Source of the DNA: Alphaproteobacteria bacterium
Lineage (GTDB): Bacteria > Pseudomonadota > Alphaproteobacteria > Micavibrionales > UBA2020
Length of the DNA stretch: 64,000 bases
Direction of reading: 5' to 3'
Assembly: GCA_016794125.1 (NCBI GenBank)
Contig: JAEUKT010000002.1
Coordinates: 186,001-250,000 of the forward strand
Program-made: the position numbers and the translations under genes
Notes under the pieces: generated by a model
Seen by the model: only the letters and a program-made list of their open reading frames with translations
Told to the model about the DNA's origin: nothing
Database searches by the model: none
In this document: piece by piece, positions 1 to 64,000 of the stretch
Layout: the number at the start of each line of letters is the position of its first letter
Numbering within the stretch: position 1 is the stretch's first letter

Positions 1-1335
1 CTGGACGAACCCTCCATCGGCCTGCACCAGCGCGACAACAACCGTTTGCTGGATACGCTGAAACGCCTGCGCGACCTTGGCAACACGGTATTGGTGGTCG
101 AACATGACGAAGACGCGATCCGCATGGCGGATTGGGTGATCGATATGGGCCCCGGCGCCGGCATCCATGGCGGCGAGGTAATCGCGCAAGGCACGATGGC
201 GCAGCTGGCGAAGAACAAAAACAGCCTGACCGCGCAATACCTGACCGGCGCTAAAGAAATCAAGGTGCCCGCCACCCGCCGCAAGGGCAAGACCGTGCAG
301 ACCAAAAAAGGCATCGACACGCAATATATCGAAGTCATCGGCGCGCGCGAAAACAACCTGAAGAATGTGCATGCGAAAGTGCCGGTCGGCACCTTTACCT
401 GCGTCACAGGCGTATCAGGTTCCGGCAAATCATCGCTGACCATCGATACGCTCTATGCCGCAACCGCGCGGCGGCTGATGAAGGCGCGCGTGCATCCGGG
501 CGCGCATGACGAAATCCGCGGCCTTGAATATATCGACAAAGTGATCGATATCGACCAGTCGCCCATCGGCCGCACGCCGCGGTCGAACCCGGCCACCTAC
601 ACCGGCGCGTTCACGCCCATCCGCGACTGGTATGCGGGACTGCCCGAAGCGAAGGCGCGCGGCTACGGCCCCGGGCGTTTTTCGTTCAACGTGAAGGGCG
701 GCCGCTGCGAAGCCTGCGAGGGCGACGGCGTCATCAAGATCGAAATGCACTTCCTGCCCGATGTGCATGTGACCTGCGACGCCTGCAAGGGCACGCGGTA
801 TAACCGCGAAACGCTGGAAGTGAAATACAAGGAAAAATCCATCGCCGAAGTGCTGGACATGACGGTGGAGGAAGCATCCGAATTCTTCAAGGCCGTGCCG
901 TCGATCCGCGAAAAAATGGAAACGCTGAAGGAAGTCGGCTTGGGCTATGTCCATGTCGGCCAGCGCGCCACCACCCTGTCGGGCGGCGAGGCGCAGCGCG
1001 TGAAGCTGTCGAAAGAACTGTCGAAACGCGCGACCGGCCGTACCTTATATATCCTCGACGAACCGACGACCGGTTTGCATTTCGAAGACGTGCGCAAACT
1101 GCTGGAGGTGCTGCACCGCCTGGTCGATCAGGGAAACACGGTCGTGGTGATCGAACACAACCTCGAAGTCATCAAGACCGCCGACTGGATCATCGATGTG
1201 GGTCCCGAAGGCGGCGACAAGGGCGGCGAGATTTTGATTCAGGACACCCCCGAAAAAGTCGCGCGCGAAAAGCGCAGCTATACGGGACAGTTCCTGAAAC
1301 CGCTGCTGGGATCGAAATCGACGAAGGTGGCTTAA
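1..1335 (+). CDS. uvrA: UvrABC excinuclease subunit A, C-terminal part
   Basis: This is the 3' portion of uvrA; the 5' end lies before the window and frame 1 is open from base 1. UvrA is the damage-recognition ATPase of nucleotide excision repair and loads UvrB onto lesions. The window opens inside the Walker B/D-loop of the first ATPase ([12 protein letters not shown]). The second ATPase has a Walker A (GVSGSGKSS, about nt 409-435), a zinc module with two CxxC pairs (about nt 705-786), the ABC signature LSGGEAQ (about nt 976) and a Walker B LDEPTTGL (about nt 1054). The visible 444 residues match roughly the last 45% of a typical protein of about 950 residues. A perfect stem-loop follows the stop. 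The identity is secure. Confidence 0.98.
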
Positions 1336-1342
1336 GTTATTC

Positions 1343-1380
1343 GTGTCATACCGGCGAAAGCCGGTATGACACTCTTTTAT
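1343..1380 (+). terminator. Stem-loop after uvrA, also a half-copy of a dispersed repeat
   Basis: A perfect 13-bp inverted repeat (arms 1343-1355 and 1360-1372, loop gaaa) starts 8 bases after the uvrA stop and is followed by a T-rich run (tcttttatt). It could act as an intrinsic terminator. Its core, cataccggcgaaagccgg, matches the ends of the MITE-like element at 58289-58407, so it may also be a copy of that repeat family. Confidence 0.65.
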
Positions 1381-1673
1381 TGAAGCAATCCCGCGAACAA
1401 TCTCGCTCCCTCAACCCCTTCCCCGCCTTCCTTCCTGCGATTTATGACAACATCATAAATCCATAATTTTGAAATATTTTCTAATACACCCGTATTAAAG
1501 ATAGGGGATGGACATAACGTGATTTCATAAATAGGATCGCGGCGGTTTCGAAAAATGATTCTCTGCCGGAGCATATTCGCGCTGCATAACGCGGCGCAGG
1601 TTCAGGGCGGAATAGAGGAATAGATTTTCGAACATTTACGAAGAAGACTTCATTTTTGAAAGGTAGCACTGCA
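1373..1673 (+). promoter_or_regulatory. Non-coding leader and promoter region of the 1674 gene
   Basis: These 300 bases are AT-rich compared with the flanking genes and hold no convincing gene. An 8-bp perfect inverted repeat (arms 1440-1447 and 1453-1460, 5-bp spacer) looks like an operator. Just downstream, TTGAAA (1469-1474) and TATTAA (1493-1498), 18 bp apart, form a plausible sigma-70-type promoter, which would leave a 5' leader of about 170 nt. The minus-strand reading frames here lack start signals and family features. Confidence 0.35.
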
Positions 1674-2501
1674 ATGGCCGAACCCCGTCAGCTGACAGAA
1701 AAAGAACTCGAAGCCCGCAAAGAGATCGTGATTCCGATCAAGCCGAAAGAGCTGTGGAACGCGTACACGAAATACGTTTTTGAAAAGCCCCTCGAAGGCC
1801 TGCAATGGGTTGCGAAAAAAGTGGACGATATGGCGGTTTCCAAGAAACTGCGCTCCGGCCCCCTCGCCTTCCTCGGCATGCCCGCGGGCATCATCGGCCG
1901 TAACGCGGCACGCGCAACCCACCACCTGACCGCCGGCAAATACCTGCACACCGCACAATGGCTGGGCGGCGGCGCTGCTGCGCTGGCATCCTGGTATGTG
2001 GCCGGCACCGCGCTTGCCACGACGCTGGGCAACACCGCCGTTGCCGCGATCGGCGGCAAAATCGCCGTGACCGCCATCGCTGCTGCCGTGACCGTTCCCG
2101 TGATGGTTCCCGCTGCGATGATCGGCGTTGCCGGCTTCTCGCTGGCTGTCGGCGCTGTTATCGCCGGCATCTCGCTCGCTCCCGCTGCCCTGAACCTGAT
2201 CACCGGCACCCGCCGCTCGATCGACTACGTGAAGGGTTTCCGCGGCGTTGATTACGACGGCGCGAAAGAAAAGCTGGAAATCGACTACAACTCGCTCCGC
2301 GCGATCGAAGAGCGCAAAACCTATCAGGAAGTCAGCTACAAAATCGGCGGCCTGTCGGAAGAGCACCAGAAAGACATCTACGAAAACCTGGCGCAGCGCT
2401 TCGCGAAAGCCGCACAAAAAGCGGCAGCCGAGCAGGACGACGCGGCACCCGTGGCACAGCCCGCGGCAAAGGCCGGCATCACCGTCACGCCGAAGCCCTA
2501 A
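1674..2501 (+). CDS. Alanine/glycine-rich membrane protein, unknown function
   Basis: A 275-residue protein that I do not recognise. The N-terminal 80 residues are charged and mixed (KELEARKEIVIPIKPKELW). The middle, about residues 85-185, is a long Ala/Gly/Val/Ile-rich hydrophobic stretch with two or three likely membrane segments. The tail is acidic/basic, partly helical, and ends in an Ala/Pro-rich run. The ATG at 1674 is chosen over an in-frame TTG at 1656 because GAAAGG (1658-1663) sits 10 bases upstream of it. The gene stands alone between two terminators, so its neighbours give no functional hint. Confidence 0.75.
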   Translation: MAEPRQLTEKELEARKEIVIPIKPKELWNAYTKYVFEKPLEGLQWVAKKVDDMAVSKKLRSGPLAFLGMPAGIIGRNAARATHHLTAGKYLHTAQWLGGGAAALASWYVAGTALATTLGNTAVAAIGGKIAVTAIAAAVTVPVMVPAAMIGVAGFSLAVGAVIAGISLAPAALNLITGTRRSIDYVKGFRGVDYDGAKEKLEIDYNSLRAIEERKTYQEVSYKIGGLSEEHQKDIYENLAQRFAKAAQKAAAEQDDAAPVAQPAAKAGITVTPKP

Positions 2502-2513
2502 TCAGCTTCAGCT

Positions 2514-2582
2514 AAAAAAAACGCCCGCCAGCGGATATCCGCGGCGGGCGTTTTTTTATGCCTGTCGCACAGGCGTTTTTTT
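2514..2582. terminator. Tandem intrinsic terminators between convergent genes
   Basis: The first hairpin has arms 2521-2529 and 2543-2551 around an internal palindrome (2531-2542), with an A-run before and a T-run after, so it can stop transcription from both sides. A second small hairpin (2560-2565 with 2569-2574) followed by seven Ts (2576-2582) gives a second plus-strand terminator. Confidence 0.88.
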
Positions 2583-2592
2583 GCGCGAGGAA

Positions 2593-3051
2593 TTACGCAG
2601 CCGCGCTGCAGCTTTTCAGCGCGCCCATATCCAGCGGGCTGCCGGTTTCCAGCAGGGATTTCAGGCTGGACAGCACGCGCGGCCAGCCACCCGTGACTTT
2701 TTCCGCCATTTCCGAGCCCGCGATGAACTGGCCATGCACGACATCGAGCCGCACCATGCCGCCGACGACCGAAATGTCGAAGCTGACCTGCGACACGTCG
2801 CTCAAGTTTTCCGGCGCCGCCCAGCTGAGGACAAGGCGGTGCGGCGGATTGCTTTCCACGACCTTGCCGACGACCAGCGTATGGCCGTCGCCGCCGTGTT
2901 CGTGCCGCCATTCCGACCCCGTTTTCCAGTCGGAGATGTTTTTATTCACCCAGTACTGTTTCGTGAATTCCGGCGTGGTCAGCGCCTGCCAGACTTTTTC
3001 AGGAGTGGTTTTGATGTAGGTGGTGTAGATGAAATCGCGTGGCGTGGTCAT
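2593..3051 (-). CDS. SRPBCC/AHSA1-family protein
   Basis: A 152-residue protein of the START-like SRPBCC superfamily (AHSA1, activator of Hsp90 ATPase homologue type; COG3832). Visible hallmarks are the N-terminal helix/strand with TTPEKVWQALTTPEF and the mid-protein GKVVESNPPHRLVLSW strand pair that shapes the hydrophobic ligand pocket. The start codon overlaps the stop of the upstream ArsR-type gene (ATGA), so the two are translationally coupled. ArsR-SRPBCC pairs are common in proteobacteria; the ligand is usually unknown and nothing here identifies it. The last residues (LKSCSAAA) are low complexity. Confidence 0.9.
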   Translation of the reverse strand: MTTPRDFIYTTYIKTTPEKVWQALTTPEFTKQYWVNKNISDWKTGSEWRHEHGGDGHTLVVGKVVESNPPHRLVLSWAAPENLSDVSQVSFDISVVGGMVRLDVVHGQFIAGSEMAEKVTGGWPRVLSSLKSLLETGSPLDMGALKSCSAAA

Positions 3052-3392
3052 TTCTTATCTCCCTCTTTCGATGTTTGTTCTTCCAGTGCTTGTTTCAGGT
3101 TTTGCAGTGCGGCCAAACGTCCCTGTTCGAACTGGTGCGTCCAGCGTGTGAAGATCTCGTTGATCGGCACGGGGTTCAGGTAATGCAGCTTTTCCCGCCC
3201 GCGTTTTTTGGTGACGACAAGGTTCGCGCCTTCCAGCAATGCCAGATGTTTCGTCACCGCCTGCCGCGTCATGTCATGGCTTGCGCACAATTCCGTCAGC
3301 GTCAGGCCGCCCTTGTCGCGCAGGCGATCGAGCAGCTGCCTGCGGCTGGAATCGGCCAGCGCCTTGAACACTTTGTCTTCGTCGTTCACCAT
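3048..3392 (-). CDS. ArsR-family transcriptional regulator
   Basis: A 114-residue winged-helix repressor of the ArsR/SmtB type. The N-terminus (FKALADSSRRQLLDRL) is the classical first helix pair. The recognition helix region is about residues 30-60 (LTELCASHDMTRQAVTKH) and the wing follows (VVTKKRGREKLHYL). No ArsR-type metal-binding cysteine cluster is seen, and the partner is an SRPBCC protein, so it probably senses something other than a metal. It is first in a two-gene operon with the SRPBCC gene. A palindrome 10 bp upstream of the start (3403-3422) is the likely autoregulatory operator. Confidence 0.93.
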   Translation of the reverse strand: MVNDEDKVFKALADSSRRQLLDRLRDKGGLTLTELCASHDMTRQAVTKHLALLEGANLVVTKKRGREKLHYLNPVPINEIFTRWTHQFEQGRLAALQNLKQALEEQTSKEGDKK

Positions 3393-3402
3393 GGTTTATT
3401 AT

Positions 3403-3422
3403 ATGCAACTATTTGGTTGCAT
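3403..3422. promoter_or_regulatory. Palindromic operator of the ArsR-SRPBCC pair
   Basis: The inverted repeat atgcaac-N6-gttgcat lies 10 bp upstream of the ArsR-type start codon. Its 7-bp arms are perfect and the spacer is nearly symmetric. Size and position fit an autoregulatory ArsR-family site. Confidence 0.65.
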
Positions 3423-3485
3423 GTCAAGCAGTGGCCGAAATCATGCTGCTTTTACTGCGGGAAACAACGGGTTACTGGATAATAA

Positions 3486-3548
3486 TTGCGTATTTCGCAA
3501 TATTATGTTACTGTTTAGGTGATAAACGGTTATTGAACATTGTGAATA
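3486..3548 (+). repeat. Intergenic repeat element, copy 1
   Basis: This 63-bp stretch aligns with 61145-61208. Nineteen of the first 22 positions match, then comes a less conserved 16-base part, then an identical aaacggttattgaacat followed by gtgaat. It begins with a small inverted repeat (attgcg-tattt-cgcaat). It lies between the ArsR-type gene and the 3' end of the 3563 gene. Its function is unknown. Confidence 0.7.
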
Positions 3549-3562
3549 AAAGTAAAAGACGG

Positions 3563-4279
3563 CTAGCCAAGTGACGGCAGTTTTGGCGGCGGCGGGGTTT
3601 TGTCGGGGTCGCGGCGGCGCGTCCAGTCGCGCAGGTCCAGTTCGGTTGCGCCTTCCATCTTCGCCTTGTTGTAAAGCTCCATGAAGGCGGGGCGCGGCAT
3701 GTCGATCAGCACGCTCGTCTCGCCGAACGGGCCCTTGTCGTAGAGCAGGGCAAGTTTCGTGGCCTTGCCGTTCTTGGCCTGCTCCACGCCCTCTACCTTC
3801 GCCCAGTCGATGCGGTCGTCGCTGATGAAGAACATCTGGAAGTTCTGCTGTTCCGACTGGCGCACAAAAACGGCGATTTTCAGCGGCTTGTTTACGAAGG
3901 GCAGTTTTTTGGCTTCAGCTTCCGTGTCAGCGGCGGGATTGAATTTTTTCGACAGGCGCACAGCCTGCACATCGCGCACGGCGTTGCCGGTGATCAGCGT
4001 CAGGTCGATGCCGTTGCCGGTGGACATATCGGGCTGGTAAATCGTATCGCGCAGCCGCTCGAACGCCATCAATACGGGGATTGTCACGCCGTTTTTCAGC
4101 GTCATGGCGGAAATATCGTTGTCGATCTGCGACACGTAATCGACCTGTTGCGCCTTGAACGCGATCTGCCGCCAGCCGCCCTCCGCGCCCTCGACCGGCG
4201 CGAAGGCCGTGATGATCAGGTCGTCGCTGTCGCCCATCGTGAAAACCTTGGGCAGTTTGCTGGAAAGCCCGTGGTTCAT
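3563..4279 (-). CDS. Unknown protein, second of a tandem paralogous pair
   Basis: A 238-residue soluble protein with no signal peptide or membrane segment; I do not recognise its family. Its start overlaps the stop of the upstream gene by 4 bases (ATGA). The C-terminus (ATELDLRDWTRRR followed by a Pro-rich tail) resembles that of the upstream protein (ITDIDMRELSMRK, then Pro). Both proteins also have a central FR/FVRQSEQ-type strand region, so they look like diverged duplicates. They probably act together, perhaps as a heteromer. Beta-rich stretches with alternating hydrophobics dominate. Confidence 0.8.
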   Translation of the reverse strand: MNHGLSSKLPKVFTMGDSDDLIITAFAPVEGAEGGWRQIAFKAQQVDYVSQIDNDISAMTLKNGVTIPVLMAFERLRDTIYQPDMSTGNGIDLTLITGNAVRDVQAVRLSKKFNPAADTEAEAKKLPFVNKPLKIAVFVRQSEQQNFQMFFISDDRIDWAKVEGVEQAKNGKATKLALLYDKGPFGETSVLIDMPRPAFMELYNKAKMEGATELDLRDWTRRRDPDKTPPPPKLPSLG

Positions 4280-5001
4280 GGGTTCAGACCGTTGGCTTTG
4301 CGTTTTTCGGGGGGAATTTCGGTGCCCTTGCGCATCGACAATTCGCGCATATCGATATCCGTGATACCCATGGCGATCGCCTGCTTCACGCGCGCGTTGA
4401 ATTCCTCAAGCTCGACCTCGGTGATCGCCTCTTCCGTGCGCAGGCCGAATTTGGCGGGGTCGCGGAAATTGAATTTGGTGTTCGTGCCGCCCATGATGCT
4501 GCCGCCTGAAGCGAGCGAGGAGCGCACGATATCGGCGCCCGTAAACGTCACTTCGCGGAAATCGGTTTTCTGCGAGGTGCGCACGGACAGGCGGAACGTC
4601 AGCGCGTTGAAGGCCTTGTTCTTTTCACGCTCGGCCGCTTCGTCGAATTCCTGCTTGATCTTCGCCGCAAGGGTTTTACGCGTCGCTAAATTAGTGGCGG
4701 ATGTCAGATCCAGTACGCTGTCCTCGGCCTCGCGCAGATGGCGGCGCAGTTCGGCATGCGACAGGTTGAACACAACTTCGCGTCCGCCCTCCAGCTTGAT
4801 CACCGAATGTTTTTCGCCAAGGCTTTGCATCTCGGCGATCGCCCTGACAGGGAAGGAAAAAGTGTCGGTCGCGGACAAGCCTTCCTGCCCCGCGATCAGG
4901 ACATCAATCCATAAATCGTTGCGGTCGAAATTGAAGGTCTTGAATAGCTTGGATTTGGAATCCACGCGCGTCTGCTCCGTTGAGGAAGTCCGGTAGCGCA
5001 C
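4276..5001 (-). CDS. Unknown protein, first of a tandem paralogous pair
   Basis: A 241-residue predicted cytosolic protein of unknown family. The N-terminal half includes LEGGREVVFNLSHAELRRHL, then a charged helical stretch (about 110-145) with many Lys/Glu, and a C-terminal region like that of the downstream gene. The pair is probably one transcriptional unit on the minus strand. The in-frame start at 5001 gives MRYRTSSTEQ; I see no strong ribosome-binding site, so a slightly later start is possible. Confidence 0.78.
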   Translation of the reverse strand: MRYRTSSTEQTRVDSKSKLFKTFNFDRNDLWIDVLIAGQEGLSATDTFSFPVRAIAEMQSLGEKHSVIKLEGGREVVFNLSHAELRRHLREAEDSVLDLTSATNLATRKTLAAKIKQEFDEAAEREKNKAFNALTFRLSVRTSQKTDFREVTFTGADIVRSSLASGGSIMGGTNTKFNFRDPAKFGLRTEEAITEVELEEFNARVKQAIAMGITDIDMRELSMRKGTEIPPEKRKANGLNP

Positions 5002-5053
5002 ACCGTAGCAAAGCTGGTTTCTTATGTCAATTCAAAGAGATAACCTTGAAAAA

Positions 5054-5965
5054 TCAACTGGATACAACCTTGGCCGGTTTGCTTTCCGGCCAGCGATTAT
5101 GGATCCACAGCCATTGTTCGGGGCGTTCGCGAATCCATGCCTCCAGATGCCGGTTCACATCGGTCATGATGCGGCGGTAATCGGCATCGCGGTCGCCGGT
5201 ATCTTGCACCGGAATCGATTTTTCAACCGTGATGCGAAAGCGCGCGCCCTGCAGCCGTTCGATGCGCAAGGGGCACAACCCGCAGCCCATGCGCACGGCG
5301 AATTGCGCCACGCCCGGCCCCGTCATCGCATCATGGCCGAAAAACGGGATCGCCAGACCCTCGTTCATTTTCTGGTCGACCAGTATGCCAAGCGACCCTT
5401 TTTTACGCAGCACGGATAAAATTTCGCGCGCGCCCTCTACCCCCTTGGGGATCTGGCCAACCGCACCTGCCGACCGTGCATGGCGCAGCAACCCGTCGAC
5501 ATAGGGGTTGTTGGGGCGGCGATAGACGACATGCAGCGGCATGCCGATGCGCTTTGCGCAGATGGGCGGGATTTCCCAGTTCGCCAGATGCCCGCCGAAG
5601 AAGATCGCGGGATTTCCGCTGTCCAGCACAGCGCGCGCGTTTTCCATGCCGGACAGATCGACGCGGCCGGCGATTTTTTTCAGGTGCGGGTATTCGGCGA
5701 TCACGCGGCCAAGGTTATCCCACATGCCGGCGACGATGGCTTTTTTCTCGGCCTCGGTTTTGTCGGGCAGCGCCAGCGCAAGGTTGCGGTATGCCGTGCG
5801 CGAGACACCCAGCCGCGGCCCCAGCCGGCGCATGATCCAGCCGCCAAGGTTTGATGCGGCATCGGGCGGCAGCAATTTGAAAAAGCCGTAAATGAAATAG
5901 GCACCGGCTGTTTCAAACGCATAACTGATGCGTTTTGCGACAGGCAACGGACGGGCGCGCGTCAT
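5054..5965 (-). CDS. lpxL: Lipid A biosynthesis lauroyl/myristoyl-type acyltransferase
   Basis: A 303-residue LpxL/HtrB-family (LPLAT) acyltransferase that transfers a fatty acyl chain to a Kdo-lipid A precursor at the inner membrane. The catalytic HX4E motif is GGHLANWE with His126 and Glu131. A hydrophobic N-terminal segment (about residues 20-34) anchors it. The C-terminal PEQWLWIHNRWP is typical of the family. The ATG at 5965 is chosen over the longer frame because it overlaps the lpxK stop (ATGA) and the protein then starts as in the family. Which acyl position it modifies (LpxL- or LpxM-like) cannot be told from the sequence. Confidence 0.92.
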   Translation of the reverse strand: MTRARPLPVAKRISYAFETAGAYFIYGFFKLLPPDAASNLGGWIMRRLGPRLGVSRTAYRNLALALPDKTEAEKKAIVAGMWDNLGRVIAEYPHLKKIAGRVDLSGMENARAVLDSGNPAIFFGGHLANWEIPPICAKRIGMPLHVVYRRPNNPYVDGLLRHARSAGAVGQIPKGVEGAREILSVLRKKGSLGILVDQKMNEGLAIPFFGHDAMTGPGVAQFAVRMGCGLCPLRIERLQGARFRITVEKSIPVQDTGDRDADYRRIMTDVNRHLEAWIRERPEQWLWIHNRWPESKPAKVVSS

Positions 5966-6966
5966 GTCCAGTTTTTCCGCAGCTGTCCGGCGATGCATTC
6001 CAGCACGGCGGGCGCGTCCTGCCATTGCAAATGCACGGTGAATTTGCGCACTTTCGCCTTCAGGGCGGGCGGCAGGCGCACATGGTCCTTTGCGGTCGTC
6101 ACGATGATGGCGTTTTTGGATTCCGCCGCCGCCACCAGTTCCCGCAGGTCTTCGTCGATATAGGCGCAATGGTCGGGGAAGCTGCCCCACCCCTCCAGCA
6201 TCGCGCCCGCCGCAATCAGGCTGTCGCGGAATTTTTCAGGCCGCCCGATGCCCGCAAAGGCAAAGACGGGCTTACCGAACAGGTCGGGGTTTTCGGCATC
6301 GGGACGCAGCTGCGCAAAAAACAGCGGAATATCGGCATGTTTTTTGATCGTGTCGGCGACGCCCGCCTTGTCTTCGCCGACGATGACGGCGGCATGGGCG
6401 CGCGCGATGCCCCTGGCGATGTCTTCGCGCAAGGGGCCGGCGGGCATCACCTGCCCGTTGCCGAAACCGACCGTGCCGTCGATCACGACCAGCGCGAAAT
6501 CCTTGTGGATGCTGGGGTTCTGGTAGCCGTCATCCATGATGATGATGGTGGCGCCGGTATCGATCGCCGCCTGTGCGCCGAGCGGGCGGGAAGTGGCGAC
6601 CCAGGTCGGCGCTTTTTCGACCAGCAGCAGCGCTTCGTCGCCCACATCGGCGGCGGTGTCGCGGCCGGGGCTGACCTGCAGCGGGCCTTCTTCTTCGCCG
6701 CCGTAGCCGCGCGTCAGGATATGCGGGTTGTACCCCGCATCCTGCAGCAGCGTGACCAGCGACATGACGACGGGCGTTTTCCCGGCGCCGCCTGTGGTGA
6801 GATTGCCCACGCAAATCACGGGGCGCACCAGCGGCACGGGATAATAAAAATCAAACCGTTTTTCAACGATCCAGCCATAGAGTTTGCCGAAGGGCGCCAG
6901 CAGTTTTGCGGCGAGCCTGAATTTGGGCTGCGACTGGTCGTACCAGAAAGGCGGCGTGCGCATCAT
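5962..6966 (-). CDS. lpxK: Tetraacyldisaccharide 4'-kinase
   Basis: A 334-residue LpxK, which phosphorylates the 4' position of the lipid A disaccharide to give lipid IVA. The P-loop is GNLTTGGAGKTP (residues 54-65), after an N-terminal amphipathic/hydrophobic region that contacts the membrane. DDGYQNPSIHKD in the middle is the conserved LpxK catalytic segment. It overlaps its neighbours by 4 bases on both sides, so waaA, lpxK and the acyltransferase form one coupled operon. The length is usual for the family. Confidence 0.97.
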   Translation of the reverse strand: MMRTPPFWYDQSQPKFRLAAKLLAPFGKLYGWIVEKRFDFYYPVPLVRPVICVGNLTTGGAGKTPVVMSLVTLLQDAGYNPHILTRGYGGEEEGPLQVSPGRDTAADVGDEALLLVEKAPTWVATSRPLGAQAAIDTGATIIIMDDGYQNPSIHKDFALVVIDGTVGFGNGQVMPAGPLREDIARGIARAHAAVIVGEDKAGVADTIKKHADIPLFFAQLRPDAENPDLFGKPVFAFAGIGRPEKFRDSLIAAGAMLEGWGSFPDHCAYIDEDLRELVAAAESKNAIIVTTAKDHVRLPPALKAKVRKFTVHLQWQDAPAVLECIAGQLRKNWT

Positions 6967-8231
6967 GCGGCCACCGCCAGTTTTTCAAGCCACGGGTCAA
7001 GCATGGATGCCAGCGCCGAGGCCGCGACGGATTTTTCCGCCGTCAACGCTCGCGCGTTGTCGCCGTAAACCGCGAATGTTTCGGGCGCGGCCAGCGCTTC
7101 GGCCAGTTTCGCTTTCAGCGCACCGGTATCGGGCACCTGCACCGCCGCCTGCGCGGAGAGGAAATCTTCGTTGATGGTGATGAAGTTATACATCTGCGGG
7201 CCGTAGAAAATCACGCAACCCAGCTGCCCCGGCTCGATCGGGTTATGCCCGCCGATATCGGCGAAAGACCCACCGACGACGACGGTTTTGCACAGCCTGT
7301 AAAACAGCCCCAGTTCGCCCATCGTATCGGCGATGTAAATATCGCGGGGCGGTTCGTGGCGCGAACGCAGGCCCGCGCTGATGGATTGCTGTTGCGCAAG
7401 ATCCTGCACATCCTGCCCGCGCGGCGCATGACGCGGCACGATGATCGTCAACAGGTCGGGGAATTGCGCGCGCAGGGTTGCATGGGTTTCGATGGCCAGT
7501 TTTTCCTCGCCCGGATGGGTGCTGGCCCACAATATCGTCTTGCGTCCAGCCAGCTGCGCCTGCATATCGGCCAGTTTTGCGTCATCGACAGGCAGGGGTG
7601 CTGCGGCATATTTTACGTTCGCGGCGACTTGTACGTTTTTCGCGCCCAGCTGTTCGAGCCGCGAAGCCTCCGCCGCGTTTTGCGCAAGGCAGAGGCTGAA
7701 GACGGACAGGATTTCTGCAATCGCGCCCTTCGCCCATTTCCAGCGGCGGAAGCTGGCCTCCGACATGCGGGCGTTCATCAGCACGGCGGGAATGCCGCGC
7801 GCTTTGACCGCCGACAGCATGTTCGGCCAGAATTCGGATTCCGACCAGACGACGAAATCGGGCCGCCAATGATCGAGGAAGGCCGCCACCCATGCGGGGT
7901 GATCGACGGGCATGTATTGGTGGAACGCGCCTGCGGGCAAACGGTCGGCCATGAGATTCGCGGAGGCGACAGTGCCGGTCGTGACCATCACCTGCAACCC
8001 TTTATGCGTTTCCAGCACGCGGGAAATAATGGCGAGCAGCGAGAGGGATTCACCCACCGACGCCGCATGAAACCACGCCAGCGCGCCCGGCGCACGCGGC
8101 AGTTTTGCCCGGCCGCGCCGTTCATGCGCGCGTGCGGGGTCTTCCTTGCCGCGCGTTTCGCGCTTTTTCAGGTAAGCTTCCAGCAGCGGCGTACCCGCCT
8201 GCATCATGGCTTTATAGACGTTCAACAACAT
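6963..8231 (-). CDS. waaA: 3-deoxy-D-manno-octulosonic acid (Kdo) transferase
   Basis: A 422-residue WaaA/KdtA, the inner-membrane GT-B glycosyltransferase that adds Kdo from CMP-Kdo to lipid IVA. The conserved HAASVGE motif contains the catalytic Glu (about residue 61). GSFADIGGHNPIEPGQ near the C-terminus is the CMP-Kdo binding region. The ATG at 8231 is chosen over a TTG at 8276 because GAGGG precedes it closely and the N-terminus then fits the family. It is the first gene of the lpxK/lpxL operon. Mono- or bifunctionality cannot be judged. Confidence 0.95.
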   Translation of the reverse strand: MLLNVYKAMMQAGTPLLEAYLKKRETRGKEDPARAHERRGRAKLPRAPGALAWFHAASVGESLSLLAIISRVLETHKGLQVMVTTGTVASANLMADRLPAGAFHQYMPVDHPAWVAAFLDHWRPDFVVWSESEFWPNMLSAVKARGIPAVLMNARMSEASFRRWKWAKGAIAEILSVFSLCLAQNAAEASRLEQLGAKNVQVAANVKYAAAPLPVDDAKLADMQAQLAGRKTILWASTHPGEEKLAIETHATLRAQFPDLLTIIVPRHAPRGQDVQDLAQQQSISAGLRSRHEPPRDIYIADTMGELGLFYRLCKTVVVGGSFADIGGHNPIEPGQLGCVIFYGPQMYNFITINEDFLSAQAAVQVPDTGALKAKLAEALAAPETFAVYGDNARALTAEKSVAASALASMLDPWLEKLAVAA

Positions 8232-8341
8232 GCCCTCTTCTAGCACAAAGATTGGGGTTTTTGGCGGTGATTGCAAGCATTTCTTGCACGAATGGACAGG
8301 ATGGGGGTAAAATTAAGCGTTCAGAAACAGGATGTTAAATC

Positions 8342-8596
8342 ATGAGCAGCCGCGATAAAGCACTCGAGATCCTGAAAAAGCAGATGCAGGCGCAAAAAGC
8401 GCGCCTCGACCCCAAGCTGCTGCAGATCGCGGGCAAGGCCGCCGCGCTGAAGCAGGAAGGCAAGGCGCAAAAAGACATGGTGCCCTACGACCGCGAAGCC
8501 GCCGCCAAAGCCGTGCAGTTATTCCTGAAAAATCACGACGACCGTGCCGATTTCGAGCAGCGCCTGCTGGCGATGCTGCGCAAGAGCGAACATTAG
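8342..8596 (+). CDS. Small unknown helical protein
   Basis: An 84-residue, highly charged, Lys/Ala/Gln-rich protein with predicted long helices and no membrane segment. It starts at an ATG about 8 bases after an AGGA-like site and is divergent from waaA. The frame is well formed and its base composition matches that of neighbouring genes. I do not recognise a family. It ends 5 bases before the stop of the convergent 8602 gene. Confidence 0.7.
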   Translation: MSSRDKALEILKKQMQAQKARLDPKLLQIAGKAAALKQEGKAQKDMVPYDREAAAKAVQLFLKNHDDRADFEQRLLAMLRKSEH

Positions 8597-8601
8597 CCCG
8601 A

Positions 8602-9849
8602 TTACATCCCGTTGATGATCGCCGTCAGCGTCGCACCGACCGTCGCGCTGGAAGGCGGCGGGTTGGTAAAGGCGGCGCCCGGAATCTGCGGCCAGATCAC
8701 GCCCGCCCCCGGTGCCTTTTGCGAGCCCAATATGCCGGCCGCCGCAAGGTCGTTCAGCGCGGCCGTCAGCAGCGGCTGGTTCAGCGTATTCGCCAGTTCG
8801 TCCGTCAGGTCGGTCGCCGGCGCCATGTTGGGGATCGCGCCGCCCAGCGGCGTGTTGAACGTGCCGTTGACGAGGTTGTTGAAGTCGAAATAGGGCGCGC
8901 CCTGTTCGATACCGCCGCCTTCGATCGGGCGGAAGCCCGGAACGCCGATCAGCGACAGGATCTGGCTGGAAATGCTGGCGGGGTTCCACAACCGCTTGAC
9001 GCGGGCGCAGGGGTCGGTGCCGGGCGACGACATGAATTGCAGCAGCGAACCGAGCACGCCCTGCACCATGTTCGTCAGCGCGGTCACGGCACTACTGATC
9101 GCCGTCTGTATCGCGGAAATTGTGGCTGAAATAAAGTTCTGGATGACCGTCCATGCGGCCTGCACCGCGGCCACCAGCGCCAGCACCGCGCTGGGGAGCG
9201 CCGCGCCCAGCTGGTCGAGGATGCTTTGCACCGTATTGAGGTAGCCGATAAAGGTGTTGAAGGCGTTGTTGATGTTCGTCACCGCCGTGTTGATGGTGTT
9301 GAAAATGCCGTTCAGGCCCGCAAGGAAGCCGTTGAGGTAGCTGAGCAACGTGGCGCCCAGCCATGCGGACAGGGAGTCCGTGAAGTCATCAACATAGTTT
9401 GTCATTTCACCGCCGAACACGGTGCCGTATTGCGCCGACAGCGCCTTGTTCTGGCCGGTGGCGGGGTTCGTGCCCACGCCCGCGCCGGAGTCATACACCT
9501 GCTGGCTGACCGCGCTGGTGGGGTCCCAGTTGTCGAGGTTGGCGGCCGGCCATGTCACGCCGGGTGCGGTGTCGGAGAAAATCTGGCCCATGCGCGAGGA
9601 CAGCACCAGCGTATGGTCGAAGCAGTTCATGCCCATGGTGTTGTCGGGCTGTTTCATGATCTGGCGGTGATAGGCCTTGTCGCGCACGCGCACGGCGTTG
9701 GCGTGGTTTTCGGCGGCGTTCAGGAAGTCGCAGGAACAGCCCGGACGCGGCGTGCAGGGAGAAACCGCCTGCGCCGATGTCACCGACACAAGGCAGAGCA
9801 TGGCCGCAAAGAGCGAGAAGAGGACGGATTTCTTGAAATCGAACTTCAT
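8602..9849 (-). CDS. Exported protein of an unrecognised family, large type (copy 4)
   Basis: A 415-residue protein with a Sec signal peptide (residues 1-28, ending AQA). The mature N-terminus has PGCSC. It is followed by the motif KQPDNTMGMNCFDH and RMGQIFSD, both nearly shared with the 9863 gene. A long segment (about residues 155-270) is almost free of charged residues and is rich in Ile, Thr, Asn, Ala and Leu. It reads as amphipathic or membrane-inserting helices. A second conserved block, DPCARVKRLWNP, then FRPIEGGGIEQGAPYF, follows. Conserved Cys positions suggest disulfides in the periplasm or outside the cell. It is the last of four paralogues on the same strand. Function unknown. Confidence 0.88.
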   Translation of the reverse strand: MKFDFKKSVLFSLFAAMLCLVSVTSAQAVSPCTPRPGCSCDFLNAAENHANAVRVRDKAYHRQIMKQPDNTMGMNCFDHTLVLSSRMGQIFSDTAPGVTWPAANLDNWDPTSAVSQQVYDSGAGVGTNPATGQNKALSAQYGTVFGGEMTNYVDDFTDSLSAWLGATLLSYLNGFLAGLNGIFNTINTAVTNINNAFNTFIGYLNTVQSILDQLGAALPSAVLALVAAVQAAWTVIQNFISATISAIQTAISSAVTALTNMVQGVLGSLLQFMSSPGTDPCARVKRLWNPASISSQILSLIGVPGFRPIEGGGIEQGAPYFDFNNLVNGTFNTPLGGAIPNMAPATDLTDELANTLNQPLLTAALNDLAAAGILGSQKAPGAGVIWPQIPGAAFTNPPPSSATVGATLTAIINGM

Positions 9850-9862
9850 ATCATGCCCCGTA

Positions 9863-11038
9863 TTAATATTGCGTCCGGAAAACCGTCAGCGCCGCGCCGC
9901 CCAATGCCGGGAAAGTACCGGTCGGGATGGCGGCAGGCCATGACGGCATGTTGCCGGGGCCCGAAAGAACCCCCGTCGTAATGTCGTTGAGCGCCGCCGT
10001 CAGGATCGGGCTGTTGGCCGCGTTCTGGATTTCGTCGAGATAGTCCGCGCCGGCGCCGGGCGCGATGCCCTGCAGGATGCTGCGGATGGTAAGATAGGGC
10101 GTACCGTTTTCGACGCCGCCGCCTTCAACCGGGCGGAAGTCGCCGCCCAGCGCCTGCCCGGTCACGCTGACCGGGTTCCACAGGCGCGACAGGCGCGAGC
10201 ATTCGCCCTTCGCCGGGTCGTTGTACGAAACGCCGGTGTCAGGGTCGACGCCGAGGATGCTCGACACCGCGCTGTTCAGGATGTTGGTGATCGCGGTTAC
10301 GATCTGGCTCAGGATCTGCGTCTGGATGGTCTGGATCGCGGAAAGCAGCGTCGTTTTGATCTGGTTCCACAGCGGCACGATCGTGGTGTTCAGGATGCCG
10401 ACGTTCAGGCTGGGGAACAGCGTGTTGATGATGTCGAGCCCCAAGATCAGCGAGTCCATGACCGACTGGATGGTGCCGATGACGCCGGTGATGCTGGTGA
10501 TCAGGCCCTGCGCGGTCGCGATCAGATCCTCGATCGGCTGCATGAACGCGCCGACGAAGGCGAGCGTGGTCGCGCCCAGGAAGTTGGACAGGGAATCCGT
10601 GAAGTCGTTGGCGTGTTCCTGCATCATCGCCGACATCGTCGTTTCGATCGAGTTGGCGAGCGATTTCATCTTGCCGGTGGTCGGGTTGATCCCGGTGCCG
10701 AACAACGGGTCATAGACTGTGCCGAACACGCGTTCGTTCGCGGCCGGGAAAGCGCCGGTGCCCGGAATGTCCGAGAAGATCTGGCCAAGGCGGGAGGTGA
10801 GTTTCAGCGCATGGTCAAAGCAGGTCATGCCAAGCGAGTTGTCGGGCTGCTTGATGATTTCTCGCGCCTGGGCCTTGCTGGCCACCTGCATCGCCTCGCT
10901 GTGGTTCTGCATTGCCTGCGCCACTTCGCAGGGGCAGCCGGAAGCGGTGGGGCATTGCACGGTCGCCGACATCGCTGCCGTCACGGAAAGCCCCGTGAAG
11001 GCGCAAAGGAAAAGGGCAACGGTCAGAAATCTTTTCAT
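9863..11038 (-). CDS. Exported protein of an unrecognised family, large type (copy 3)
   Basis: A 391-residue protein with a signal peptide (about residues 1-24). It shares with the 8602 product the GCPC start of the mature part, KQPDNSLGMTCFDH, RLGQIFSD, HANDFTDSLSNFLGAT and, near the C-terminus, ECSRLSRLWNPVSV and FRPVEGGGVENGTPY. The central region (about 160-265) is again nearly uncharged with many Ile/Thr/Leu/Asn residues. A good ribosome-binding site (AAGG, 8-bp spacing) precedes the ATG. Only 13 bases separate it from the next paralogue, so co-transcription is likely. Its function is not known to me. Confidence 0.88.
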   Translation of the reverse strand: MKRFLTVALFLCAFTGLSVTAAMSATVQCPTASGCPCEVAQAMQNHSEAMQVASKAQAREIIKQPDNSLGMTCFDHALKLTSRLGQIFSDIPGTGAFPAANERVFGTVYDPLFGTGINPTTGKMKSLANSIETTMSAMMQEHANDFTDSLSNFLGATTLAFVGAFMQPIEDLIATAQGLITSITGVIGTIQSVMDSLILGLDIINTLFPSLNVGILNTTIVPLWNQIKTTLLSAIQTIQTQILSQIVTAITNILNSAVSSILGVDPDTGVSYNDPAKGECSRLSRLWNPVSVTGQALGGDFRPVEGGGVENGTPYLTIRSILQGIAPGAGADYLDEIQNAANSPILTAALNDITTGVLSGPGNMPSWPAAIPTGTFPALGGAALTVFRTQY

Positions 11039-11063
11039 GTATCAACCTTCCCCAAGGTTAGAT

Positions 11064-11741
11064 TTACGGGCAGGGGCCCGGAATAACGCCGGCCGCAATC
11101 AGGATCTGGCAGGAATTCTGCCCCGCCGTAAAGCTGGGCACCGCCGGAACCGGCAGCGCGCCGATGGCGGTCTGCAGGTCCGAGAAGATGCCGTCGGTGA
11201 TCGACTGCTGCCAGTTGTCGGTATATTCCGCGGGGTCGCCGCCCGTCGGGATGATGCCGTTGATGATGTTGTTCAGGGTCGCCATCGGCAGGCCGGCCTT
11301 CACACCCTGGTCTTTAATCGTGCTCCAGAGGTTTTTCACTTCGTCGCAGGCCTGTGTGTCGGAAATCGCCATCGCGGTGTAGTCGATCGTCGCGGCTTCG
11401 AAACCCGCGCCGTCCTGGAAGTCGTCATAGAACGCCTGTAGCGCGTCCTCGATGATGGGACGCAGGCCGGCCGTGAAGTCGCCGGAGAAGATCGAGCCGC
11501 CGCGCACCGCAGTCGTACCGGCCGAGTTGTTGAAGCAGGTCATGGCCAGCACGGAGTCGGGCTTGTCGATGACGGTTTCGGTCTGCGCCACGTCAACGGC
11601 CACTTTCGCCTGCGCCTTTTTCTGCATCGCGTCGAGGACGGTCGGGTTGCAGCCCGGCACCGGCTGCGCATAGGCGGCTGTGCCGGCCAGCGTCATAACC
11701 GCGACCAGAGCGAAGGAAAAAAGTCCGTTGCGTTTCAACAT
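11064..11741 (-). CDS. Exported protein of an unrecognised family, small type (copy 2)
   Basis: A 225-residue relative of the two larger proteins, lacking their long uncharged segment. It has a signal peptide (residues 1-25, ending AYA). The mature part starts near PGCNPTVLDAM. It carries KPDSVLAMTCF, GGSIFSGDF, LRPIIEDALQAFYDDF and CDEVKNLW, which correspond to KQPDN..GM.CFD, IFSD, the FTDSLS block and the C..V..LW block of copies 3 and 4. The ATG at 11741 is chosen because GGGG lies at the same position as in the 12509 gene and a signal peptide then begins directly. Function unknown. Confidence 0.85.
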   Translation of the reverse strand: MLKRNGLFSFALVAVMTLAGTAAYAQPVPGCNPTVLDAMQKKAQAKVAVDVAQTETVIDKPDSVLAMTCFNNSAGTTAVRGGSIFSGDFTAGLRPIIEDALQAFYDDFQDGAGFEAATIDYTAMAISDTQACDEVKNLWSTIKDQGVKAGLPMATLNNIINGIIPTGGDPAEYTDNWQQSITDGIFSDLQTAIGALPVPAVPSFTAGQNSCQILIAAGVIPGPCP

Positions 11742-11807
11742 GGCCCAAGACCCCATAAAATACATCAACTCGATTTAACCAAAATCACATATCAATCCCC
11801 TGCCCTG

Positions 11808-12509
11808 TTACGGGCAGGTCTGTCCTGCCTGCACCATCACGGCGCAAATCGTGTTCTGCCCGATAAACCCGCCCGCCGGCATGCCCGGCAGGTTGAGGGC
11901 GGAATAGGAGGTGTCGAATTTCGACAGCACGTTGCCGAGCGTTTCAACCGCCGCAAATTTCGCGTCAAAATCGGTGCCGCCCGTCGGCGTATCGAGGCCG
12001 CGCAGCTGTTCCATGGTGATAAAGGGCACGCCCTGCTGGACACCCTCGTTTTTATAGCCGGTCGTGCCGCCGGGGCCCGTGCCGTCCCACCAGTTGGTCA
12101 CGAAATCGCAGTCGGAATCGTTGGGGGTCAGCGTCGTGCCGCCCGTATAGGCCGTCGGCATCGACGAGTCGTTACCGGAGGCATCGTCGAAATCGTCATA
12201 GAAGTTGGTGAGGAAGGGCTCGATGATCGGGCGCAGCGCATCCATGAAGTCTTCGGAGAAGATTTTACCGCCCTGCGCGGCATCAAGGCCGGCGGCTTTG
12301 CTGAAACAGGTCATGGCAAGAACGGAGTCCGGCTTGTCCATCGTTTCGGACACGACGGAGATATCGTAACCGATCAGCGCCTGCTGTTTATCGGCCATCG
12401 CGTTCAGCACGGTCGGATCGCAACCTGGCACGCCCTGCGCCATCGCGGGCAGGCTTGCGACGGTCAGAAACCCGGCAACGGCGGCTGTCAACAGGACACG
12501 GCTGATCAT
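11808..12509 (-). CDS. Exported protein of an unrecognised family, small type (copy 1)
   Basis: A 233-residue protein, first of the four-gene run and closest to copy 2. It has a signal peptide (residues 1-25, ending AMA). Shared motifs are PGCDPTVLNAM, KPDSVLAMTCF, GGKIFSEDF and LRPIIEPFLTNFYDDF. A CDFVTNWW block and a final Cys pair in CAVMVQAGQTCP match CQILIAAGVIPGPCP of copy 2. The ATG at 12509 has GGGG about 10 bases upstream, as copy 2 does. It is divergent from rsmD, so the four-gene promoter probably lies in 12510-12627. Function unknown. Confidence 0.85.
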   Translation of the reverse strand: MISRVLLTAAVAGFLTVASLPAMAQGVPGCDPTVLNAMADKQQALIGYDISVVSETMDKPDSVLAMTCFSKAAGLDAAQGGKIFSEDFMDALRPIIEPFLTNFYDDFDDASGNDSSMPTAYTGGTTLTPNDSDCDFVTNWWDGTGPGGTTGYKNEGVQQGVPFITMEQLRGLDTPTGGTDFDAKFAAVETLGNVLSKFDTSYSALNLPGMPAGGFIGQNTICAVMVQAGQTCP

Positions 12510-12627
12510 GGCTTGCACCCCATACTCTGCATATCCATTCATTTTAGCAAAATTTGAGGGAAATAGCTTGGGGAAAATGCTATATTCCGGCTTAAGTGCC
12601 TTATCTGACTAGGAAATTCGGAAAATC

Positions 12628-13197
12628 ATGCGCATTGTCGGCGGCCAGTTTCGCGGAAAGAATCTCTTGAGTCCCGTCGGCGAGGAAACAAGGCCGACCA
12701 GCGACCGCGCGCGGGAGGCTATATTTAACATACTGCACCACGCCAAATGGCGCAAACGCGATCTTTTGGAAAATGCCGCCGTCATGGACGTTTTCGCGGG
12801 CACCGGCGCGCTGGGGCTGGAGGCGCTGTCGCAGGGTGCGGCGGAATGTGTGTTCGTGGAACAATCCCCCGCCGCCGCGAAAACCTGCCAGTCGAATATA
12901 GATGCGATGAAGCTGCAGGACCGCGCGCTGCTGGTGCGCAACGACGCGTTGAAAATCGCGCAGCGTCCGGCGACGGTTGCGCCGCGCAGCCTTGTCTTCC
13001 TCGACCCGCCCTATGGCAAGGGGTTGGGTGCTGCGGCGCTGACCGCGCTTGCCGCTAAAGACTGGCTGGAACCCGGTGCGGTCTGCCTGCTGGAAATGGC
13101 GAAGAAACAGCCCGAAATGCCGCCCGCCGGTTTCGCGCAGCTGGACGAGCGCAGCTATGGCATCGCCCTTGTCCGCTTCCTTGAATTCACGCCTTAA
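12628..13197 (+). CDS. rsmD: 16S rRNA (guanine(966)-N2)-methyltransferase
   Basis: A 189-residue RsmD, which methylates G966 of 16S rRNA during 30S assembly using S-adenosylmethionine. The N-terminal MRIVGGQFRGK and RPTSDRAREA are family hallmarks. The SAM-binding motif is DVFAGTGALG (54-63) and the catalytic DPPY is at 126-129. Length is standard. It runs convergently with the next gene, and their stop codons overlap by 4 bases. Confidence 0.96.
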   Translation: MRIVGGQFRGKNLLSPVGEETRPTSDRAREAIFNILHHAKWRKRDLLENAAVMDVFAGTGALGLEALSQGAAECVFVEQSPAAAKTCQSNIDAMKLQDRALLVRNDALKIAQRPATVAPRSLVFLDPPYGKGLGAAALTALAAKDWLEPGAVCLLEMAKKQPEMPPAGFAQLDERSYGIALVRFLEFTP

Positions 13198-15320
13198 ATT
13201 TTTATCTTCGCGATCAGGTCGGCGAGTTCGTTCTGTTTTTCGATGCGCGCCGCCGCCAGTTTTTCTTTTTCGGCGTCGATGCCCGCGATCTTGTCTTCCT
13301 GTTCGTTCAGCTTGTTCAGGTATTTCTGCTTCACTTCGGATTTTTCGGTCAGGCTTTGCAGGTTTTCGCGGATGCGTTCCTGATCGTTGAAGATCTGGTT
13401 GCGGCGCATATCAAGTTCGTTGATCTTGATGTCGATCGCCTCCATCTCGCGCCGCTTGGCCGCCAGCGTTTCAAATGATTTCCGCGCATCGGCATCCAGC
13501 TGCCCGCGTTTTCCCGCAAAGCTCAGCAGGTAATCGGCGTTCAGGGTGTTGAGGCTGTAGGACTGCCATGCGGTGTTTTCCAACCTCACCGGCACGACGG
13601 CTTTTTCGCCCGCTTTCACCTCGACGCGGATGCGGTAGCGTTCGCCCGATACTTCGGTTGTTTTCGGGTCGGGGGTGACCAGTTGATAATCGTACATCTT
13701 CGGATGCTCGATCACGACCGTGCGCGCTTCCTTGGGCGGCGCTTTAACGGTATAGGTCGTTTCCGCGATATTCTTCACGGCGATGCGCAGGATGCCGTTT
13801 TCAACCGCGACCTGGCCTTCGGTGGAATTCGATTTATCGCTGCGGTCGATGGTGGTTTTGGAATCAAGCGCGTAGGACACCATGCGCTTGTCGCCCTGCG
13901 GCAGCACCGCCAGCTGCGCATCGCCCACAAACGCCGTGCCTTTCAAAAGGTCGCTTTCTTCGTACAGCGTCAGCACGCCGGGCGGCAGGCCGGTGTCGCC
14001 GTCGTTTTTAATTTCAACGGCAGCCAGCGGATGGGTGGGATGCGTTTCGGGTTGATACAGCGACACGCGCTCCATCGGCACTTCGCGGCTGAGGAACGGC
14101 AGCATCATCGACTGCCCCGATTTCAAATCGAAACGGTCGGGGAAGCGGAACAGCACCTGCGTCGTTGCTTCCGAGCTTTGCGCGGCATTCGCTGTCTGCG
14201 CGATATTGGCAATCGTGCTTTCCATGGGCGGGGCGGCAGGTGCCACCATCGGCACGGAAGCCATATCCATCGCCATAATCGCACCGCCTGCACCGCCGCG
14301 CGATGGCATCGGTGCCATTTGCTTACGCAGCATACCCATGCGGCTTTTTGGCATAGCTTCGCGCTGTTCTTCCATCGCACCATCGGCGGCAGCGCCCTCC
14401 ATCTCACCGGCGGTCGCAACCGTGCCCTGATCGATGCGTGGCATCACGCGGCCGAAAACCTGCACGGGGATTTCGGGGCGCTGCACGTAATAGGATTCAT
14501 ACAGGCTTTGGCGGAACGTCACGGGATTGCCGCTGACAAGCGTCAGGTCAACATTTGCCCAGTCGGAGGCCGTCATGTTTTCAATCACCGCCCAGCCCTG
14601 GAGCATGCCCTTGGTCTGGCCCGCTTCCGGCACGACAAGGCGGTAGGCCGTTTTCCACAGCGGCGCATCGACCACATATGACAGCGTCACATCGCGGCTG
14701 CCCGCGCCCAGCAAATTCACGCTCAGCACGCGGCGCTCCGATGTGCCGTTTTCGCGGACGGCGTCCAGCGCACGAGCGACTTCGCCCCGGATTTTCTCAT
14801 CGGTGAACATCACGGATTCAAGATTTTCCAGCAGCGCCGATTTGATGCCGTCATCGGTCATGATGCTGATGCGGTTTTTGGTCGTCGTCTTGTCGTCGCC
14901 CAGCGCAACTTCTTCGGGCACGACCTGCAGCAGTTTTCCGGTTGCCTTTAATTCATCGCCGGTCACTTTCACGGTCGCGCCCTGATAGGCATTCAGAAGC
15001 GCTGCGGGGTTAGACAACTGTTCCTGCGTGAACGGCAGATCCTTGAACACCTGCGCGAGCGGCTGTTTGCCGGGCAGCGTAACACCGCCCAAGCGTCCTG
15101 ATTTATCAAATACGATCAGGCTTTTTAAAATGTCATCGACCTGTTCGAACCGCACGGGGAATTCCAGCTGCGCATTGCCGTCGACCTTGGCGCGGTGTTC
15201 GAAATTCGCAAGGCCGCTGGTGGACAGGATCACGCTGTTGACGGGCATGTCTTCCGCGAAGGCAGCGGCGGTGCAGGTGAGCAAACCGGCAAGCAGCACG
15301 GGCAGGACGAATTTCTTCAT
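13194..15320 (-). CDS. Exported DUF4139-like protein with C-terminal coiled coil
   Basis: A 708-residue protein with a signal peptide (residues 1-22, AFA). It resembles the DUF4139 group: beta-rich domains with a middle block (SYVVDAPLWKTAYRLV, then GWAVIENMTASDWANVDLTLVSGNPVTF) that is the recognisable DUF4139 core. A low-complexity Met/Ala/Gly-rich insert lies at about residues 305-375. The last 90 residues are a heptad-like coiled coil (KRREMEAIDIKINELDMR). In related proteins the coiled coil is usually N-terminal, so this order may be unusual. The start at 15320 has GAGGT 7 bases upstream. It is probably periplasmic; its function is unknown. Confidence 0.8.
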   Translation of the reverse strand: MKKFVLPVLLAGLLTCTAAAFAEDMPVNSVILSTSGLANFEHRAKVDGNAQLEFPVRFEQVDDILKSLIVFDKSGRLGGVTLPGKQPLAQVFKDLPFTQEQLSNPAALLNAYQGATVKVTGDELKATGKLLQVVPEEVALGDDKTTTKNRISIMTDDGIKSALLENLESVMFTDEKIRGEVARALDAVRENGTSERRVLSVNLLGAGSRDVTLSYVVDAPLWKTAYRLVVPEAGQTKGMLQGWAVIENMTASDWANVDLTLVSGNPVTFRQSLYESYYVQRPEIPVQVFGRVMPRIDQGTVATAGEMEGAAADGAMEEQREAMPKSRMGMLRKQMAPMPSRGGAGGAIMAMDMASVPMVAPAAPPMESTIANIAQTANAAQSSEATTQVLFRFPDRFDLKSGQSMMLPFLSREVPMERVSLYQPETHPTHPLAAVEIKNDGDTGLPPGVLTLYEESDLLKGTAFVGDAQLAVLPQGDKRMVSYALDSKTTIDRSDKSNSTEGQVAVENGILRIAVKNIAETTYTVKAPPKEARTVVIEHPKMYDYQLVTPDPKTTEVSGERYRIRVEVKAGEKAVVPVRLENTAWQSYSLNTLNADYLLSFAGKRGQLDADARKSFETLAAKRREMEAIDIKINELDMRRNQIFNDQERIRENLQSLTEKSEVKQKYLNKLNEQEDKIAGIDAEKEKLAAARIEKQNELADLIAKIKI

Positions 15321-15404
15321 GGGAATACCTCGCATAAAAATGGGCTGTCACCGTCAGACGACGGCGGCCACGACTATCTTGGGCGATGGCGGTTAAAAAA
15401 ACGC

Positions 15405-16193
15405 TTACAGCACGAAATAAAATAACAGGAACGTGCCCAGCAGGATTCGGTAAACGACAAAGGGCATCAGCCCGAATTTTTGCAGCCATTTCATCATGAA
15501 ATGGATGGCGCAAAGGCCCGCCACGAAGGCCAAACCCACTGCAATCGCGCTTTCATGCAACAGGCCGGGATTTTCGGATTTGAAGATTTCAAGGAAGCTC
15601 ATCGCCCCTGCCGCGACCATGGCGGGGATGCCGAGCAGGAACGAAAACCGCGCCGCATCGACGCGTTTAAAGCCCAGAAACCGCGCCGTCGTCATGGTGA
15701 TGCCGGAGCGGCTGGTGCCGGGGATCAGCGCGACCGCCTGTGCCAAACCGATCAACAATGCCTGTTTCAGGGTGATGTCCTTCACCTCTTTCACCTGCGG
15801 GAATTTCAGGTCGGCAAGGCCCATCAGCCCGCCGAAAATCAGGGTGGTGGCGGTAATCACGGTCACGCTGCGGATACCGTCCGGCAGCAGCACATGGATC
15901 AGCAGGCCAAAAGCGAGCGCGGGGATCGTGGCCAAGGCTATATATAAGCCAAGGTTGCGGTTGAAGGTGGGTTTCCAGCGCAGGACATCGAAGGCAATCG
16001 CCCAGACATCGCGCCAGTAATACACCAGTATGGCGCATAGCGTGCCGACATGCAGGGCGACATCGATCAGGATTCCCTGATCCTGTTCATTCATGAACAG
16101 CGGGGTCAGCGCCAGATGCGCGCTGGAGCTGACCGGCAGGAATTCGGTAAGCCCTTGAACTATCGACAAAATGAAAAGATACGCCAGAGTCAT
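15405..16193 (-). CDS. uppP: Undecaprenyl-diphosphatase
   Basis: A 262-residue UppP/BacA membrane phosphatase that recycles undecaprenyl diphosphate to the lipid carrier used for peptidoglycan and O-antigen. The conserved motif 1 is GLTEFLPVSSSAHL (residues 14-27) and motif 2 is PGTSRSGITMTTARFLG. About eight hydrophobic segments are visible. Length is typical. It lies 84 bases downstream of the DUF4139-like gene's start, on the same strand. Confidence 0.96.
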   Translation of the reverse strand: MTLAYLFILSIVQGLTEFLPVSSSAHLALTPLFMNEQDQGILIDVALHVGTLCAILVYYWRDVWAIAFDVLRWKPTFNRNLGLYIALATIPALAFGLLIHVLLPDGIRSVTVITATTLIFGGLMGLADLKFPQVKEVKDITLKQALLIGLAQAVALIPGTSRSGITMTTARFLGFKRVDAARFSFLLGIPAMVAAGAMSFLEIFKSENPGLLHESAIAVGLAFVAGLCAIHFMMKWLQKFGLMPFVVYRILLGTFLLFYFVL

Positions 16194-16316
16194 GCCCTGT
16201 TTTCGGCTTTTGGCAGGGAACTTTCAAGCCTTATCATTGGTTTACATAATTATAGCTTGTGCTTTCCTGAACGGGTGGTACAATCGCCGCGGGATTAACA
16301 ATTCGGGGTTTACAGC

Positions 16317-16640
16317 ATGGCTTCGGACACCGGCCTCATCGAATGCGCGAAGAAGAAAGTCGGCAAGACGGGCTTGATGCTCCGCTGCTCGGGCGCGCTC
16401 CTGACCGGCCTTGCGATTGTGACCGTGATTACCATGAGCCTTGTCGTGATGAGCGACGCCGACGAAATGCCCACCAAGACCGCCTTCTACAACATCGAAT
16501 TCCCCGAAGATGAAGCTGCGCTCGACAGGCTGTCCGCCCAGCTAGCGCGCGAAACCCAGGCCGACGAGTTGAACGAGATCGAGCCGGCGGCGGGCGATAA
16601 CTCCGCCGATGACGTGCCGCAGCCCAAGCCTGCGGAATAA
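16317..16640 (+). CDS. Small single-pass membrane protein, unknown
   Basis: A 107-residue protein with one transmembrane helix (about residues 24-45, LLTGLAIVTVITMSLVVM) and an acidic Ala/Glu/Asp-rich tail ending in a Pro-rich stretch. It is divergent from uppP and convergent with the MreB-like gene, which begins at the next base. No family recognised. Confidence 0.7.
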   Translation: MASDTGLIECAKKKVGKTGLMLRCSGALLTGLAIVTVITMSLVVMSDADEMPTKTAFYNIEFPEDEAALDRLSAQLARETQADELNEIEPAAGDNSADDVPQPKPAE

Positions 16641-17102
16641 TCAAAGACGTTTCAAATATTCTTCCAGCTGAGCGGCCGTGTAATCCGCAACCGCTGGATC
16701 ATCCAGTATCCTGATGCCACGCAGGCCCGCCGATTGGGCCAATTCCTGCAACGCGCGCTTTTCAATCGCCGACAATCCTCCCGCCAGATTTTTTGTGACA
16801 TGCACGATGGCGGTGGGCGCGATGAAGGAACGCCCCGCGACCTGCTTCACCGCATATTTGAAAACGGCGGATGCGGAATCAAAGTCATCGACCAGCACGC
16901 GCGGATGGGTATCGAACGGCGCAACGCGCGCAGCGCCCGTTTCGGCGCAGGCCGCCGCGACGTTATTCCCGACCGCAACGATCAACTTTCGCCCGCCGGA
17001 TTCCGAAACGGCAAGCAGCGCGGGTTCGTCGAACACCGCGCCGCTGTCGAGGTTTTTGGCGTAGATCCTGTCGCCCGAAATGCGGATATAAATCTTCGCC
17101 AA
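16641..17102 (-). CDS. Short MreB/actin-like N-terminal-domain protein
   Basis: A 153-residue protein resembling only the first actin subdomain of MreB. SGAVFDEPALLAVSES and KLIVAVGNNV correspond to the MreB strand segment with its EPS.VA and VLAVG motifs. FKYAVKQVAGRSFIAPTAIVHV and IEKRALQELAQSAGLRGI correspond to the MreB helix and the RP..V.CVP / VERRA..EAA..AGA region. The glycine-rich phosphate-1 loop (DLGTANT) and the second half of the fold are absent, so filament formation or ATP hydrolysis is doubtful. A TTG at 17102, four bases after the asd stop, is the most likely start; a longer frame would overlap asd. It is co-directional with asd. Confidence 0.6.
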   Translation of the reverse strand: MAKIYIRISGDRIYAKNLDSGAVFDEPALLAVSESGGRKLIVAVGNNVAAACAETGAARVAPFDTHPRVLVDDFDSASAVFKYAVKQVAGRSFIAPTAIVHVTKNLAGGLSAIEKRALQELAQSAGLRGIRILDDPAVADYTAAQLEEYLKRL

Positions 17103-17106
17103 GATT

Positions 17107-18123
17107 TTAGAGGTATTTTTCCGACAGCACTTCCGCGATCTGCACCGCGTTGGTGGCAGCACCCTTGCGCAGGTTGTCGGCGACGACCCACATGGTCAGG
17201 CCGTTTTTCAGCGTCGGGTCCTTGCGGATGCGGCTGACAAAAACATCGTCTTCGCCCGCGATTTCAACGGGGGTGACGTAGGCATCGTCGTCGCCGGGGC
17301 TGTCGATCACGGTGATGCCCTTGAATTTCTGCATCGCCTTGCGCGCCTGTGCTGCGGTGATGGGGTTTTTGAATTCGACGTTGACCACTTCGGAATGGCC
17401 GACGAAAACCGGCACGCGCACGCAGGTCGCGTTGACTTCGATTTTCGGGTCGAGGATTTTTTTGGTCTCGACGACCATCTTCCATTCTTCCTTGGTGTAG
17501 CCGTCCGGCATGAATTTATCGATCTGCGGGATCAGGTTGAAGGAAATCTGTTTCGAGAAGACTTCGCGTTTCGCCATGTCGCTGGAATACAGGCCCTTGG
17601 TCTGGTTGAACAGCTCGTCCATCGCCTCTTTCCCTGCGCCGGAAACGGACTGGTACGTCGCCACAACGACGCGCTTGATGGTCGCAAGGTCATGCAGCGG
17701 CTTCAACGCCACGACCATTTGAATGGTGGAGCAGTTGGGGTTGGCGATGATGCCTTTTTTCTTGTAGCCCTTGATCGCTTCGGGGTTCACTTCCGGCACC
17801 ACCAGCGGCACATCCTTGTCCATGCGGAAGAAGGAGGTGTTGTCGATCACGACCGCGCCTGCTTTCGCAGCGCCGGGCGCGAAGGCTTCGGAAATCGCGG
17901 AGCCTGCGGAGGACAGGACGATATCGGTGCCCTTGAAATTGTATTTGGCGAGGTCCTGCACCTTCAGCACGTTGTCTTCGCCGAAGGATACTTGGGAACC
18001 TGCGGAGCGGGAGCTGGCAAGCGCCACAACTTCGGATACCGGGAATTCGCGGGTGGAGAGCACGTTCAGCATTTCGCGGCCGACATTGCCCGTGGCGCCA
18101 ACGATGGCGACTTTGTACGACAT
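17107..18123 (-). CDS. asd: Aspartate-semialdehyde dehydrogenase
   Basis: A 338-residue Asd, which converts aspartyl phosphate to aspartate semialdehyde with NADPH. This is the branch point to lysine/diaminopimelate, threonine and methionine. The NADP-binding GATGNVG is at residues 9-15 and the catalytic Cys131 is in NPNCST. Length and motifs are standard for the Gram-negative/Gram-positive-like short form. The ATG at 18123 is followed by MSYKVAIVGA as usual. The MreB-like gene follows immediately. Confidence 0.97.
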   Translation of the reverse strand: MSYKVAIVGATGNVGREMLNVLSTREFPVSEVVALASSRSAGSQVSFGEDNVLKVQDLAKYNFKGTDIVLSSAGSAISEAFAPGAAKAGAVVIDNTSFFRMDKDVPLVVPEVNPEAIKGYKKKGIIANPNCSTIQMVVALKPLHDLATIKRVVVATYQSVSGAGKEAMDELFNQTKGLYSSDMAKREVFSKQISFNLIPQIDKFMPDGYTKEEWKMVVETKKILDPKIEVNATCVRVPVFVGHSEVVNVEFKNPITAAQARKAMQKFKGITVIDSPGDDDAYVTPVEIAGEDDVFVSRIRKDPTLKNGLTMWVVADNLRKGAATNAVQIAEVLSEKYL

Positions 18124-18168
18124 GGAATCACATCCTCTTTTTTAATCGTTCTTTTGGCGGTTACTTTA

Positions 18169-18849
18169 TCACTTCGCCACAATCACATGGTAGTAAATAT
18201 ACAACGGTTCGCCCTTGGCGTTCTTGCCATTTTGCACGCAAGCCGCAGGCTTGGGATCGGGGGGCGTTAACGCGGCGCGGGCGTTGAAGCTCCAGCCGTT
18301 ATCGCCCGCTACAGCCTTCGATTTTGACTTTTTCCCAAGGTTTACAGTGGTTTTTTCGATGGCGGGGGTTTCGGGCAGCCCCAGCGCCTCGTTGATGTCT
18401 TCGCAATCCGACTGCGTCAAACCGCTCAAATATCCGAATACATCCGCGCCGCCCGCCGTATCGGTGCCGACACCGGACACGAACCAGCCCGACCCGTCCG
18501 CCGAACGGCCGCGGAAATTCCAGTTAGCCGTGATGCCGGTGGCGGCGGGCGGCGTTTCATAGCTGAGTTTTTCGAAAACGGCGTTGGTGCCGGTCGCAGT
18601 TTGCGCGAAGTTCAGCTTTTCGACCGGCACGCCGGATTTCAGCATCACGTTGACCGCGCGCCGCGTTTCATCGGGGAATTTCACCAGCGCCTTGAACGCG
18701 TCCTTGCGCTCTCCTGCCGGCCCGGTGTTCTGGATGATCGCGGTGTTGATGACGATATAGGCCAGCAGGGCAAAAAGGCCGGTTGCCAGAACGATGAGGA
18801 AGGCGGGAAAGAAGTTTCCGCCCCCGCTTTGCGTTTCTGCCGTCGCCAT
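18169..18849 (-). CDS. Unknown protein with one N-terminal membrane helix
   Basis: A 226-residue protein. A short Ser/Gly-rich head is followed by a transmembrane helix (about residues 13-37) and a soluble, probably periplasmic, domain. That domain has paired cysteines (DCEDINEALGLPE and AACVQNG) and a WFVSGVGTDTAGG segment. The arrangement resembles minor-pilin-like or assembly-factor proteins, but the head lacks a clear prepilin peptidase site, so I leave it unassigned. It lies 45 bases upstream of asd on the same strand and could be co-transcribed. Confidence 0.75.
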   Translation of the reverse strand: MATAETQSGGGNFFPAFLIVLATGLFALLAYIVINTAIIQNTGPAGERKDAFKALVKFPDETRRAVNVMLKSGVPVEKLNFAQTATGTNAVFEKLSYETPPAATGITANWNFRGRSADGSGWFVSGVGTDTAGGADVFGYLSGLTQSDCEDINEALGLPETPAIEKTTVNLGKKSKSKAVAGDNGWSFNARAALTPPDPKPAACVQNGKNAKGEPLYIYYHVIVAK

Positions 18850-19065
18850 CCGCTGCCCCTTGGTAAAAACATATGCATATCAGGCATTTCCATGCCGGAA
18901 TCGCCTGTAAACTCTACAATGCAGCCGTCCTGCTGCCAAATCTTTTGTGGCACCGCACCATTATATGAAAATTCATGGGCGGCTGTTAAAATAAATATCC
19001 CCCGCCAGCTTGGTTTCGGGTGCGGAATCGCGATATTGTGACGCCATGCAACAGGGACAGCCGAA

Positions 19066-20298
19066 ATGACGGAACATGTTGAAAATACCGGCCCATTGAA
19101 GGGCATCAGGGTTTTTGACATGTCACGTATTCTTGCCGGCCCCAGCGCCACCCAGATTCTGGGCGATATGGGCGCGGAAATCCTGAAAATCGAAAAACCG
19201 GGACAGGGCGACGACACCCGCAAATGGGGCCCGCCCTTCGTCAAGGAAGCGTCGGGCAAGGACACGACCGAAAGCTCGTATTACCTGTCCGCAAACCGGA
19301 ACAAGAAATCCCTCTCGCTCGATTTCACCACGCCCGAAGGTTTGGCGATTGCCAAGAAACTGATTGGTACATGCGACATCTTGTTCGAGAACTACAAGGC
19401 CGGGTCGCTGGAAAAATACGGTCTCGGCTATGAACAGCTGAAGGCGGAATTCCCCAAACTCATATATTGCTCCCTCACCGGCTTCGGCCATGACGGGCCT
19501 TATAAAGACCTCGCAGGTTACGACTTTTTGATTCAGGGCATGGGCGGCATTATGAGCCTGACGGGACCCGCCGACGGCATGCCGCACAAGATCGGCGTCG
19601 CCTATTGCGACCTGCTGACGGGGCTGTATGCGCTCAACGGCATTCTGGCGGCGCTGTACCACCGCGAGAAAACGGGGCAAGGACAGTTTATCGATATCGC
19701 GCTGCTGGATTCACAAGTCGCGACCCTGTCGAACGCAGGGCAGTATTACCTGACCAGCGGGAAGGTTACGCCGCGCATGGGCAATGCGCATCCGACGATT
19801 GTGCCCTACGAAGCATTCCGCGCGCAGGATGGCGACATTATCCTTGCGGTCGGCAACGACAAGCAGTTCGCCGAATTCTGCGCCTTTGCCGGTCGCGGCG
19901 ATTTATCGGCAGACCCGAAATTCGCCACCAATGCCAACCGCGTGCGCAACCGCGCGGAGATTGTGCCGGTGGTGGCGCAGATCATCGCACAGCACAGCCA
20001 GAAATACTGGATCGAGAATTTGGAAAAACGCGGCGTGCCCTGCGGCCCCGTCAATACGCTGGATAAAGTTTTCAATGACCCGCAGGTGCAGGCGCGCGGC
20101 ATGGTGACGGAAATGGCGCATGACGCGTCGCCAACGCCTGTGAAGCTGATCGCGAGCCCGCTGCGGTTTTCGGCGACGCCCGTATCTTACCGCCATGCCC
20201 CGCCGATGCTGGGCGCGAATACCGACGAAATTTTATCGACCGAATTGAAAATGACACCTGACGAAATCCTGAACCTGCGCCATAAAGGAGTTGTGTAA
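19066..20298 (+). CDS. CaiB/BaiF (class III) CoA transferase
   Basis: A 410-residue family III CoA transferase (formyl-CoA transferase/CaiB group), which moves CoA between organic acids through an aspartyl anhydride. The N-terminal KGIRVFDMSRILAGP and AEILKIEKPGQGDD are characteristic. The catalytic Asp is expected at residue 182 in CDLLTG. Its substrate cannot be read from the sequence; succinate, glutarate or methylsuccinate derivatives are typical for alphaproteobacterial paralogues. The stop is one base before the pyrB start, so the two genes are probably co-transcribed, though no pathway links them obviously. Confidence 0.93.
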   Translation: MTEHVENTGPLKGIRVFDMSRILAGPSATQILGDMGAEILKIEKPGQGDDTRKWGPPFVKEASGKDTTESSYYLSANRNKKSLSLDFTTPEGLAIAKKLIGTCDILFENYKAGSLEKYGLGYEQLKAEFPKLIYCSLTGFGHDGPYKDLAGYDFLIQGMGGIMSLTGPADGMPHKIGVAYCDLLTGLYALNGILAALYHREKTGQGQFIDIALLDSQVATLSNAGQYYLTSGKVTPRMGNAHPTIVPYEAFRAQDGDIILAVGNDKQFAEFCAFAGRGDLSADPKFATNANRVRNRAEIVPVVAQIIAQHSQKYWIENLEKRGVPCGPVNTLDKVFNDPQVQARGMVTEMAHDASPTPVKLIASPLRFSATPVSYRHAPPMLGANTDEILSTELKMTPDEILNLRHKGVV

Positions 20299-20299
20299 C

Positions 20300-21244
20300 A
20301 TGCAAGCCGCCCAGAAAACCCCGGTATCGAAACTCATGATCCCCCAGAAACACCTGCTCTCCATCGAACATCTCAGCCGCGAAGACATCATCAACATCCT
20401 CGACCTGTCGGAATATTACGTGGTGCAGAACCGCCGCCGGTCGCAGACCAACGCGCTGCTGAAGGGCCTCGTGATGGTCAACGCCTTCCTTGAAAACTCC
20501 ACCCGTACGCGCCTGTCGTTTGAAATGGCGGCGAAGCGCCTCGGCGCCGATGTCATCAACATGACGATCGAAGGGTCGAGCATGAAGAAGGGCGAAAGCT
20601 TTTCCGACACGCTGCGCACCATCAACGCGATGCGCCCCGACCTGTTCGTTTTGCGCCATAATACCGAAGGATCGGCCGAAACCGCGTCGCAGATCCTCGA
20701 CTGCCCCGTGATGAACGCCGGCGACGGCACGCGCGAACACCCGACGCAGGCATTGCTGGACGCGCTGACCCTGCGCCGCCATTTCGGCCGTCTGGAAGGC
20801 CTGCAGGTGTCCATCGTCGGCGACATCCTGCACAGCCGCGTGGCGCATTCGAACCTGCAACTGTTCAAGAAAATGGGCGTGAACGTGAAATGCGTCGGCC
20901 CCGCCGAACTGATGCCGCTTTCCGCCGGCGGCACGCAGGACATGAAGGCCGGCCTGACCGATGCGGATGCGGTGATGGTCCTGCGCATTCAAAAAGAACG
21001 CCTGCAAAAAGCCCTGAGCTTCACCGAAGACCAGTATTTCGACGGTTACGGCCTGACGGCGGAGCGTCTGGGTTTCGCAAAAGACGGCGCAGTCGTGCTG
21101 CATCCGGGCCCCATGAACCGCGGCGTGGAGATCGACGCCAGCATCGCGGACGACCCGAAACGCAGCCTGATCACCACGCAAGTCGAAATGGGCGTTGCCG
21201 TGCGCATGGCCTGCCTTGACCTGCTGACGCGCAGCACCCGTTAA
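20300..21244 (+). CDS. pyrB: Aspartate carbamoyltransferase catalytic subunit
   Basis: A 314-residue ATCase, the committed step of pyrimidine synthesis (carbamoyl phosphate + aspartate to carbamoyl aspartate). The carbamoyl-phosphate loop is STRTR (residues 67-71), with HPTQALLD in the middle and HPGPMNRG near the C-terminus. The ATG at 20300 is chosen over an upstream TTG because AAAGGAG (20284-20290) is 9 bases before it. No pyrI or pyrC follows in this window. Confidence 0.97.
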   Translation: MQAAQKTPVSKLMIPQKHLLSIEHLSREDIINILDLSEYYVVQNRRRSQTNALLKGLVMVNAFLENSTRTRLSFEMAAKRLGADVINMTIEGSSMKKGESFSDTLRTINAMRPDLFVLRHNTEGSAETASQILDCPVMNAGDGTREHPTQALLDALTLRRHFGRLEGLQVSIVGDILHSRVAHSNLQLFKKMGVNVKCVGPAELMPLSAGGTQDMKAGLTDADAVMVLRIQKERLQKALSFTEDQYFDGYGLTAERLGFAKDGAVVLHPGPMNRGVEIDASIADDPKRSLITTQVEMGVAVRMACLDLLTRSTR

Positions 21245-21248
21245 TAAG

Positions 21249-21938
21249 ATGACGCTTGAAGATCGCTGGAATGACCTGTGGTGGCGGCTGGGCGTGCAAT
21301 CGCCGGATATCCCCGCCACAGGCATCCGGCTGATTGCCGAATACAGCGGCCCCGACCGCCATTACCACAGCCGCACGCATCTTGAAGACGTGCTGGCGAA
21401 ACTCGACTGGGCGAAAACCGCGCTTTTGAAAACAGCGGAGCTGCCGCTGACGACCGAAGCGCAGCGGGAGATGTTCGACACCATCGAACTGGCGCTCTGG
21501 TATCACGATGTCGTCTATGACGCGAAGCTGAAGAACAACGAAGCGCTCAGCCGCGATTTGTTCCTCACCCATGCCGCGCATTTTGGCCTTGATGAAAAAA
21601 TGCAGCAGAATGTGGCGAAGCTGATCGATATGACCGCCAACCACAAAAACGCCGCGTCATTGATGGAGCGCATCATGACCGATTGCGACCTTGCGATACT
21701 GGGCGCGCCGAAGGCGGAATTCGACCAGTATGACGCGAATATCCGCAAGGAATACGCGCATGTGCCCGCACCCGCCTACAAGGCCGGGCGGCACAAGGTT
21801 TTGAGCGGGTTTTTGAACCAGCCCTATATTTTCAAGACGCAGGCCTTCCACGACGCGTATGAAAAGCAGGCGCGCGCGAATTTGACGGCAGCGACAACGT
21901 CCCCCATCAAGAAACTGCTGCGCCGGTTCCATAAATAG
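21249..21938 (+). CDS. HD-domain metal-dependent phosphohydrolase-like protein
   Basis: A 229-residue protein resembling the COG4339 group of HD-superfamily proteins. Likely metal ligands are His in RHYHSRTHLEDVL, the HD pair in LALWYHDVVYD and the Asp in TDCDLAILG. The N-terminal RWNDLWWRLG is typical. It begins 4 bases after the pyrB stop. The substrate is unknown; nucleotide phosphates are the usual guess for HD proteins. Confidence 0.85.
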   Translation: MTLEDRWNDLWWRLGVQSPDIPATGIRLIAEYSGPDRHYHSRTHLEDVLAKLDWAKTALLKTAELPLTTEAQREMFDTIELALWYHDVVYDAKLKNNEALSRDLFLTHAAHFGLDEKMQQNVAKLIDMTANHKNAASLMERIMTDCDLAILGAPKAEFDQYDANIRKEYAHVPAPAYKAGRHKVLSGFLNQPYIFKTQAFHDAYEKQARANLTAATTSPIKKLLRRFHK

Positions 21939-22001
21939 CGTATTGCCCGCATCGCCGGAATCGGCCATAGTCAGGCGAATTCATCCACTTGGGTCATCAC
22001 C

Positions 22002-22643
22002 ATGATGTCGATCTTTTTCACCGACCTGTCGCACCCGATGCAGCCGCTGCTGATCACGTTTTTCGCGGCATACCTGTTCGGCAGCGTGCCCTATGGCCTG
22101 ATCCTTGCGCGCCTTGCGGGCGTGAAGGATATCCGCAAGGAAGGTTCGGGCAATATCGGCGCGACCAACGTGCTGCGCGTGGCAGGCAAAAAAGTCGCCG
22201 CCGCGACGCTGCTGCTGGACGCGCTGAAAGGTTTTATTCCTGTTGTCATCGCGAAAAGCGTGCATGCCGATTACGGCGTGCTGGCGGCGCTGGCGGCGTT
22301 CCTCGGACACGTATTCCCCGTCTGGCTGAAATTCAAGGGCGGCAAGGGCGTGGCGACGGCGCTGGGCGTCTGCTTCGGCTTTTCCTATGCCATCGGCGGG
22401 CTGATGTGCGCGACATGGCTGATGCTGGCGGGGCTGTTCGCCTATTCATCCGCCGCCGCCCTTGGCGCTTTTGCCTTTGCGCCGCTTTTGGTGCTGTATA
22501 TGACGAAAAGCATTGAAACCACGCTGGTGATTTTCATCATCGCGGTCATCATCTGGATCCGTCATGCCGCGAACCTGAAGCGCTTGGCCAATGGCACGGA
22601 AAGCAAGATCAACTTCTCCAAAAAAGACAAACCGGCGGCATGA
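22002..22643 (+). CDS. plsY: Acyl-phosphate:glycerol-3-phosphate acyltransferase
   Basis: A 213-residue PlsY, the integral membrane enzyme that acylates glycerol-3-phosphate at sn-1 using acyl phosphate, the first step of phospholipid synthesis. The three conserved motifs are GSVPYG (27-32), GSGNIGATN (about 48-56) and KFKGGKGVAT. About five membrane segments are seen. The stop overlaps the dprA start by 4 bases (ATGA). Start could be the first or second of two adjacent ATGs. Confidence 0.96.
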   Translation: MMSIFFTDLSHPMQPLLITFFAAYLFGSVPYGLILARLAGVKDIRKEGSGNIGATNVLRVAGKKVAAATLLLDALKGFIPVVIAKSVHADYGVLAALAAFLGHVFPVWLKFKGGKGVATALGVCFGFSYAIGGLMCATWLMLAGLFAYSSAAALGAFAFAPLLVLYMTKSIETTLVIFIIAVIIWIRHAANLKRLANGTESKINFSKKDKPAA

Positions 22644-23743
22644 GCGCGGGCGACAAAGAAAAGCTTAGCTGGCTGCGCCTGATCCGCAGCGAAAACGTCG
22701 GACCTATCACGTTTAACCGTCTTGTGGAACGCTTTGGCAGCGCTGAAAAAGCGCTGGCGAACCTGCCCGACCTCGCCAAGCGCGGCGGCAAGCTGGAAGG
22801 CATCAAGATCGCATCTGCTGCCGATGCCGAAAAGGAAATGGCGAAGGCCGAAAAATTCGGCGCGAAGCTGATTGCGAAATACGAGCCCGATTACCCAGCC
22901 CTGCTGGCGCAGGTCGAAGACGCACCGCCCGTGATCGCGGTCATGGGGCATACGTCGCTTTTCAAAAAACCGTCGCTGGGTGTGGTCGGCGCGCGCAACG
23001 CGTCGCTGACCGGCCGCAAGATTGCGGAAGATTTTTCGCGCAAGACGGGCGCCGCCGGATATGTGATTGTTTCCGGCCTTGCGCGCGGCATCGACAGCGC
23101 GGCGCATCTGGCGACGCTGGCAACAGGCACGGTCGCGGTGGTGGCGGGCGGCATCGACGTCATCTACCCGCCCGAAAACGAAAAACTGTACCAGCAGATT
23201 TGCGAACAGGGCGCCGTCGTGGCGGAAAGCCCGTTTGGCACAGAACCCATCGCCCGCCATTTCCCGCGCCGCAACCGCATCATCTCGGGCATGAGCATGG
23301 GCGTGCTGGTGGTAGAGGCTGCTGCCAAATCAGGATCGCTCATCACCGCGCGCATGGCGCTGGAACAGAACCGCGAAGTCTTCGCTGTCCCCGGCTCGCC
23401 GCTCGACCCGCGTGCGGAGGGTGCAAACGGCCTTATCCGCGACGGCGCGCATCTGGCAACGACGGCGGAGGATATTATCTCCGTCCTCAAAACCCTGCGG
23501 ATGCAAAGCCTGCAGGAACCCGGTCGCGGCTGGCAGGGCGGCGGCACGACAGCATCACAGGACGACCCGCCCAAGGCGCTCTACGACAAGATTCTGGAAA
23601 ACTTAAGTCATACACCGGTCGAGATGGACGAGTTGCTGCGCGCCGTCGATGCCCCGATCGGCCATGTTTTGGCCGTGATTCTGGAATTAGAACTTGCGGG
23701 ACGTATTGAACGGCAGGCGGGAAATAAGGTAAACCTGATTTAG
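22640..23743 (+). CDS. dprA: DNA-processing protein DprA
   Basis: A 367-residue DprA/Smf, which binds incoming single-stranded DNA and loads RecA during natural transformation. The Rossmann-like core has VVGARNASLTG and VSGLARGIDSAAH; FPRRNRIISGMS is the family signature. An N-terminal SAM-like helical part and a C-terminal winged-helix domain (about residues 300-367) are present. It is translationally coupled to plsY and followed by topA, a common order in proteobacteria. Confidence 0.96.
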   Translation: MSAGDKEKLSWLRLIRSENVGPITFNRLVERFGSAEKALANLPDLAKRGGKLEGIKIASAADAEKEMAKAEKFGAKLIAKYEPDYPALLAQVEDAPPVIAVMGHTSLFKKPSLGVVGARNASLTGRKIAEDFSRKTGAAGYVIVSGLARGIDSAAHLATLATGTVAVVAGGIDVIYPPENEKLYQQICEQGAVVAESPFGTEPIARHFPRRNRIISGMSMGVLVVEAAAKSGSLITARMALEQNREVFAVPGSPLDPRAEGANGLIRDGAHLATTAEDIISVLKTLRMQSLQEPGRGWQGGGTTASQDDPPKALYDKILENLSHTPVEMDELLRAVDAPIGHVLAVILELELAGRIERQAGNKVNLI

Positions 23744-23768
23744 AATCGAAGGCTGACACTATATATAT

Positions 23769-23774
23769 TATAAT
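23769..23774 (+). promoter_or_regulatory. Possible -10 element of topA
   Basis: TATAAT lies 32 bases before the topA ATG within an AT-rich run (23761-23774). No good -35 is found at normal spacing; CTGACA at 23753 is too close. It is therefore only a weak promoter call. Confidence 0.3.
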
Positions 23775-23805
23775 GTCGCCAGCACTAAATTCAGGAGACC
23801 GCCAT

Positions 23806-26505
23806 ATGCCGGCCACCAATCTCGTTATCGTCGAATCCCCCGCCAAGGCCAAAACGATCAATAAATACCTCGGGCCCGACTATACGGTTGTCGCCAGCTT
23901 CGGCCATGTCCGCGACCTGCCCGCCAAAAACGGCTCGGTCGACCCCGAGCATGATTTCGCGATGCAGTGGGAAATCGGCGAGCGTTCGCATAAGCCGCTG
24001 GGCGAGATCATCAGCAACGCCAAAAAAGTCGACACCGTCTATCTCGCGACCGACCCGGACCGCGAGGGGGAGGCGATTTCATGGCATGTGAAGGAATACC
24101 TGAAAGAAAAGAACCTTGCGGATAAAGTCAAAATCCGCCGCGTGACGTTTAACGAGATCACCAAATCGGCGGTCAAGGAAGCCTTCACCCATGCGCGCGA
24201 CATCGACATCAACCTGGTCGATGCGTACCTTGCGCGCCGCGCGCTGGATTATCTTGTGGGCTTTACCCTGTCGCCCGTGCTGTGGCGGAAATTGCCCGGC
24301 TCCCGCTCGGCCGGCCGCGTGCAGTCCGTTGCCTTGAGATTGATCTGCGAGCGCGAGGCGGAGATCGAGATTTTCAAGCCCGAAGAATACTGGTCGATCG
24401 AGGCGCTGCTACAGACGAAGGAAGGCAAAAGCTTCACGTCCAAACTCGCGCTGCTCGACGGCAAAAAAATCGAAAAGATGACGATCGGCAACAAGGGCGA
24501 CGCGGATGCCGCCGTTGCGCGAATGACGGGGCAGAATTACACCGTCAAGTCGATCGAGAAGAAGCAGGTCCGCCGCCACCCCTACCCGCCCTTCATCACC
24601 TCGACCTTGCAGCAGGAAGCGTCGCGGAAACTGCGTTTCTCCGCCACCAAAACCATGCGCACGGCGCAGAAGCTGTATGAAGGCGTCGAAATCAACGGCG
24701 AGACGACCGGCCTTATCACCTATATGCGTACGGATGGTGTCACGCTGAGCGCGGAGGCGATTGAATCGACCCGCACGCTGATCAAGAACAAGTTCGGCGA
24801 CAATTACCTGCCGGAAGCCGCACGCACCTACAAATCGAAAGTCAAAAACGCGCAGGAAGCGCACGAGGCGATCCGCCCGACCGATCTGTTCCGCACGCCC
24901 GAAACCGTGGCGGCGTACCTTGAAGACGACGAAGCGCGCCTGTACGAACTGATCTGGAAGCGCACCGTCGCCTGCCAGATGGAATCCGCCGTGCTGGACC
25001 AAGTGGCCGTGGATATCGCGAATTCAGACGGCAAGGTTGTGCTGCACGCAACCGGATCGATCATTACCTTCGACGGCTTCCTTAAATTGTATCGCGAAGA
25101 GATGGAGGACGAGGAGCGCGACGCGGCCGACGAAGAACGCCGCCTGCCGCATTTGAAAGAAGGCGACGCGCTGAAGCTGGAGGAAGTGAAACCCAACCAG
25201 CATTTCACGCAGCCCCCGCCCCGCTTCACCGAAGCGAGCCTTGTGAAGCGTCTCGAAGAACTCGGCATCGGCCGCCCCTCCACCTACGCATCTATCCTGC
25301 AGGTTTTGCAGGACCGCGACTACGTGAAGCTCGACAACCGCCGGTTTATCCCCGAAAGCCGCGGGCGCATCGTGACCACCTTCCTCATCAACTTCTTCAA
25401 GAAGTATGTGGAATATAACTTCACCGCCAACCTTGAAGAACAGCTGGACAGCATTTCGGCGGGCGATATCGCCTGGAAAAAAGTTTTGCGCGAATTCTGG
25501 GATTCGTTCAGCGAAGCGGTCGGCAAGACGACCGACCTTAAAATTTCCGACGTCATCACCGCGCTGGAGCAGGATCTTGAACCGATCCTGTTCCCCGACC
25601 GCGGCCCCAACGCCCGCGTCTGCCCGCAATGCAAGGAAGGCAACCTGTCGCTAAAGCTCGGCAAGTTCGGCGCCTTTGTCGGCTGTTCCCGCTATCCGGA
25701 CTGCCGCTACACGCGCCCCGTGTTGTCTGCAGGACAGGGCGATGGCGAGACCGCGCCCGAAGGCTTCGCGCCGAAACTGATCGGCGACGATCCCGCAACC
25801 GGCATGCCCATTACGCTGCGCTTTGGCCCTTACGGCCCCTATATCCAGCTTGGGCCAGCGGAAAACGGTGCAACTGTCGCGACACCCGCGCCGGAGCCGG
25901 AACCAGAACCGATAAAAGAAACCAAAAAGGGCAAAGGCAAGAAAGCCGCCGCCCCGAAAAAACCGAAAAAGCCGGTGGTCGCAAAACCCAAGCGTTCCCC
26001 CGTGCCGAAAAACATGGATGCGCAGTCGATTGACCTGCCGAAGGCTTTGGGGCTGCTGTCTCTGCCACGCGAAGTTGGACTGCACCCCGAAACCAAGGAA
26101 GTCATCAAGGCCGGCATCGGCCGCTTTGGACCTTTCCTTGTGCATCAGGGCAAGTTCAAATCGATCCCGGCGGATGATCCCGACGGTGTCCTGACCATCG
26201 GCCTCAACCGCGCAGTCGACCTCCTCGCCCAGCAGGGCAAGGGGCGCGGCGGCGGCGGTTTCGGCACGCTGAAAGAGCTGGGCGCGCATCCGGAAGACGG
26301 AAAGCCCGTCAATATCAGCAAAGGCCGCTTTGGCCCCTATATTCGCCACGGCGGCGTCAACGCGACGATCCCGAAAAACGTGGCCGTCGAAGAAGTGACG
26401 CTCGCGCAGGCGATTGAATGGCTGTCCGCCAAAAAGGGCGGCAGCGGCACGACGAAAGCCAAAGCTAAACCAAAAGCAAAAACCAAAAAGGCAAAAGAAG
26501 CTTGA
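23806..26505 (+). CDS. topA: DNA topoisomerase I
   Basis: An 899-residue type IA topoisomerase that relaxes negative supercoils. The Toprim domain opens with VIVESPAKAKTI. The active-site tyrosine is Tyr306 in TYMRTDG. A C4 zinc ribbon (CPQC...CSRYPDC, about nt 25621-25704) is followed by C-terminal repeats ending in GRFGPFL/GRFGPYI. A Lys/Pro/Ala-rich linker (about 700-740) and a Lys-rich tail add DNA contacts. The ATG at 23806 is chosen because CAGGAGA lies about 8 bases upstream. The stop overlaps the rnr start (TTGA). Confidence 0.97.
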   Translation: MPATNLVIVESPAKAKTINKYLGPDYTVVASFGHVRDLPAKNGSVDPEHDFAMQWEIGERSHKPLGEIISNAKKVDTVYLATDPDREGEAISWHVKEYLKEKNLADKVKIRRVTFNEITKSAVKEAFTHARDIDINLVDAYLARRALDYLVGFTLSPVLWRKLPGSRSAGRVQSVALRLICEREAEIEIFKPEEYWSIEALLQTKEGKSFTSKLALLDGKKIEKMTIGNKGDADAAVARMTGQNYTVKSIEKKQVRRHPYPPFITSTLQQEASRKLRFSATKTMRTAQKLYEGVEINGETTGLITYMRTDGVTLSAEAIESTRTLIKNKFGDNYLPEAARTYKSKVKNAQEAHEAIRPTDLFRTPETVAAYLEDDEARLYELIWKRTVACQMESAVLDQVAVDIANSDGKVVLHATGSIITFDGFLKLYREEMEDEERDAADEERRLPHLKEGDALKLEEVKPNQHFTQPPPRFTEASLVKRLEELGIGRPSTYASILQVLQDRDYVKLDNRRFIPESRGRIVTTFLINFFKKYVEYNFTANLEEQLDSISAGDIAWKKVLREFWDSFSEAVGKTTDLKISDVITALEQDLEPILFPDRGPNARVCPQCKEGNLSLKLGKFGAFVGCSRYPDCRYTRPVLSAGQGDGETAPEGFAPKLIGDDPATGMPITLRFGPYGPYIQLGPAENGATVATPAPEPEPEPIKETKKGKGKKAAAPKKPKKPVVAKPKRSPVPKNMDAQSIDLPKALGLLSLPREVGLHPETKEVIKAGIGRFGPFLVHQGKFKSIPADDPDGVLTIGLNRAVDLLAQQGKGRGGGGFGTLKELGAHPEDGKPVNISKGRFGPYIRHGGVNATIPKNVAVEEVTLAQAIEWLSAKKGGSGTTKAKAKPKAKTKKAKEA

Positions 26506-28910
26506 GTAAAAACAAAAATAATAACGGACCACGCAACAATAACCCGAACCATCCCGGCAAAAGAAATCGGCCGGACACAAAAAGCCGGAAGCCGAAAAAC
26601 CCGATGACGGGTGACGCTTCCGGCCTTCCCTCCCGCGAACAGCTGCAAAAACTCCTCGCCGAAAGCGACGGCCCGCTCAATAAACGCGAGCTGGCGCGCA
26701 TCCTGAATTTAAAAGGTCAGGACCGCATGCACCTGCGCCGCATGCTGAAGGAACTGACCGACGAAGGCGGGCTGGAGAAAGACAACCGCCGCGCCTACCG
26801 CCCCGCCAACGCGCTGCCCGACCGGCTGCTGATCGAAATCACCGGCATCGACCTTGACGGCGAATTGCGCGCGAAACCCGCCGACTGGCACGGCGCGCAC
26901 GCCCCGCCGCCCATCTATGTGATGGATGTGAAGCGCGAAGGCGGCGATTACAAGCCGGGCGACCGCGTGCTGGCGCGCATCCGCCGCGCCAATGAAACGG
27001 AATACGAAGCACGCGTCATCAAGACGCTGGAGAAGGAAGACAATGCGCAAGTCGTCGGCACGTTCAAGGCGTATCGCGACGGCGGCCATGTCTATCCGAC
27101 CGACAAGAAGAACAAGGAAGAATATTTTATTCCACCCGAACATCGCGGCGATTATAAAGACGGCGACCTTGTGATGGTCGAACCGCTGATCGGCCCGAAC
27201 CCCTTCGGCAGGTCGAAGAACCCCGCGAAGATCGTGCAGTTTTTAGGCCACAAGGACGATGTGCGGCTTATTAGCTTGATCGCCATCCATTCGCATGGCA
27301 TCCCGACCGTGTTTTCCAAAAAGACATTGGAAGAAGCGGCCAAGCTGAAGGAACCGACGCTGGAGGAAGGGCGCACAGATTTGCGCCATATTCCGCTGGT
27401 CACCATCGACGGCAGCGATGCGCGCGATTTCGACGATGCGGTATTTGCCGAACCCGACCCCGGGCATCCGGGCGGCTGGCATTTGATCGTCGCGATTGCC
27501 GACGTGTCATATTATGTGCGCCCCGGATCGGCGCTGGATAAAGACGCGTATGAGCGCGGCAATTCCACCTATTTCGCCGACCGCGTCGTGCCGATGCTGC
27601 CCGAAGAACTGTCGAACGACCTGTGTTCGCTGCGCCCGCATGTGAACCGTGCCTGCCTGGCCGTGCATATGCGCATCGACAAGGATGCGCGCCTGACCAG
27701 CTGGAAATTCGTGCGCGGATTGATGAAATCCGCCGCGCGGCTGACTTACGAGCAAGTGCAGGCGGCGCATGACGGCAACCCGGACGATACGACCGGCCCC
27801 TTGATGGACAAGGTCATCAAACCGCTCTATCAGGCCTATAGCCTGCTGAAACACGCCCGCGAACAGCGCGGCGCGCTGGAGCTGGATCTGCCGGAGCGCA
27901 AGGCGTTGATCGACGCGAAAGGTTTCCTGACCGCCGTTGTGCCGCGTGAACGCGTGGCCGCGCACCAGTTGATCGAGGAATTCATGATCCTCGCCAACGT
28001 CGCGGCGGCGGAGGCGCTGGAGAAGAAAAACGCGCCTTGCGTCTATCGTGTCCACGACCGCCCCGCCTATGACCGGCTGGAGGCGACGCGCGAATTCCTG
28101 AAAGAAATGGGCTATTCGCTGCCCAAATCCGACCAGCTGCAGCCCAAGGCGCTGAACCACATCCTGAAACTGTCGGCGGAGAAGGAAGACAAGCAGCTGG
28201 TGCATATGATGCTGCTGCGCACGCAAAGCGCGGCGGTCTATAGCCCCGACAACCTTGGCCATTTCGGCCTTGCATTGGAGCGTTACGCGCACTTCACATC
28301 CCCCATCCGCCGTTATGCGGATTTGCTGGTGCATCGTTCGTTGGTTCGCGCCTATGGTTTTGGCGCAGGCGGCATGACGGATGACGAAGCGGGCGACTTG
28401 CATGCCGCGGCGGAACATATTTCGCTGACCGAACGCCGGTCGATGGTGGCGGAGCGCGACGTGATGGACCGCTTCACCGCGCAGTTCCTGTCGAAAAACA
28501 TCGGCAAGGAATTCAAGGGCCGCGTCAACAGCGTGACCCATTTCGGCATTTTCGTGCAGCTGGATGAAACCGGCGCGGACGGCATCGTGCCGATGAGCCA
28601 CCTGCCCCGCGATTTTTACATCCATGACGAGAAACGCCACGCGCTGATTGGCAAGAACACCGGCCGCAGTTTCCGCCTGACCGATCCCGTGATCGTGCGC
28701 CTGATCGAGGCCGACCCGTTGCGCGGATCGACCGTGTTCGAAGTCATCGACGGCGGAGAGGCAGGCGGCAACAGCGCGCGCCCCGCGCATGGCCGCAACC
28801 GCGGGCAGAATTACCGCAAAAATGAAAAGCGTCGTGACGGCGGCAGCCGTGATAGAAACAGCGGCAGCCGCGGCGGGAAAAAAGGCGGCGGCAAGAAACG
28901 CCGCCGCTAA
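26502..28910 (+). CDS. rnr: Ribonuclease R
   Basis: An 802-residue RNase R (VacB), a 3'-5' exoribonuclease able to degrade structured RNA. It has an N-terminal winged-helix-like and cold-shock region and an RNB catalytic domain with DGSDARDFDD (about residues 303-312). An S1 domain (FKGRVNSVTHFGIFVQL) follows, and a Gly/Arg/Lys-rich tail ends the protein. The frame opens at TTG 26502 inside the topA stop; this coupled start gives an Asn/Lys/Pro-rich head. An ATG at 26604 (MTGDASGLPS) is an alternative. The family assignment is secure. Confidence 0.95.
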   Translation: MSKNKNNNGPRNNNPNHPGKRNRPDTKSRKPKNPMTGDASGLPSREQLQKLLAESDGPLNKRELARILNLKGQDRMHLRRMLKELTDEGGLEKDNRRAYRPANALPDRLLIEITGIDLDGELRAKPADWHGAHAPPPIYVMDVKREGGDYKPGDRVLARIRRANETEYEARVIKTLEKEDNAQVVGTFKAYRDGGHVYPTDKKNKEEYFIPPEHRGDYKDGDLVMVEPLIGPNPFGRSKNPAKIVQFLGHKDDVRLISLIAIHSHGIPTVFSKKTLEEAAKLKEPTLEEGRTDLRHIPLVTIDGSDARDFDDAVFAEPDPGHPGGWHLIVAIADVSYYVRPGSALDKDAYERGNSTYFADRVVPMLPEELSNDLCSLRPHVNRACLAVHMRIDKDARLTSWKFVRGLMKSAARLTYEQVQAAHDGNPDDTTGPLMDKVIKPLYQAYSLLKHAREQRGALELDLPERKALIDAKGFLTAVVPRERVAAHQLIEEFMILANVAAAEALEKKNAPCVYRVHDRPAYDRLEATREFLKEMGYSLPKSDQLQPKALNHILKLSAEKEDKQLVHMMLLRTQSAAVYSPDNLGHFGLALERYAHFTSPIRRYADLLVHRSLVRAYGFGAGGMTDDEAGDLHAAAEHISLTERRSMVAERDVMDRFTAQFLSKNIGKEFKGRVNSVTHFGIFVQLDETGADGIVPMSHLPRDFYIHDEKRHALIGKNTGRSFRLTDPVIVRLIEADPLRGSTVFEVIDGGEAGGNSARPAHGRNRGQNYRKNEKRRDGGSRDRNSGSRGGKKGGGKKRRR

Positions 28911-28913
28911 CGA

Positions 28914-30047
28914 CTATTCCTTGATCGGTGCCGGTTCGGCAAGCGCGACGGCGGGCGCGGCCTGCAATGTTGCCATCATCGCTTCGGGATGGTCGGCCGC
29001 CGTGACGCGGTTGCGGCCGGTTTTCTTGGATTTATAAAGCGCCTCGTCCGCGCGTTCGATGACGCGGGAAATGCTTTCGCCCGGCAGGTATTCGGCGACG
29101 CCCATCGACAGCGTGATGCGGCCGAGGTTTTCATTGCTGGTCTTGTTGACGACTTCTTTCGTCTCGACCGATCTGCGCAGCATCTCGCCGACCTTCATGC
29201 CGGCCGATAGCGGCGTTTCGGGCAGCAGCACCGAAAATTCCTCGCCGCCATAACGGGCGACGATGTCGCGGCCCTTGACGTTATCGACCAGCGTACGCGC
29301 GACCAGTTTCAAGACTTGGTCGCCTACCTGGTGGCCGTAGGTATCGTTGAACTTCTTGAAAAAGTCGATATCGATCATGATGAGGACCATCGGCGTCGCA
29401 TTCGCCGTCGATTCCTCGATCATGTCGAGAATATGTTTGTCGAAGGCCTTGCGGTTGGCAACGCCCGTCAGGCCGTCGGTCAGCGCCTCGCGCTTGACGT
29501 TGTCGAGGTTTTTCTTGAGCTCGCTCACCTGCTCAGACGACGTTTCCAGCTTGTTTTCCAGCTCCTGGTTTTTTTCAACCATGACCTTGGTTTCCTGCAG
29601 GATGCCGCTCACGACCGCGCCCAGATCCTCGATGCTGCGCGCTTTCGCGATTTTCTGGCTGACATCGCCCAGGTTTTCGCCGTATTCGACCGTCGCGTCC
29701 TGCACCGTGCCCATCATGCTGGCCAGTTCGGTGATGGCCTGCTGCACCTGGTCGCTGACCTTGCGCACGGCTTCGTCGCGCGCGCCCGGGCCCAGATAGC
29801 GTTTGTAAATCTTGTGGCAGGTGTTTTCGTCGAAGGCACCGGTATAGCTGTCCACGGCGCGCGTGATCTCGGGGTCGCCTTCGTAATAGCGGTACCAGAG
29901 CTCGTACAGCGGCGGGATCGGCTTGAGGTTCAGGCTTTCCAGTTTCTCCAGCGCGGAAATGGCAATGCTCTGCGCGCGCTCCAGGCTGTCTGGCGGCGTC
30001 GGCGCTTTGTGCGGCATTTCTTGTTTGCTGTCTTTTTTGGTAGCCAA
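28914..30047 (-). CDS. GGDEF-domain diguanylate cyclase
   Basis: A 377-residue predicted cytosolic cyclase making c-di-GMP from GTP. The N-terminal helical domain (LPPLYELWYRYYEG-like region about residue 42-58) is of the kind often seen in alphaproteobacterial GGDEF proteins. A coiled coil (about 130-185) leads into the GGDEF domain. The active-site motif is GGEEF at 267-271. The inhibitory I-site is degenerate: Lys258 replaces the Arg of RxxD. A Pro/Ala-rich tail ends the protein. The TTG at 30047 gives MATKKDSK; an ATG at 30017 is a possible alternative. Neither has a strong ribosome-binding site. Confidence 0.93.
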   Translation of the reverse strand: MATKKDSKQEMPHKAPTPPDSLERAQSIAISALEKLESLNLKPIPPLYELWYRYYEGDPEITRAVDSYTGAFDENTCHKIYKRYLGPGARDEAVRKVSDQVQQAITELASMMGTVQDATVEYGENLGDVSQKIAKARSIEDLGAVVSGILQETKVMVEKNQELENKLETSSEQVSELKKNLDNVKREALTDGLTGVANRKAFDKHILDMIEESTANATPMVLIMIDIDFFKKFNDTYGHQVGDQVLKLVARTLVDNVKGRDIVARYGGEEFSVLLPETPLSAGMKVGEMLRRSVETKEVVNKTSNENLGRITLSMGVAEYLPGESISRVIERADEALYKSKKTGRNRVTAADHPEAMMATLQAAPAVALAEPAPIKE

Positions 30048-30164
30048 GGTGGTGGGTTGCCTTTGAGGAATAGCCGATATCGACTCTTATTCTAAACGTA
30101 AAATAGCGAAGAAAACCTTTATTTTCTGCCGTCTTTGGCGGCAGATTCCGGAAACCAAGAATAG

Positions 30165-30746
30165 CTAAAGCTTGCCGCTCGCAACGCCGGGCTGCGACAG
30201 CTGGTCTGCCAGCGCACCACCGACATCTTCGGGCGCATCCACGACACGGAACAGCCCGCGATGCCAGCCCTGAGAAAAGCCCTTTGCAATCATATGGTCG
30301 ATTGTGGCCAGTAAAGGGTCATAAAAGCCAGAAATATTCACAAAAACGACCGGTTTTGCGTGTAAACCGCAATATTTCCACGTTAGAACCTCAAAAGCCT
30401 CGTCCAGCGTGCCAAAACCACCCGGCAAAATGACAAAACCGTCGGATTTTTCGACCATCATGCGTTTTCTGGTGTGAAAACTATCGACAATATGCATTTC
30501 GGTGACATCCTTGTTCAGGATTTCCTTTTCCTGCACATGGTCAGGGATAATGCCCACTACCTGACCGCCGCCATCGAAGCAGGCCTTGGCGACAAGCCCC
30601 ATCAGGCCCGCCTTGCCGCCGCCATAAACAAGGCGGATGCCGGCATGGGCCAGCAGCCCGCCCAGCTTGGTGGCCGCTTCCTTGAACACGGGGTCGACGT
30701 TTTCGGCCGTGCCGCAATAAACAGAAACTGATTTGATCATCGTCAT
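30165..30746 (-). CDS. LOG-family nucleoside 5'-monophosphate phosphoribohydrolase
   Basis: A 193-residue Rossmann-fold protein of the TIGR00730/LOG family, whose members release bases from nucleoside monophosphates (cytokinin-activating or general purine type). GGGKAGLMG and the catalytic PGGFGTLDEAFE, with the Arg/Glu pair, are present. A longer frame reaches 30842, but MTMIKSVSVYCG at 30746 is the usual family start. The gene is monocistronic and divergent from psd. Confidence 0.92.
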   Translation of the reverse strand: MTMIKSVSVYCGTAENVDPVFKEAATKLGGLLAHAGIRLVYGGGKAGLMGLVAKACFDGGGQVVGIIPDHVQEKEILNKDVTEMHIVDSFHTRKRMMVEKSDGFVILPGGFGTLDEAFEVLTWKYCGLHAKPVVFVNISGFYDPLLATIDHMIAKGFSQGWHRGLFRVVDAPEDVGGALADQLSQPGVASGKL

Positions 30747-30908
30747 ACCGGCACGATAGAAAGAAGCCTGCGGGCTGTCCACCGGAATATCTGCGTTATG
30801 TGAAGTAAATAATCCTTGTTTCCAAACCATTCCGCAGCACAATACGCCCCTGCCGCAGGCTACAATATGCGGCTGCCTGTTTATGCCGACCGTTTATAAG
30901 GAAAGAAA

Positions 30909-31673
30909 ATGAGCGACCTGCTGCCCCTGATCAAAAAAGTCCTGTTCGTGCCGATTCATCCGGCCGGTTATCCGTTTATCGGGATTTTCGCCGTTGTGAC
31001 ATTGCTGCTGGCGATGGTCTGGGCGCCGTTCGGCTTCATCGGACTGGTGCTGACTTTGTGGTGCGTTTATTTCTTCCGCAACCCGCTGCGCTACACGCCT
31101 GTGCGCGAAGGCCTGATCATTTCCCCCGGCGACGGCATCGTGAGCCTGATCCAGGAAGTGCCGCTGCCGCCTGAACTCGACGACGTGAAGGCGCAAAGCG
31201 GCCAGGTGACCGGCGACGCGCTGCTGGACGCCGCCACCACAACGCGCGTCAGCGTGTTCCTGAACGTGTTCGACGTGCATGTGAACCGCTCCCCCGCCGA
31301 TGGCGAAGTACGCAAGGTTGTCTATCACCCCGGCAAGTTCCTGTCCGCCGACCTTGACAAAGCGAGCATCGAAAACGAACGCTCGACCGTTTTGCTGAAA
31401 ATGAAGGATTATCCGTCGTCGATCGTCTTCGTGCAGATCGCGGGATTCGTTGCGCGCCGTATCATCAATAAATCGGTCGCGGGCCAGCAAATGCGCGCGG
31501 GCGACATCTACGGCCTGATCCGCTTCGGCAGCCGCGTCGATATCTACCTGCCGCCGGGCGTTGCCCCGCTCGTCAGCGTCGGCCAGCGCATGGTCGGCGG
31601 CGAAAGCGTGATCGCCGATGTGCATGCGAAAGAGCCTGCCCGCATCGCGGAATGCCGCAACCCCGCCCAATAA
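30909..31673 (+). CDS. psd: Phosphatidylserine decarboxylase proenzyme
   Basis: A 254-residue short-form Psd that makes phosphatidylethanolamine. Two N-terminal hydrophobic segments anchor it. NVFDVHVNRSPADG is the conserved catalytic region. Autocleavage to form the pyruvoyl group is expected between Gly207 and Ser208 in RFGSRVD. A strong AAGGAAAG site precedes the ATG. It lies 9 bases upstream of pssA; together they give the two steps from CDP-diacylglycerol to phosphatidylethanolamine. Confidence 0.97.
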   Translation: MSDLLPLIKKVLFVPIHPAGYPFIGIFAVVTLLLAMVWAPFGFIGLVLTLWCVYFFRNPLRYTPVREGLIISPGDGIVSLIQEVPLPPELDDVKAQSGQVTGDALLDAATTTRVSVFLNVFDVHVNRSPADGEVRKVVYHPGKFLSADLDKASIENERSTVLLKMKDYPSSIVFVQIAGFVARRIINKSVAGQQMRAGDIYGLIRFGSRVDIYLPPGVAPLVSVGQRMVGGESVIADVHAKEPARIAECRNPAQ

Positions 31674-31682
31674 GGCCTCATC

Positions 31683-32501
31683 ATGGAAAAGACCGCCCGC
31701 CCCAAAAAGCTGCCGCTGCATAAAATGATCCCCAACATCCTGACGCTGGCCGCGATGGGCTGCGGCATGACGTCGATCAAGTTTGCGATCGCGGAGAGAT
31801 GGGAAATGGCGGTGCTGGCGATCGTGGTCGCGGCCTTCATGGACGCATTCGACGGCGCGGCGGCGCGGCTGTTAAAGGCGCAGAGCAAGCTGGGGGCGGA
31901 GCTGGACAGCTTTTCCGACTTCGTGAATTTCGGCGTGGCACCCGCGATCATCGTCTATCTGTGGACGCTCGACAACCTGCCGCGCTGGGGCTGGCCGGTG
32001 GCGCTGGTGTTCGCGATGGCGGTCGCGCTGCGCCTGGCGAAATTCAACATCCTGTCGGACGACAAGGACCCGAACGACCCGCTGAGCAAGTATTTCGTGG
32101 GCGTGCCGTCGCCGCTGGGCGCGGGTCTTGCGATCTTCCCGATGATCATCGGCTTCATGGCAGACAAGCGCAACGATTTCGAATCCGCCGCCCTGCATTA
32201 TTTGCGCGACCCGCAGCTGATCGGGCTGTGGCTGCTGGTGGTGGCCGGTATGATGGTGAGCAATTTCCCGACGCTGTCGAGCAAGCAGATCCGCATTCCC
32301 GTGCGCATGAAGATGCCGCTGCTGGCGTTCTGCGGCGTGTTCATCGCCTGCCTGATCAACGAGCCGTGGCCGACGCTGACGGCGCTGGCGATCGTCTACC
32401 TGATTTCGCTGCCGTTCGGCATCGCGCATTACAACCGCAAGGCGCGGTCGCTCGCCAAAGGCGAGAAAGACACCGACCATGAAGACGGCGACGACGATTA
32501 A
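31683..32501 (+). CDS. pssA: CDP-diacylglycerol-serine O-phosphatidyltransferase
   Basis: A 272-residue membrane enzyme of the CDP-alcohol phosphatidyltransferase family, making phosphatidylserine for Psd. The family motif DGx2ARx8Gx3Dx3D is visible as DGAAARLLKAQSKLGAELD followed by SFSD. About six to eight membrane segments precede a charged Asp/Lys tail. It is in an operon with psd and runs convergently with the 32515 gene. Confidence 0.96.
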   Translation: MEKTARPKKLPLHKMIPNILTLAAMGCGMTSIKFAIAERWEMAVLAIVVAAFMDAFDGAAARLLKAQSKLGAELDSFSDFVNFGVAPAIIVYLWTLDNLPRWGWPVALVFAMAVALRLAKFNILSDDKDPNDPLSKYFVGVPSPLGAGLAIFPMIIGFMADKRNDFESAALHYLRDPQLIGLWLLVVAGMMVSNFPTLSSKQIRIPVRMKMPLLAFCGVFIACLINEPWPTLTALAIVYLISLPFGIAHYNRKARSLAKGEKDTDHEDGDDD

Positions 32502-32514
32502 TCGCTGACCGTTA

Positions 32515-33261
32515 TTATGTGGGCTGTCCGGGCTGGCCCGGGCCGTTTTGCGTGGCGGCGGAGACCAGCGGCTTCAGTTTCGCCTTGGTCTGCGTGCTGC
32601 CCTGCGCCATCACCTGGTTTTGCAAGCCGGTGTCCAGCGTCTTGAACTTGTCCTTGAACTGGTCCATGTCGGAAAGCGTGCCGGAAATGATCGCGTCGGT
32701 ATGCGGCTTTTCTTTTTCCGCCTGAACGCTGGTATGCGCTTCGTAAATCGTGCCGAGGCCGAAACCGCGCAGCAGCGATTTGTCCTGCTTCAGCAGCGTG
32801 GGCAGGTGCGCCATGCTCATTTTCAGCAGGTTCAGTTCTTCGACGAAATCGCGGCTGTTCGCTTCCGATCCGTTTTTCATGCCCTTGCGCTTGCCCGCCC
32901 ATGCGGCGTTCACGACGGCGTATTTCGACTTGATGACGTTGCGGTCCAGTTTATGACCCATCGCGTCGGTCGTGGACAGCATCTGCTGCAATGTCTGCGT
33001 ACCTTTTTTGCGGCGCGGTCCACCGCCTGCGAACATGGAACCCGAGGCGCTTTCCTGTTTGGGCGTATCTTCGGAGCGCAGGCTGGTCATTGCGCCCATG
33101 AAATCGTTAGAGCGCTCTGCGCCCTTCATCATCGTCATGGCGCTTGTGAAGCTGCTCATGTTGTGTTTCACCGCGCCGTCGATCGCGCCGTTGATGGCTG
33201 CGTCTTTCTGCTGCAGGTCTTCGGGTTTGGTTTGCTGGTTGCCAACGCCTAAATCCGACAT
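32515..33261 (-). CDS. Unknown Gln/Lys/Met-rich soluble protein
   Basis: A 248-residue protein without a signal peptide or membrane helix. It is polar, rich in Gln, Lys, Thr and Met, with several short helices (for example LLKMSMAHLPTLLKQDKSLL) and a Gly/Pro/Gln-rich tail. A GGA-type ribosome-binding site precedes the ATG. The following gene (33476-34069) has a comparable disordered-plus-helical build, and the two may belong together. Family not recognised. Confidence 0.75.
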   Translation of the reverse strand: MSDLGVGNQQTKPEDLQQKDAAINGAIDGAVKHNMSSFTSAMTMMKGAERSNDFMGAMTSLRSEDTPKQESASGSMFAGGGPRRKKGTQTLQQMLSTTDAMGHKLDRNVIKSKYAVVNAAWAGKRKGMKNGSEANSRDFVEELNLLKMSMAHLPTLLKQDKSLLRGFGLGTIYEAHTSVQAEKEKPHTDAIISGTLSDMDQFKDKFKTLDTGLQNQVMAQGSTQTKAKLKPLVSAATQNGPGQPGQPT

Positions 33262-33475
33262 GCTCTTTTTCCTTTGTTAAGCCGTTAAAATCTAACGCCT
33301 TTTGATGTTCTTTTAGTGTAGCACTAATATACTGCGGATTGCTTAATTTATGACTAATAAAATAGCTAACCCATTGACTGAACAGCTATAATATTATGGT
33401 CATAATATCACAGAAATGCCGTCATGTACCGCGAATCCGTTAAAAAGCGATTCTTATATAGTCTGGTTCCAAGGG

Positions 33476-34069
33476 TTACAGCTTGGGCGCGGAGGACGGT
33501 TTCTTGAGCGCATTGGGGTGCATGCGCAGAAACTGCTCGCCATCCTCGTGCCCCTGCCCCAGCGATTTTTCAAGACGGAGCAGAGAATTGAACTGGCGTT
33601 CGCGCGCATAGCGCAACCGGCCGAGTTCCGTCAGCAGCTGCAGCGGAATTTTGCCGAGCGACATCAGCGCGGCAATCGTTGTCTTGGCAGCCGACTGTTT
33701 TGGCGCAGAGGCGAATTTGCTTTGCACGGGCGTCGCGTCATTCGCCGCGACCTTCATGCTGCGGCGTTTATCCATGTAGCTTTGCGGCATCAGCGATTGC
33801 GAAGCGCCGCCCTGCTTGCCCAATGAAATCACGGGCTGGCCGGGGAAGAACGCCGATACGCGCGCACCCGCGAATTTCGATTTCGCGTTGCGGGCAGGCG
33901 TTGCCATGAAAGAGGAAACGGCAGCAGCAGGCGCAGCTGCGTTTACACGCGGCGCGGGTGCCGCATTGTTCACATCGTCTTCGATGTCATGTTCAAGGTC
34001 ATGCTCCAGCTTGTCGAGGTCGCTGAGCGTAGATTCTTCTTCGATCTTGCCAAGGCGGTTGAGTTGCAT
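33476..34069 (-). CDS. Unknown low-complexity protein
   Basis: A 197-residue protein, Ala/Ser/Pro-rich in the middle (about 45-140) with an acidic N-terminus (HDLEHDIEDDVNN) and a basic helical C-terminal part (LGRLRYARERQFNSLLRLEK). No signal peptide or membrane segment. The ATG at 34069 is chosen over the longer frame because GGAG lies 8 bases upstream. Upstream of the next gene (33262-33475) I see only AT-rich sequence. No family recognised. Confidence 0.75.
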   Translation of the reverse strand: MQLNRLGKIEEESTLSDLDKLEHDLEHDIEDDVNNAAPAPRVNAAAPAAAVSSFMATPARNAKSKFAGARVSAFFPGQPVISLGKQGGASQSLMPQSYMDKRRSMKVAANDATPVQSKFASAPKQSAAKTTIAALMSLGKIPLQLLTELGRLRYARERQFNSLLRLEKSLGQGHEDGEQFLRMHPNALKKPSSAPKL

Positions 34070-34140
34070 AGCCCGACTCCAAAGATGTAAACAGGCCAAT
34101 AGTCTATCGCCGGTTTTGAAAACGGGGAAGCGGAATCGTC

Positions 34141-35673
34141 TTAAGCCGCCCGCGCGGTGTCCTGCCGCAGCCGGCGGTAACTGAGCGCCTCGGCAATATG
34201 CGTCGCATGTATTTGTTCCGCCAGCGAAAGATCGGCAATCGTACGGGCCACGCGCAGCACGCGGTGATAGCCGCGGGCCGACAATTTCATCTTTTCAGCG
34301 GCTTCGGTCAGCAGTTTTTGCGCCGGTGCTTCGAGCGGCGCGATGCGCGTTAATATATCGCCATCCGCATCGGCATTGGTCAGCAGATGTGCGGGCGCGC
34401 CCATATCGCGCAGGCGGTCGGTCTGTATCTGGCGCGCGCGATCGACGCGCAAGGCAACCGTCGCCGAATTTTCACGCGGCGGCGGCAGCGACAGATCAGA
34501 TGCCTTGACCGCCGGCACATCGATATGGATGTCGATACGGTCGAACACGGGGCCCGAAATTTTCGCCTGGTAATCGGCGACGCATTTGGGCGCTTTGCCG
34601 CAGGCAAGGCCGGGATCGGCGACATGGCCGCAACGGCACGGGTTCATGGCGGCCACCAGCTGGAATTTCGCGGGGAAAGTTACATGGTAATTCGCGCGAC
34701 TGACCAGCGCGCGGCGGGTTTCGAGCGGCTGGCGCAGCGCCTCCAATGCCTGACGCTGGAATTCGGGCAGTTCGTCGAGGAACAATACGCCGTGATGCGC
34801 CAGCGAAATTTCACCGGGCTTGGCGCGCATGCCGCCGCCGATGATGGCGGGCGTGGATGCCGTGTGATGCGGATCGCGGAAGGGGCGCGTTTGAATCAAG
34901 CGCCCGCCCTCCAGCTGCCCCGCAATCGAATGGATCATGGAAACTTCAAGCGCTTCGGCGGGAGAGAGCGGCGGCAGGATGCCGGGCAGCCGCGCGGCCA
35001 GCATCGATTTTCCGGAGCCGGGCGGCCCCATCATCAAAAGGTTGTGGCCGCCGGCCGCTGCAATTTCGAGCGCGCGTTTCGCGCTTTCCTGACCCTTCAC
35101 ATCGGCAAGATCAAGGCGCTGTGTGTTGTCATTGGCCATCACCGCCTGCGGGCGCGTCAGCACTTGCGTGCCTTTCATATGGTTGAGCAGCGCGACAAGG
35201 TTGGCGGGCGCAAGCACTTCTAGGTCGCCCGCCCAGACCGCCTCACCGCCGCAAGCCTCAGGGCAGATGATGCCGCGTTCATTGGCCGATGCCGAAATCG
35301 CGGCGGGCAACACGCCCGCAACCGCGCGGATCGAACCATCGAGCGACAATTCGCCCAGCACCGTGTAATGCGACAATTCTTCGCCCGGAAAAACGCCCAT
35401 CGCCGCCAGCACACCGAGCGCGATCGGCAAATCGAAATGGCTGCCCTCTTTCAACACATCGGCAGGGGCAAGGTTGACGGTCACGCGTTTCGCGGGGATC
35501 GACAACCCGATAGCATGGATCGCGGCGCGCACCCGTTCACGGCTTTCACCGACGGCTTTATCCGGCAATCCGACGATATTGAATTGCGGCAGCCCCGGCG
35601 AAATCTGCACCTCGACATCAATGTCGAGGACTTCCACGCCCTGAAAGGCGACTGTGCCGACGCGCTGAACCAC
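34141..35673 (-). CDS. comM: YifB/ComM-family Mg-chelatase-like AAA+ ATPase
   Basis: A 510-residue ComM, a hexameric branch-migration helicase that promotes integration of transformed DNA. An N-terminal Lon-protease-like S5 fold (PQFNIVGLPDKAVGESRERV) is followed by the Mg-chelatase ATPase domain with Walker A GPPGSGKSMLA. Further motifs are VLFLDELPEF and a zinc-type cysteine set (NPCRCGHVADPGLACGKAPKC). The C-terminal Mg_chelatase_C domain is present. With dprA in the same window it suggests natural transformation machinery. Confidence 0.95.
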   Translation of the reverse strand: MVQRVGTVAFQGVEVLDIDVEVQISPGLPQFNIVGLPDKAVGESRERVRAAIHAIGLSIPAKRVTVNLAPADVLKEGSHFDLPIALGVLAAMGVFPGEELSHYTVLGELSLDGSIRAVAGVLPAAISASANERGIICPEACGGEAVWAGDLEVLAPANLVALLNHMKGTQVLTRPQAVMANDNTQRLDLADVKGQESAKRALEIAAAGGHNLLMMGPPGSGKSMLAARLPGILPPLSPAEALEVSMIHSIAGQLEGGRLIQTRPFRDPHHTASTPAIIGGGMRAKPGEISLAHHGVLFLDELPEFQRQALEALRQPLETRRALVSRANYHVTFPAKFQLVAAMNPCRCGHVADPGLACGKAPKCVADYQAKISGPVFDRIDIHIDVPAVKASDLSLPPPRENSATVALRVDRARQIQTDRLRDMGAPAHLLTNADADGDILTRIAPLEAPAQKLLTEAAEKMKLSARGYHRVLRVARTIADLSLAEQIHATHIAEALSYRRLRQDTARAA

Positions 35674-35769
35674 GAGAGAATCTGCCCCTGCTTTTTCTGG
35701 AATATCGGGATATTTGTACCCTAAATGTTCCGCTTGGTAAAGCCTTTACCAAAAGCAGGGGCTGTATTC

Positions 35770-36072
35770 CTATTTTCTGGTGATTGCTGCCAGCTTTACA
35801 TGCCCTTTGCTCAGTTTAAAGCACGCCTCCATTTCCGCACCCCCCGCAGCGGGCTTCACATCGAGGCAAAACTGGCTTTGCTTGCCGTTTTCATCCGAGA
35901 CAAGCCGCGAAAAATTGGTATCGACGAGACCCATTTGCGACAGCAATGCGTCTGTTTCTTTAATAATCTGCGCAGCATCGGGTTCGGGGGCCGGCTGTTG
36001 CAGCATGGAATAGCCGCCAACGGCTACTGCGGCAAAAGCGCCGGTAAGTGCAAGGTTTTTCAGGAACGCCAT
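35770..36072 (-). CDS. Small exported or anchored protein, unknown
   Basis: A 100-residue protein with an N-terminal hydrophobic segment (about residues 5-22, LALTGAFAAVAVGGYSML) and a small domain with two cysteines (FCLDVKP and EACFKLSK) likely to form a disulfide. A good GGAGG site sets the ATG at 36072 rather than the frame's first codon at 36084. Possibly a periplasmic protein tethered to the inner membrane. Confidence 0.75.
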   Translation of the reverse strand: MAFLKNLALTGAFAAVAVGGYSMLQQPAPEPDAAQIIKETDALLSQMGLVDTNFSRLVSDENGKQSQFCLDVKPAAGGAEMEACFKLSKGHVKLAAITRK

Positions 36073-36358
36073 ATCATCCTCCATTGTTTAATCAGGGTGA
36101 TGTTCGGGCATGGCGGGTTTGGAAAATCTTGAAACACGACAACCCTGAACATCGTTCATGGCTGTTATGGCAGCTCGTGCTGTGCTTTCTCAGGTGTGAA
36201 ACAGATCTCAAAAACCACGCTGTCACAAGATGCACGCTGCGGGATGATCATGACGCAACTCATGCATTATGTCAAGTAATTTTTAAAGTAACAAATCCTG
36301 CCAGCACAACGAACAGGTTTAAGCTGGTGTATATTGCCGGAGTCACAAGGAGAAAATC

Positions 36359-37858
36359 ATGCCCCGCATCCTGTTTACCCTGCTGACCATCCTGTTCCTG
36401 CTGCCCGCGCCCGCACAGGCGGCGTCGAAGGGGTACGAGATTTTATTCGATGCAAAAAACGAATGGCTGAACAGCAGCCGTGCGCTGACATCGGAAGACG
36501 CAAGTGGCCGCATGGTGCTGCTGGATTTCTGGACCTATGGCTGCATCAACTGCATGCAGATCGTGCCCGACCTGAAAAAACTGGAAAAGGAATTCGGCGA
36601 CAAGCTGCTGGTGGTGGGCGTGCATTCCGCCAAATTCAGCGGGGAAAAAGGCAGCGAACGCATTTTGTCGGCAGCGAAGCGTTTCGGCCTTGAACACCCC
36701 GTCATCAACGATTCAAATTTCGACGTCTGGGACCAGTTCGATGTGAATGCATGGCCGACGCAAGTATTGCTGGATGGCAAGGGCGAGGAAGTGGCGCGCT
36801 ATCGCGGCGAAGGCCATTACGATGAAATCCGCGCCGATATCGCGAAAAATATCGGCGATGCAAAACCGGAATCGAAAACGACGCTGGCATCATTGAAGGC
36901 AGCCGATGAAAAAACCGGCAGCCTGAAATTCCCTGCACGCCTTGGTTTTGGCGAAGACACACCCTGGGGTGAATTGCTGTTCGTCGCCGATAGCGGCCAT
37001 AACCGCATCATCGGCGCGACGCTGGACGGCAAAATAAAAGTCACCATCGGCAGCGGCACCGAAGGTGCTGGCGACGGCGCATTCGCAACCGCTTCGTTTA
37101 ACCATCCGCGCGGCTTCGGCGTGGTCAAGGGCGGCGTTTATATCGCCGATACCAACAACCACCTGATCCGCTACGCCGATTTCGCGACCGGCAAAGTGAC
37201 GACCGTTGCGGGCACCGGTAAACAGGGCTATGCGCGCGATGCCAAGGATGACAAGGCGCAGGAAACCCCGATGGCGTCACCCTGGGATGTGGAGATGCTG
37301 CAAGACGGCAAGACGCTGGCGATTGCCATGGCCGGCACGCACCAGCTGTGGACGCTGGACACCGTTGCGAAAACCGTTTCCGTACTGGCCGGCACGGGCA
37401 AGGAATTTATCGATGACGGCAATGCTGCGGAATCCTCGCTGTCGCAGCCGAGCGGCCTTGCGCCGTTTGGCGATACGCTTTACTTCGTCGATGCGGAAAC
37501 ATCCAGCCTGCGCAAATTGAAACAGGGTGAGGTCAGCACGCTGATCGGCACGGGGCTGTTCGATTTTGGCCTGATCGATGGCACATATCCAAAGGCGTTG
37601 ATGCAGCATGCGCAGGGGCTGGATGTGGATGCGGGACGCGTGGTGATTGCCGATACCTATAACAACACGCTGCGCCTGTACGATATCGCATCCGGTAAGC
37701 TATCGACCGCCAACATTGAAAAAGACGCGCTGGACGAACCGGGCGATGTGCTGCAACTGAACGGCAAGATGTATGTGGCCGACACCAACCACCACCGCGT
37801 CGCCGTTTTCGACCCGAAAACGGGCAAAACCGCCACGTTAACGCTGTCGGCCGATTAA
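36359..37858 (+). CDS. NHLRC2-like exported thioredoxin/NHL-repeat protein
   Basis: A 499-residue protein with a signal peptide (1-21, AQA), a thioredoxin-like domain (about 28-165) and an NHL-repeat beta-propeller (about 185-495). The thioredoxin site is Cys62-Ile-Asn-Cys65 (FWTYGCINCM), the form seen in NHLRC2-type proteins. Propeller repeats are seen in FVADSGHNRIIG, YIADTNNHLIRY, IADTYNNTLRLY and VADTNHHRVAVF. The role of bacterial members is unclear; a redox or folding function in the periplasm is inferred. AAGGAG precedes the ATG. Confidence 0.92.
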   Translation: MPRILFTLLTILFLLPAPAQAASKGYEILFDAKNEWLNSSRALTSEDASGRMVLLDFWTYGCINCMQIVPDLKKLEKEFGDKLLVVGVHSAKFSGEKGSERILSAAKRFGLEHPVINDSNFDVWDQFDVNAWPTQVLLDGKGEEVARYRGEGHYDEIRADIAKNIGDAKPESKTTLASLKAADEKTGSLKFPARLGFGEDTPWGELLFVADSGHNRIIGATLDGKIKVTIGSGTEGAGDGAFATASFNHPRGFGVVKGGVYIADTNNHLIRYADFATGKVTTVAGTGKQGYARDAKDDKAQETPMASPWDVEMLQDGKTLAIAMAGTHQLWTLDTVAKTVSVLAGTGKEFIDDGNAAESSLSQPSGLAPFGDTLYFVDAETSSLRKLKQGEVSTLIGTGLFDFGLIDGTYPKALMQHAQGLDVDAGRVVIADTYNNTLRLYDIASGKLSTANIEKDALDEPGDVLQLNGKMYVADTNHHRVAVFDPKTGKTATLTLSAD

Positions 37859-37865
37859 AGGCTGC

Positions 37866-38609
37866 TTATCCGCCTTTGCGCGCGAAGGCCTTCATGCCGG
37901 GCTTGAAGGCGATCTGGAATTTTTCGACCGTGATGCCGTGGCGCGCCAGCAGGCGTTTCATGCCGTCGCGCGTCAGATAGGTCAGGTGGTGCGGCGGCAC
38001 GACCATATCCCATTTGGTGAATTCCTTCGGCACACCGAAATGCCCCGCATCGGGCGCGGTGATATAAAGCAGCGCGCCCTTGTTCATCACTTTCGATACA
38101 GCTGCCATGAAACCGTCGGGATCCGGCACGTGTTCGATCACTTCGGACATATAGACCATGTCAAACTTGTCGCCGCGCTCCGCCAGTTTTGCGATGTCGA
38201 TCGTTTCAAACGTGCAGTCCTTGAAATGTTCGCGCGCGATGTTCACGGCGGTGTCGTCGATATCGATGCCGTAGGATTGGCAGCCCGCCATGCGTGCGGC
38301 TTCGGTCATGAAGCCCACGCTGCAGCCGACATCGAGGAATTTTTTGCCCGGCGGTTTTTCGGCCATCATGCGTTTCGCGCGCTTCAGGCTGCGGCGCAGC
38401 TTGCTGTCTTTCTTGCGCATATACTGTTCGCTCTTGCCGTAGTTCTGGTAGAAGGCGTTGAGCTGTTCGGGGGTCGGGTAGGGATCGACCACCACCGTCT
38501 TGCAATCGGCGCAGCGCAGCAGCGCGTAGCCGTCTTTTTCGCCGATGCGGGATTGACTGGTGCCATGGCAGCCACGGCAAAATGATTTGGCGGTCGATGC
38601 TTGCGGCAT
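37866..38609 (-). CDS. SAM-dependent methyltransferase with N-terminal zinc site
   Basis: A 247-residue class I methyltransferase. The SAM motif is FLDVGCSVGF (about 92-100), with YGIDIDDTAV as motif II and SEVIEHVPDP later. The N-terminus carries two CxxC pairs (Cys11/14 and Cys33/36), a zinc module often seen in sugar or lipid C-methyltransferase-like proteins. The ATG at 38609 has AGGA at 10 bases; an ATG at 38618 is also possible. The substrate is unknown. Confidence 0.88.
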   Translation of the reverse strand: MPQASTAKSFCRGCHGTSQSRIGEKDGYALLRCADCKTVVVDPYPTPEQLNAFYQNYGKSEQYMRKKDSKLRRSLKRAKRMMAEKPPGKKFLDVGCSVGFMTEAARMAGCQSYGIDIDDTAVNIAREHFKDCTFETIDIAKLAERGDKFDMVYMSEVIEHVPDPDGFMAAVSKVMNKGALLYITAPDAGHFGVPKEFTKWDMVVPPHHLTYLTRDGMKRLLARHGITVEKFQIAFKPGMKAFARKGG

Positions 38610-38730
38610 GGCGGTCATGTCCTGATTCCCTTGAAATTCAAGGAAACATAACATATCCGGACGGCCTGTCAATTTTACATAGGCGCAATTTAGGCTTTAT
38701 GCGGGGGGCGGAATCTCCTATATTCGCCCC

Positions 38731-39273
38731 ATGCAACCGCCGTTGAAAACCTATGTCGAGTTTATCGAGCCCGAGCAGAATAACCCTGCCGGACGATCGA
38801 CCGTGGTCGAGGTGAAGGACAGGGACATTTCAAAACTGAACATCCCGCCGCGCTGCGATATTTTCTATTTCTTCGACAGCCCCGCGCATAACACCACGCC
38901 GGCGGCTGCGCAGGACGAACAATACAATATCTCGCGCTTTCACATCGTGGCCGACAAGCTGCTGACGCGCGACGAAGCGAAGCGGATGATTTCAAACACT
39001 CTGAACACGCAGCAGCGCGCGCAGATGCAATGGGACATCAAATTGCAGCAAAACGAGATTTTCGCGCTGACCCGCACATTCAATATCGAACCTGTGCGCA
39101 AGGACAGCATCGTAATAGATGCCGCAAAAAAACAGCTGTATCCGAAACCCATCCCCGAAATCGCGCAGCGCGCGGGTGCCAAACCCGAAGACAACATGAA
39201 GCTGTCGCGCCCCGTCGTGGTGCCGAAAGACCCCGCGCGTTTCAAGCTAAAGCCGAAACCGCCGAAGCCTTAA
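38731..39273 (+). CDS. Unknown protein with conserved look
   Basis: A 180-residue predicted soluble protein, rich in Lys, Pro and Asp, with a polyproline-lysine tail. It contains a DIFYFFDSPAHN segment and a helical SNTLNTQQRAQMQW region. No signal peptide, membrane helix or recognisable motif. Usg follows convergently 3 bases after its stop. Confidence 0.72.
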   Translation: MQPPLKTYVEFIEPEQNNPAGRSTVVEVKDRDISKLNIPPRCDIFYFFDSPAHNTTPAAAQDEQYNISRFHIVADKLLTRDEAKRMISNTLNTQQRAQMQWDIKLQQNEIFALTRTFNIEPVRKDSIVIDAAKKQLYPKPIPEIAQRAGAKPEDNMKLSRPVVVPKDPARFKLKPKPPKP

Positions 39274-39276
39274 ACA

Positions 39277-39540
39277 TCAATTGATCAGGTATTCCTCGCG
39301 CGCATGACGGATGTCGTCGGCGGTGATAAGCTTTTTATTCGCGACGCGCACCGAATGCAGGCGGCCGTCGAGCTTCTTTTCCCAGAAATTCAGGAATTTG
39401 CGCAGCTCGGGGAAATGGGGGGCGAGGTCGTATTCCTGCCAGAGATATTGCTGCAGAAGCTTGGGATGATCGGGCATATGGTACAGAATTTCAGCGGTCG
39501 TCAGCCGGTACTCGTTCAGTTGCAGGATCAAATTTGCCAT
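39277..39540 (-). CDS. usg: Usg family protein
   Basis: An 87-residue protein matching the small Usg family of alphaproteobacteria by its compact build: LNEYRLTTAEILYHMPDHP near the N-terminus and QYLWQEYDLAPHFPELRKFL in the middle. Its function is not established despite old naming near trp genes. Its presence supports alphaproteobacterial origin. Confidence 0.9.
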   Translation of the reverse strand: MANLILQLNEYRLTTAEILYHMPDHPKLLQQYLWQEYDLAPHFPELRKFLNFWEKKLDGRLHSVRVANKKLITADDIRHAREEYLIN

Positions 39541-39848
39541 ATTCTTGAGCCTCTCTTTCCGAATCTGGCTGTGGTTATTCCATTCGTTACAATCTCCTAA
39601 CTCTATTTAATCATAAATTACTCCACCCGTGTTAAAAAATTGCAATATCAACAGGTTAGCACTCTTTCTGTCCGACTGCCAAATCGGGCAAAAGTATTTG
39701 GAAAGACAGGGTTTTTGGAAATTGATTCAGTTGAAAATTTGCGCAGGTAGGGCTACATAGTTGGCACTTGTCCGGTACGAGTGCCAATCGCCTTTGGGCT
39801 TGGTAAAACCGGATCGTTGCAACCTTGCTTAATGAAGAAGGAAAACAC
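39541..39848 (+). promoter_or_regulatory. groESL control region with two CIRCE elements
   Basis: This intergenic stretch holds two HrcA-type CIRCE sites. The first, 39656-39682, is ttagcactc-N9-gactgccaa with two deviations from the consensus right arm. The second, 39761-39787, is ttggcactt-N9-gagtgccaa and nearly perfect. They imply heat-shock control by the HrcA repressor. The divergent usg promoter must share the same region. I see no gene here. Confidence 0.85.
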
Positions 39849-40166
39849 ATGAGCACGAAATTCATCCCCCTGCATGACCGCGTCCTGCTGCGCCGCCTTG
39901 AAAGCGACGCCAAGACTGCCGGCGGCATCATCATCCCCGACACCGCGAAAGAAAAGCCTGCGCAAGGCGAAGTCGTAGCCGTCGGCACCGGCGTCCGTGA
40001 CGAACACGGCAAGCTGCAGCCCCTCGCTGTGAAAAACGGCGACACCGTGCTGTTCAGCAAATGGTCGGGCACCGAAGTGAACATCGATGGCGAAGAGCTG
40101 CTGGTCGTGAAAGAAAGCGACATCATGGGCATCATCGAAGCCAAAAAAAAATCCAAAGCCGCGTAA
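39849..40166 (+). CDS. groES: Co-chaperonin GroES
   Basis: A 105-residue GroES, the lid of the GroEL chamber. [23 protein letters not shown] (mobile loop) and the terminal [11 protein letters not shown] are typical. ATG at 39849 is set by AAGGA just before it; the longer frame's first codons lack a site. Operon with groEL, 28 bases apart, under CIRCE control. Confidence 0.98.
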
Positions 40167-40173
40167 CCAATAA

Positions 40174-41835
<1,662 letters not shown>

Positions 41836-41856
41836 TCCATCAGCCAGTCTGAAATA

Positions 41857-41892
41857 AAAAGAGGGCCGGATGAAAATCCGGCCCTTCTTTTA
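41857..41892. terminator. Terminator after groEL
   Basis: Perfect 9-bp stem (41862-41870 with 41877-41885), A-run before and T-rich run after, between groEL and the convergent ankyrin gene. It can serve both strands. Confidence 0.9.
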
Positions 41893-41913
41893 TGCGTTAT
41901 TTTTTTGAGGCAG

Positions 41914-42411
41914 TTATCTCGCCTGCAGCGGGCGTTGCACGCGGCTGGTGCCGCGCTTGGGCATGGCGTTTTCGATCACGGCGCGGATTTCCGGTTTGTG
42001 GCGCGCCAGCATAAGGGCGTTATAGCCGAATTCGTTCAGGTTCTGCGGGTTCGCCTGGTTGTGCAGCAGCAGCGACACCATCGCGATGTCGGAGCGGCGC
42101 ACGGCCTTGTTCAGCGGATATTCGACCGCTTCGTCGGGCAGGTTCGCATCCGCACCGCGTTTCAGCAGCTCGACTGCCAGCGCATGATGGCCTTTTTCGA
42201 CCACGACATGCAAAAGCGATTGCTGGACGGCGCTTTCGCGCACTGCGCCTTCGCTATCGACCTGAACGCCCATATCCAGCAGCTGTGCCATGCGCCACAG
42301 GTTGCCCTGTTCGGCCATCTGGAAGGCCGTTTCGGCCTGCACGGCATAGGGCTGCGCCTTCATCAGGTCGCGCCAGAGCAAATCGTCATGAGTGGGGCCG
42401 TTGTCGGTCAT
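41914..42411 (-). CDS. Ankyrin-repeat protein
   Basis: A 165-residue soluble protein with about three ankyrin repeats: QMAEQGNLWRMAQLLDMGVQ, SLLHVVVEKGHHALAVELLK and a third with NKAVRRSDIAMVSLLLHNQ. Ankyrin repeats mediate protein binding. No signal peptide. It runs convergently with groEL and divergently from the second ankyrin gene at 42605, so they share 42412-42604 as their control region. The partner is unknown. Confidence 0.88.
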   Translation of the reverse strand: MTDNGPTHDDLLWRDLMKAQPYAVQAETAFQMAEQGNLWRMAQLLDMGVQVDSEGAVRESAVQQSLLHVVVEKGHHALAVELLKRGADANLPDEAVEYPLNKAVRRSDIAMVSLLLHNQANPQNLNEFGYNALMLARHKPEIRAVIENAMPKRGTSRVQRPLQAR

Positions 42412-42539
42412 TCAAATCCCTAAAATATGCAGTTATGGATACTGCGCTATAACCGACAAGTCAAAGGAAAGTGCCATAGGTTGAAAAATAGACAGTTAAA
42501 TCATTAATTTAGCCCGTTTTCGTCACTAAATTGCGCCCC

Positions 42540-42554
42540 TTAATGCTGCCTTAA
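42540..42554. promoter_or_regulatory. CtrA-type box TTAA-N7-TTAA
   Basis: ttaa (42540-42543), 7 bases, ttaa (42551-42554) is an exact match to the alphaproteobacterial CtrA half-site pair. It lies 51 bases before the 42605 start. A single AT-rich match can arise by chance. Confidence 0.4.
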
Positions 42555-42604
42555 CATAAATGTTCAATAATAGAGTCAGTCAAAAACCAGCCCAAAGGCA
42601 TTAA

Positions 42605-43225
42605 ATGTCCAGTTTCATGAAAAATACCGGCCAGCAGGGCCTATGGCATTACATCGATAACGGCCAGATCGACAAGGTCGTCGATGCCATCATGAAAGAC
42701 CCCAAGCAACTGGATTACCGCACGGGGCTGAACGAAGACACGCCGCTGCACGTCATCGCCATGAAGGGCGATGTGAAAATGATGCAGGCGATCATCGATG
42801 TCATCGGCCCGGGCACTGTGCTGGACATGCGCAACAAGGCGGGCGACACCCCGCTGATGAAATCGGGCGCCTATGGCCGCGACGAAATGGCCGTGCTGCT
42901 GATGAATAACGGCGCCGACCCGAATGCCCAAAACATGCTGCTGGAAACGCTTTTGATGAAAACCATCAAGGGGCGCAATCAGGACGATGTGGCGGAGCGC
43001 GAAAAGCCCGCCTTCGACAAGATCATCGAAACCGCGATCGACCGCGGCGCAAAGATCGACGCGAAAAGCTCGACCGGCAATACCGCCCGTGACGTGGCCG
43101 ATTTGTTCGAGGATGACAAGACCATGTGCGTCCTTGATGCCAGGCTGGCGGAGCAAAAGGCCGGCACGTTCAAGCCAGCGGCAGCAACAGCCCCGAAACC
43201 CGTCACTTCTTCCAAATTCGGCTGA
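42605..43225 (+). CDS. Ankyrin-repeat protein
   Basis: A 206-residue protein with ankyrin repeats: GLWHYIDNGQIDKVVDAIMK, TPLHVIAMKGDVKMMQAIID, TPLMKSGAYGRDEMAVLLMN and a final TARDVADLFEDD. It has an Ala/Lys/Pro tail. A ribosome-binding site AAAGG is 6 bases before the ATG. It forms a divergent pair with the 41914 gene and may act in the same process; mutM follows 45 bases downstream. Role unknown. Confidence 0.88.
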   Translation: MSSFMKNTGQQGLWHYIDNGQIDKVVDAIMKDPKQLDYRTGLNEDTPLHVIAMKGDVKMMQAIIDVIGPGTVLDMRNKAGDTPLMKSGAYGRDEMAVLLMNNGADPNAQNMLLETLLMKTIKGRNQDDVAEREKPAFDKIIETAIDRGAKIDAKSSTGNTARDVADLFEDDKTMCVLDARLAEQKAGTFKPAAATAPKPVTSSKFG

Positions 43226-43270
43226 ACGGCCTATAATCGCTGTATATCGTAACAGCGCGGATTTTGAACC

Positions 43271-44113
43271 ATGCCTGAATTACCCGAGGTTGAAACCGTC
43301 TGTCGCGGTCTTGCAAAATCGATGACGGGCGAGAAACTGGGCAGCGTCGAAACGCTGCGCCATAACCTGCGCATTCCCTTCCCCGCCGATCTGAAAACCA
43401 TTGCGGGCGCGACTGTGAAAAACATTTCCCGCCGCGCGAAATATATCCTGATCGAGCTTGATAACAAAAAGACGCTCATCATCCATCTGGGCATGTCGGG
43501 GCGGCTGGTGATCCAGAAGAAATCCGAACAGGGCGATCCTGAAAAACACGACCACATGATTTTGAACCTGAAGAACGGCACGCGCATCGTGTTCAACGAC
43601 GCGCGCCGTTTCGGCATGGTCGATCTCGCGAACACATCCGAACTGGAGCAGCATAAATTCTTTTCGCATCTGGGCCCGGAGCCGTTTGATAAATCATTCA
43701 GCGCGAAATACCTGACGGAAAAATTGAAAACCAAGAAAATCGCCATCAAGCTGGCGATCATGGATCAGGAACTGGTGGTAGGTGTCGGGAATATTTATGC
43801 ATCAGAGGCGTTATTCCGCGCGGGCATCGACCCGCAGCGCGCGGCGCATAAAATCAAGCCGGATGAAATCAGCGAACTGATTGCCAGCATCCGCGCCGTT
43901 TTGAAACAGGCGATCAAGGCGGGCGGCAGTTCCTTGCGGGACTATGTGCAGACGGATGGCGAGCTTGGCTATTTTCAGGACAAATGGGCGGTCTATGGCA
44001 AGCATCACGAAGCCTGCAAAGGCTGCATTTGCGATATCGACAAAACCGGCGGTATCCAGAAAATCACGCAGGGCGCCAGATCGACATTTTATTGTCCCCG
44101 CAAACAAAACTAG
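43271..44113 (+). CDS. mutM: Formamidopyrimidine-DNA glycosylase
   Basis: A 280-residue MutM/Fpg, removing 8-oxoguanine and opened purines. The N-terminal MPELPEVETV supplies the catalytic Pro2 and Glu3; GVGNIYASEALF is the H2TH region. The C-terminal zinc finger is unusual: it has CKGCIC and FYCP but the final zinc Cys is Lys (CPRKQN instead of CPxCQ). Zinc binding may therefore use another cysteine. Length is normal and the frame is intact, so the gene is probably functional. Confidence 0.95.
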   Translation: MPELPEVETVCRGLAKSMTGEKLGSVETLRHNLRIPFPADLKTIAGATVKNISRRAKYILIELDNKKTLIIHLGMSGRLVIQKKSEQGDPEKHDHMILNLKNGTRIVFNDARRFGMVDLANTSELEQHKFFSHLGPEPFDKSFSAKYLTEKLKTKKIAIKLAIMDQELVVGVGNIYASEALFRAGIDPQRAAHKIKPDEISELIASIRAVLKQAIKAGGSSLRDYVQTDGELGYFQDKWAVYGKHHEACKGCICDIDKTGGIQKITQGARSTFYCPRKQN

Positions 44114-44126
44114 GGTAAAAATATTC

Positions 44127-44606
44127 ATGAAAAATTTCATCCTCCTGACTGCCGCTTTTCTTTTTTTCGGCCAGCCTGCGCTGGCGGGGCATCCCTATGG
44201 CGATGACGACCAGCCGCATTCGCAGGTCATGAACGATATCCCGCTGATGGACGGGATGCAGGAAGCTGCGCCCGAAATGGACGCGCAAAACCCCGGCCAG
44301 CTGAAAGACCCGAACCAGACCACCGCGACCATCACGGGCAACGACATGATGGTGAACAGCTATTACAACGAACAGCTGCGCCGCAAGGGATGGAAGCCGC
44401 TGAACCCGCAAAACCCGAATGTGTATGTGAATGACAAGGGCGAAACGCTGCGCGTCGATGCCGAATTCGCCGATGGCAAGACAACCGTAAAGCTCAACCG
44501 CACGCCGCCGCAACCGAAACAAAAACCCGTCGCGCCTGCGCCGGTGCGCCAGAAAAAGAACTACGGCGAATCCAGCCAGTATCAAGATCAAGAGGAACAG
44601 CAATAA
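44127..44606 (+). CDS. Small exported protein, unknown
   Basis: A 159-residue protein with a signal peptide (residues 1-20, ALA). The mature part is polar: an Asp/Gln/Met-rich stretch, then [20 protein letters not shown] and a Pro/Gln/Lys-rich tail. The ATG at 44127 is chosen over the longer frame because the signal peptide begins there. Its stop overlaps the next start by one base (TAATG), so it is co-transcribed with the enoyl-CoA hydratase. Confidence 0.8.
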
Positions 44607-45382
44607 TGGCTTATGAACATATCCTGACCGAACGCCGCGGCAAGACCGCGCTGATCACCCTCAACCGCCCCAAGGCGCTGAACGCGCTCTGTCAGGCCTT
44701 GATGGATGAATTGACGGCAGCGGTGGAGGAATTCGAGGCGGATGCAAACATCGCCGTGATCGTACTGACCGGCAGCGAAAAAGCATTCGCGGCGGGCGCA
44801 GACATCAAGGAAATGGCGCCCAAGAATTTCATGGATGTTTATAAAGAAGACTTCATCACCCGCAACTGGGAGCGTATCACGCGCTGCCGCAAGCCGGTGA
44901 TCGCGGCGGTGGCGGGCTACTGCCTTGGCGGCGGCTGCGAGCTTGCGATGATGTGCGATTTCATCATCGCGGCGGATACCGCGAAATTCAGCCAGCCCGA
45001 AATCACCATCGGCACCATCCCCGGCGCCGGCGGCACGCAGCGCCTGACCCGTTCGGTCGGCAAGGCGAAGGCGATGGAGCTGTGCCTGACCGGCCGCATG
45101 ATGGACGCAACCGAAGCCGAGCGCGCGGGGCTGGTCGCCAGAATCGTGCCCGCCGACAAGCTTTTGGAAGACGCGCTGGCGACCGCCGAGAAAATCGGCA
45201 GTTTCAGCCAGCCCGTCGTCATGATGGCCAAGGAATCTGTAAACCGCGCCTTCGAGACGACCCTTGCCGAAGGCCTGCGCTTTGAACGCCGCATGTTCCA
45301 TGCGACTTTTGCGACCGAAGACCAGAAAGAAGGCATGAAGGCCTTTGGGGAGAAGCGGCCAGCAGCATTTAAAGACAAATAA
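44606..45382 (+). CDS. Enoyl-CoA hydratase/isomerase family protein
   Basis: A 258-residue crotonase-fold enzyme, most like short-chain enoyl-CoA hydratase. The oxyanion-hole motif is AAGADIKEM and the catalytic region is [15 protein letters not shown], followed by [20 protein letters not shown]. The second catalytic Glu lies in the [12 protein letters not shown] region as usual. GAGGA precedes the ATG. Substrate range cannot be fixed; beta-oxidation is the usual role. Confidence 0.95.
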
Positions 45383-45397
45383 TTCAATAACTTGCAC

Positions 45398-45406
45398 TTA
45401 TCCACA
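45398..45406 (+). promoter_or_regulatory. DnaA box
   Basis: A perfect ttatccaca lies between the enoyl-CoA hydratase gene and rpsT. A second one lies at 46094. It may be part of the replication origin or of dnaA autoregulation. Confidence 0.6.
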
Positions 45407-45541
45407 AGTTTATTGACTTATGCGCCCATCCCCTTTAAAAACGTCAAGTCCAAGGGCGCCGCGCCATTTATGGTGATTCCCGTGCTGCCTTTTGCCACAG
45501 ATTTAAACGAATTGAAAACCGCAGAAAGAGACTGAAACAAA

Positions 45542-45811
45542 ATGGCTATCACCAAATCCGGCAAGAAACGCATCCGTCGCAACGCACGCCGCGCAACGCT
45601 CAACAAGTCGCGCGTCTCCGAAATGCGCGGTGGTATCCGCAAGATTGAAGAAGCCATCAAGTCCGGCGACGCCGAAGCGGCAAAAGCAGCCCTGAAAGCG
45701 GCGCAGCCCTCCATCGCCCGCACCGCCGGCAAGCGCATCATCAGCAAGAAAACCGCATCGCGCAAAATCTCGCGCCTGTCGGCACGCATCAAGAAGATCG
45801 TGAAGAAATAA
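45542..45811 (+). CDS. rpsT: 30S ribosomal protein S20
   Basis: An 89-residue S20, binding 16S rRNA early in 30S assembly. The basic N-terminus (MAITKSGKKRIRRNARR) and the helical body with KAALKAAQPSIARTAGKRIISKKTASRK (split here) are characteristic. Placement directly before dnaA is a known alphaproteobacterial arrangement. A strong terminator follows, so dnaA is transcribed separately. Confidence 0.97.
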   Translation: MAITKSGKKRIRRNARRATLNKSRVSEMRGGIRKIEEAIKSGDAEAAKAALKAAQPSIARTAGKRIISKKTASRKISRLSARIKKIVKK

Positions 45812-45851
45812 GACACAATCTGTAGTGCCCCTTGCGGGGAATCACACCAGA

Positions 45852-45890
45852 CAAAAAAAACGCCGCGAAAATTTCGCGGCGTTTTTTGTT
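45852..45890. terminator. Terminator after rpsT
   Basis: Ten-base arms (45861-45870 and 45872-45881), A-run before, T-run after. Strong in both directions. Confidence 0.92.
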
Positions 45891-46366
45891 TTTGCAACAA
45901 GGAATCAGCGCGGCATCAAAAAGAATCAATAAATGACGCGGGAATCGCACATATCAGGGTGCATCCGATCAAGAATTTTTACGCAAAAAATTTCGCGCAT
46001 GTGAATCGCCGACCTGCGATTCACGCGAAACTTTCAAGAGAAAATATCGGACTAAAAACTGCTTTGTTGGGCACGTTTGTTTCTTTTTTAAAATTATCCA
46101 CACATCGCGCTTGCGACTCATTTTGCACCCCGCTAAGGTTTGCTCACTTCATCATTTGCAAAAACAAACCCGAACGCCCCAGCGCGTTTTTATGGCGGTT
46201 TATCAGCAGACTGCAGAAGTTACTTGAAGAGGAAGAACGGCAGAATCACTTAAGCGCTTACTTAAAAGTGCGGGTTTCTCTGGTGGATCTTCTTCCGCCG
46301 CATCAACGCGGCGGCAAGGCGTTACGGACTTGATACTCAGGGCATTCTACTAGTTAAGGGCAATCC
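45891..46366 (+). promoter_or_regulatory. dnaA: dnaA upstream region, possible origin
   Basis: This 476-bp stretch before dnaA holds no gene I can support; the 124-residue frame at 45959 looks like chance. It contains a DnaA box ttatccaca (46094-46102) and seven GANTC sites (45902, 45923, 45942, 46003, 46018, 46115, 46243; an eighth lies at 45839), the CcrM methylation motif. It also has a large imperfect hairpin (45991-46030) and a GC hairpin (46295-46314). It is AT-rich in its middle. Expect the dnaA promoter here and possibly oriC, though only one perfect box was found in it. Confidence 0.5.
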
Positions 46367-47782
46367 ATGTTTGAAAACGGCCAGCAAGCGACGGTTGAAA
46401 CAGCAGACGGCGGCGATTCCGCATCCAGTTTCGACCTGCGCTTTAGCCAGGTGAAGGCGCTGCTGCAAAAGGAATTCGGCGACACCGCCTTCCGCAGCTG
46501 GATTGCGCCCATCGACGCGGTTTCCTGCGCGTCCGGCACGCTGACGCTGGCAGTGCCCACCCGCTTCATCCGCGACTGGGTGAAATCGCATTACGCCGAC
46601 CGCATCCGCAGCCTGTGGACGCAGCATTTCGGCGCGGTCGCCCGCGTGGAGATCACCATTTCCGGCAAGAGCGCGGCAAAACCCGCCGCAGCACCCGCCG
46701 GCGTGCCGTATGAAAAGCCCGCAATCGCCAATGAAAACGCGGCGAAGGATGCCGATGCCGCCGATTTCTCGGTCGCGCTTGATCCCCGCTATACGTTTGA
46801 AAATTTTGTCACCGGCAGCCCCAACGAATTCGCCTATGCCGCCGCGCGCAAGGTGGCCGACAATGAAAAAGTTGCCTTCAACCCGCTGTTCCTGCAAGGC
46901 GGCGTCGGGCTTGGCAAAACGCACCTGATGCATGCGATCGCCCATGCGGCGCGCGCGCAGGGGCGCAAGGTGGCGTATATGTCCGCCGAAAAATTCATGT
47001 ACGACTTCGTGCGCGCGCTGCGCTTTCAGGACACGATGGCGTTCAAGGCGCGTTTCCGCGCGGTCGATGTGCTGATGATCGACGATATCCAGTTCATCTG
47101 CGGCAAGGATGCGACGCAGGAAGAATTCTTCCACACCTTCAATTCGCTGATCGACCAGGGCAAGCAGATCGTCATTTCCGCCGACCAGAGCCCCGCCGAT
47201 ATGGACGGCCTCGAAGAACGCCTGCGTTCCCGCCTGTCGATGGGCCTTGTCGCGGCCATTCATCCCACGACCTATGAACTGCGCCTGGGCATCCTGCAAT
47301 CGAAATGCGCGCAAATGAAGCGCGACTTGCCGCAGGACGTTCTGGAATTCCTCGCGCAGAAAATCGCATCGAACGTCCGCGAGCTTGAAGGCGCGCTCAA
47401 CCGCCTGATCGCCCATGCTGAACTTGTGGGCCGTCCCGTCACGATCGACACGGCGCAGGATTTGCTGTCGGACCTGCTGCGTGCCAACGACCGCCGCACG
47501 ACGATCGAGGATATCCAGCGCAAGGTCTGCGAGCATTACGGCATTCGCCTTGCCGATATGCACAGCCCGCGCCGCGCGCGCCCCGTCGCCCGCCCGCGCC
47601 AGCTGGCCATGTACCTGTGCAAGCAGCTGACGACCCATTCCCTGCCGGAAATCGGCCGGAAATTCGGCGGCCGCGACCACACGACCATTATCCATGGCGT
47701 GCGCAAGATCGAGGAACTGCTGGCGGACGATGCGATGCTCCGCGCCGACCTCGAATCGCTCAAAAAGGCGATTGCCGCGTAA
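46367..47782 (+). CDS. dnaA: Chromosomal replication initiator protein DnaA
   Basis: A 471-residue DnaA, the AAA+ initiator that opens the origin. Domain I (about 25-95) is followed by an Ala-rich linker, the Walker [10 protein letters not shown] (178-186), Walker [10 protein letters not shown] and the C-terminal helix-turn-helix with [15 protein letters not shown], the DnaA-box recognition signature. AAGGG precedes the ATG by 7 bases. Length is normal. Confidence 0.98.
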
Positions 47783-47856
47783 CCTTTCCCGTTGCCCAAG
47801 CGAATTGGCTTTAGGACCCCTTTTGGCTTATATTAGGGGCTGAAGGAGCCTTCCCC

Positions 47857-49803
47857 ATGCCATTCGCCCGTATTCTGTCATTCCTGCTGTTTTTGACGCT
47901 GTTTTCAGGCCAAATCCACGCCGAACAGCCCAAATTCGTCGAAGCGCGGCTGTTCAGCCCCGTGACCGCGACCGGCAAGGCGGATGTGGTGAACCTCGGG
48001 CTTCAATTAACACTCCAGCCCAAATGGGACACCTATTGGCGTACCCCCGGCGATGCCGGCCTGCCCCCCGACCTTGATTTCAAGGGATCGGAAAACCTGA
48101 AATCCTTCAACCTGCAATATCCCGTGCCGCACCGCCTGACCGTCGCCGGCCTTGATAACAACGTCTATGTGGGCGAAGTGGTGTTTCCGCTGGCGGTCAC
48201 GCTGGAAAAACCGGGCGCACCGCTGAACGTGAAGCTGAAACTGGGCCTGCTGGTCTGCAATGAAATCTGCGTGCCTGAAAAGCACGAGCTGACATTCACG
48301 CTGCCTGCGGGCGAGGCAATGCCGTCCGCCGATGCTGCGCTTTACGATGCCGCGCTGGAAAAACTGCCGCGTACGGTGATGGAGGGTTACAGCTTCACCA
48401 ACAGCCATCTTGAAACCGATGCCGCGCAAAAAAGCGTCCTGGTGGTCGAGGCGCAGATGGCGGGCGAACCGTCGCCTGATGCCGATTTATTTGTCGAACA
48501 TTCATCGGGAACCGCCTTTGGCAAACCCGCGATCACCTTTGATGCCGCAACCGGCAAGACTGTGTTCCGCATCGAGCCGCATACCAGTGAAGCGCCCGAT
48601 AAACTGGCGAAAGACCTCGGCACCGGCGACCTGACCCTCACTTTCGTCGACAAGGGCATCGGCTTCGAGGGCAAGACGCAGCTGAACGCCGCGCCCGACA
48701 CCGCGCCCAAGCCCATGGGCGTCCCCGCCAAGATAAAGGAGAAAATCACCAGCCTTGATATCGGCATCCTGCTGGGCGCGCTGCTGGGCGGGCTTATCCT
48801 CAACCTGATGCCCTGCGTGCTGCCCGTGCTGTCGCTGAAGGTGTTGTCGGTTGTCAGCCATGGCGGCCGCGACAGCCGTGGCAAGATTTTCAAAAGCTTC
48901 ATGGCATCGGCCTTGGGCGTGCTGGTGTCGTTCTGGATCATGGCGGGCGCGCTGATTGCGGCAAAGGCCGCGGGCAGCACGATCGGCTGGGGCATCCAGT
49001 TCCAGCATCCGGGCTTCCTGATCTTCCTGATTGCCGTGCTGCTGCTGTTTGCGGTCAATATGTGGGGGTTGTTTGAAATTCCGCTGCCGCGCTTTATCGC
49101 GAAGCATGCGGCGGCGAAGCATGAAAACGAACCGACCGTCACGGGCCATTTCCTGACCGGCGCGTTTGCCGCATTGCTGGCGACGCCCTGCACCGCGCCG
49201 TTCCTTGGCACCGCCGTCGGCTTTGCGCTGGCGCGCGGGGCGTATGAAATTTTCCTGATCTTCAGCTTTTTGGGCCTCGGCCTTGCGCTGCCCTATATCG
49301 CGCTTGCGGTGTCGCCCAAGGTGTTCAAGCTGATGCCCAAGCCCGGAAAATGGATGATCACGCTGCGCAAGGTGCTGGCGGTGGTGCTGCTGGCGACCGC
49401 CGTCTGGCTGGGATCGGTGCTGTTCCGCGTATCGGCCGAACCCGCGCTTGATGCCGGCTGGCAGCAATTCGACGAAGCCCTGATCGCCCCTGCGGTTGCG
49501 GAAGGCAAGACAGTCGTGGTCGATGTCACCGCCGACTGGTGCCTGACCTGCAAGGCGAACAAGAAATTCGTGCTGGACCAGGACGACGTAAAAGCCGCGC
49601 TTTCCGCCCCCAACATCCTGCTGCTGCAGGCCGATTACACCCAGCAGGACGATGTGACGGCGCAATATCTTGGCAAGTTCGGACGCTATGGCATCCCGTT
49701 CAACGTCGTTTACGGCCCGGCCGCACCCGAAGGCATTGCCCTGCCCGAGCTGCTGACCAAAAAAGCGGTCATCGACGCGCTGAACGCCGCCGCTGGGGAA
49801 TAG
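47857..49803 (+). CDS. DsbD/ScsB-type thiol:disulfide interchange protein
   Basis: A 648-residue inner-membrane protein that passes electrons from cytosolic thioredoxin to the periplasm. Signal peptide (about 1-22), a periplasmic N-terminal domain with VCNEICVPEKHELTF (COG4233-like, as in ScsB), a membrane core of about eight helices with PCVLPVLSLKVL and ATPCTAPFLGTAVG, and a C-terminal thioredoxin domain with Cys562-Leu-Thr-Cys565 (ADWCLTCKAN). The N-terminal domain is not that of classical DsbD, so ScsB-like is the better name. AAGGAG precedes the ATG. Confidence 0.92.
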   Translation: MPFARILSFLLFLTLFSGQIHAEQPKFVEARLFSPVTATGKADVVNLGLQLTLQPKWDTYWRTPGDAGLPPDLDFKGSENLKSFNLQYPVPHRLTVAGLDNNVYVGEVVFPLAVTLEKPGAPLNVKLKLGLLVCNEICVPEKHELTFTLPAGEAMPSADAALYDAALEKLPRTVMEGYSFTNSHLETDAAQKSVLVVEAQMAGEPSPDADLFVEHSSGTAFGKPAITFDAATGKTVFRIEPHTSEAPDKLAKDLGTGDLTLTFVDKGIGFEGKTQLNAAPDTAPKPMGVPAKIKEKITSLDIGILLGALLGGLILNLMPCVLPVLSLKVLSVVSHGGRDSRGKIFKSFMASALGVLVSFWIMAGALIAAKAAGSTIGWGIQFQHPGFLIFLIAVLLLFAVNMWGLFEIPLPRFIAKHAAAKHENEPTVTGHFLTGAFAALLATPCTAPFLGTAVGFALARGAYEIFLIFSFLGLGLALPYIALAVSPKVFKLMPKPGKWMITLRKVLAVVLLATAVWLGSVLFRVSAEPALDAGWQQFDEALIAPAVAEGKTVVVDVTADWCLTCKANKKFVLDQDDVKAALSAPNILLLQADYTQQDDVTAQYLGKFGRYGIPFNVVYGPAAPEGIALPELLTKKAVIDALNAAAGE

Positions 49804-49871
49804 GTTTTTCCATACTGGGATGGGTTTTGCGCCGAAGTTGACAGGGGCGTATAAACGCTTAACCTGTTGCT

Positions 49872-50381
49872 ATGGTACATGAATCCCTGCAGCAGAAAAA
49901 ACAACCCGTCGGCACCAGCCAGTTTTACATGTGGCGCTGCGTCGTCGCCCTTGCCCATGCCGACGGCATGGTCAATGCGGGCGAGCGCGATTACCTGAAC
50001 GGCGTTTTCGGCCGCATGGGCCTCACTCCCGACCAGCAAGCCGTATTACAGGGCGACATGGCGGCGGCGCAGGATATCGCGCAGCTGCTGACCCATATCA
50101 ACGAACCCGAATGGCGGGGGCAGCTGGTCTATTTCGCAGGGCTGCTGGCGCGCGCCGACGGCGTGGTGGACCCGCAGGAAGACCACCTGCTGGAAAAACT
50201 GCGCGCCGACCAGATGGCGAGCCTCGATATGGAGCAAATCCGCGCCGATGTGAAAAAGGCGGTCGCGAATGAAATGTTCCGGCATGATTTGAAAATGAGC
50301 GAACTGCGCCCGCAGGGCGGATTGTCGGCCATCATCGACAGCCTGCTGCTGCGCCTTGGCATCGATATTTTGGAGAACTAG
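49872..50381 (+). CDS. TerB-like tellurite-resistance-domain protein
   Basis: A 169-residue soluble helical protein with a TerB/DjlA-N-like fold: VVALAHADGMVNAGERDYL and GLLARADGVVDPQEDHLL are the two Asp-containing, metal-binding-like segments. It is a paralogue of the next gene: both have an MWR.V.A.AHADG start and end in LGIDILE. The start codon has no clear ribosome-binding site. Function unknown; TerB proteins are linked to membrane stress. Confidence 0.88.
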   Translation: MVHESLQQKKQPVGTSQFYMWRCVVALAHADGMVNAGERDYLNGVFGRMGLTPDQQAVLQGDMAAAQDIAQLLTHINEPEWRGQLVYFAGLLARADGVVDPQEDHLLEKLRADQMASLDMEQIRADVKKAVANEMFRHDLKMSELRPQGGLSAIIDSLLLRLGIDILEN

Positions 50382-50384
50382 ACC

Positions 50385-50912
50385 ATGACCAACCTGCCCC
50401 GCCCGCCGAAACAGGAAATGTCCGCGAGCCAGTACCAGATGTGGCGCGGCGTGATTGCGATTGCCCATGCGGACGGCAAGGTGCAGGATGAAGAACGCGC
50501 ATATTTGAAAAAAGTGTTCCAGAACCTCGACCGCGTTTATGGCCTGACGCTGGCGCAGCGCAACGAGCTTGATGACGACATGCTGAACCCGAAAAGCTTG
50601 GCCGATATCCTGCCCAAAATCACCGAACCGCAATATCGCGGCATGCTGATCCATTTCGGCGAAGTGCTGGTCTGGGCCGATAACCAGGTCAGCGCGGAGG
50701 AAGAAGACGTGATCAAGAAGCTTTATGCCGGCCAGATGTCGTCGATCGACGAAGGCAAGCTGCGCGCCGAGGTCAAGGCGCAACTGGCCGCGACCAAGGC
50801 CGAACACGACCACACGCTTGAAAAAATCCACGCCACCGGCGCCCGCAAAAGTCCCCTCTTCCGCGGCTTCGACCGCCTGCTGCGCAAGCTTGGGATTGAT
50901 ATCCTCGAATAA
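50385..50912 (+). CDS. TerB-like protein, paralogue of the preceding gene
   Basis: A 175-residue protein with the same build: MWRGVIAIAHADGKVQDEER, and a second segment VLVWADNQVSAEEEDVIKKL. It starts 3 bases after the preceding stop, with GGAG upstream, so the pair is one operon made by tandem duplication. The second segment lacks the HADG-like form of the first copy. Convergent with mrcA. Confidence 0.88.
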   Translation: MTNLPRPPKQEMSASQYQMWRGVIAIAHADGKVQDEERAYLKKVFQNLDRVYGLTLAQRNELDDDMLNPKSLADILPKITEPQYRGMLIHFGEVLVWADNQVSAEEEDVIKKLYAGQMSSIDEGKLRAEVKAQLAATKAEHDHTLEKIHATGARKSPLFRGFDRLLRKLGIDILE

Positions 50913-50915
50913 GCC

Positions 50916-53489
50916 TTAGTAAAGCCCGCCCAGCCCCGTCTTCACGCCTTCGCTGTATTCCATCACTTCGGATACGGGCGCGACGCTTTCGCCGGTGAAC
51001 ATCATGGGTTCTTCGCCGGGTTCGGTGCCGTCGATGAAGGCTTCGAAGATGCTCTTTTCATCGCCGGGCTGCGAACGCGCGCCGGTGACGGGGTTGATCT
51101 GCACCATGCGGATGCCGGGCGGCACGCGGAACGGCACGGGCGGCACGTCCTTCAGCGCCTTTTCCATGAATTCCTTCACGATCGGCGCCGCCACATGGCC
51201 GCCGGTTTCCTTGGCGCCCATCGGTTTCGGTTCGTCAAAGCCGACATAGGTGCCCACAATCAAATCAGGCGTGAAGCCGATAAACCATGCGTCCTTGGCA
51301 TCGTTCGTCGTACCGGTTTTGCCCGCGATGGGACGACCGAGCGATTTCAGGCTGGTCGCCGTGCCGCGCTGCACGACGCCTTCCAGCATCGACACAATTT
51401 GATACATGTTACGCGGATCGGCGATTTCGGGGCGGTTATCCTGCAGCACAGGCGCGTCCTGGTCGTTCCACGGGGTCATCGGGCCGCAGCCTTCGCAGTT
51501 GCGTTTATCATGCACATAGATGGTCTTGCCGTGGCGGTCCTGCACGCGGTCGATCAGCGTCGGTGTGATTTTCTTGCCGCCGTTGACGAAGGAGCTGTAG
51601 CCCGTGACCATGCGCAGCAGCGTCGTTTCGCCCGCGCCGATCGACATTGACAGCATCGGCGGCAGGTTGTCGATCACGCCGAATTTGTTGCAGATATCGA
51701 CGATCTTATCCATGCCGACATAGTTGGCGAGGCGCACCGTCATCAGGTTACGCGATTTTTCCAGACCCACGCGCATGGTGGTCGGACCGCCAAAATCATT
51801 CGTATAGTTTTTGGGCGACCATTTTTTCATGCCCGGCCCTTGATCGAGGACAAAGGGCGCATCGAGGATCAGGGTCGCGGGCGTGAAGCCTGCCTCCAGC
51901 CCCGCCAGATAGACGAAAGGCTTGAAGGCAGAACCCGGCTGGCGGATTGCCTGCGTCGCGCGGTTAAACCAGCTCATCTGGAACGAAAAACCGCCCGCGA
52001 GCGCGAAGATACGGCCCGTATGCGGATCCATGACGATCAACCCGCCCGACACGTTCGGGATCTGGCGTAGCCAATAAACGTCGCGGTCCTTGTCTTTCTC
52101 GCCCGCGTCTTCCGCGAACCAGACATCGCCGGTTTTCAAAAGGTCGCTGACTTTTTCCGGCGCTTTTTCGCCCTTGCGCTTCGCCCATTTCATTTTGTTG
52201 AAGGTGATGACCGCCTCTTTGCCGTTGCGCAGGCCGACGCGCGCTTCCTTGTCGCCGGTTTCCAGCACGACCGCCAGTTCAAAGCTGCCGGTGCCCGCGG
52301 GCTCCGCCACCTTCAGCAGATTTTCGTGCCAGTCCTTGCCGGTTTCGATATGCGCGATCTTGTCGCTGTGCAGGCCGTAGCGCATATCGTAATTGATAAG
52401 ACCGTGGCGCAGCGCTTCTTCGGCCAGTTCCTGATATTCCGGCACCATCGTCGAATGGGCGATCAGGCCGCCCTTCATCAAGCCGTCTTCGCCGTACAGC
52501 TCCAGCAGCTTGCGGCGCACTTCTTCGGCGAAATACGGGTGGTTGACGTATTGGGTCGCTTCGCGGTTGATGGTGGTGATGGGCTTCAGCTTCGCAAGGT
52601 CCAATTCCGCCTTGGTGATATAGCCGTTGTCCTGCATTTCGTTCAGCACGTAATTGCGGCGCTCCAGCGCGGCATCATACCGTTTGGCGGGGTCGTAATC
52701 GCTGGGGGCTTTGGGAAGGCCGGCCAGGAACGCCGCTTCCTCCAGGGTCAGTTCATCGAGCGGCTTGTTGAAATATTCAAGCGATGCCGCCGCGATGCCA
52801 TAGCTGCGCGCGCCCAGATAAATTTCGTTCAGGTACAATTCGAGGATTTTATTCTTCGGCAGCGCTTCTTCAATGCGGAAAGACAAAATGGCTTCGCGGA
52901 TCTTGCGGCCGAATTTGGCGACCACATCGCCCTTTTCCGCCTCGACTTCGTCCTTCAGCAAAAAGTTTTTCGCGACCTGCTGTGTGATGGTCGATGCGCC
53001 CTTCATGCGCTTTCCGGGGTGCAGCACGTTCTGCTTGATCGCGCGCAGGATGCCGATCGGGTCGATGCCCTTGTGCGTGAAAAAGTTTTTATCTTCGGCG
53101 GAAATAAACGCGTTCACCACCAGCTTGGGCACGGAATCGACCGGCACGAAAACGCGTTTCTCATACGCAAATTCCGCCAGCAAACGGCCGTCGCCCGCAT
53201 AGGCGCGGGTGACGATGGGCGGGTCATATTTCGACAACGCGCTGTAATCCGGCAGGTCGTGGCCGAAATAGAACAGGATGAAAGCCACACCCGCAACACC
53301 GCCCAGCACGGCCAGCAGGCCCAGCGACACGAACAGCGTGACAAGGCGCATGAAAATGCCGCCGCCGGCTTTTTTACGCTTGGCCTTTTTCTCCGCCGTT
53401 TTTTCGGCTTCGGGCTTTTTCGCGATCAGCGGTTTTTTCGGCTTGGGCGCGTTCGGGTTTTTGCTGGGGTCTGCGGTGGGGCCTGCCAT
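50916..53489 (-). CDS. mrcA: Class A penicillin-binding protein 1A
   Basis: An 857-residue bifunctional peptidoglycan synthase. After a Lys/Pro-rich cytosolic head and one transmembrane helix (about 44-70) comes the GT51 glycosyltransferase with AEDKNFFTHKGIDPIG. The transpeptidase domain has the nucleophile Ser520 (SAFK), later the KTGTT box. A middle OB-like insert is present. It is the last gene of the dnaB-alr-mlaE-mlaF-mrcA unit, 2 bases after mlaF. Confidence 0.97.
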   Translation of the reverse strand: MAGPTADPSKNPNAPKPKKPLIAKKPEAEKTAEKKAKRKKAGGGIFMRLVTLFVSLGLLAVLGGVAGVAFILFYFGHDLPDYSALSKYDPPIVTRAYAGDGRLLAEFAYEKRVFVPVDSVPKLVVNAFISAEDKNFFTHKGIDPIGILRAIKQNVLHPGKRMKGASTITQQVAKNFLLKDEVEAEKGDVVAKFGRKIREAILSFRIEEALPKNKILELYLNEIYLGARSYGIAAASLEYFNKPLDELTLEEAAFLAGLPKAPSDYDPAKRYDAALERRNYVLNEMQDNGYITKAELDLAKLKPITTINREATQYVNHPYFAEEVRRKLLELYGEDGLMKGGLIAHSTMVPEYQELAEEALRHGLINYDMRYGLHSDKIAHIETGKDWHENLLKVAEPAGTGSFELAVVLETGDKEARVGLRNGKEAVITFNKMKWAKRKGEKAPEKVSDLLKTGDVWFAEDAGEKDKDRDVYWLRQIPNVSGGLIVMDPHTGRIFALAGGFSFQMSWFNRATQAIRQPGSAFKPFVYLAGLEAGFTPATLILDAPFVLDQGPGMKKWSPKNYTNDFGGPTTMRVGLEKSRNLMTVRLANYVGMDKIVDICNKFGVIDNLPPMLSMSIGAGETTLLRMVTGYSSFVNGGKKITPTLIDRVQDRHGKTIYVHDKRNCEGCGPMTPWNDQDAPVLQDNRPEIADPRNMYQIVSMLEGVVQRGTATSLKSLGRPIAGKTGTTNDAKDAWFIGFTPDLIVGTYVGFDEPKPMGAKETGGHVAAPIVKEFMEKALKDVPPVPFRVPPGIRMVQINPVTGARSQPGDEKSIFEAFIDGTEPGEEPMMFTGESVAPVSEVMEYSEGVKTGLGGLY

Positions 53490-53491
53490 GG

Positions 53492-54259
53492 TCAGAATTC
53501 CATTTTGATGGGGCCGGTGGCCGAGCCCTTGATGAACTGGTCGACATATTCGTTGCCGGAATGGTCGATGTCTTTCGCGTCGCCCTGCCAGATAATCTGG
53601 CCTTTGTAGATCATGGCGATATTGTCGGCGATCTTGCGGGCCGATGCCATGTCATGCGTGATCGACAGCGTGGTGGCACCCAGACCCTTGGAGGTTTCAA
53701 CGATCAGGTCGTTGATGACATCGGCCATGATAGGATCAAGGCCGGTCGTGGGTTCGTCGAAGAAAATGATTTCGGGGTTGGCGGCGATGGCGCGCGCAAG
53801 GCCGACGCGTTTTTGCATCCCGCCCGACAGCTCCGCCGGCAGCATGTCGGCGACGCGCGGCGCAAGGCCGACGGCGCGGAGTTTTTCAATCGCGATACTG
53901 CGCGCTTCGTCCTTGCTGACGCCCTTGCCCTGCATCAGCCCGAAGCCGACGTTTTCCCAGATGGGCAAGCTGTCGAACAGCGCGCCGCCCTGGAACAGCA
54001 TGCCGAATTTTTTCATGAGGTCGTCACGCGGCTTGCCGGTCACGCCTGCGGTTTCCACGCCATCGACCTTGATCGATCCTTTGTCCGGATGCAGCAGCCC
54101 CAGCACGCATTTGATCATGACCGATTTGCCGGTGCCCGACCCGCCGATGATGACCAGCGACTTGCCCTTTTCGATGGAAATATTCACGCCGCGCAGCACA
54201 TGGTTGCGGCCGAAGGATTTGGTGACGTCTTTAAGTTCCAGTTTAGGCTGTGCGGTCAT
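53492..54259 (-). CDS. mlaF: ABC transporter ATP-binding protein, MlaF type
   Basis: A 255-residue ATPase of the Mla/Ttg2 lipid-transport class. Walker A GGSGTGKS, signature LSGGMQKRVGLARA and Walker B EIIFFDEPTTGLDP are intact; the MQKR form of the signature is typical of MlaF. It begins 2 bases after mlaE. No mlaD or mlaB is next to it, so the substrate-binding MCE protein must be elsewhere or absent. Confidence 0.94.
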   Translation of the reverse strand: MTAQPKLELKDVTKSFGRNHVLRGVNISIEKGKSLVIIGGSGTGKSVMIKCVLGLLHPDKGSIKVDGVETAGVTGKPRDDLMKKFGMLFQGGALFDSLPIWENVGFGLMQGKGVSKDEARSIAIEKLRAVGLAPRVADMLPAELSGGMQKRVGLARAIAANPEIIFFDEPTTGLDPIMADVINDLIVETSKGLGATTLSITHDMASARKIADNIAMIYKGQIIWQGDAKDIDHSGNEYVDQFIKGSATGPIKMEF

Positions 54260-54261
54260 GA

Positions 54262-55089
54262 TTATTTCCCCGCAAAGAAAAACTGGGTGAGGAAATAGTT
54301 CGTGATGAGGATCAGGATGGAGGAAGACACCACCGCCGTCGTTACCGCCGCGCCCACGCCCTGCGCGCCGCGCTGCGAGTTATAGCCGTTATAGCAGCCC
54401 ATCAGCGTCACGATAAAACCAAACGCCGATGCCTTCCACAGGCCCGACACAACGTCGTCATAGGTCAGGTATTCCCATGTCTTGTGCAGGTAATTTTCGG
54501 GGCCGAAGCCGAGTTTATACACGCCCACCAGATATCCGCCGAACACGCCGATCACATCGGCGATCAGGACAAGGATCGGCAGCATCACCGTGCCCGCGAT
54601 CAGGCGCGGCGCGACAAGGTATTTGAACGGGTTGGTGGACAGCGTCGTCAGTGCATCGATCTGTTCGGTGACGCGCATCGTGCCCAGTTCCGCCGCAATC
54701 GACGCGCCAATGCGTCCTGCCACCATCAGGCCGGCAAGGACAGGCGCCAGTTCGCGCGTGACCGACAGCACGACAACCGTCGCAACCGCGCCTTCGGCAG
54801 AGAAGCGCGAAAAGCCGGTATAGCTTTGCAGCGCCAGCACCATACCCGTGAACAGCGCCGTCATGCCCACGACGGGCAGCGAGTAATAACCGATATCGAT
54901 CACCTGCCGCAGCAGCAGGCGCGGATAAAAGGGCGGCGTGAAGCAGTGATAGATGGCCTGCGCCGTAAAGCGCGACAGGCGCCCTGCGGCGGCAAGGAAG
55001 TTCAAAACCGTCGCACCCAAACCCTGCAGGCTGTCGAGTGGCGACCAGCCGCGTTTTATTTCCACCGTTTTTTCTTCTGCAATGCTCAT
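54262..55089 (-). CDS. mlaE: MlaE-family ABC transporter permease
   Basis: A 275-residue permease of the MlaE family with about five or six membrane helices. PVVGMTALFTGMVLALQSY, ELAPVLAGLMVAGRIGASIA and the later EQIDAL block are the family core. ATG at 55089 is chosen; the alr stop lies one base before it, so translation is coupled. It probably extracts or inserts phospholipids at the inner membrane to maintain outer-membrane asymmetry. Confidence 0.94.
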   Translation of the reverse strand: MSIAEEKTVEIKRGWSPLDSLQGLGATVLNFLAAAGRLSRFTAQAIYHCFTPPFYPRLLLRQVIDIGYYSLPVVGMTALFTGMVLALQSYTGFSRFSAEGAVATVVVLSVTRELAPVLAGLMVAGRIGASIAAELGTMRVTEQIDALTTLSTNPFKYLVAPRLIAGTVMLPILVLIADVIGVFGGYLVGVYKLGFGPENYLHKTWEYLTYDDVVSGLWKASAFGFIVTLMGCYNGYNSQRGAQGVGAAVTTAVVSSSILILITNYFLTQFFFAGK

Positions 55090-55090
55090 C

Positions 55091-56212
55091 TTATCCACCC
55101 GTGTAATGCCGCCGGTAACGCCGACCCAGCGATGTCAGGATTTCGTAGCCGATGGTGCCTGCCTGCGCCGCGACCTCGTCGACCAATTGATTCTGGCCGA
55201 TGATTTCCGCCCAGCCACCCTGTTCGGGCTGCACCTTGAGCGCAGTGGTATCGACGATGATGCTGTCCATCGACACGCGGCCGATGACGGGGCATTTTTC
55301 GCCGTTGATGACGACCATGCCGCGCCCGGTCAGGCTGCGGAGGTAGCCATCAGCATATCCTACTGAAATTGTGGCGCAATGTGCAGGTTTTGCCGCCCTG
55401 TATGCCGCACCGTAACCAACAGGCGATGATATGTCAATAAAGCGCGTCTGCACGATGCGCGCCTTCAGCGTCACCGTGCCCTCCATCGGGTTCACCCCGT
55501 TAGAAGGATTAATTCCATAAAGCCCGCAGCCGGGGCGCGCGAGGTCGAAATGATAATCATCGCCCAGCAAAATCCCCGCCGAATTGGCGAAACTGAGCCG
55601 CACGGGCATCCCCAGCGCGTCGGTCAGCGATTTGAACGTCGCCAGCTGCTGCGCGTTCATCGGATGGTCCGGTTCATCGCCGCAGCTCAGATGGCTCATG
55701 ACATAGCGCAGATCGATGGGTTTCAGCATATCGCGCGTAAGAGTCCCCGCCTCTTTCGCCGACAGGCCAAGGCGGTTCATGCCGGTGTCGATATGCAGGT
55801 TGGCGGGCTGGCGCCGGCCGGAGGCGGCGGAGAATGCCGACCAGTATTCGAGGTCTTGCAGCGAATTGAGGACAGGCACGAAACCGTGTGCGGCGAATTC
55901 CGCCGCGGGCGCCCCATAGGGGCCGTTCAGCACATAGATCACCGCGTCCTTCGGCAGTACGCTTCGGATGGCGACCGCCTCGTCGAAATGCGCGACGAAG
56001 AAATGGCGGCATTCCTGGTCGAAGATCGCGCGCGCCACCTGCGGCGCGCCCAAACCATAGGCATCGGCCTTGACGACCGCTGCGCAATCCGCGCCCGTCT
56101 TCAGCATCTTGCGGAAGGCGAGGTAATTGCGGGCTACCCGGTCGAGGTGGATTTCCAGCACCGACGCAGCGCCGCTGTAATCATTCGGTTTCTTCGACAC
56201 GGTAGTTTTCAA
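55091..56212 (-). CDS. alr: Alanine racemase
   Basis: A 373-residue PLP enzyme that makes D-alanine for peptidoglycan. The PLP lysine is Lys48 in VVKADAYGLG; HIDTGMNRLGL and the later GYGAAYRA tyrosine region, plus GRVSMDSIIVD, complete the active site. Its start overlaps the 3' end of dnaB by 32 bases. Confidence 0.97.
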   Translation of the reverse strand: MKTTVSKKPNDYSGAASVLEIHLDRVARNYLAFRKMLKTGADCAAVVKADAYGLGAPQVARAIFDQECRHFFVAHFDEAVAIRSVLPKDAVIYVLNGPYGAPAAEFAAHGFVPVLNSLQDLEYWSAFSAASGRRQPANLHIDTGMNRLGLSAKEAGTLTRDMLKPIDLRYVMSHLSCGDEPDHPMNAQQLATFKSLTDALGMPVRLSFANSAGILLGDDYHFDLARPGCGLYGINPSNGVNPMEGTVTLKARIVQTRFIDISSPVGYGAAYRAAKPAHCATISVGYADGYLRSLTGRGMVVINGEKCPVIGRVSMDSIIVDTTALKVQPEQGGWAEIIGQNQLVDEVAAQAGTIGYEILTSLGRRYRRHYTGG

Positions 56213-57683
56213 GGTTGGAGAAGCGGGTGAATTCGCCGTCGAATTTCAGCTTGACGGTGCCGATCGGGCCGTGACGCTGCTTGGCAAGGATACATTCGGC
56301 GACGTTATGCGCGTCTTCAAGCCGCGCCTGCCACGCCGCGTAATCTTCGCGGAATTTTTCTTCGGACTGGTTCGCGCCGCGCTTCGGTTCTTCGCGGGAA
56401 AGGTAATATTCGTCGCGATAGACGAACATGACGACGTCGGCGTCCTGCTCGATCGATCCAGATTCACGCAAATCCGACAGCTGCGGGCGTTTGTTGTCGC
56501 GGTTTTCGACGGCGCGGGAAAGCTGCGACAGCGCCAGCACGGGCACGTTGAGTTCCTTCGCCAGCGCCTTCAGCCCGCGGGTGATTTCCGAGATTTCGAG
56601 GACGCGGTTTTCCTGCCCGCCCTTGCCCGAACCCGATACCAGCTGCAAGTAATCGATCACGATCATGCCAAGCTTGTGCTGCCGTTGCAGGCGGCGGGAG
56701 CGTGTGCGGATCGCGCCGATGGTGAGCGCGGCGGTATCGTCGATAAACAGCGGTGCGGCCGCCAGTTCCTGGCTTGCCTGCACGAAGCTGTGGAAATCGG
56801 TATCCTTCACCTCGCCGCGGCGGATCTTGTCGGACGCGACGGATGAAATATCGGCAAGAATACGCGTCGCCAGCTGTTCGGCGGACATTTCAAGCGAGTA
56901 AAACGCGACCACCGCGCCTTCTTTGCCGCCGCTTTGCAGGTACGCGCGCGCGGCGTTGAACGCCATGTTGGTCGCAAGCGCGGTCTTGCCCATCGACGGG
57001 CGGCCCGCGAGGATGACGAGGTCGGAGCGCTGCAAGCCGCCCATTTTTTTATCAATGTCCAGAAGCCCGGTCGTGATGCCGGTGATCATGCCTTCGCGCT
57101 GATACGCGACCTGCGCCTGCTGGATGGCTTTCGTCAGCGCGGTGTTGAAGGTGACCGCGCCGCCCTTGAAATCGCCGGCGGTGGCCAGTTCGAACAGGCG
57201 TTTTTCCGTGACCTCGATCTGCTGTGCGGCGGTTGAATCGACGTTGTGTTCATAGGCCTCGTTAACCACGTCCTCGCCCAGCGTCACCAGCGCGCGGCGC
57301 AGGTGGAGTTCGTAAACCGTGCGCCCGTAATCTTCGACGTTGACGACGGAAATGATATGCGACGCAAGATCGGCAAGATACTGCCCGCCGCCCACTTGGC
57401 TCAGATCCTGGTCTTTCTCGAAGTAATTTTTCAGCGTGATCGGGCTTGCGTCCTGACCCCGTTCGATGAAGGTCGAAATCGCCTGATAGATGCGGCCGTG
57501 GACGGGGTTGTAGAAATGTTCGGGGCGCAGGAATTCGGATACTTTTTCCAGCGACTTGTTGTTGACCAAAAGCGCGCCCAGCAATGCCTGCTCGACTTCC
57601 TCGTTATGCGGCATGGTGCGGAATTCCGCGTCGGTGGCGCGGGATTTGGCAATATCGGAGAGTTTTACGGCGTCGGCTGTCAT
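56181..57683 (-). CDS. dnaB: Replicative DNA helicase
   Basis: A 500-residue DnaB hexameric helicase. The N-terminal helical domain (MPHNEEVEQALLGALLV) is followed by the RecA-like ATPase with Walker A GRPSMGKTA (227-235), then VIDYLQLV and SQLSRAVENR. Length is normal; no intein is present. It is first in the operon ending in mrcA. Confidence 0.98.
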   Translation of the reverse strand: MTADAVKLSDIAKSRATDAEFRTMPHNEEVEQALLGALLVNNKSLEKVSEFLRPEHFYNPVHGRIYQAISTFIERGQDASPITLKNYFEKDQDLSQVGGGQYLADLASHIISVVNVEDYGRTVYELHLRRALVTLGEDVVNEAYEHNVDSTAAQQIEVTEKRLFELATAGDFKGGAVTFNTALTKAIQQAQVAYQREGMITGITTGLLDIDKKMGGLQRSDLVILAGRPSMGKTALATNMAFNAARAYLQSGGKEGAVVAFYSLEMSAEQLATRILADISSVASDKIRRGEVKDTDFHSFVQASQELAAAPLFIDDTAALTIGAIRTRSRRLQRQHKLGMIVIDYLQLVSGSGKGGQENRVLEISEITRGLKALAKELNVPVLALSQLSRAVENRDNKRPQLSDLRESGSIEQDADVVMFVYRDEYYLSREEPKRGANQSEEKFREDYAAWQARLEDAHNVAECILAKQRHGPIGTVKLKFDGEFTRFSNLENYRVEETE

Positions 57684-57793
57684 ATCGTAAAAAATAGCAG
57701 AACACGGTCAGCGGTAACATGATTCTTTGCCCCCGTTTGCCCGAAAATTTTGCTATAAAATTACTGAAAAGAAACAAGATTTCATGAGGAAAA

Positions 57794-58282
57794 ATGGCTG
57801 AAACGCTGAACATTACGCAAGGCGCTGACAAGGCTGAAATTTACCGCGATATCCTGCCGCAGCTGGAAGCGGTCATGCATGCCACGACCGATATCGTCGC
57901 CAATATGGCGAATGCGGCGGCAGTTTTGAAAGCGGTCTTCCATTTCCACTGGGTCGGGTTTTACCGCGTGCTGCAGCCCGAATTGTTAACGCTAGGGCCG
58001 TTTCAGGGGCCGCTCGCCTGCGTCGATATCCCGTTTTCCAAGGGCGTCTGCGGCAAGGCCGCGCGCGACCGTGCAACCGTCATCGTGCCGGATGTGGGGG
58101 CCTTCCCCGGCCATATCGCCTGCAGCAGCCTGTCGAAGTCCGAAATCGTCGTGCCGGGGGTGGTCGATGGCCGGACGGTGTTTGTGCTGGATGTGGATAG
58201 CGACAAATTGAACGACTTCGACGATGTGGATCGGGAGTGGCTGGAGAAGATTGTGGCGGCGGTGATTGTGGCAAGCCATTAA
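57794..58282 (+). CDS. msrC: Free methionine-(R)-sulfoxide reductase (GAF domain)
   Basis: A 162-residue GAF-domain fRMsr that repairs free methionine-R-sulfoxide. The three catalytic cysteines Cys76, Cys86 and Cys110 keep the E. coli spacing (10 and 24). HWVGFYRV, GVCGKAA and HIACSS surround them. GAGGAAAA precedes the ATG. Confidence 0.94.
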   Translation: MAETLNITQGADKAEIYRDILPQLEAVMHATTDIVANMANAAAVLKAVFHFHWVGFYRVLQPELLTLGPFQGPLACVDIPFSKGVCGKAARDRATVIVPDVGAFPGHIACSSLSKSEIVVPGVVDGRTVFVLDVDSDKLNDFDDVDREWLEKIVAAVIVASH

Positions 58283-58288
58283 CCTCAA

Positions 58289-58407
58289 CTGTCACCTAGG
58301 CGAAGGCCGGGGTCCACGGACACCGCCATAGCCCCCCGCAACTTTCATCACCAGTTTTGAAAACCGCTCGCCAAGTCCGTGGATTCCGGCTTTCGCCGGA
58401 ATGACAG
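58289..58407. repeat. MITE-like element with 32-bp terminal inverted repeats
   Basis: The left end (58289-58320) and the right end (58376-58407) are imperfect 32-bp inverted repeats, ctgtca...tccacgga, with about 25 of 32 matching positions. A 55-bp centre separates them. The core cggcgaaagccgg also occurs at 1350-1365. No coding capacity. Confidence 0.7.
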
Positions 58408-58418
58408 AAGAGCGACAT

Positions 58419-58450
58419 AAAAAACCCGCCGGTCTTCTCGACGCGGCGGG
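58419..58450 (-). terminator. Terminator of the rpsF-rpsR-rplI operon
   Basis: Stem cccgccg (58425-58431) with cggcggg (58444-58450); on the minus strand it is followed by a run of Ts. It lies just beyond the rplI stop. Confidence 0.88.
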
Positions 58451-58473
58451 CTTCTTTAAGGATTTGACGCGGA

Positions 58474-59097
58474 TTAGGCGGCAGCTTCTTCTTGCTGTTC
58501 GCCGGCTTCGGCTTCGGCGGCTGCAGCGGCTGCAGCGGCTTTTTCCTGGGCTTCGATCGCCTTGATCGCTTTCGCGGACAGGCTTTCTTCGCGGTCGTTG
58601 TCGGCTTTCTGGATGAGCGCTTCGCCGCGTTCTTCCTGGATCTTCGCTTCTTCTTTCGAACGGGCGATGTTGATCGTCACGGTGACCGTGACTTCAGGAT
58701 GCAGCGACACTTTCACAGGGTACAGGCCGAGCAGCTTGTACGCGCGGTCCATGCGGACCTGGTTGCGGTCGACCTTGAAGCCTTGCTCGGCGATCGCTTC
58801 CGCGATGTCGCGCGCGGAAACCGAACCGTAGAGCTGGCCGGCTTCGGAAGCCTGGCGGATGATCGCGGCGTGGATGCCGTCGACCTTCTTGCCGACTTTT
58901 TCCGCTTCTTCGCGGCGTTTCAGGTTTTCGGCTTCCAGCACTTTCTTCTGGCCTTCGAACAGGGCGACGTTCGCCTTGGTCGCGCGGAGCGCCTTGCTCT
59001 GCGGCAGGAGGAAGTTGCGGGCATAGCCCGGTTTCACGTTGACGACTTCGCCCATCTGGCCAAGGCTCTCGACGCGTTCCAACAGGATTACTTGCAT
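58474..59097 (-). CDS. rplI: 50S ribosomal protein L9
   Basis: A 207-residue L9, binding 23S rRNA at the base of the L1 stalk. [28 protein letters not shown] (split here) is the N-domain start; the central helix and C-domain follow. The C-terminal 50 residues are an Ala/Glu-rich extension beyond the usual 150-residue protein, as seen in several alphaproteobacteria. AAGGAG precedes the ATG. Confidence 0.97.
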
Positions 59098-59110
59098 GTT
59101 CTATTGCTCC

Positions 59111-59404
59111 TTAGTTCGCGACGTAAGGCATCAGCGCGAGGAAACGGGCGCGTTTGATTTCGCGGGCCAGTTTGCGCTGCGCTTTTTGCGACACGGCGGT
59201 GATGCGGGACGGGACGATCTTGCCGCGCTCGGAAATGTAGCGGCCGAGCATCTTGGGATCCTTGTAGTCGATCGCGGGCGCGTTCTTGCCCGAGAAGGGG
59301 CAGGATTTGCGACGGCGGAAGAACGGGCGGCGTGCGCCGCCGGCTGCGCCTTTGCGGTCGCCTTCGGGCTTGCGGTCGCCGAAAGATTTCTTTTCGAAAG
59401 CCAT
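59111..59404 (-). CDS. rpsR: 30S ribosomal protein S18
   Basis: A 97-residue S18 with [16 protein letters not shown] and [15 protein letters not shown] as typical blocks. The N-terminal 30 residues are basic and glycine-rich. Its start overlaps the rpsF stop by one base (TAATG), giving translational coupling; S6 and S18 form a heterodimer on the ribosome. Confidence 0.97.
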
Positions 59405-59871
59405 TATTCAGCTCCTTCTTTGGAAGATTCGTTTGCCGCGTCGCGGTTGTCGCGGCGATAGCCTTTGTCGCCACGGAAGCCGCCACGGTCACCGCCGCGG
59501 AAACCGCCGCGCTCGCCGCCTTCGCGGAAGCCGCCGTCTTCGGTTTCATCCGACTGCTTCAGGATGGCCGAGGGGCCTTCCGGCAGTTTTTCGATGCGCA
59601 CGGTCATGTGGCGCAGCACGTCTTCGTTCAGGCCGATATTGCGTTCCATTTCCAGAATCGCGGAAGCGGGGCCTTCGATGTGCAGCAGCGTGTAGTGGCC
59701 TTTGCGGTTTTTCTTGATTTTGTAAGCGAGGTTGCGCAGGCCCCAGCTTTCGGTGCGTTTCACTTCAGCGCCGTTGTCGGTTGCGATCTTGCCGAAGTTC
59801 TTGGCGAGGTCTTCCGCTGCCTTGGCGGAAATATCCTGCCGCGCGATAAACACGGTTTCGTATAAAGCCAT
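59404..59871 (-). CDS. rpsF: 30S ribosomal protein S6 with RGG-rich tail
   Basis: A 155-residue S6. The core (about 1-105) has [13 protein letters not shown] and [16 protein letters not shown]. The last 45 residues are an unusual Gly/Arg/Asp-rich extension with repeated GGFRGG-type units, like RNA-binding RGG tails. Standard S6 is about 100-135 residues. First gene of the rpsF-rpsR-rplI operon, with a structured leader upstream. Confidence 0.96.
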
Positions 59872-60010
59872 TGATGTTTCCCTTGGGTTTAGCCGGCCCG
59901 CCGCTGCGTTTCCGAACCAATTCGAAGACCAGCCGCGCGAACCATAGCCGCCTGAACCATTTCAGGCGGCGGGTTTAGTACCGGCTGTATATAGGGATTC
60001 CCGTAACGAA
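59872..60010 (-). promoter_or_regulatory. Structured 5' leader of rpsF, possible S6:S18 autoregulation
   Basis: A perfect 10-bp hairpin (59947-59956 with 59961-59970) competes with a long-range stem: 59891-59904 with 59966-59973 and 59981-59986, leaving a 7-base bulge. Such mutually exclusive folds upstream of rpsF fit ribosomal-protein autoregulation; S6:S18 are known to bind a leader motif in some bacteria. Match to that motif is not shown. Confidence 0.4.
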
Positions 60011-60127
60011 ACACAAGGATTTTCCCGCAAATCCCCGAAAAACATGGTTTTTCGACATAAAAGGCTTGTTTTGATTGCCATAATATAATAATCTTCTGTA
60101 TCGCCACAACGGTTTAGGGGGATTCCG

Positions 60128-60580
60128 GTGCTGAAAGACGATTTCGAATTCCGCTTCCGGGGCGCGGGCATCCAGCATACCGACCCGTTCCTGAACCAGT
60201 TCTGGATGGACGAAAATCAGGAATATCACCGCGACGGCGCCCCCGCGATCAAATATGCCGAGGGCGGCGAGGTCTGGCTGCAGCACGGCAAGCCCCACCG
60301 CGACGGCGACGAGCCCGCGATCACGGATGCGCAGGGATCAAAAGGCTGGTACAGCCACGGTGAATTCCACCGCATCGGCAAGCCGGCTGTCATCAATGCC
60401 GACGGCAGCACCGAATGGTGGATCAACGGCAAGCAGTTGAATGACGATCAGATCAAGGAACACCTGCGCAGCCTTCGCACCGAGGAAGATGTGCAGCGCG
60501 GATTTGAAGTGGCCGAGGCCCTGCGCCACGCCCCGCACCCGAAAGTGAGCGCGCCGAAAACGGCCCGTTTCTCAAGGTAA
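60128..60580 (+). CDS. Protein with HRDG-type (MORN-like) repeats
   Basis: A 150-residue soluble protein with about three 22-residue repeats of the form HRDG-x-PAI...GG..W...G: EYHRDGAPAIKYAEGGEVW, PHRDGDEPAITDAQGSKGW and FHRIGKPAVINADGSTEWW. This repeat type resembles MORN-like or phage/plasmid 'toxin-immunity' repeats, without a known function. GTG at 60128 follows AGGGGG at about 7 bases. The C-terminal 45 residues are helical. Confidence 0.8.
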   Translation: MLKDDFEFRFRGAGIQHTDPFLNQFWMDENQEYHRDGAPAIKYAEGGEVWLQHGKPHRDGDEPAITDAQGSKGWYSHGEFHRIGKPAVINADGSTEWWINGKQLNDDQIKEHLRSLRTEEDVQRGFEVAEALRHAPHPKVSAPKTARFSR

Positions 60581-60721
60581 TCAGGCCGTTATTATTTTTG
60601 CCATATAAAAAATTGACATATTCCTAGCGCCTCGCTATGACTCGCGGCAGCTGGCCGCCGCGTGATTTTCGCGGCATAACCCCGCTCATTTTTTAAACAA
60701 TAGAAATCCAAGGAGTGTGCA

Positions 60722-61054
60722 ATGACCGACAACAATCCCGCCGCGACCGCGCCGGATGAAAGCAAAAAACCCGCGCTGTTCGAAATTTTCCGCGCCGCTG
60801 TCTGGGGCGAGCTGATCCCCGGCGGCCGCCAAGAAGTGCAGAACGCGATTGAAGACGGCAAAAAACAGGGCGTGACCGATCAGGACCTGGAATGGCTGTC
60901 GAACCTCGACGGTAAATCCTTCCGCGCCTATTTCGGCGAAAAAGCCATCAGCCGCGATCTTGAAAACGCGATGAAGGCGACCGATGCGCTGACGGAAGCG
61001 TTCCACTACACGCCGGCTTTCAAATCGGCAGGCTTCTACGGCCCGAAAGCGTAA
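60722..61054 (+). CDS. Unknown small protein
   Basis: A 110-residue protein with helical, charged segments (FEIFRAAVWGELIPGGRQEV, DLEWLSNLDGKSFRAYFG) and no membrane helix. AAGGAG precedes the ATG. It is followed by a palindrome (61053-61068) and a terminator, so it is monocistronic. No family recognised. Confidence 0.78.
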   Translation: MTDNNPAATAPDESKKPALFEIFRAAVWGELIPGGRQEVQNAIEDGKKQGVTDQDLEWLSNLDGKSFRAYFGEKAISRDLENAMKATDALTEAFHYTPAFKSAGFYGPKA

Positions 61055-61071
61055 GCTTTTAAAAGCTTCAC

Positions 61072-61105
61072 AAAAAAGCCCTCCGGCGACGGGGGGCTTT
61101 TTTTA
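61072..61105 (+). terminator. Terminator after the 60722 gene
   Basis: Nine-base stem (61076-61084 with 61091-61099, one G-U pair) followed by a T-run to 61105. Confidence 0.88.
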
Positions 61106-61144
61106 TTGGTGTTTCAGGACGATGCGATTTTATGCTAAATAAAG

Positions 61145-61208
61145 TTGCGTTTTTAGCAATTTTATGCCATGCTGGAGAGGATAAAACGGTTATTGAACAT
61201 GGTGAATA
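61145..61208 (+). repeat. Intergenic repeat element, copy 2
   Basis: Homologous to 3486-3548 (see there). It lies 85 bases upstream of fabD and may contribute to its 5' region. Confidence 0.7.
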
Positions 61209-61292
61209 TGGCACTACAAACCCCGAGGGCTTGAACCCGCCGGGAAACCGGTCTATTGAGGGGGACAATTCAAAGAACAGGAGCCAAAGCGC

Positions 61293-62234
61293 ATGAAAGC
61301 ATTCGTATTTCCGGGACAGGGCAGCCAGACGGTCGGCATGGGCAAGGATCTGGCCGATGCATTCGCACCCGCCCGCGAGGTGTTTCAGGAAGTCGATGAC
61401 GCGCTGGGCCAGAAACTGTCGAAGCTGATTTTCGAAGGCCCCGACACCGAGTTGAACCTGACCGAAAACACCCAGCCCGCATTGATGGCGGTATCCATGG
61501 CGGTGGTGCGCGTGCTGCAGCAGGCGAAGCCCGACCTGATCACCCCTGCCCGCTGCAAATTCGTGGCGGGGCATAGCTTGGGCGAATATTCCGCCCTCAC
61601 GGCCGCTGGCACCTTTTCGATTGCAGATGCCGCGCGCCTGCTGAAAATCCGCGGTCAGGCGATGCAGAAGGCCGTGCCCGTGGGCGTGGGCGCAATGGCC
61701 GCGATTCTGGGGCTTGAACTGCCCGATGTGGCGGCGATTGCCAAGGAAGCATCCACTTCTGAAATTGTCGCGGCGGCGAATGACAATTCATTTGGTCAGG
61801 TGGTGGTCAGCGGCCACAAGGCGGCGGTGGAAAAGGCCGTGGCGCTGGCAACCGCGAAAGGCGCGAAACGCGCAATCATCCTGCCCGTTTCCGCCCCGTT
61901 CCATTGCGCGCTGATGCAGCCCGCCGCCGATGCGATGAAGGCGGCGCTGGCCGAAGTCACCATGAACGCGCCCGCCGTGCCGCTGGTGGCGAATGTGATT
62001 GCGGAACAGGTGACCGACCCCGCCCGCATCCGCCAATTGCTGGTCGAGCAAGTGACCGGCATGGTGCGCTGGCGCGAGAGCGTGATGTATATGAAGGCGC
62101 AGGGCGTGACCGAGCTGATCGAGCTGGGCGCGGGCAAGGTGCTGAACGGGCTGACCAAGCGCATCGAGGCGGACCTGACCGGCCGCGCCGTGAACGCGCC
62201 CAAGGATATCGAAGAATTCGCGGCCACCCTGTAA
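61293..62234 (+). CDS. fabD: Malonyl-CoA:ACP transacylase
   Basis: A 313-residue FabD, loading malonyl groups on acyl carrier protein for fatty-acid synthesis. PGQGSQTVGMG begins the protein; the nucleophile Ser95 is in GHSLGEYS and a catalytic His lies in SAPFHCALM. CAGGAG precedes the ATG. The usual fabD-fabG order is interrupted by a small membrane gene. Confidence 0.97.
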   Translation: MKAFVFPGQGSQTVGMGKDLADAFAPAREVFQEVDDALGQKLSKLIFEGPDTELNLTENTQPALMAVSMAVVRVLQQAKPDLITPARCKFVAGHSLGEYSALTAAGTFSIADAARLLKIRGQAMQKAVPVGVGAMAAILGLELPDVAAIAKEASTSEIVAAANDNSFGQVVVSGHKAAVEKAVALATAKGAKRAIILPVSAPFHCALMQPAADAMKAALAEVTMNAPAVPLVANVIAEQVTDPARIRQLLVEQVTGMVRWRESVMYMKAQGVTELIELGAGKVLNGLTKRIEADLTGRAVNAPKDIEEFAATL

Positions 62235-62235
62235 C

Positions 62236-62676
62236 ATGTGGATCGCCTTCGCCGTTTCCGCATCGGTGCTGTGGGGATTGAGCTATACCATCACCGAACA
62301 CCTGATGAAAAAGGTGTCGATCCCGGGCGTGATGCTGGCGGGTGCGGTCGGCAGCCTGCTGATCGCATCGACCACCGCGTTTTTCGCGGGCACGTTCCAG
62401 AAAGACGTGCAAACGCTGAAGGACGACGCGCCCACGTCGTGGCTGCTGGCGGGCAATATCGGCATTTACGTGGCGGCAAACACCCTCATCCTGCTGGCGA
62501 CCAAATCGAAAAACGCGACCATGGCGGCGATGATCGAAATCAGCTATCCCTTGTTCACCGCGCTTTTCGCCTATCTGATCTTCAAGCAGACGCAGTTCAA
62601 CGCGGGTACGATTTTCGGCGCGACAATGGTGCTGGCGGGCGTGTGCTGCATCTATTACTTTGGTAAAAACATCTAA
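62236..62676 (+). CDS. EamA-like small membrane transporter
   Basis: A 146-residue protein with about five membrane helices, matching one EamA (DMT superfamily) repeat: SVLWGLSYTITEHLM at the start and MIEISYPLFTALFAYLIF at the end. The single-repeat size would need dimerisation. It starts one base after the fabD stop and has no ribosome-binding site of its own, so it depends on fabD translation. Substrate unknown. Confidence 0.85.
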   Translation: MWIAFAVSASVLWGLSYTITEHLMKKVSIPGVMLAGAVGSLLIASTTAFFAGTFQKDVQTLKDDAPTSWLLAGNIGIYVAANTLILLATKSKNATMAAMIEISYPLFTALFAYLIFKQTQFNAGTIFGATMVLAGVCCIYYFGKNI

Positions 62677-62697
62677 ACGAAAACGGGAGATTCCATC

Positions 62698-63435
62698 ATG
62701 TTCAGTCTTGCAGGCAAAAAAGCCCTCGTCACCGGCGCATCGGGCGGCATCGGCGGCGCAATCGCCAAAGCCCTGCGCGCACAAGGCGCGGAAGTGGGGC
62801 TGAGCGGCCGTAATGTGGAAGCCCTCAATAAACTCGCAGCCGAAATCGGCGCGGGCACGCATGTGCTGCCGGGTGACCTGAACACGGCGGAAGCCGCCGA
62901 CGCGCTGATCAAATCCGCCGAAGAAAAAATGGGACAGGTGGATATCCTTGTGAACAATGCCGGCCTGACGAAAGACGGCCTGTTTATGCGCATGAAGGAT
63001 GAAGACTGGCAGGTGGTGCAGGACGTGAACCTGACCGCCCCCTTCCGCCTGATCCGTGCAGCGATCAAGGGCATGATGAAACGCCGCGCGGGCCGCATCA
63101 TCAACATCACCTCGGTCGTGGGCGTGACGGGCAACCCCGGACAGGCGAATTACTGCGCATCGAAGGCCGGCATGATCGGCATGAGCAAATCCATGGCGGC
63201 CGAAGTCGCCAGCCGTGGCATCACGGTGAATTGCATCGCCCCCGGTTTCATCGCAACCGCCATGACCGAAGCGCTGAACGACGACCAGAAAGCCAAAATC
63301 AACGCGACCATCCCCGCAGGCGCAATGGGCACATCCGAAGACATCGCGGCATCCGTCGTCTACCTCGCAAGCGACGAAGCGAAATACGTGACCGGCCAGA
63401 CGCTGCATGTGAATGGCGGGATGGCGATGATTTGA
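62698..63435 (+). CDS. fabG: 3-oxoacyl-ACP reductase
   Basis: A 245-residue short-chain dehydrogenase reducing 3-ketoacyl-ACP. NADPH motif GASGGIGG (13-20), NNAG, and the catalytic Ser139, Tyr152 and Lys156 are all present. GGGAG precedes the ATG. acpP, which normally follows, is not next; the Abi-like gene is there instead. Confidence 0.97.
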   Translation: MFSLAGKKALVTGASGGIGGAIAKALRAQGAEVGLSGRNVEALNKLAAEIGAGTHVLPGDLNTAEAADALIKSAEEKMGQVDILVNNAGLTKDGLFMRMKDEDWQVVQDVNLTAPFRLIRAAIKGMMKRRAGRIINITSVVGVTGNPGQANYCASKAGMIGMSKSMAAEVASRGITVNCIAPGFIATAMTEALNDDQKAKINATIPAGAMGTSEDIAASVVYLASDEAKYVTGQTLHVNGGMAMI

Positions 63436-63453
63436 TGGACAGACAAAAATAAA

Positions 63454-63530
63454 AAGCTCTAAAAAAGCTTGACCCCGGTAGTGTGCTTGCGCAGGGACAT
63501 CCGGGGCCGTACTATTCCAATATAGCAGAT
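63454..63530 (+). ncRNA. Candidate AbiF-associated structured RNA
   Basis: Between fabG and the Abi-like gene, several short stems can form: aagct/agctt (63454-63458, 63466-63470), ccccgg/ccgggg (63473-63478, 63501-63506) enclosing tgtg/cgca, and ctat/atag (63512-63525). A conserved structured RNA next to abiF genes is described (abiF RNA); I recall this from memory and have not compared the sequence. Ends are approximate. Confidence 0.45.
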
Positions 63531-63561
63531 TAGAAAAAAAATTCAACTATTTTTAAATAAG

Positions 63562-64000
63562 ATGTTCGAATATAGTCCTGAAATTATTGAAAAACTGATA
63601 AAATCTCTGTCTCTAGACAGATTGTCAACTTATGGGGCAGGCTCGACTGGATGTAGTCGAGAAGCTCTTGAATTGTACATTTGGAATACTCAAGCTAGCG
63701 CAGCTTTTTATGTCCCTTTACAGGGATTAGAGGTTACGCTTCGAAATGCCCTACACCGTGAACTAGCAAAAAAATTCGGCACCGCAAATTGGTATGACAC
63801 TTTTGGCTTAGAACGGCAGGGCCGCGAGAAGGTTCAAAAAGCTAAAGAGTCCGTCTATGCAGTCCATCGCAAGGTTGCTGCACCGCATGTTGTTGCTGAA
63901 CTCTCATTTGGTTTCTGGCAGTCTCTTTTGAGTAAACGTTATTACCAATCACTTTGGGTACCCGCATTGCACAAAGCATTTCCCAATGCTAAACGAAAAC
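63562..64000 (+). CDS. Abi-like (AbiF/AbiD, Abi_2) protein, 5' part
   Basis: The first 146 residues of an open frame cut by the window edge. It resembles Abi_2-family abortive-infection proteins: EALELYIWNTQASAAFYVPL, GLEVTLRNALHRELAKKFG, WYDTFGL and VAELSFGFWQSLLSKRYY are the N-terminal family blocks. The family's C-terminal HEPN-type RNase motif lies beyond the window. GC content and codon use (many AT-ending codons) differ from all neighbours, which suggests recent acquisition. A candidate structured RNA precedes it; the ribosome-binding site is weak. Confidence 0.85.
   Translation, partial: MFEYSPEIIEKLIKSLSLDRLSTYGAGSTGCSREALELYIWNTQASAAFYVPLQGLEVTLRNALHRELAKKFGTANWYDTFGLERQGREKVQKAKESVYAVHRKVAAPHVVAELSFGFWQSLLSKRYYQSLWVPALHKAFPNAKRK

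What the first reader, a model, noticed from the sequence alone, without database searches (positions are those of the whole stretch)
63436..64000. Abi-like toxin gene with a candidate associated RNA at the fabG junction
The sequence shows an AT-richer frame with Abi_2 blocks (EALELYIWNTQ, LRNALHRELA, ELSFGFWQSLLSKRY) directly after a short non-coding stretch that can fold into several small stems, including ccccgg/ccgggg. From the literature as I recall it, abiF genes have a conserved neighbouring RNA, and AbiF has been linked to RNA-guided Cas13 ancestry. Inference: this is a horizontally gained RNA-toxin defence module inserted where acpP is expected. It could be a divergent form of that system.
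Basis: partly seen in the sequence, partly recalled or inferred. Interest (0 to 1): 0.8.

Follow-up and report, generated by a model that had tools for sequence, protein, structure and literature searches.

The report
Bacterial RNase toxin with divergent RNA
Next to a fatty-acid gene sits a recently gained defence gene for an RNA-cutting toxin, and beside it a small structured RNA, read from the opposite DNA strand, that probably keeps the toxin silent; this RNA family is missing from the reference RNA library and is arranged differently from the one studied relative.

Summary
Window 63562 starts a complete 214-aa HEPN protein (ends at 64206, past the window) with an R-N-R-I-A-H motif. It matches PADLOC PD-T4-5 (1e-22) and barely passes Pfam Abi_2. 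Its predicted fold matches the ncRNA-bound toxin PbAbiF (8VZ6, Z 12.6). The neighbouring RNA is real: a three-helix hairpin (63471-63507) is conserved next to homologues in Alpha- and Gammaproteobacteria (55 distinct copies; 12 of 13 pairs with compensatory changes). It is not Rfam abiF (RF03085). It appears to be transcribed from the strand opposite to the toxin: one-sided changes are G.U on the minus strand 36 times against 5 on the plus strand; a sigma70-like promoter lies a fixed 11-12 nt before the hairpin on the minus strand; a U-run follows it. Relatives in the genus lack the toxin at the fabG-acpP junction, so it was gained horizontally or lost repeatedly. Best reading: a type-III-like RNA-antitoxin/HEPN-toxin defence module with a divergent antitoxin gene, a new variant of a known kind. 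Expression, RNA-protein binding and defence are untested here.

The parts
62698..63435 (+). fabG, the upstream neighbour; its stop is the left edge of the insertion
   Evidence: ORF; orthologues 88-99% identical in the genus
63445..63466 (-). U-rich 3' end / terminator of the ncRNA (minus strand reads AAGCUUUUUUAGAGCUUUUUAUUUUUG)
   Evidence: sequence; among 46 bacterial copies the longest T-run within 24 nt after the hairpin on the minus strand is >=4 in 35, against 1 of 46 on the + strand
63471..63507 (-). conserved hairpin core of the ncRNA (model R1; outer stem 63473-63478/63501-63506, then a second short helix and an inner stem)
   Evidence: cmsearch 41.1 bits; covariation; strand from wobble asymmetry
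63446..63512 (-). predicted ncRNA transcript of about 67 nt, start about 63512, end about 63446
   Evidence: inferred from promoter and U-run; fold z -3.47 for 63514-63446 minus
63519..63524 (-). -10 box TATATT of the ncRNA promoter, preceded by TG (extended -10)
   Evidence: gap of 11-12 nt to the hairpin in 39 of 46 loci
63541..63546 (-). -35 box TTGAAT of the ncRNA promoter, 16-nt spacer
63562..64000 (+). HEPN toxin gene, PD-T4-5/Abi_2 type; the gene continues to 64206 beyond the window, HEPN motif R161-N-R-I-A-H166 at about 64042-64059

Best explanation
This is a two-part, RNA-antitoxin / HEPN-RNase-toxin defence module related to AbiF-AbiFr. The + strand encodes a 214-aa HEPN protein that (inferred) dimerises and cuts single-stranded RNA through R161/H166, stopping growth. 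The minus strand encodes a roughly 67-nt ncRNA from its own sigma70-like promoter at 63519-63546, ending in a U-run before fabG. The ncRNA folds into a three-helix hairpin that (inferred) binds the toxin and blocks it. Because the promoters are divergent, antitoxin and toxin expression are set separately. Loss of host transcription or RNA during phage infection would deplete the RNA and free the toxin (inferred from type III systems and AbiF). Shown here: protein family and fold, conserved RNA structure, strand, promoter and terminator signatures, physical linkage, patchy presence in relatives. Not shown: expression, binding, toxicity, defence.
For: Protein: PD-T4-5 1.1e-22, AbiD 3e-6, Abi_2 at cut-off; all 8 aligned homologues match PD-T4-5 and keep R/H of the HEPN motif; AF2 model pLDDT 90.3 has one outstanding PDB match, PbAbiF bound to ncRNA (TMq 0.68, Z 12.6; next is the Swt1 HEPN, Z 6.5). 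RNA: 18 hairpins, 93.9% of cells paired, 8 pairs with two-sided changes against 2.3 shuffled (0/500) and 0-1 when slid; 55 distinct hairpins, 12 pairs, 45 cells against 8.4. Linkage: 385 alphaproteobacterial genomes give 27 RNA hits; 18 lie upstream of a homologue and 2 just downstream, always in the same relative orientation for the upstream ones. RNA type follows the toxin tree. Strand: A.C 36 against G.U 5 read on +, and 10 against 0 in the outer stem; minus-strand promoter score 8.54 against 6.17+-0.14 shuffled and 5.96 on the + strand, 26 of 46 at >=9/12 against 1.2 shuffled and 2 on +; U-run on minus. Precedent: RCd22 neutralises AbiF of C. difficile by direct binding (PMC12373285); the AbiF-AbiFr complex is reviewed in PMC12737573.
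Against: No transcript data. In several homologues (L024, L026, L020) the hairpin lies only 14-18 nt from the assigned toxin ATG, so the RNA promoter overlaps the coding start. Geometry differs from Rfam abiF: long internal loop on the 5' side (minus strand) here, on the 3' side in abiF. Sequence similarity of the proteins to phiC2 AbiF is barely detectable. Cells in the wobble count are not phylogenetically independent; roughly 20 independent A.C events against about 4 G.U by eye.
Confidence: 0.72

Rival explanations
1. Type-I-like control: the divergent RNA base-pairs with the 5' leader of a toxin mRNA that starts upstream (for example by read-through from fabG) and blocks its translation or triggers its decay; it does not bind the protein.
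For: Any toxin transcript entering from fabG would contain the perfect complement of the ncRNA.
Against: The intramolecular fold, with fixed loop letters, is what selection keeps across stems whose letters change. The predicted RNA starts before the toxin ORF and reads away from it. Toxin-less copies of the RNA exist elsewhere in genomes. Both characterised AbiF RNAs act on the protein (PMC12373285, PMC12737573).
Confidence: 0.15
2. The hairpin is part of the toxin mRNA leader on the + strand, as in C. difficile RCd22-abiF, and acts as cis attenuator and antitoxin.
For: Location just upstream of the ORF; in some plasmid loci an HTH gene, the hairpin and the toxin are closely spaced and co-oriented; + strand loop asymmetry resembles RF03085.
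Against: G.U/A.C asymmetry, promoter and U-run all point to the minus strand.
Confidence: 0.08
3. The inverted repeat is a DNA operator or a simple intrinsic terminator, with no RNA function.
For: GC-rich palindrome next to a U-run on the minus strand; HTH genes upstream in several plasmid loci.
Against: Conserved asymmetric internal loops, three covarying helices and a promoter at a fixed distance immediately before the hairpin make a short transcript rather than a site; the strand-specific wobble pattern is not expected of a DNA site.
Confidence: 0.05

Closest known systems
AbiF-AbiFr / AbiFCd-RCd22 (type III-like toxin-antitoxin; PDB 8VZ6; PMC12373285, PMC12737573)
   Same: HEPN toxin of the same fold; small structured RNA next to the gene; compact hairpin with asymmetric internal loop.
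   Different: RNA not recognised by RF03085; RNA on the opposite strand with its own promoter instead of co-transcribed ahead of the toxin (RCd22); one hairpin copy in the window against two in RCd22; protein shorter (214 against 287 aa in phiC2) with hardly any sequence identity.
PD-T4-5 (PMC9519451)
   Same: Sequence family (PADLOC 1e-22); described there as a plasmid-borne distant relative of AbiF/D that gives abortive-type defence.
   Different: The passages of that paper read here describe a single gene and do not mention an RNA partner. A family member on an E. coli plasmid (L207) also has a strong minus-strand promoter (TTGACA-17-TATAGT) and a terminator.
ToxIN/CptIN/TenpIN type III systems
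   Same: RNA antitoxin next to an endoribonuclease toxin.
   Different: Different toxin fold; RNA there is a tandem repeat ahead of the toxin, co-transcribed through a terminator (as described in PMC12373285).

Membership tests
Abi_2 (PF07751) | score above Pfam gathering cut-off | tested here: met
   25.7 against 25.6 bits, marginal; 7 of 8 relatives match at E<=0.001
PD-T4-5 | match to the PADLOC PD-T4-5 profile | tested here: met
   1.1e-22, residues 12-185; 8 of 8 relatives; no curated cut-off is given
PD-T4-5 | protects against phage by abortive-type defence | not testable with these tools
   experiment needed
HEPN RNases | R-phi-x-x-x-H motif and helical HEPN fold | tested here: met
   R161-N-R-I-A-H166: R161 and H166 invariant in A1; all-helical model, pLDDT 90; PbAbiF Z 12.6, Swt1 Z 6.5
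AbiF proper (COG4823 / AbiFCd) | sequence homology to AbiF | tested here: inconclusive
   hhalign to phiC2 AbiF: probability 7%, E 0.005, 62 columns; fold match only
abiF RNA (RF03085) | hit to the Rfam covariance model | tested here: not met
   no hit at E<=10, none in homologous loci; positive control phiC2 37.6 bits
Type III toxin-antitoxin system | RNA antitoxin ahead of the toxin on the same strand, separated by a terminator | tested here: not met
   evidence places the RNA on the opposite strand
Type III toxin-antitoxin system | antitoxin RNA in tandem repeats | tested here: not met
   one R1 copy in the window and in the whole genome; a roughly 200-bp-spaced array exists in relative L031
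Type III toxin-antitoxin system | RNA binds the toxin protein and neutralises it | not testable with these tools
   needs co-purification or EMSA and a growth assay

The most novel reading that the evidence does not exclude
A large proteobacterial branch of AbiF/PD-T4-5 HEPN toxins uses divergently transcribed RNA antitoxins of at least two hairpin types that Rfam lacks. Some lineages build arrays or keep toxin-less copies, and some phages carry toxin-less look-alikes with rebuilt stems and the same loop, which would be RNA decoys against the defence.
Probability: 0.3. Interest if true: 0.82.

Novelty: new variant of a known kind. Interest (0 to 1): 0.66.

Why it matters
HEPN toxins of this group are thought to be the root of Cas13, and how an RNA antitoxin became a guide RNA is an open question. 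An RNA gene with its own promoter, uncoupled from toxin transcription, is an arrangement different from the one characterised AbiF leader and closer in layout to a separately expressed guide. It also suggests that PD-T4-5, handled as a one-gene defence system, has an overlooked RNA partner, which matters for expressing, testing and annotating these genes. The RNA model gives a practical way to find the modules.

Tried and rejected
Rfam at gathering threshold over the window and at E<=10 over 63000-64000: no abiF; only a chance SAM_alpha match. Rfam over homologous loci: only rRNA, tRNA and chance hits. Search of RF03085 in 96 class genomes: silent, and the controls were silent too, so uninformative. 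Folding the + strand alone: z -1.08, no support. First working idea, that the RNA is the toxin leader on the + strand, was dropped after the wobble count and promoter scan. MAFFT of the second hairpin type (A5) gave only three consensus pairs, so no structural claim is made for it beyond promoter and terminator; a single-sequence fold of the E. coli L207 transcript was unremarkable (z -1.03). Sequence search of the PDB with A1: no hit; the AbiF tie rests on fold. hhalign to phiC2 AbiF is weak. blastn of the window's own intergenic region against plasmids: nothing meaningful. A 28.7-bit R1 hit in G340 (L101) has no toxin beside it and was set aside as a probable chance match. The primary AbiF-Cas13 paper (Zilberzwige-Tal et al.) was not opened here; only reviews and citations of it were read, so prior mention of divergent RNAs cannot be excluded.

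Full report
What was checked. The finding covers 63436-64000. The frame at 63562 is real and continues past the window. The genome behind the window (G000, contig C2) was read on: the ORF ends at window coordinate 64206 and encodes 214 aa. After it come a 119-aa minus-strand ORF without family hits, a UPF0114/TIGR00645 gene on the minus strand, and then acpP and fabF. GC dips to about 0.42 across the toxin.

The protein. PADLOC PD-T4-5 1.1e-22, AbiD 3e-6; Pfam Abi_2 25.7 bits against a cut-off of 25.6. Homologues of 32-51% identity keep R161, N162, R163, A165, H166, H167, P169 and I170. AlphaFold2 on the eight-sequence alignment gave pLDDT 90.3. Against the PDB the only convincing match is 8VZ6, PbAbiF dimer bound to ncRNA (TMq 0.68, VIA Z 12.6 over 202 residues); the next is the yeast Swt1 HEPN at Z 6.5. 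Sequence methods barely reach AbiF itself. Filing: a PD-T4-5/Abi_2-type HEPN protein with the AbiF fold.

The RNA exists. Rfam abiF does not hit, although the same tool finds the C. difficile phage phiC2 abiF RNA at 37.6 bits. Upstream of homologues, however, the same hairpin recurs with changed letters: CCCCGG/CCGGGG in the window, CCCCAG/CTGGGG in L006 (51% identical protein), CCCTGG/CCAGGG in L008 (47%), and many more. On 18 hairpins aligned without structure, three helices (13 pairs) are 93.9% paired, with 8 pairs changed on both sides against 2.3+-1.2 in shuffles and 0-1 in slid controls. A covariance model (R1) scanned over 385 class genomes gave 27 hits in 17 genomes: 18 lie upstream of a homologue, 2 just downstream of one, 7 have none nearby. 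With phylum, plasmid and viral copies, 55 distinct hairpins show 12 of 13 pairs with two-sided changes (45 cells against 8.4 shuffled). That alignment was fitted to the model and leans to it, but the first one was not. RNA type clusters on the toxin tree, and the window's sub-type (UAGU...GGGACAU internal loop) is shared with L006 and L008, the nearest toxins (98% support).

The RNA is on the other strand. Three independent signs agree. (1) Of non-Watson-Crick cells in the helices, 36 are A.C and 5 are G.U when read on the toxin strand. Read on the minus strand this is 36 G.U against 5 A.C, as expected of an RNA encoded there; in the outer stem alone it is 10 to 0. Sequences are related, so the effective number is smaller, about 20 against 4 events by eye. 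(2) On the minus strand a sigma70-like promoter sits at a nearly fixed place before the hairpin: in 46 bacterial loci the mean best score is 8.54 of 12, against 6.17+-0.14 in dinucleotide shuffles and 5.96 on the + strand; 26 loci reach 9 or more, against 1.2 shuffled and 2 on +; the gap from -10 to hairpin is 11 or 12 nt in 39 of 46, the spacer 16-18 in 43 of 46. L008 has TTGACA-18-TATAAT, L017 TTGACA-17-TATGTT; the window has TTGAAT-16-TATATT with TG before it, and an independent scanner finds the same site. That scanner expects 0.8 such sites in shuffles of the 300-bp stretch, so the window's own site is not significant alone; the weight comes from its fixed place across relatives. (3) After the hairpin on the minus strand a T-run of 4 or more occurs within 24 nt in 35 of 46 loci, against 1 of 46 on the + strand. 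In the window the predicted transcript is about 63512 to 63446; the stretch 63514-63446 folds with z -3.47. Published AbiF RNA of C. difficile is instead co-transcribed ahead of the toxin (PMC12373285).

A wider pattern. Homologues without an R1 hit also show the minus-strand promoter: among 42, 11 score 10 or more on the minus strand against 0 on the plus strand, and a perfect TTGACA on the minus strand lies next to the toxin start in 12 against 0. Many carry a second hairpin type. An E. coli plasmid member (L207) has TTGACA-17-TATAGT overlapping the toxin start on the minus strand, and a terminator about 60 nt on, with no annotation over the RNA.

Horizontal gain. None of the other 17 family genomes searched, five of them congeneric, has the toxin. 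At the orthologous fabG, other genera run straight to acpP or have little between. Congeners hold other cargo: genes with the LIDYENV motif (NYN-like), an ankyrin-type gene, a small membrane protein; two genomes with 99% identical FabG lack the toxin. So the toxin is a recent gain, or was lost many times, at a variable spot.

Mechanism and confidence. By precedent (RCd22 binds and neutralises AbiFCd, PMC12373285; each PbAbiF binds one AbiFr, reviewed in PMC12737573), the RNA most likely binds and blocks the HEPN toxin; RNA shortage during infection frees it. That the RNA exists and is conserved: about 0.95. That it is on the minus strand: about 0.9. That it neutralises the protein by binding: about 0.72. 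Defence function: by family only.

Limits. No expression data; the literature library lacks most subscription papers, so a prior report of divergent AbiF/PD-T4-5 RNAs cannot be ruled out (searches found none).

Noticed in passing
L120:698-737, L134:2041-2078, L165:3871-3908, L175:6914-6953, L129:8354-8394, L130:7056-7095, L154:797-835, L169:2115-2153, L141:8480-8516, L155:715-751: Viral contigs carry R1-like hairpins without a toxin nearby. Several have stems rebuilt on both sides (UCGUGG/CCACGA, CCGUGG/CCACGG, CCCAGG/CCUGGG) with the loop kept. The loop was in the search pattern, the stems were not. Possible RNA decoys against the defence.
   Followed up: partly
L031 (G229:C68) 919-2631: Array of about 200-bp tandem units, each with its own R1 hairpin and promoter, three ahead of and two behind one toxin gene.
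   Followed up: partly
L095, L107, L109, L096, L094, L105, L182, L185: Toxin-less R1 copies in bacterial chromosomes and plasmids, e.g. between a priA-like gene and atpH (L095), beside an IS1595-like transposase (L105), and in Nocardia (L182); L180 and L181 have truncated or broken toxins with an intact RNA.
   Followed up: partly
L008:1745-1785 and 2585-2625: The same RNA hairpin flanks the toxin on both sides, each copy with its own consensus promoter.
   Followed up: no
fabG-acpP junction in L189-L192, L203-L206: Variable spot within the genus: LIDYENV (NYN-like) genes, an ankyrin-repeat-type gene and others occupy the place where the window has the toxin.
   Followed up: partly
L177-L180, L183, L187, L207: In many plasmid loci a helix-turn-helix gene of about 160-175 aa lies directly upstream of the RNA-toxin pair, in the toxin's orientation; role unknown.
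   Followed up: no
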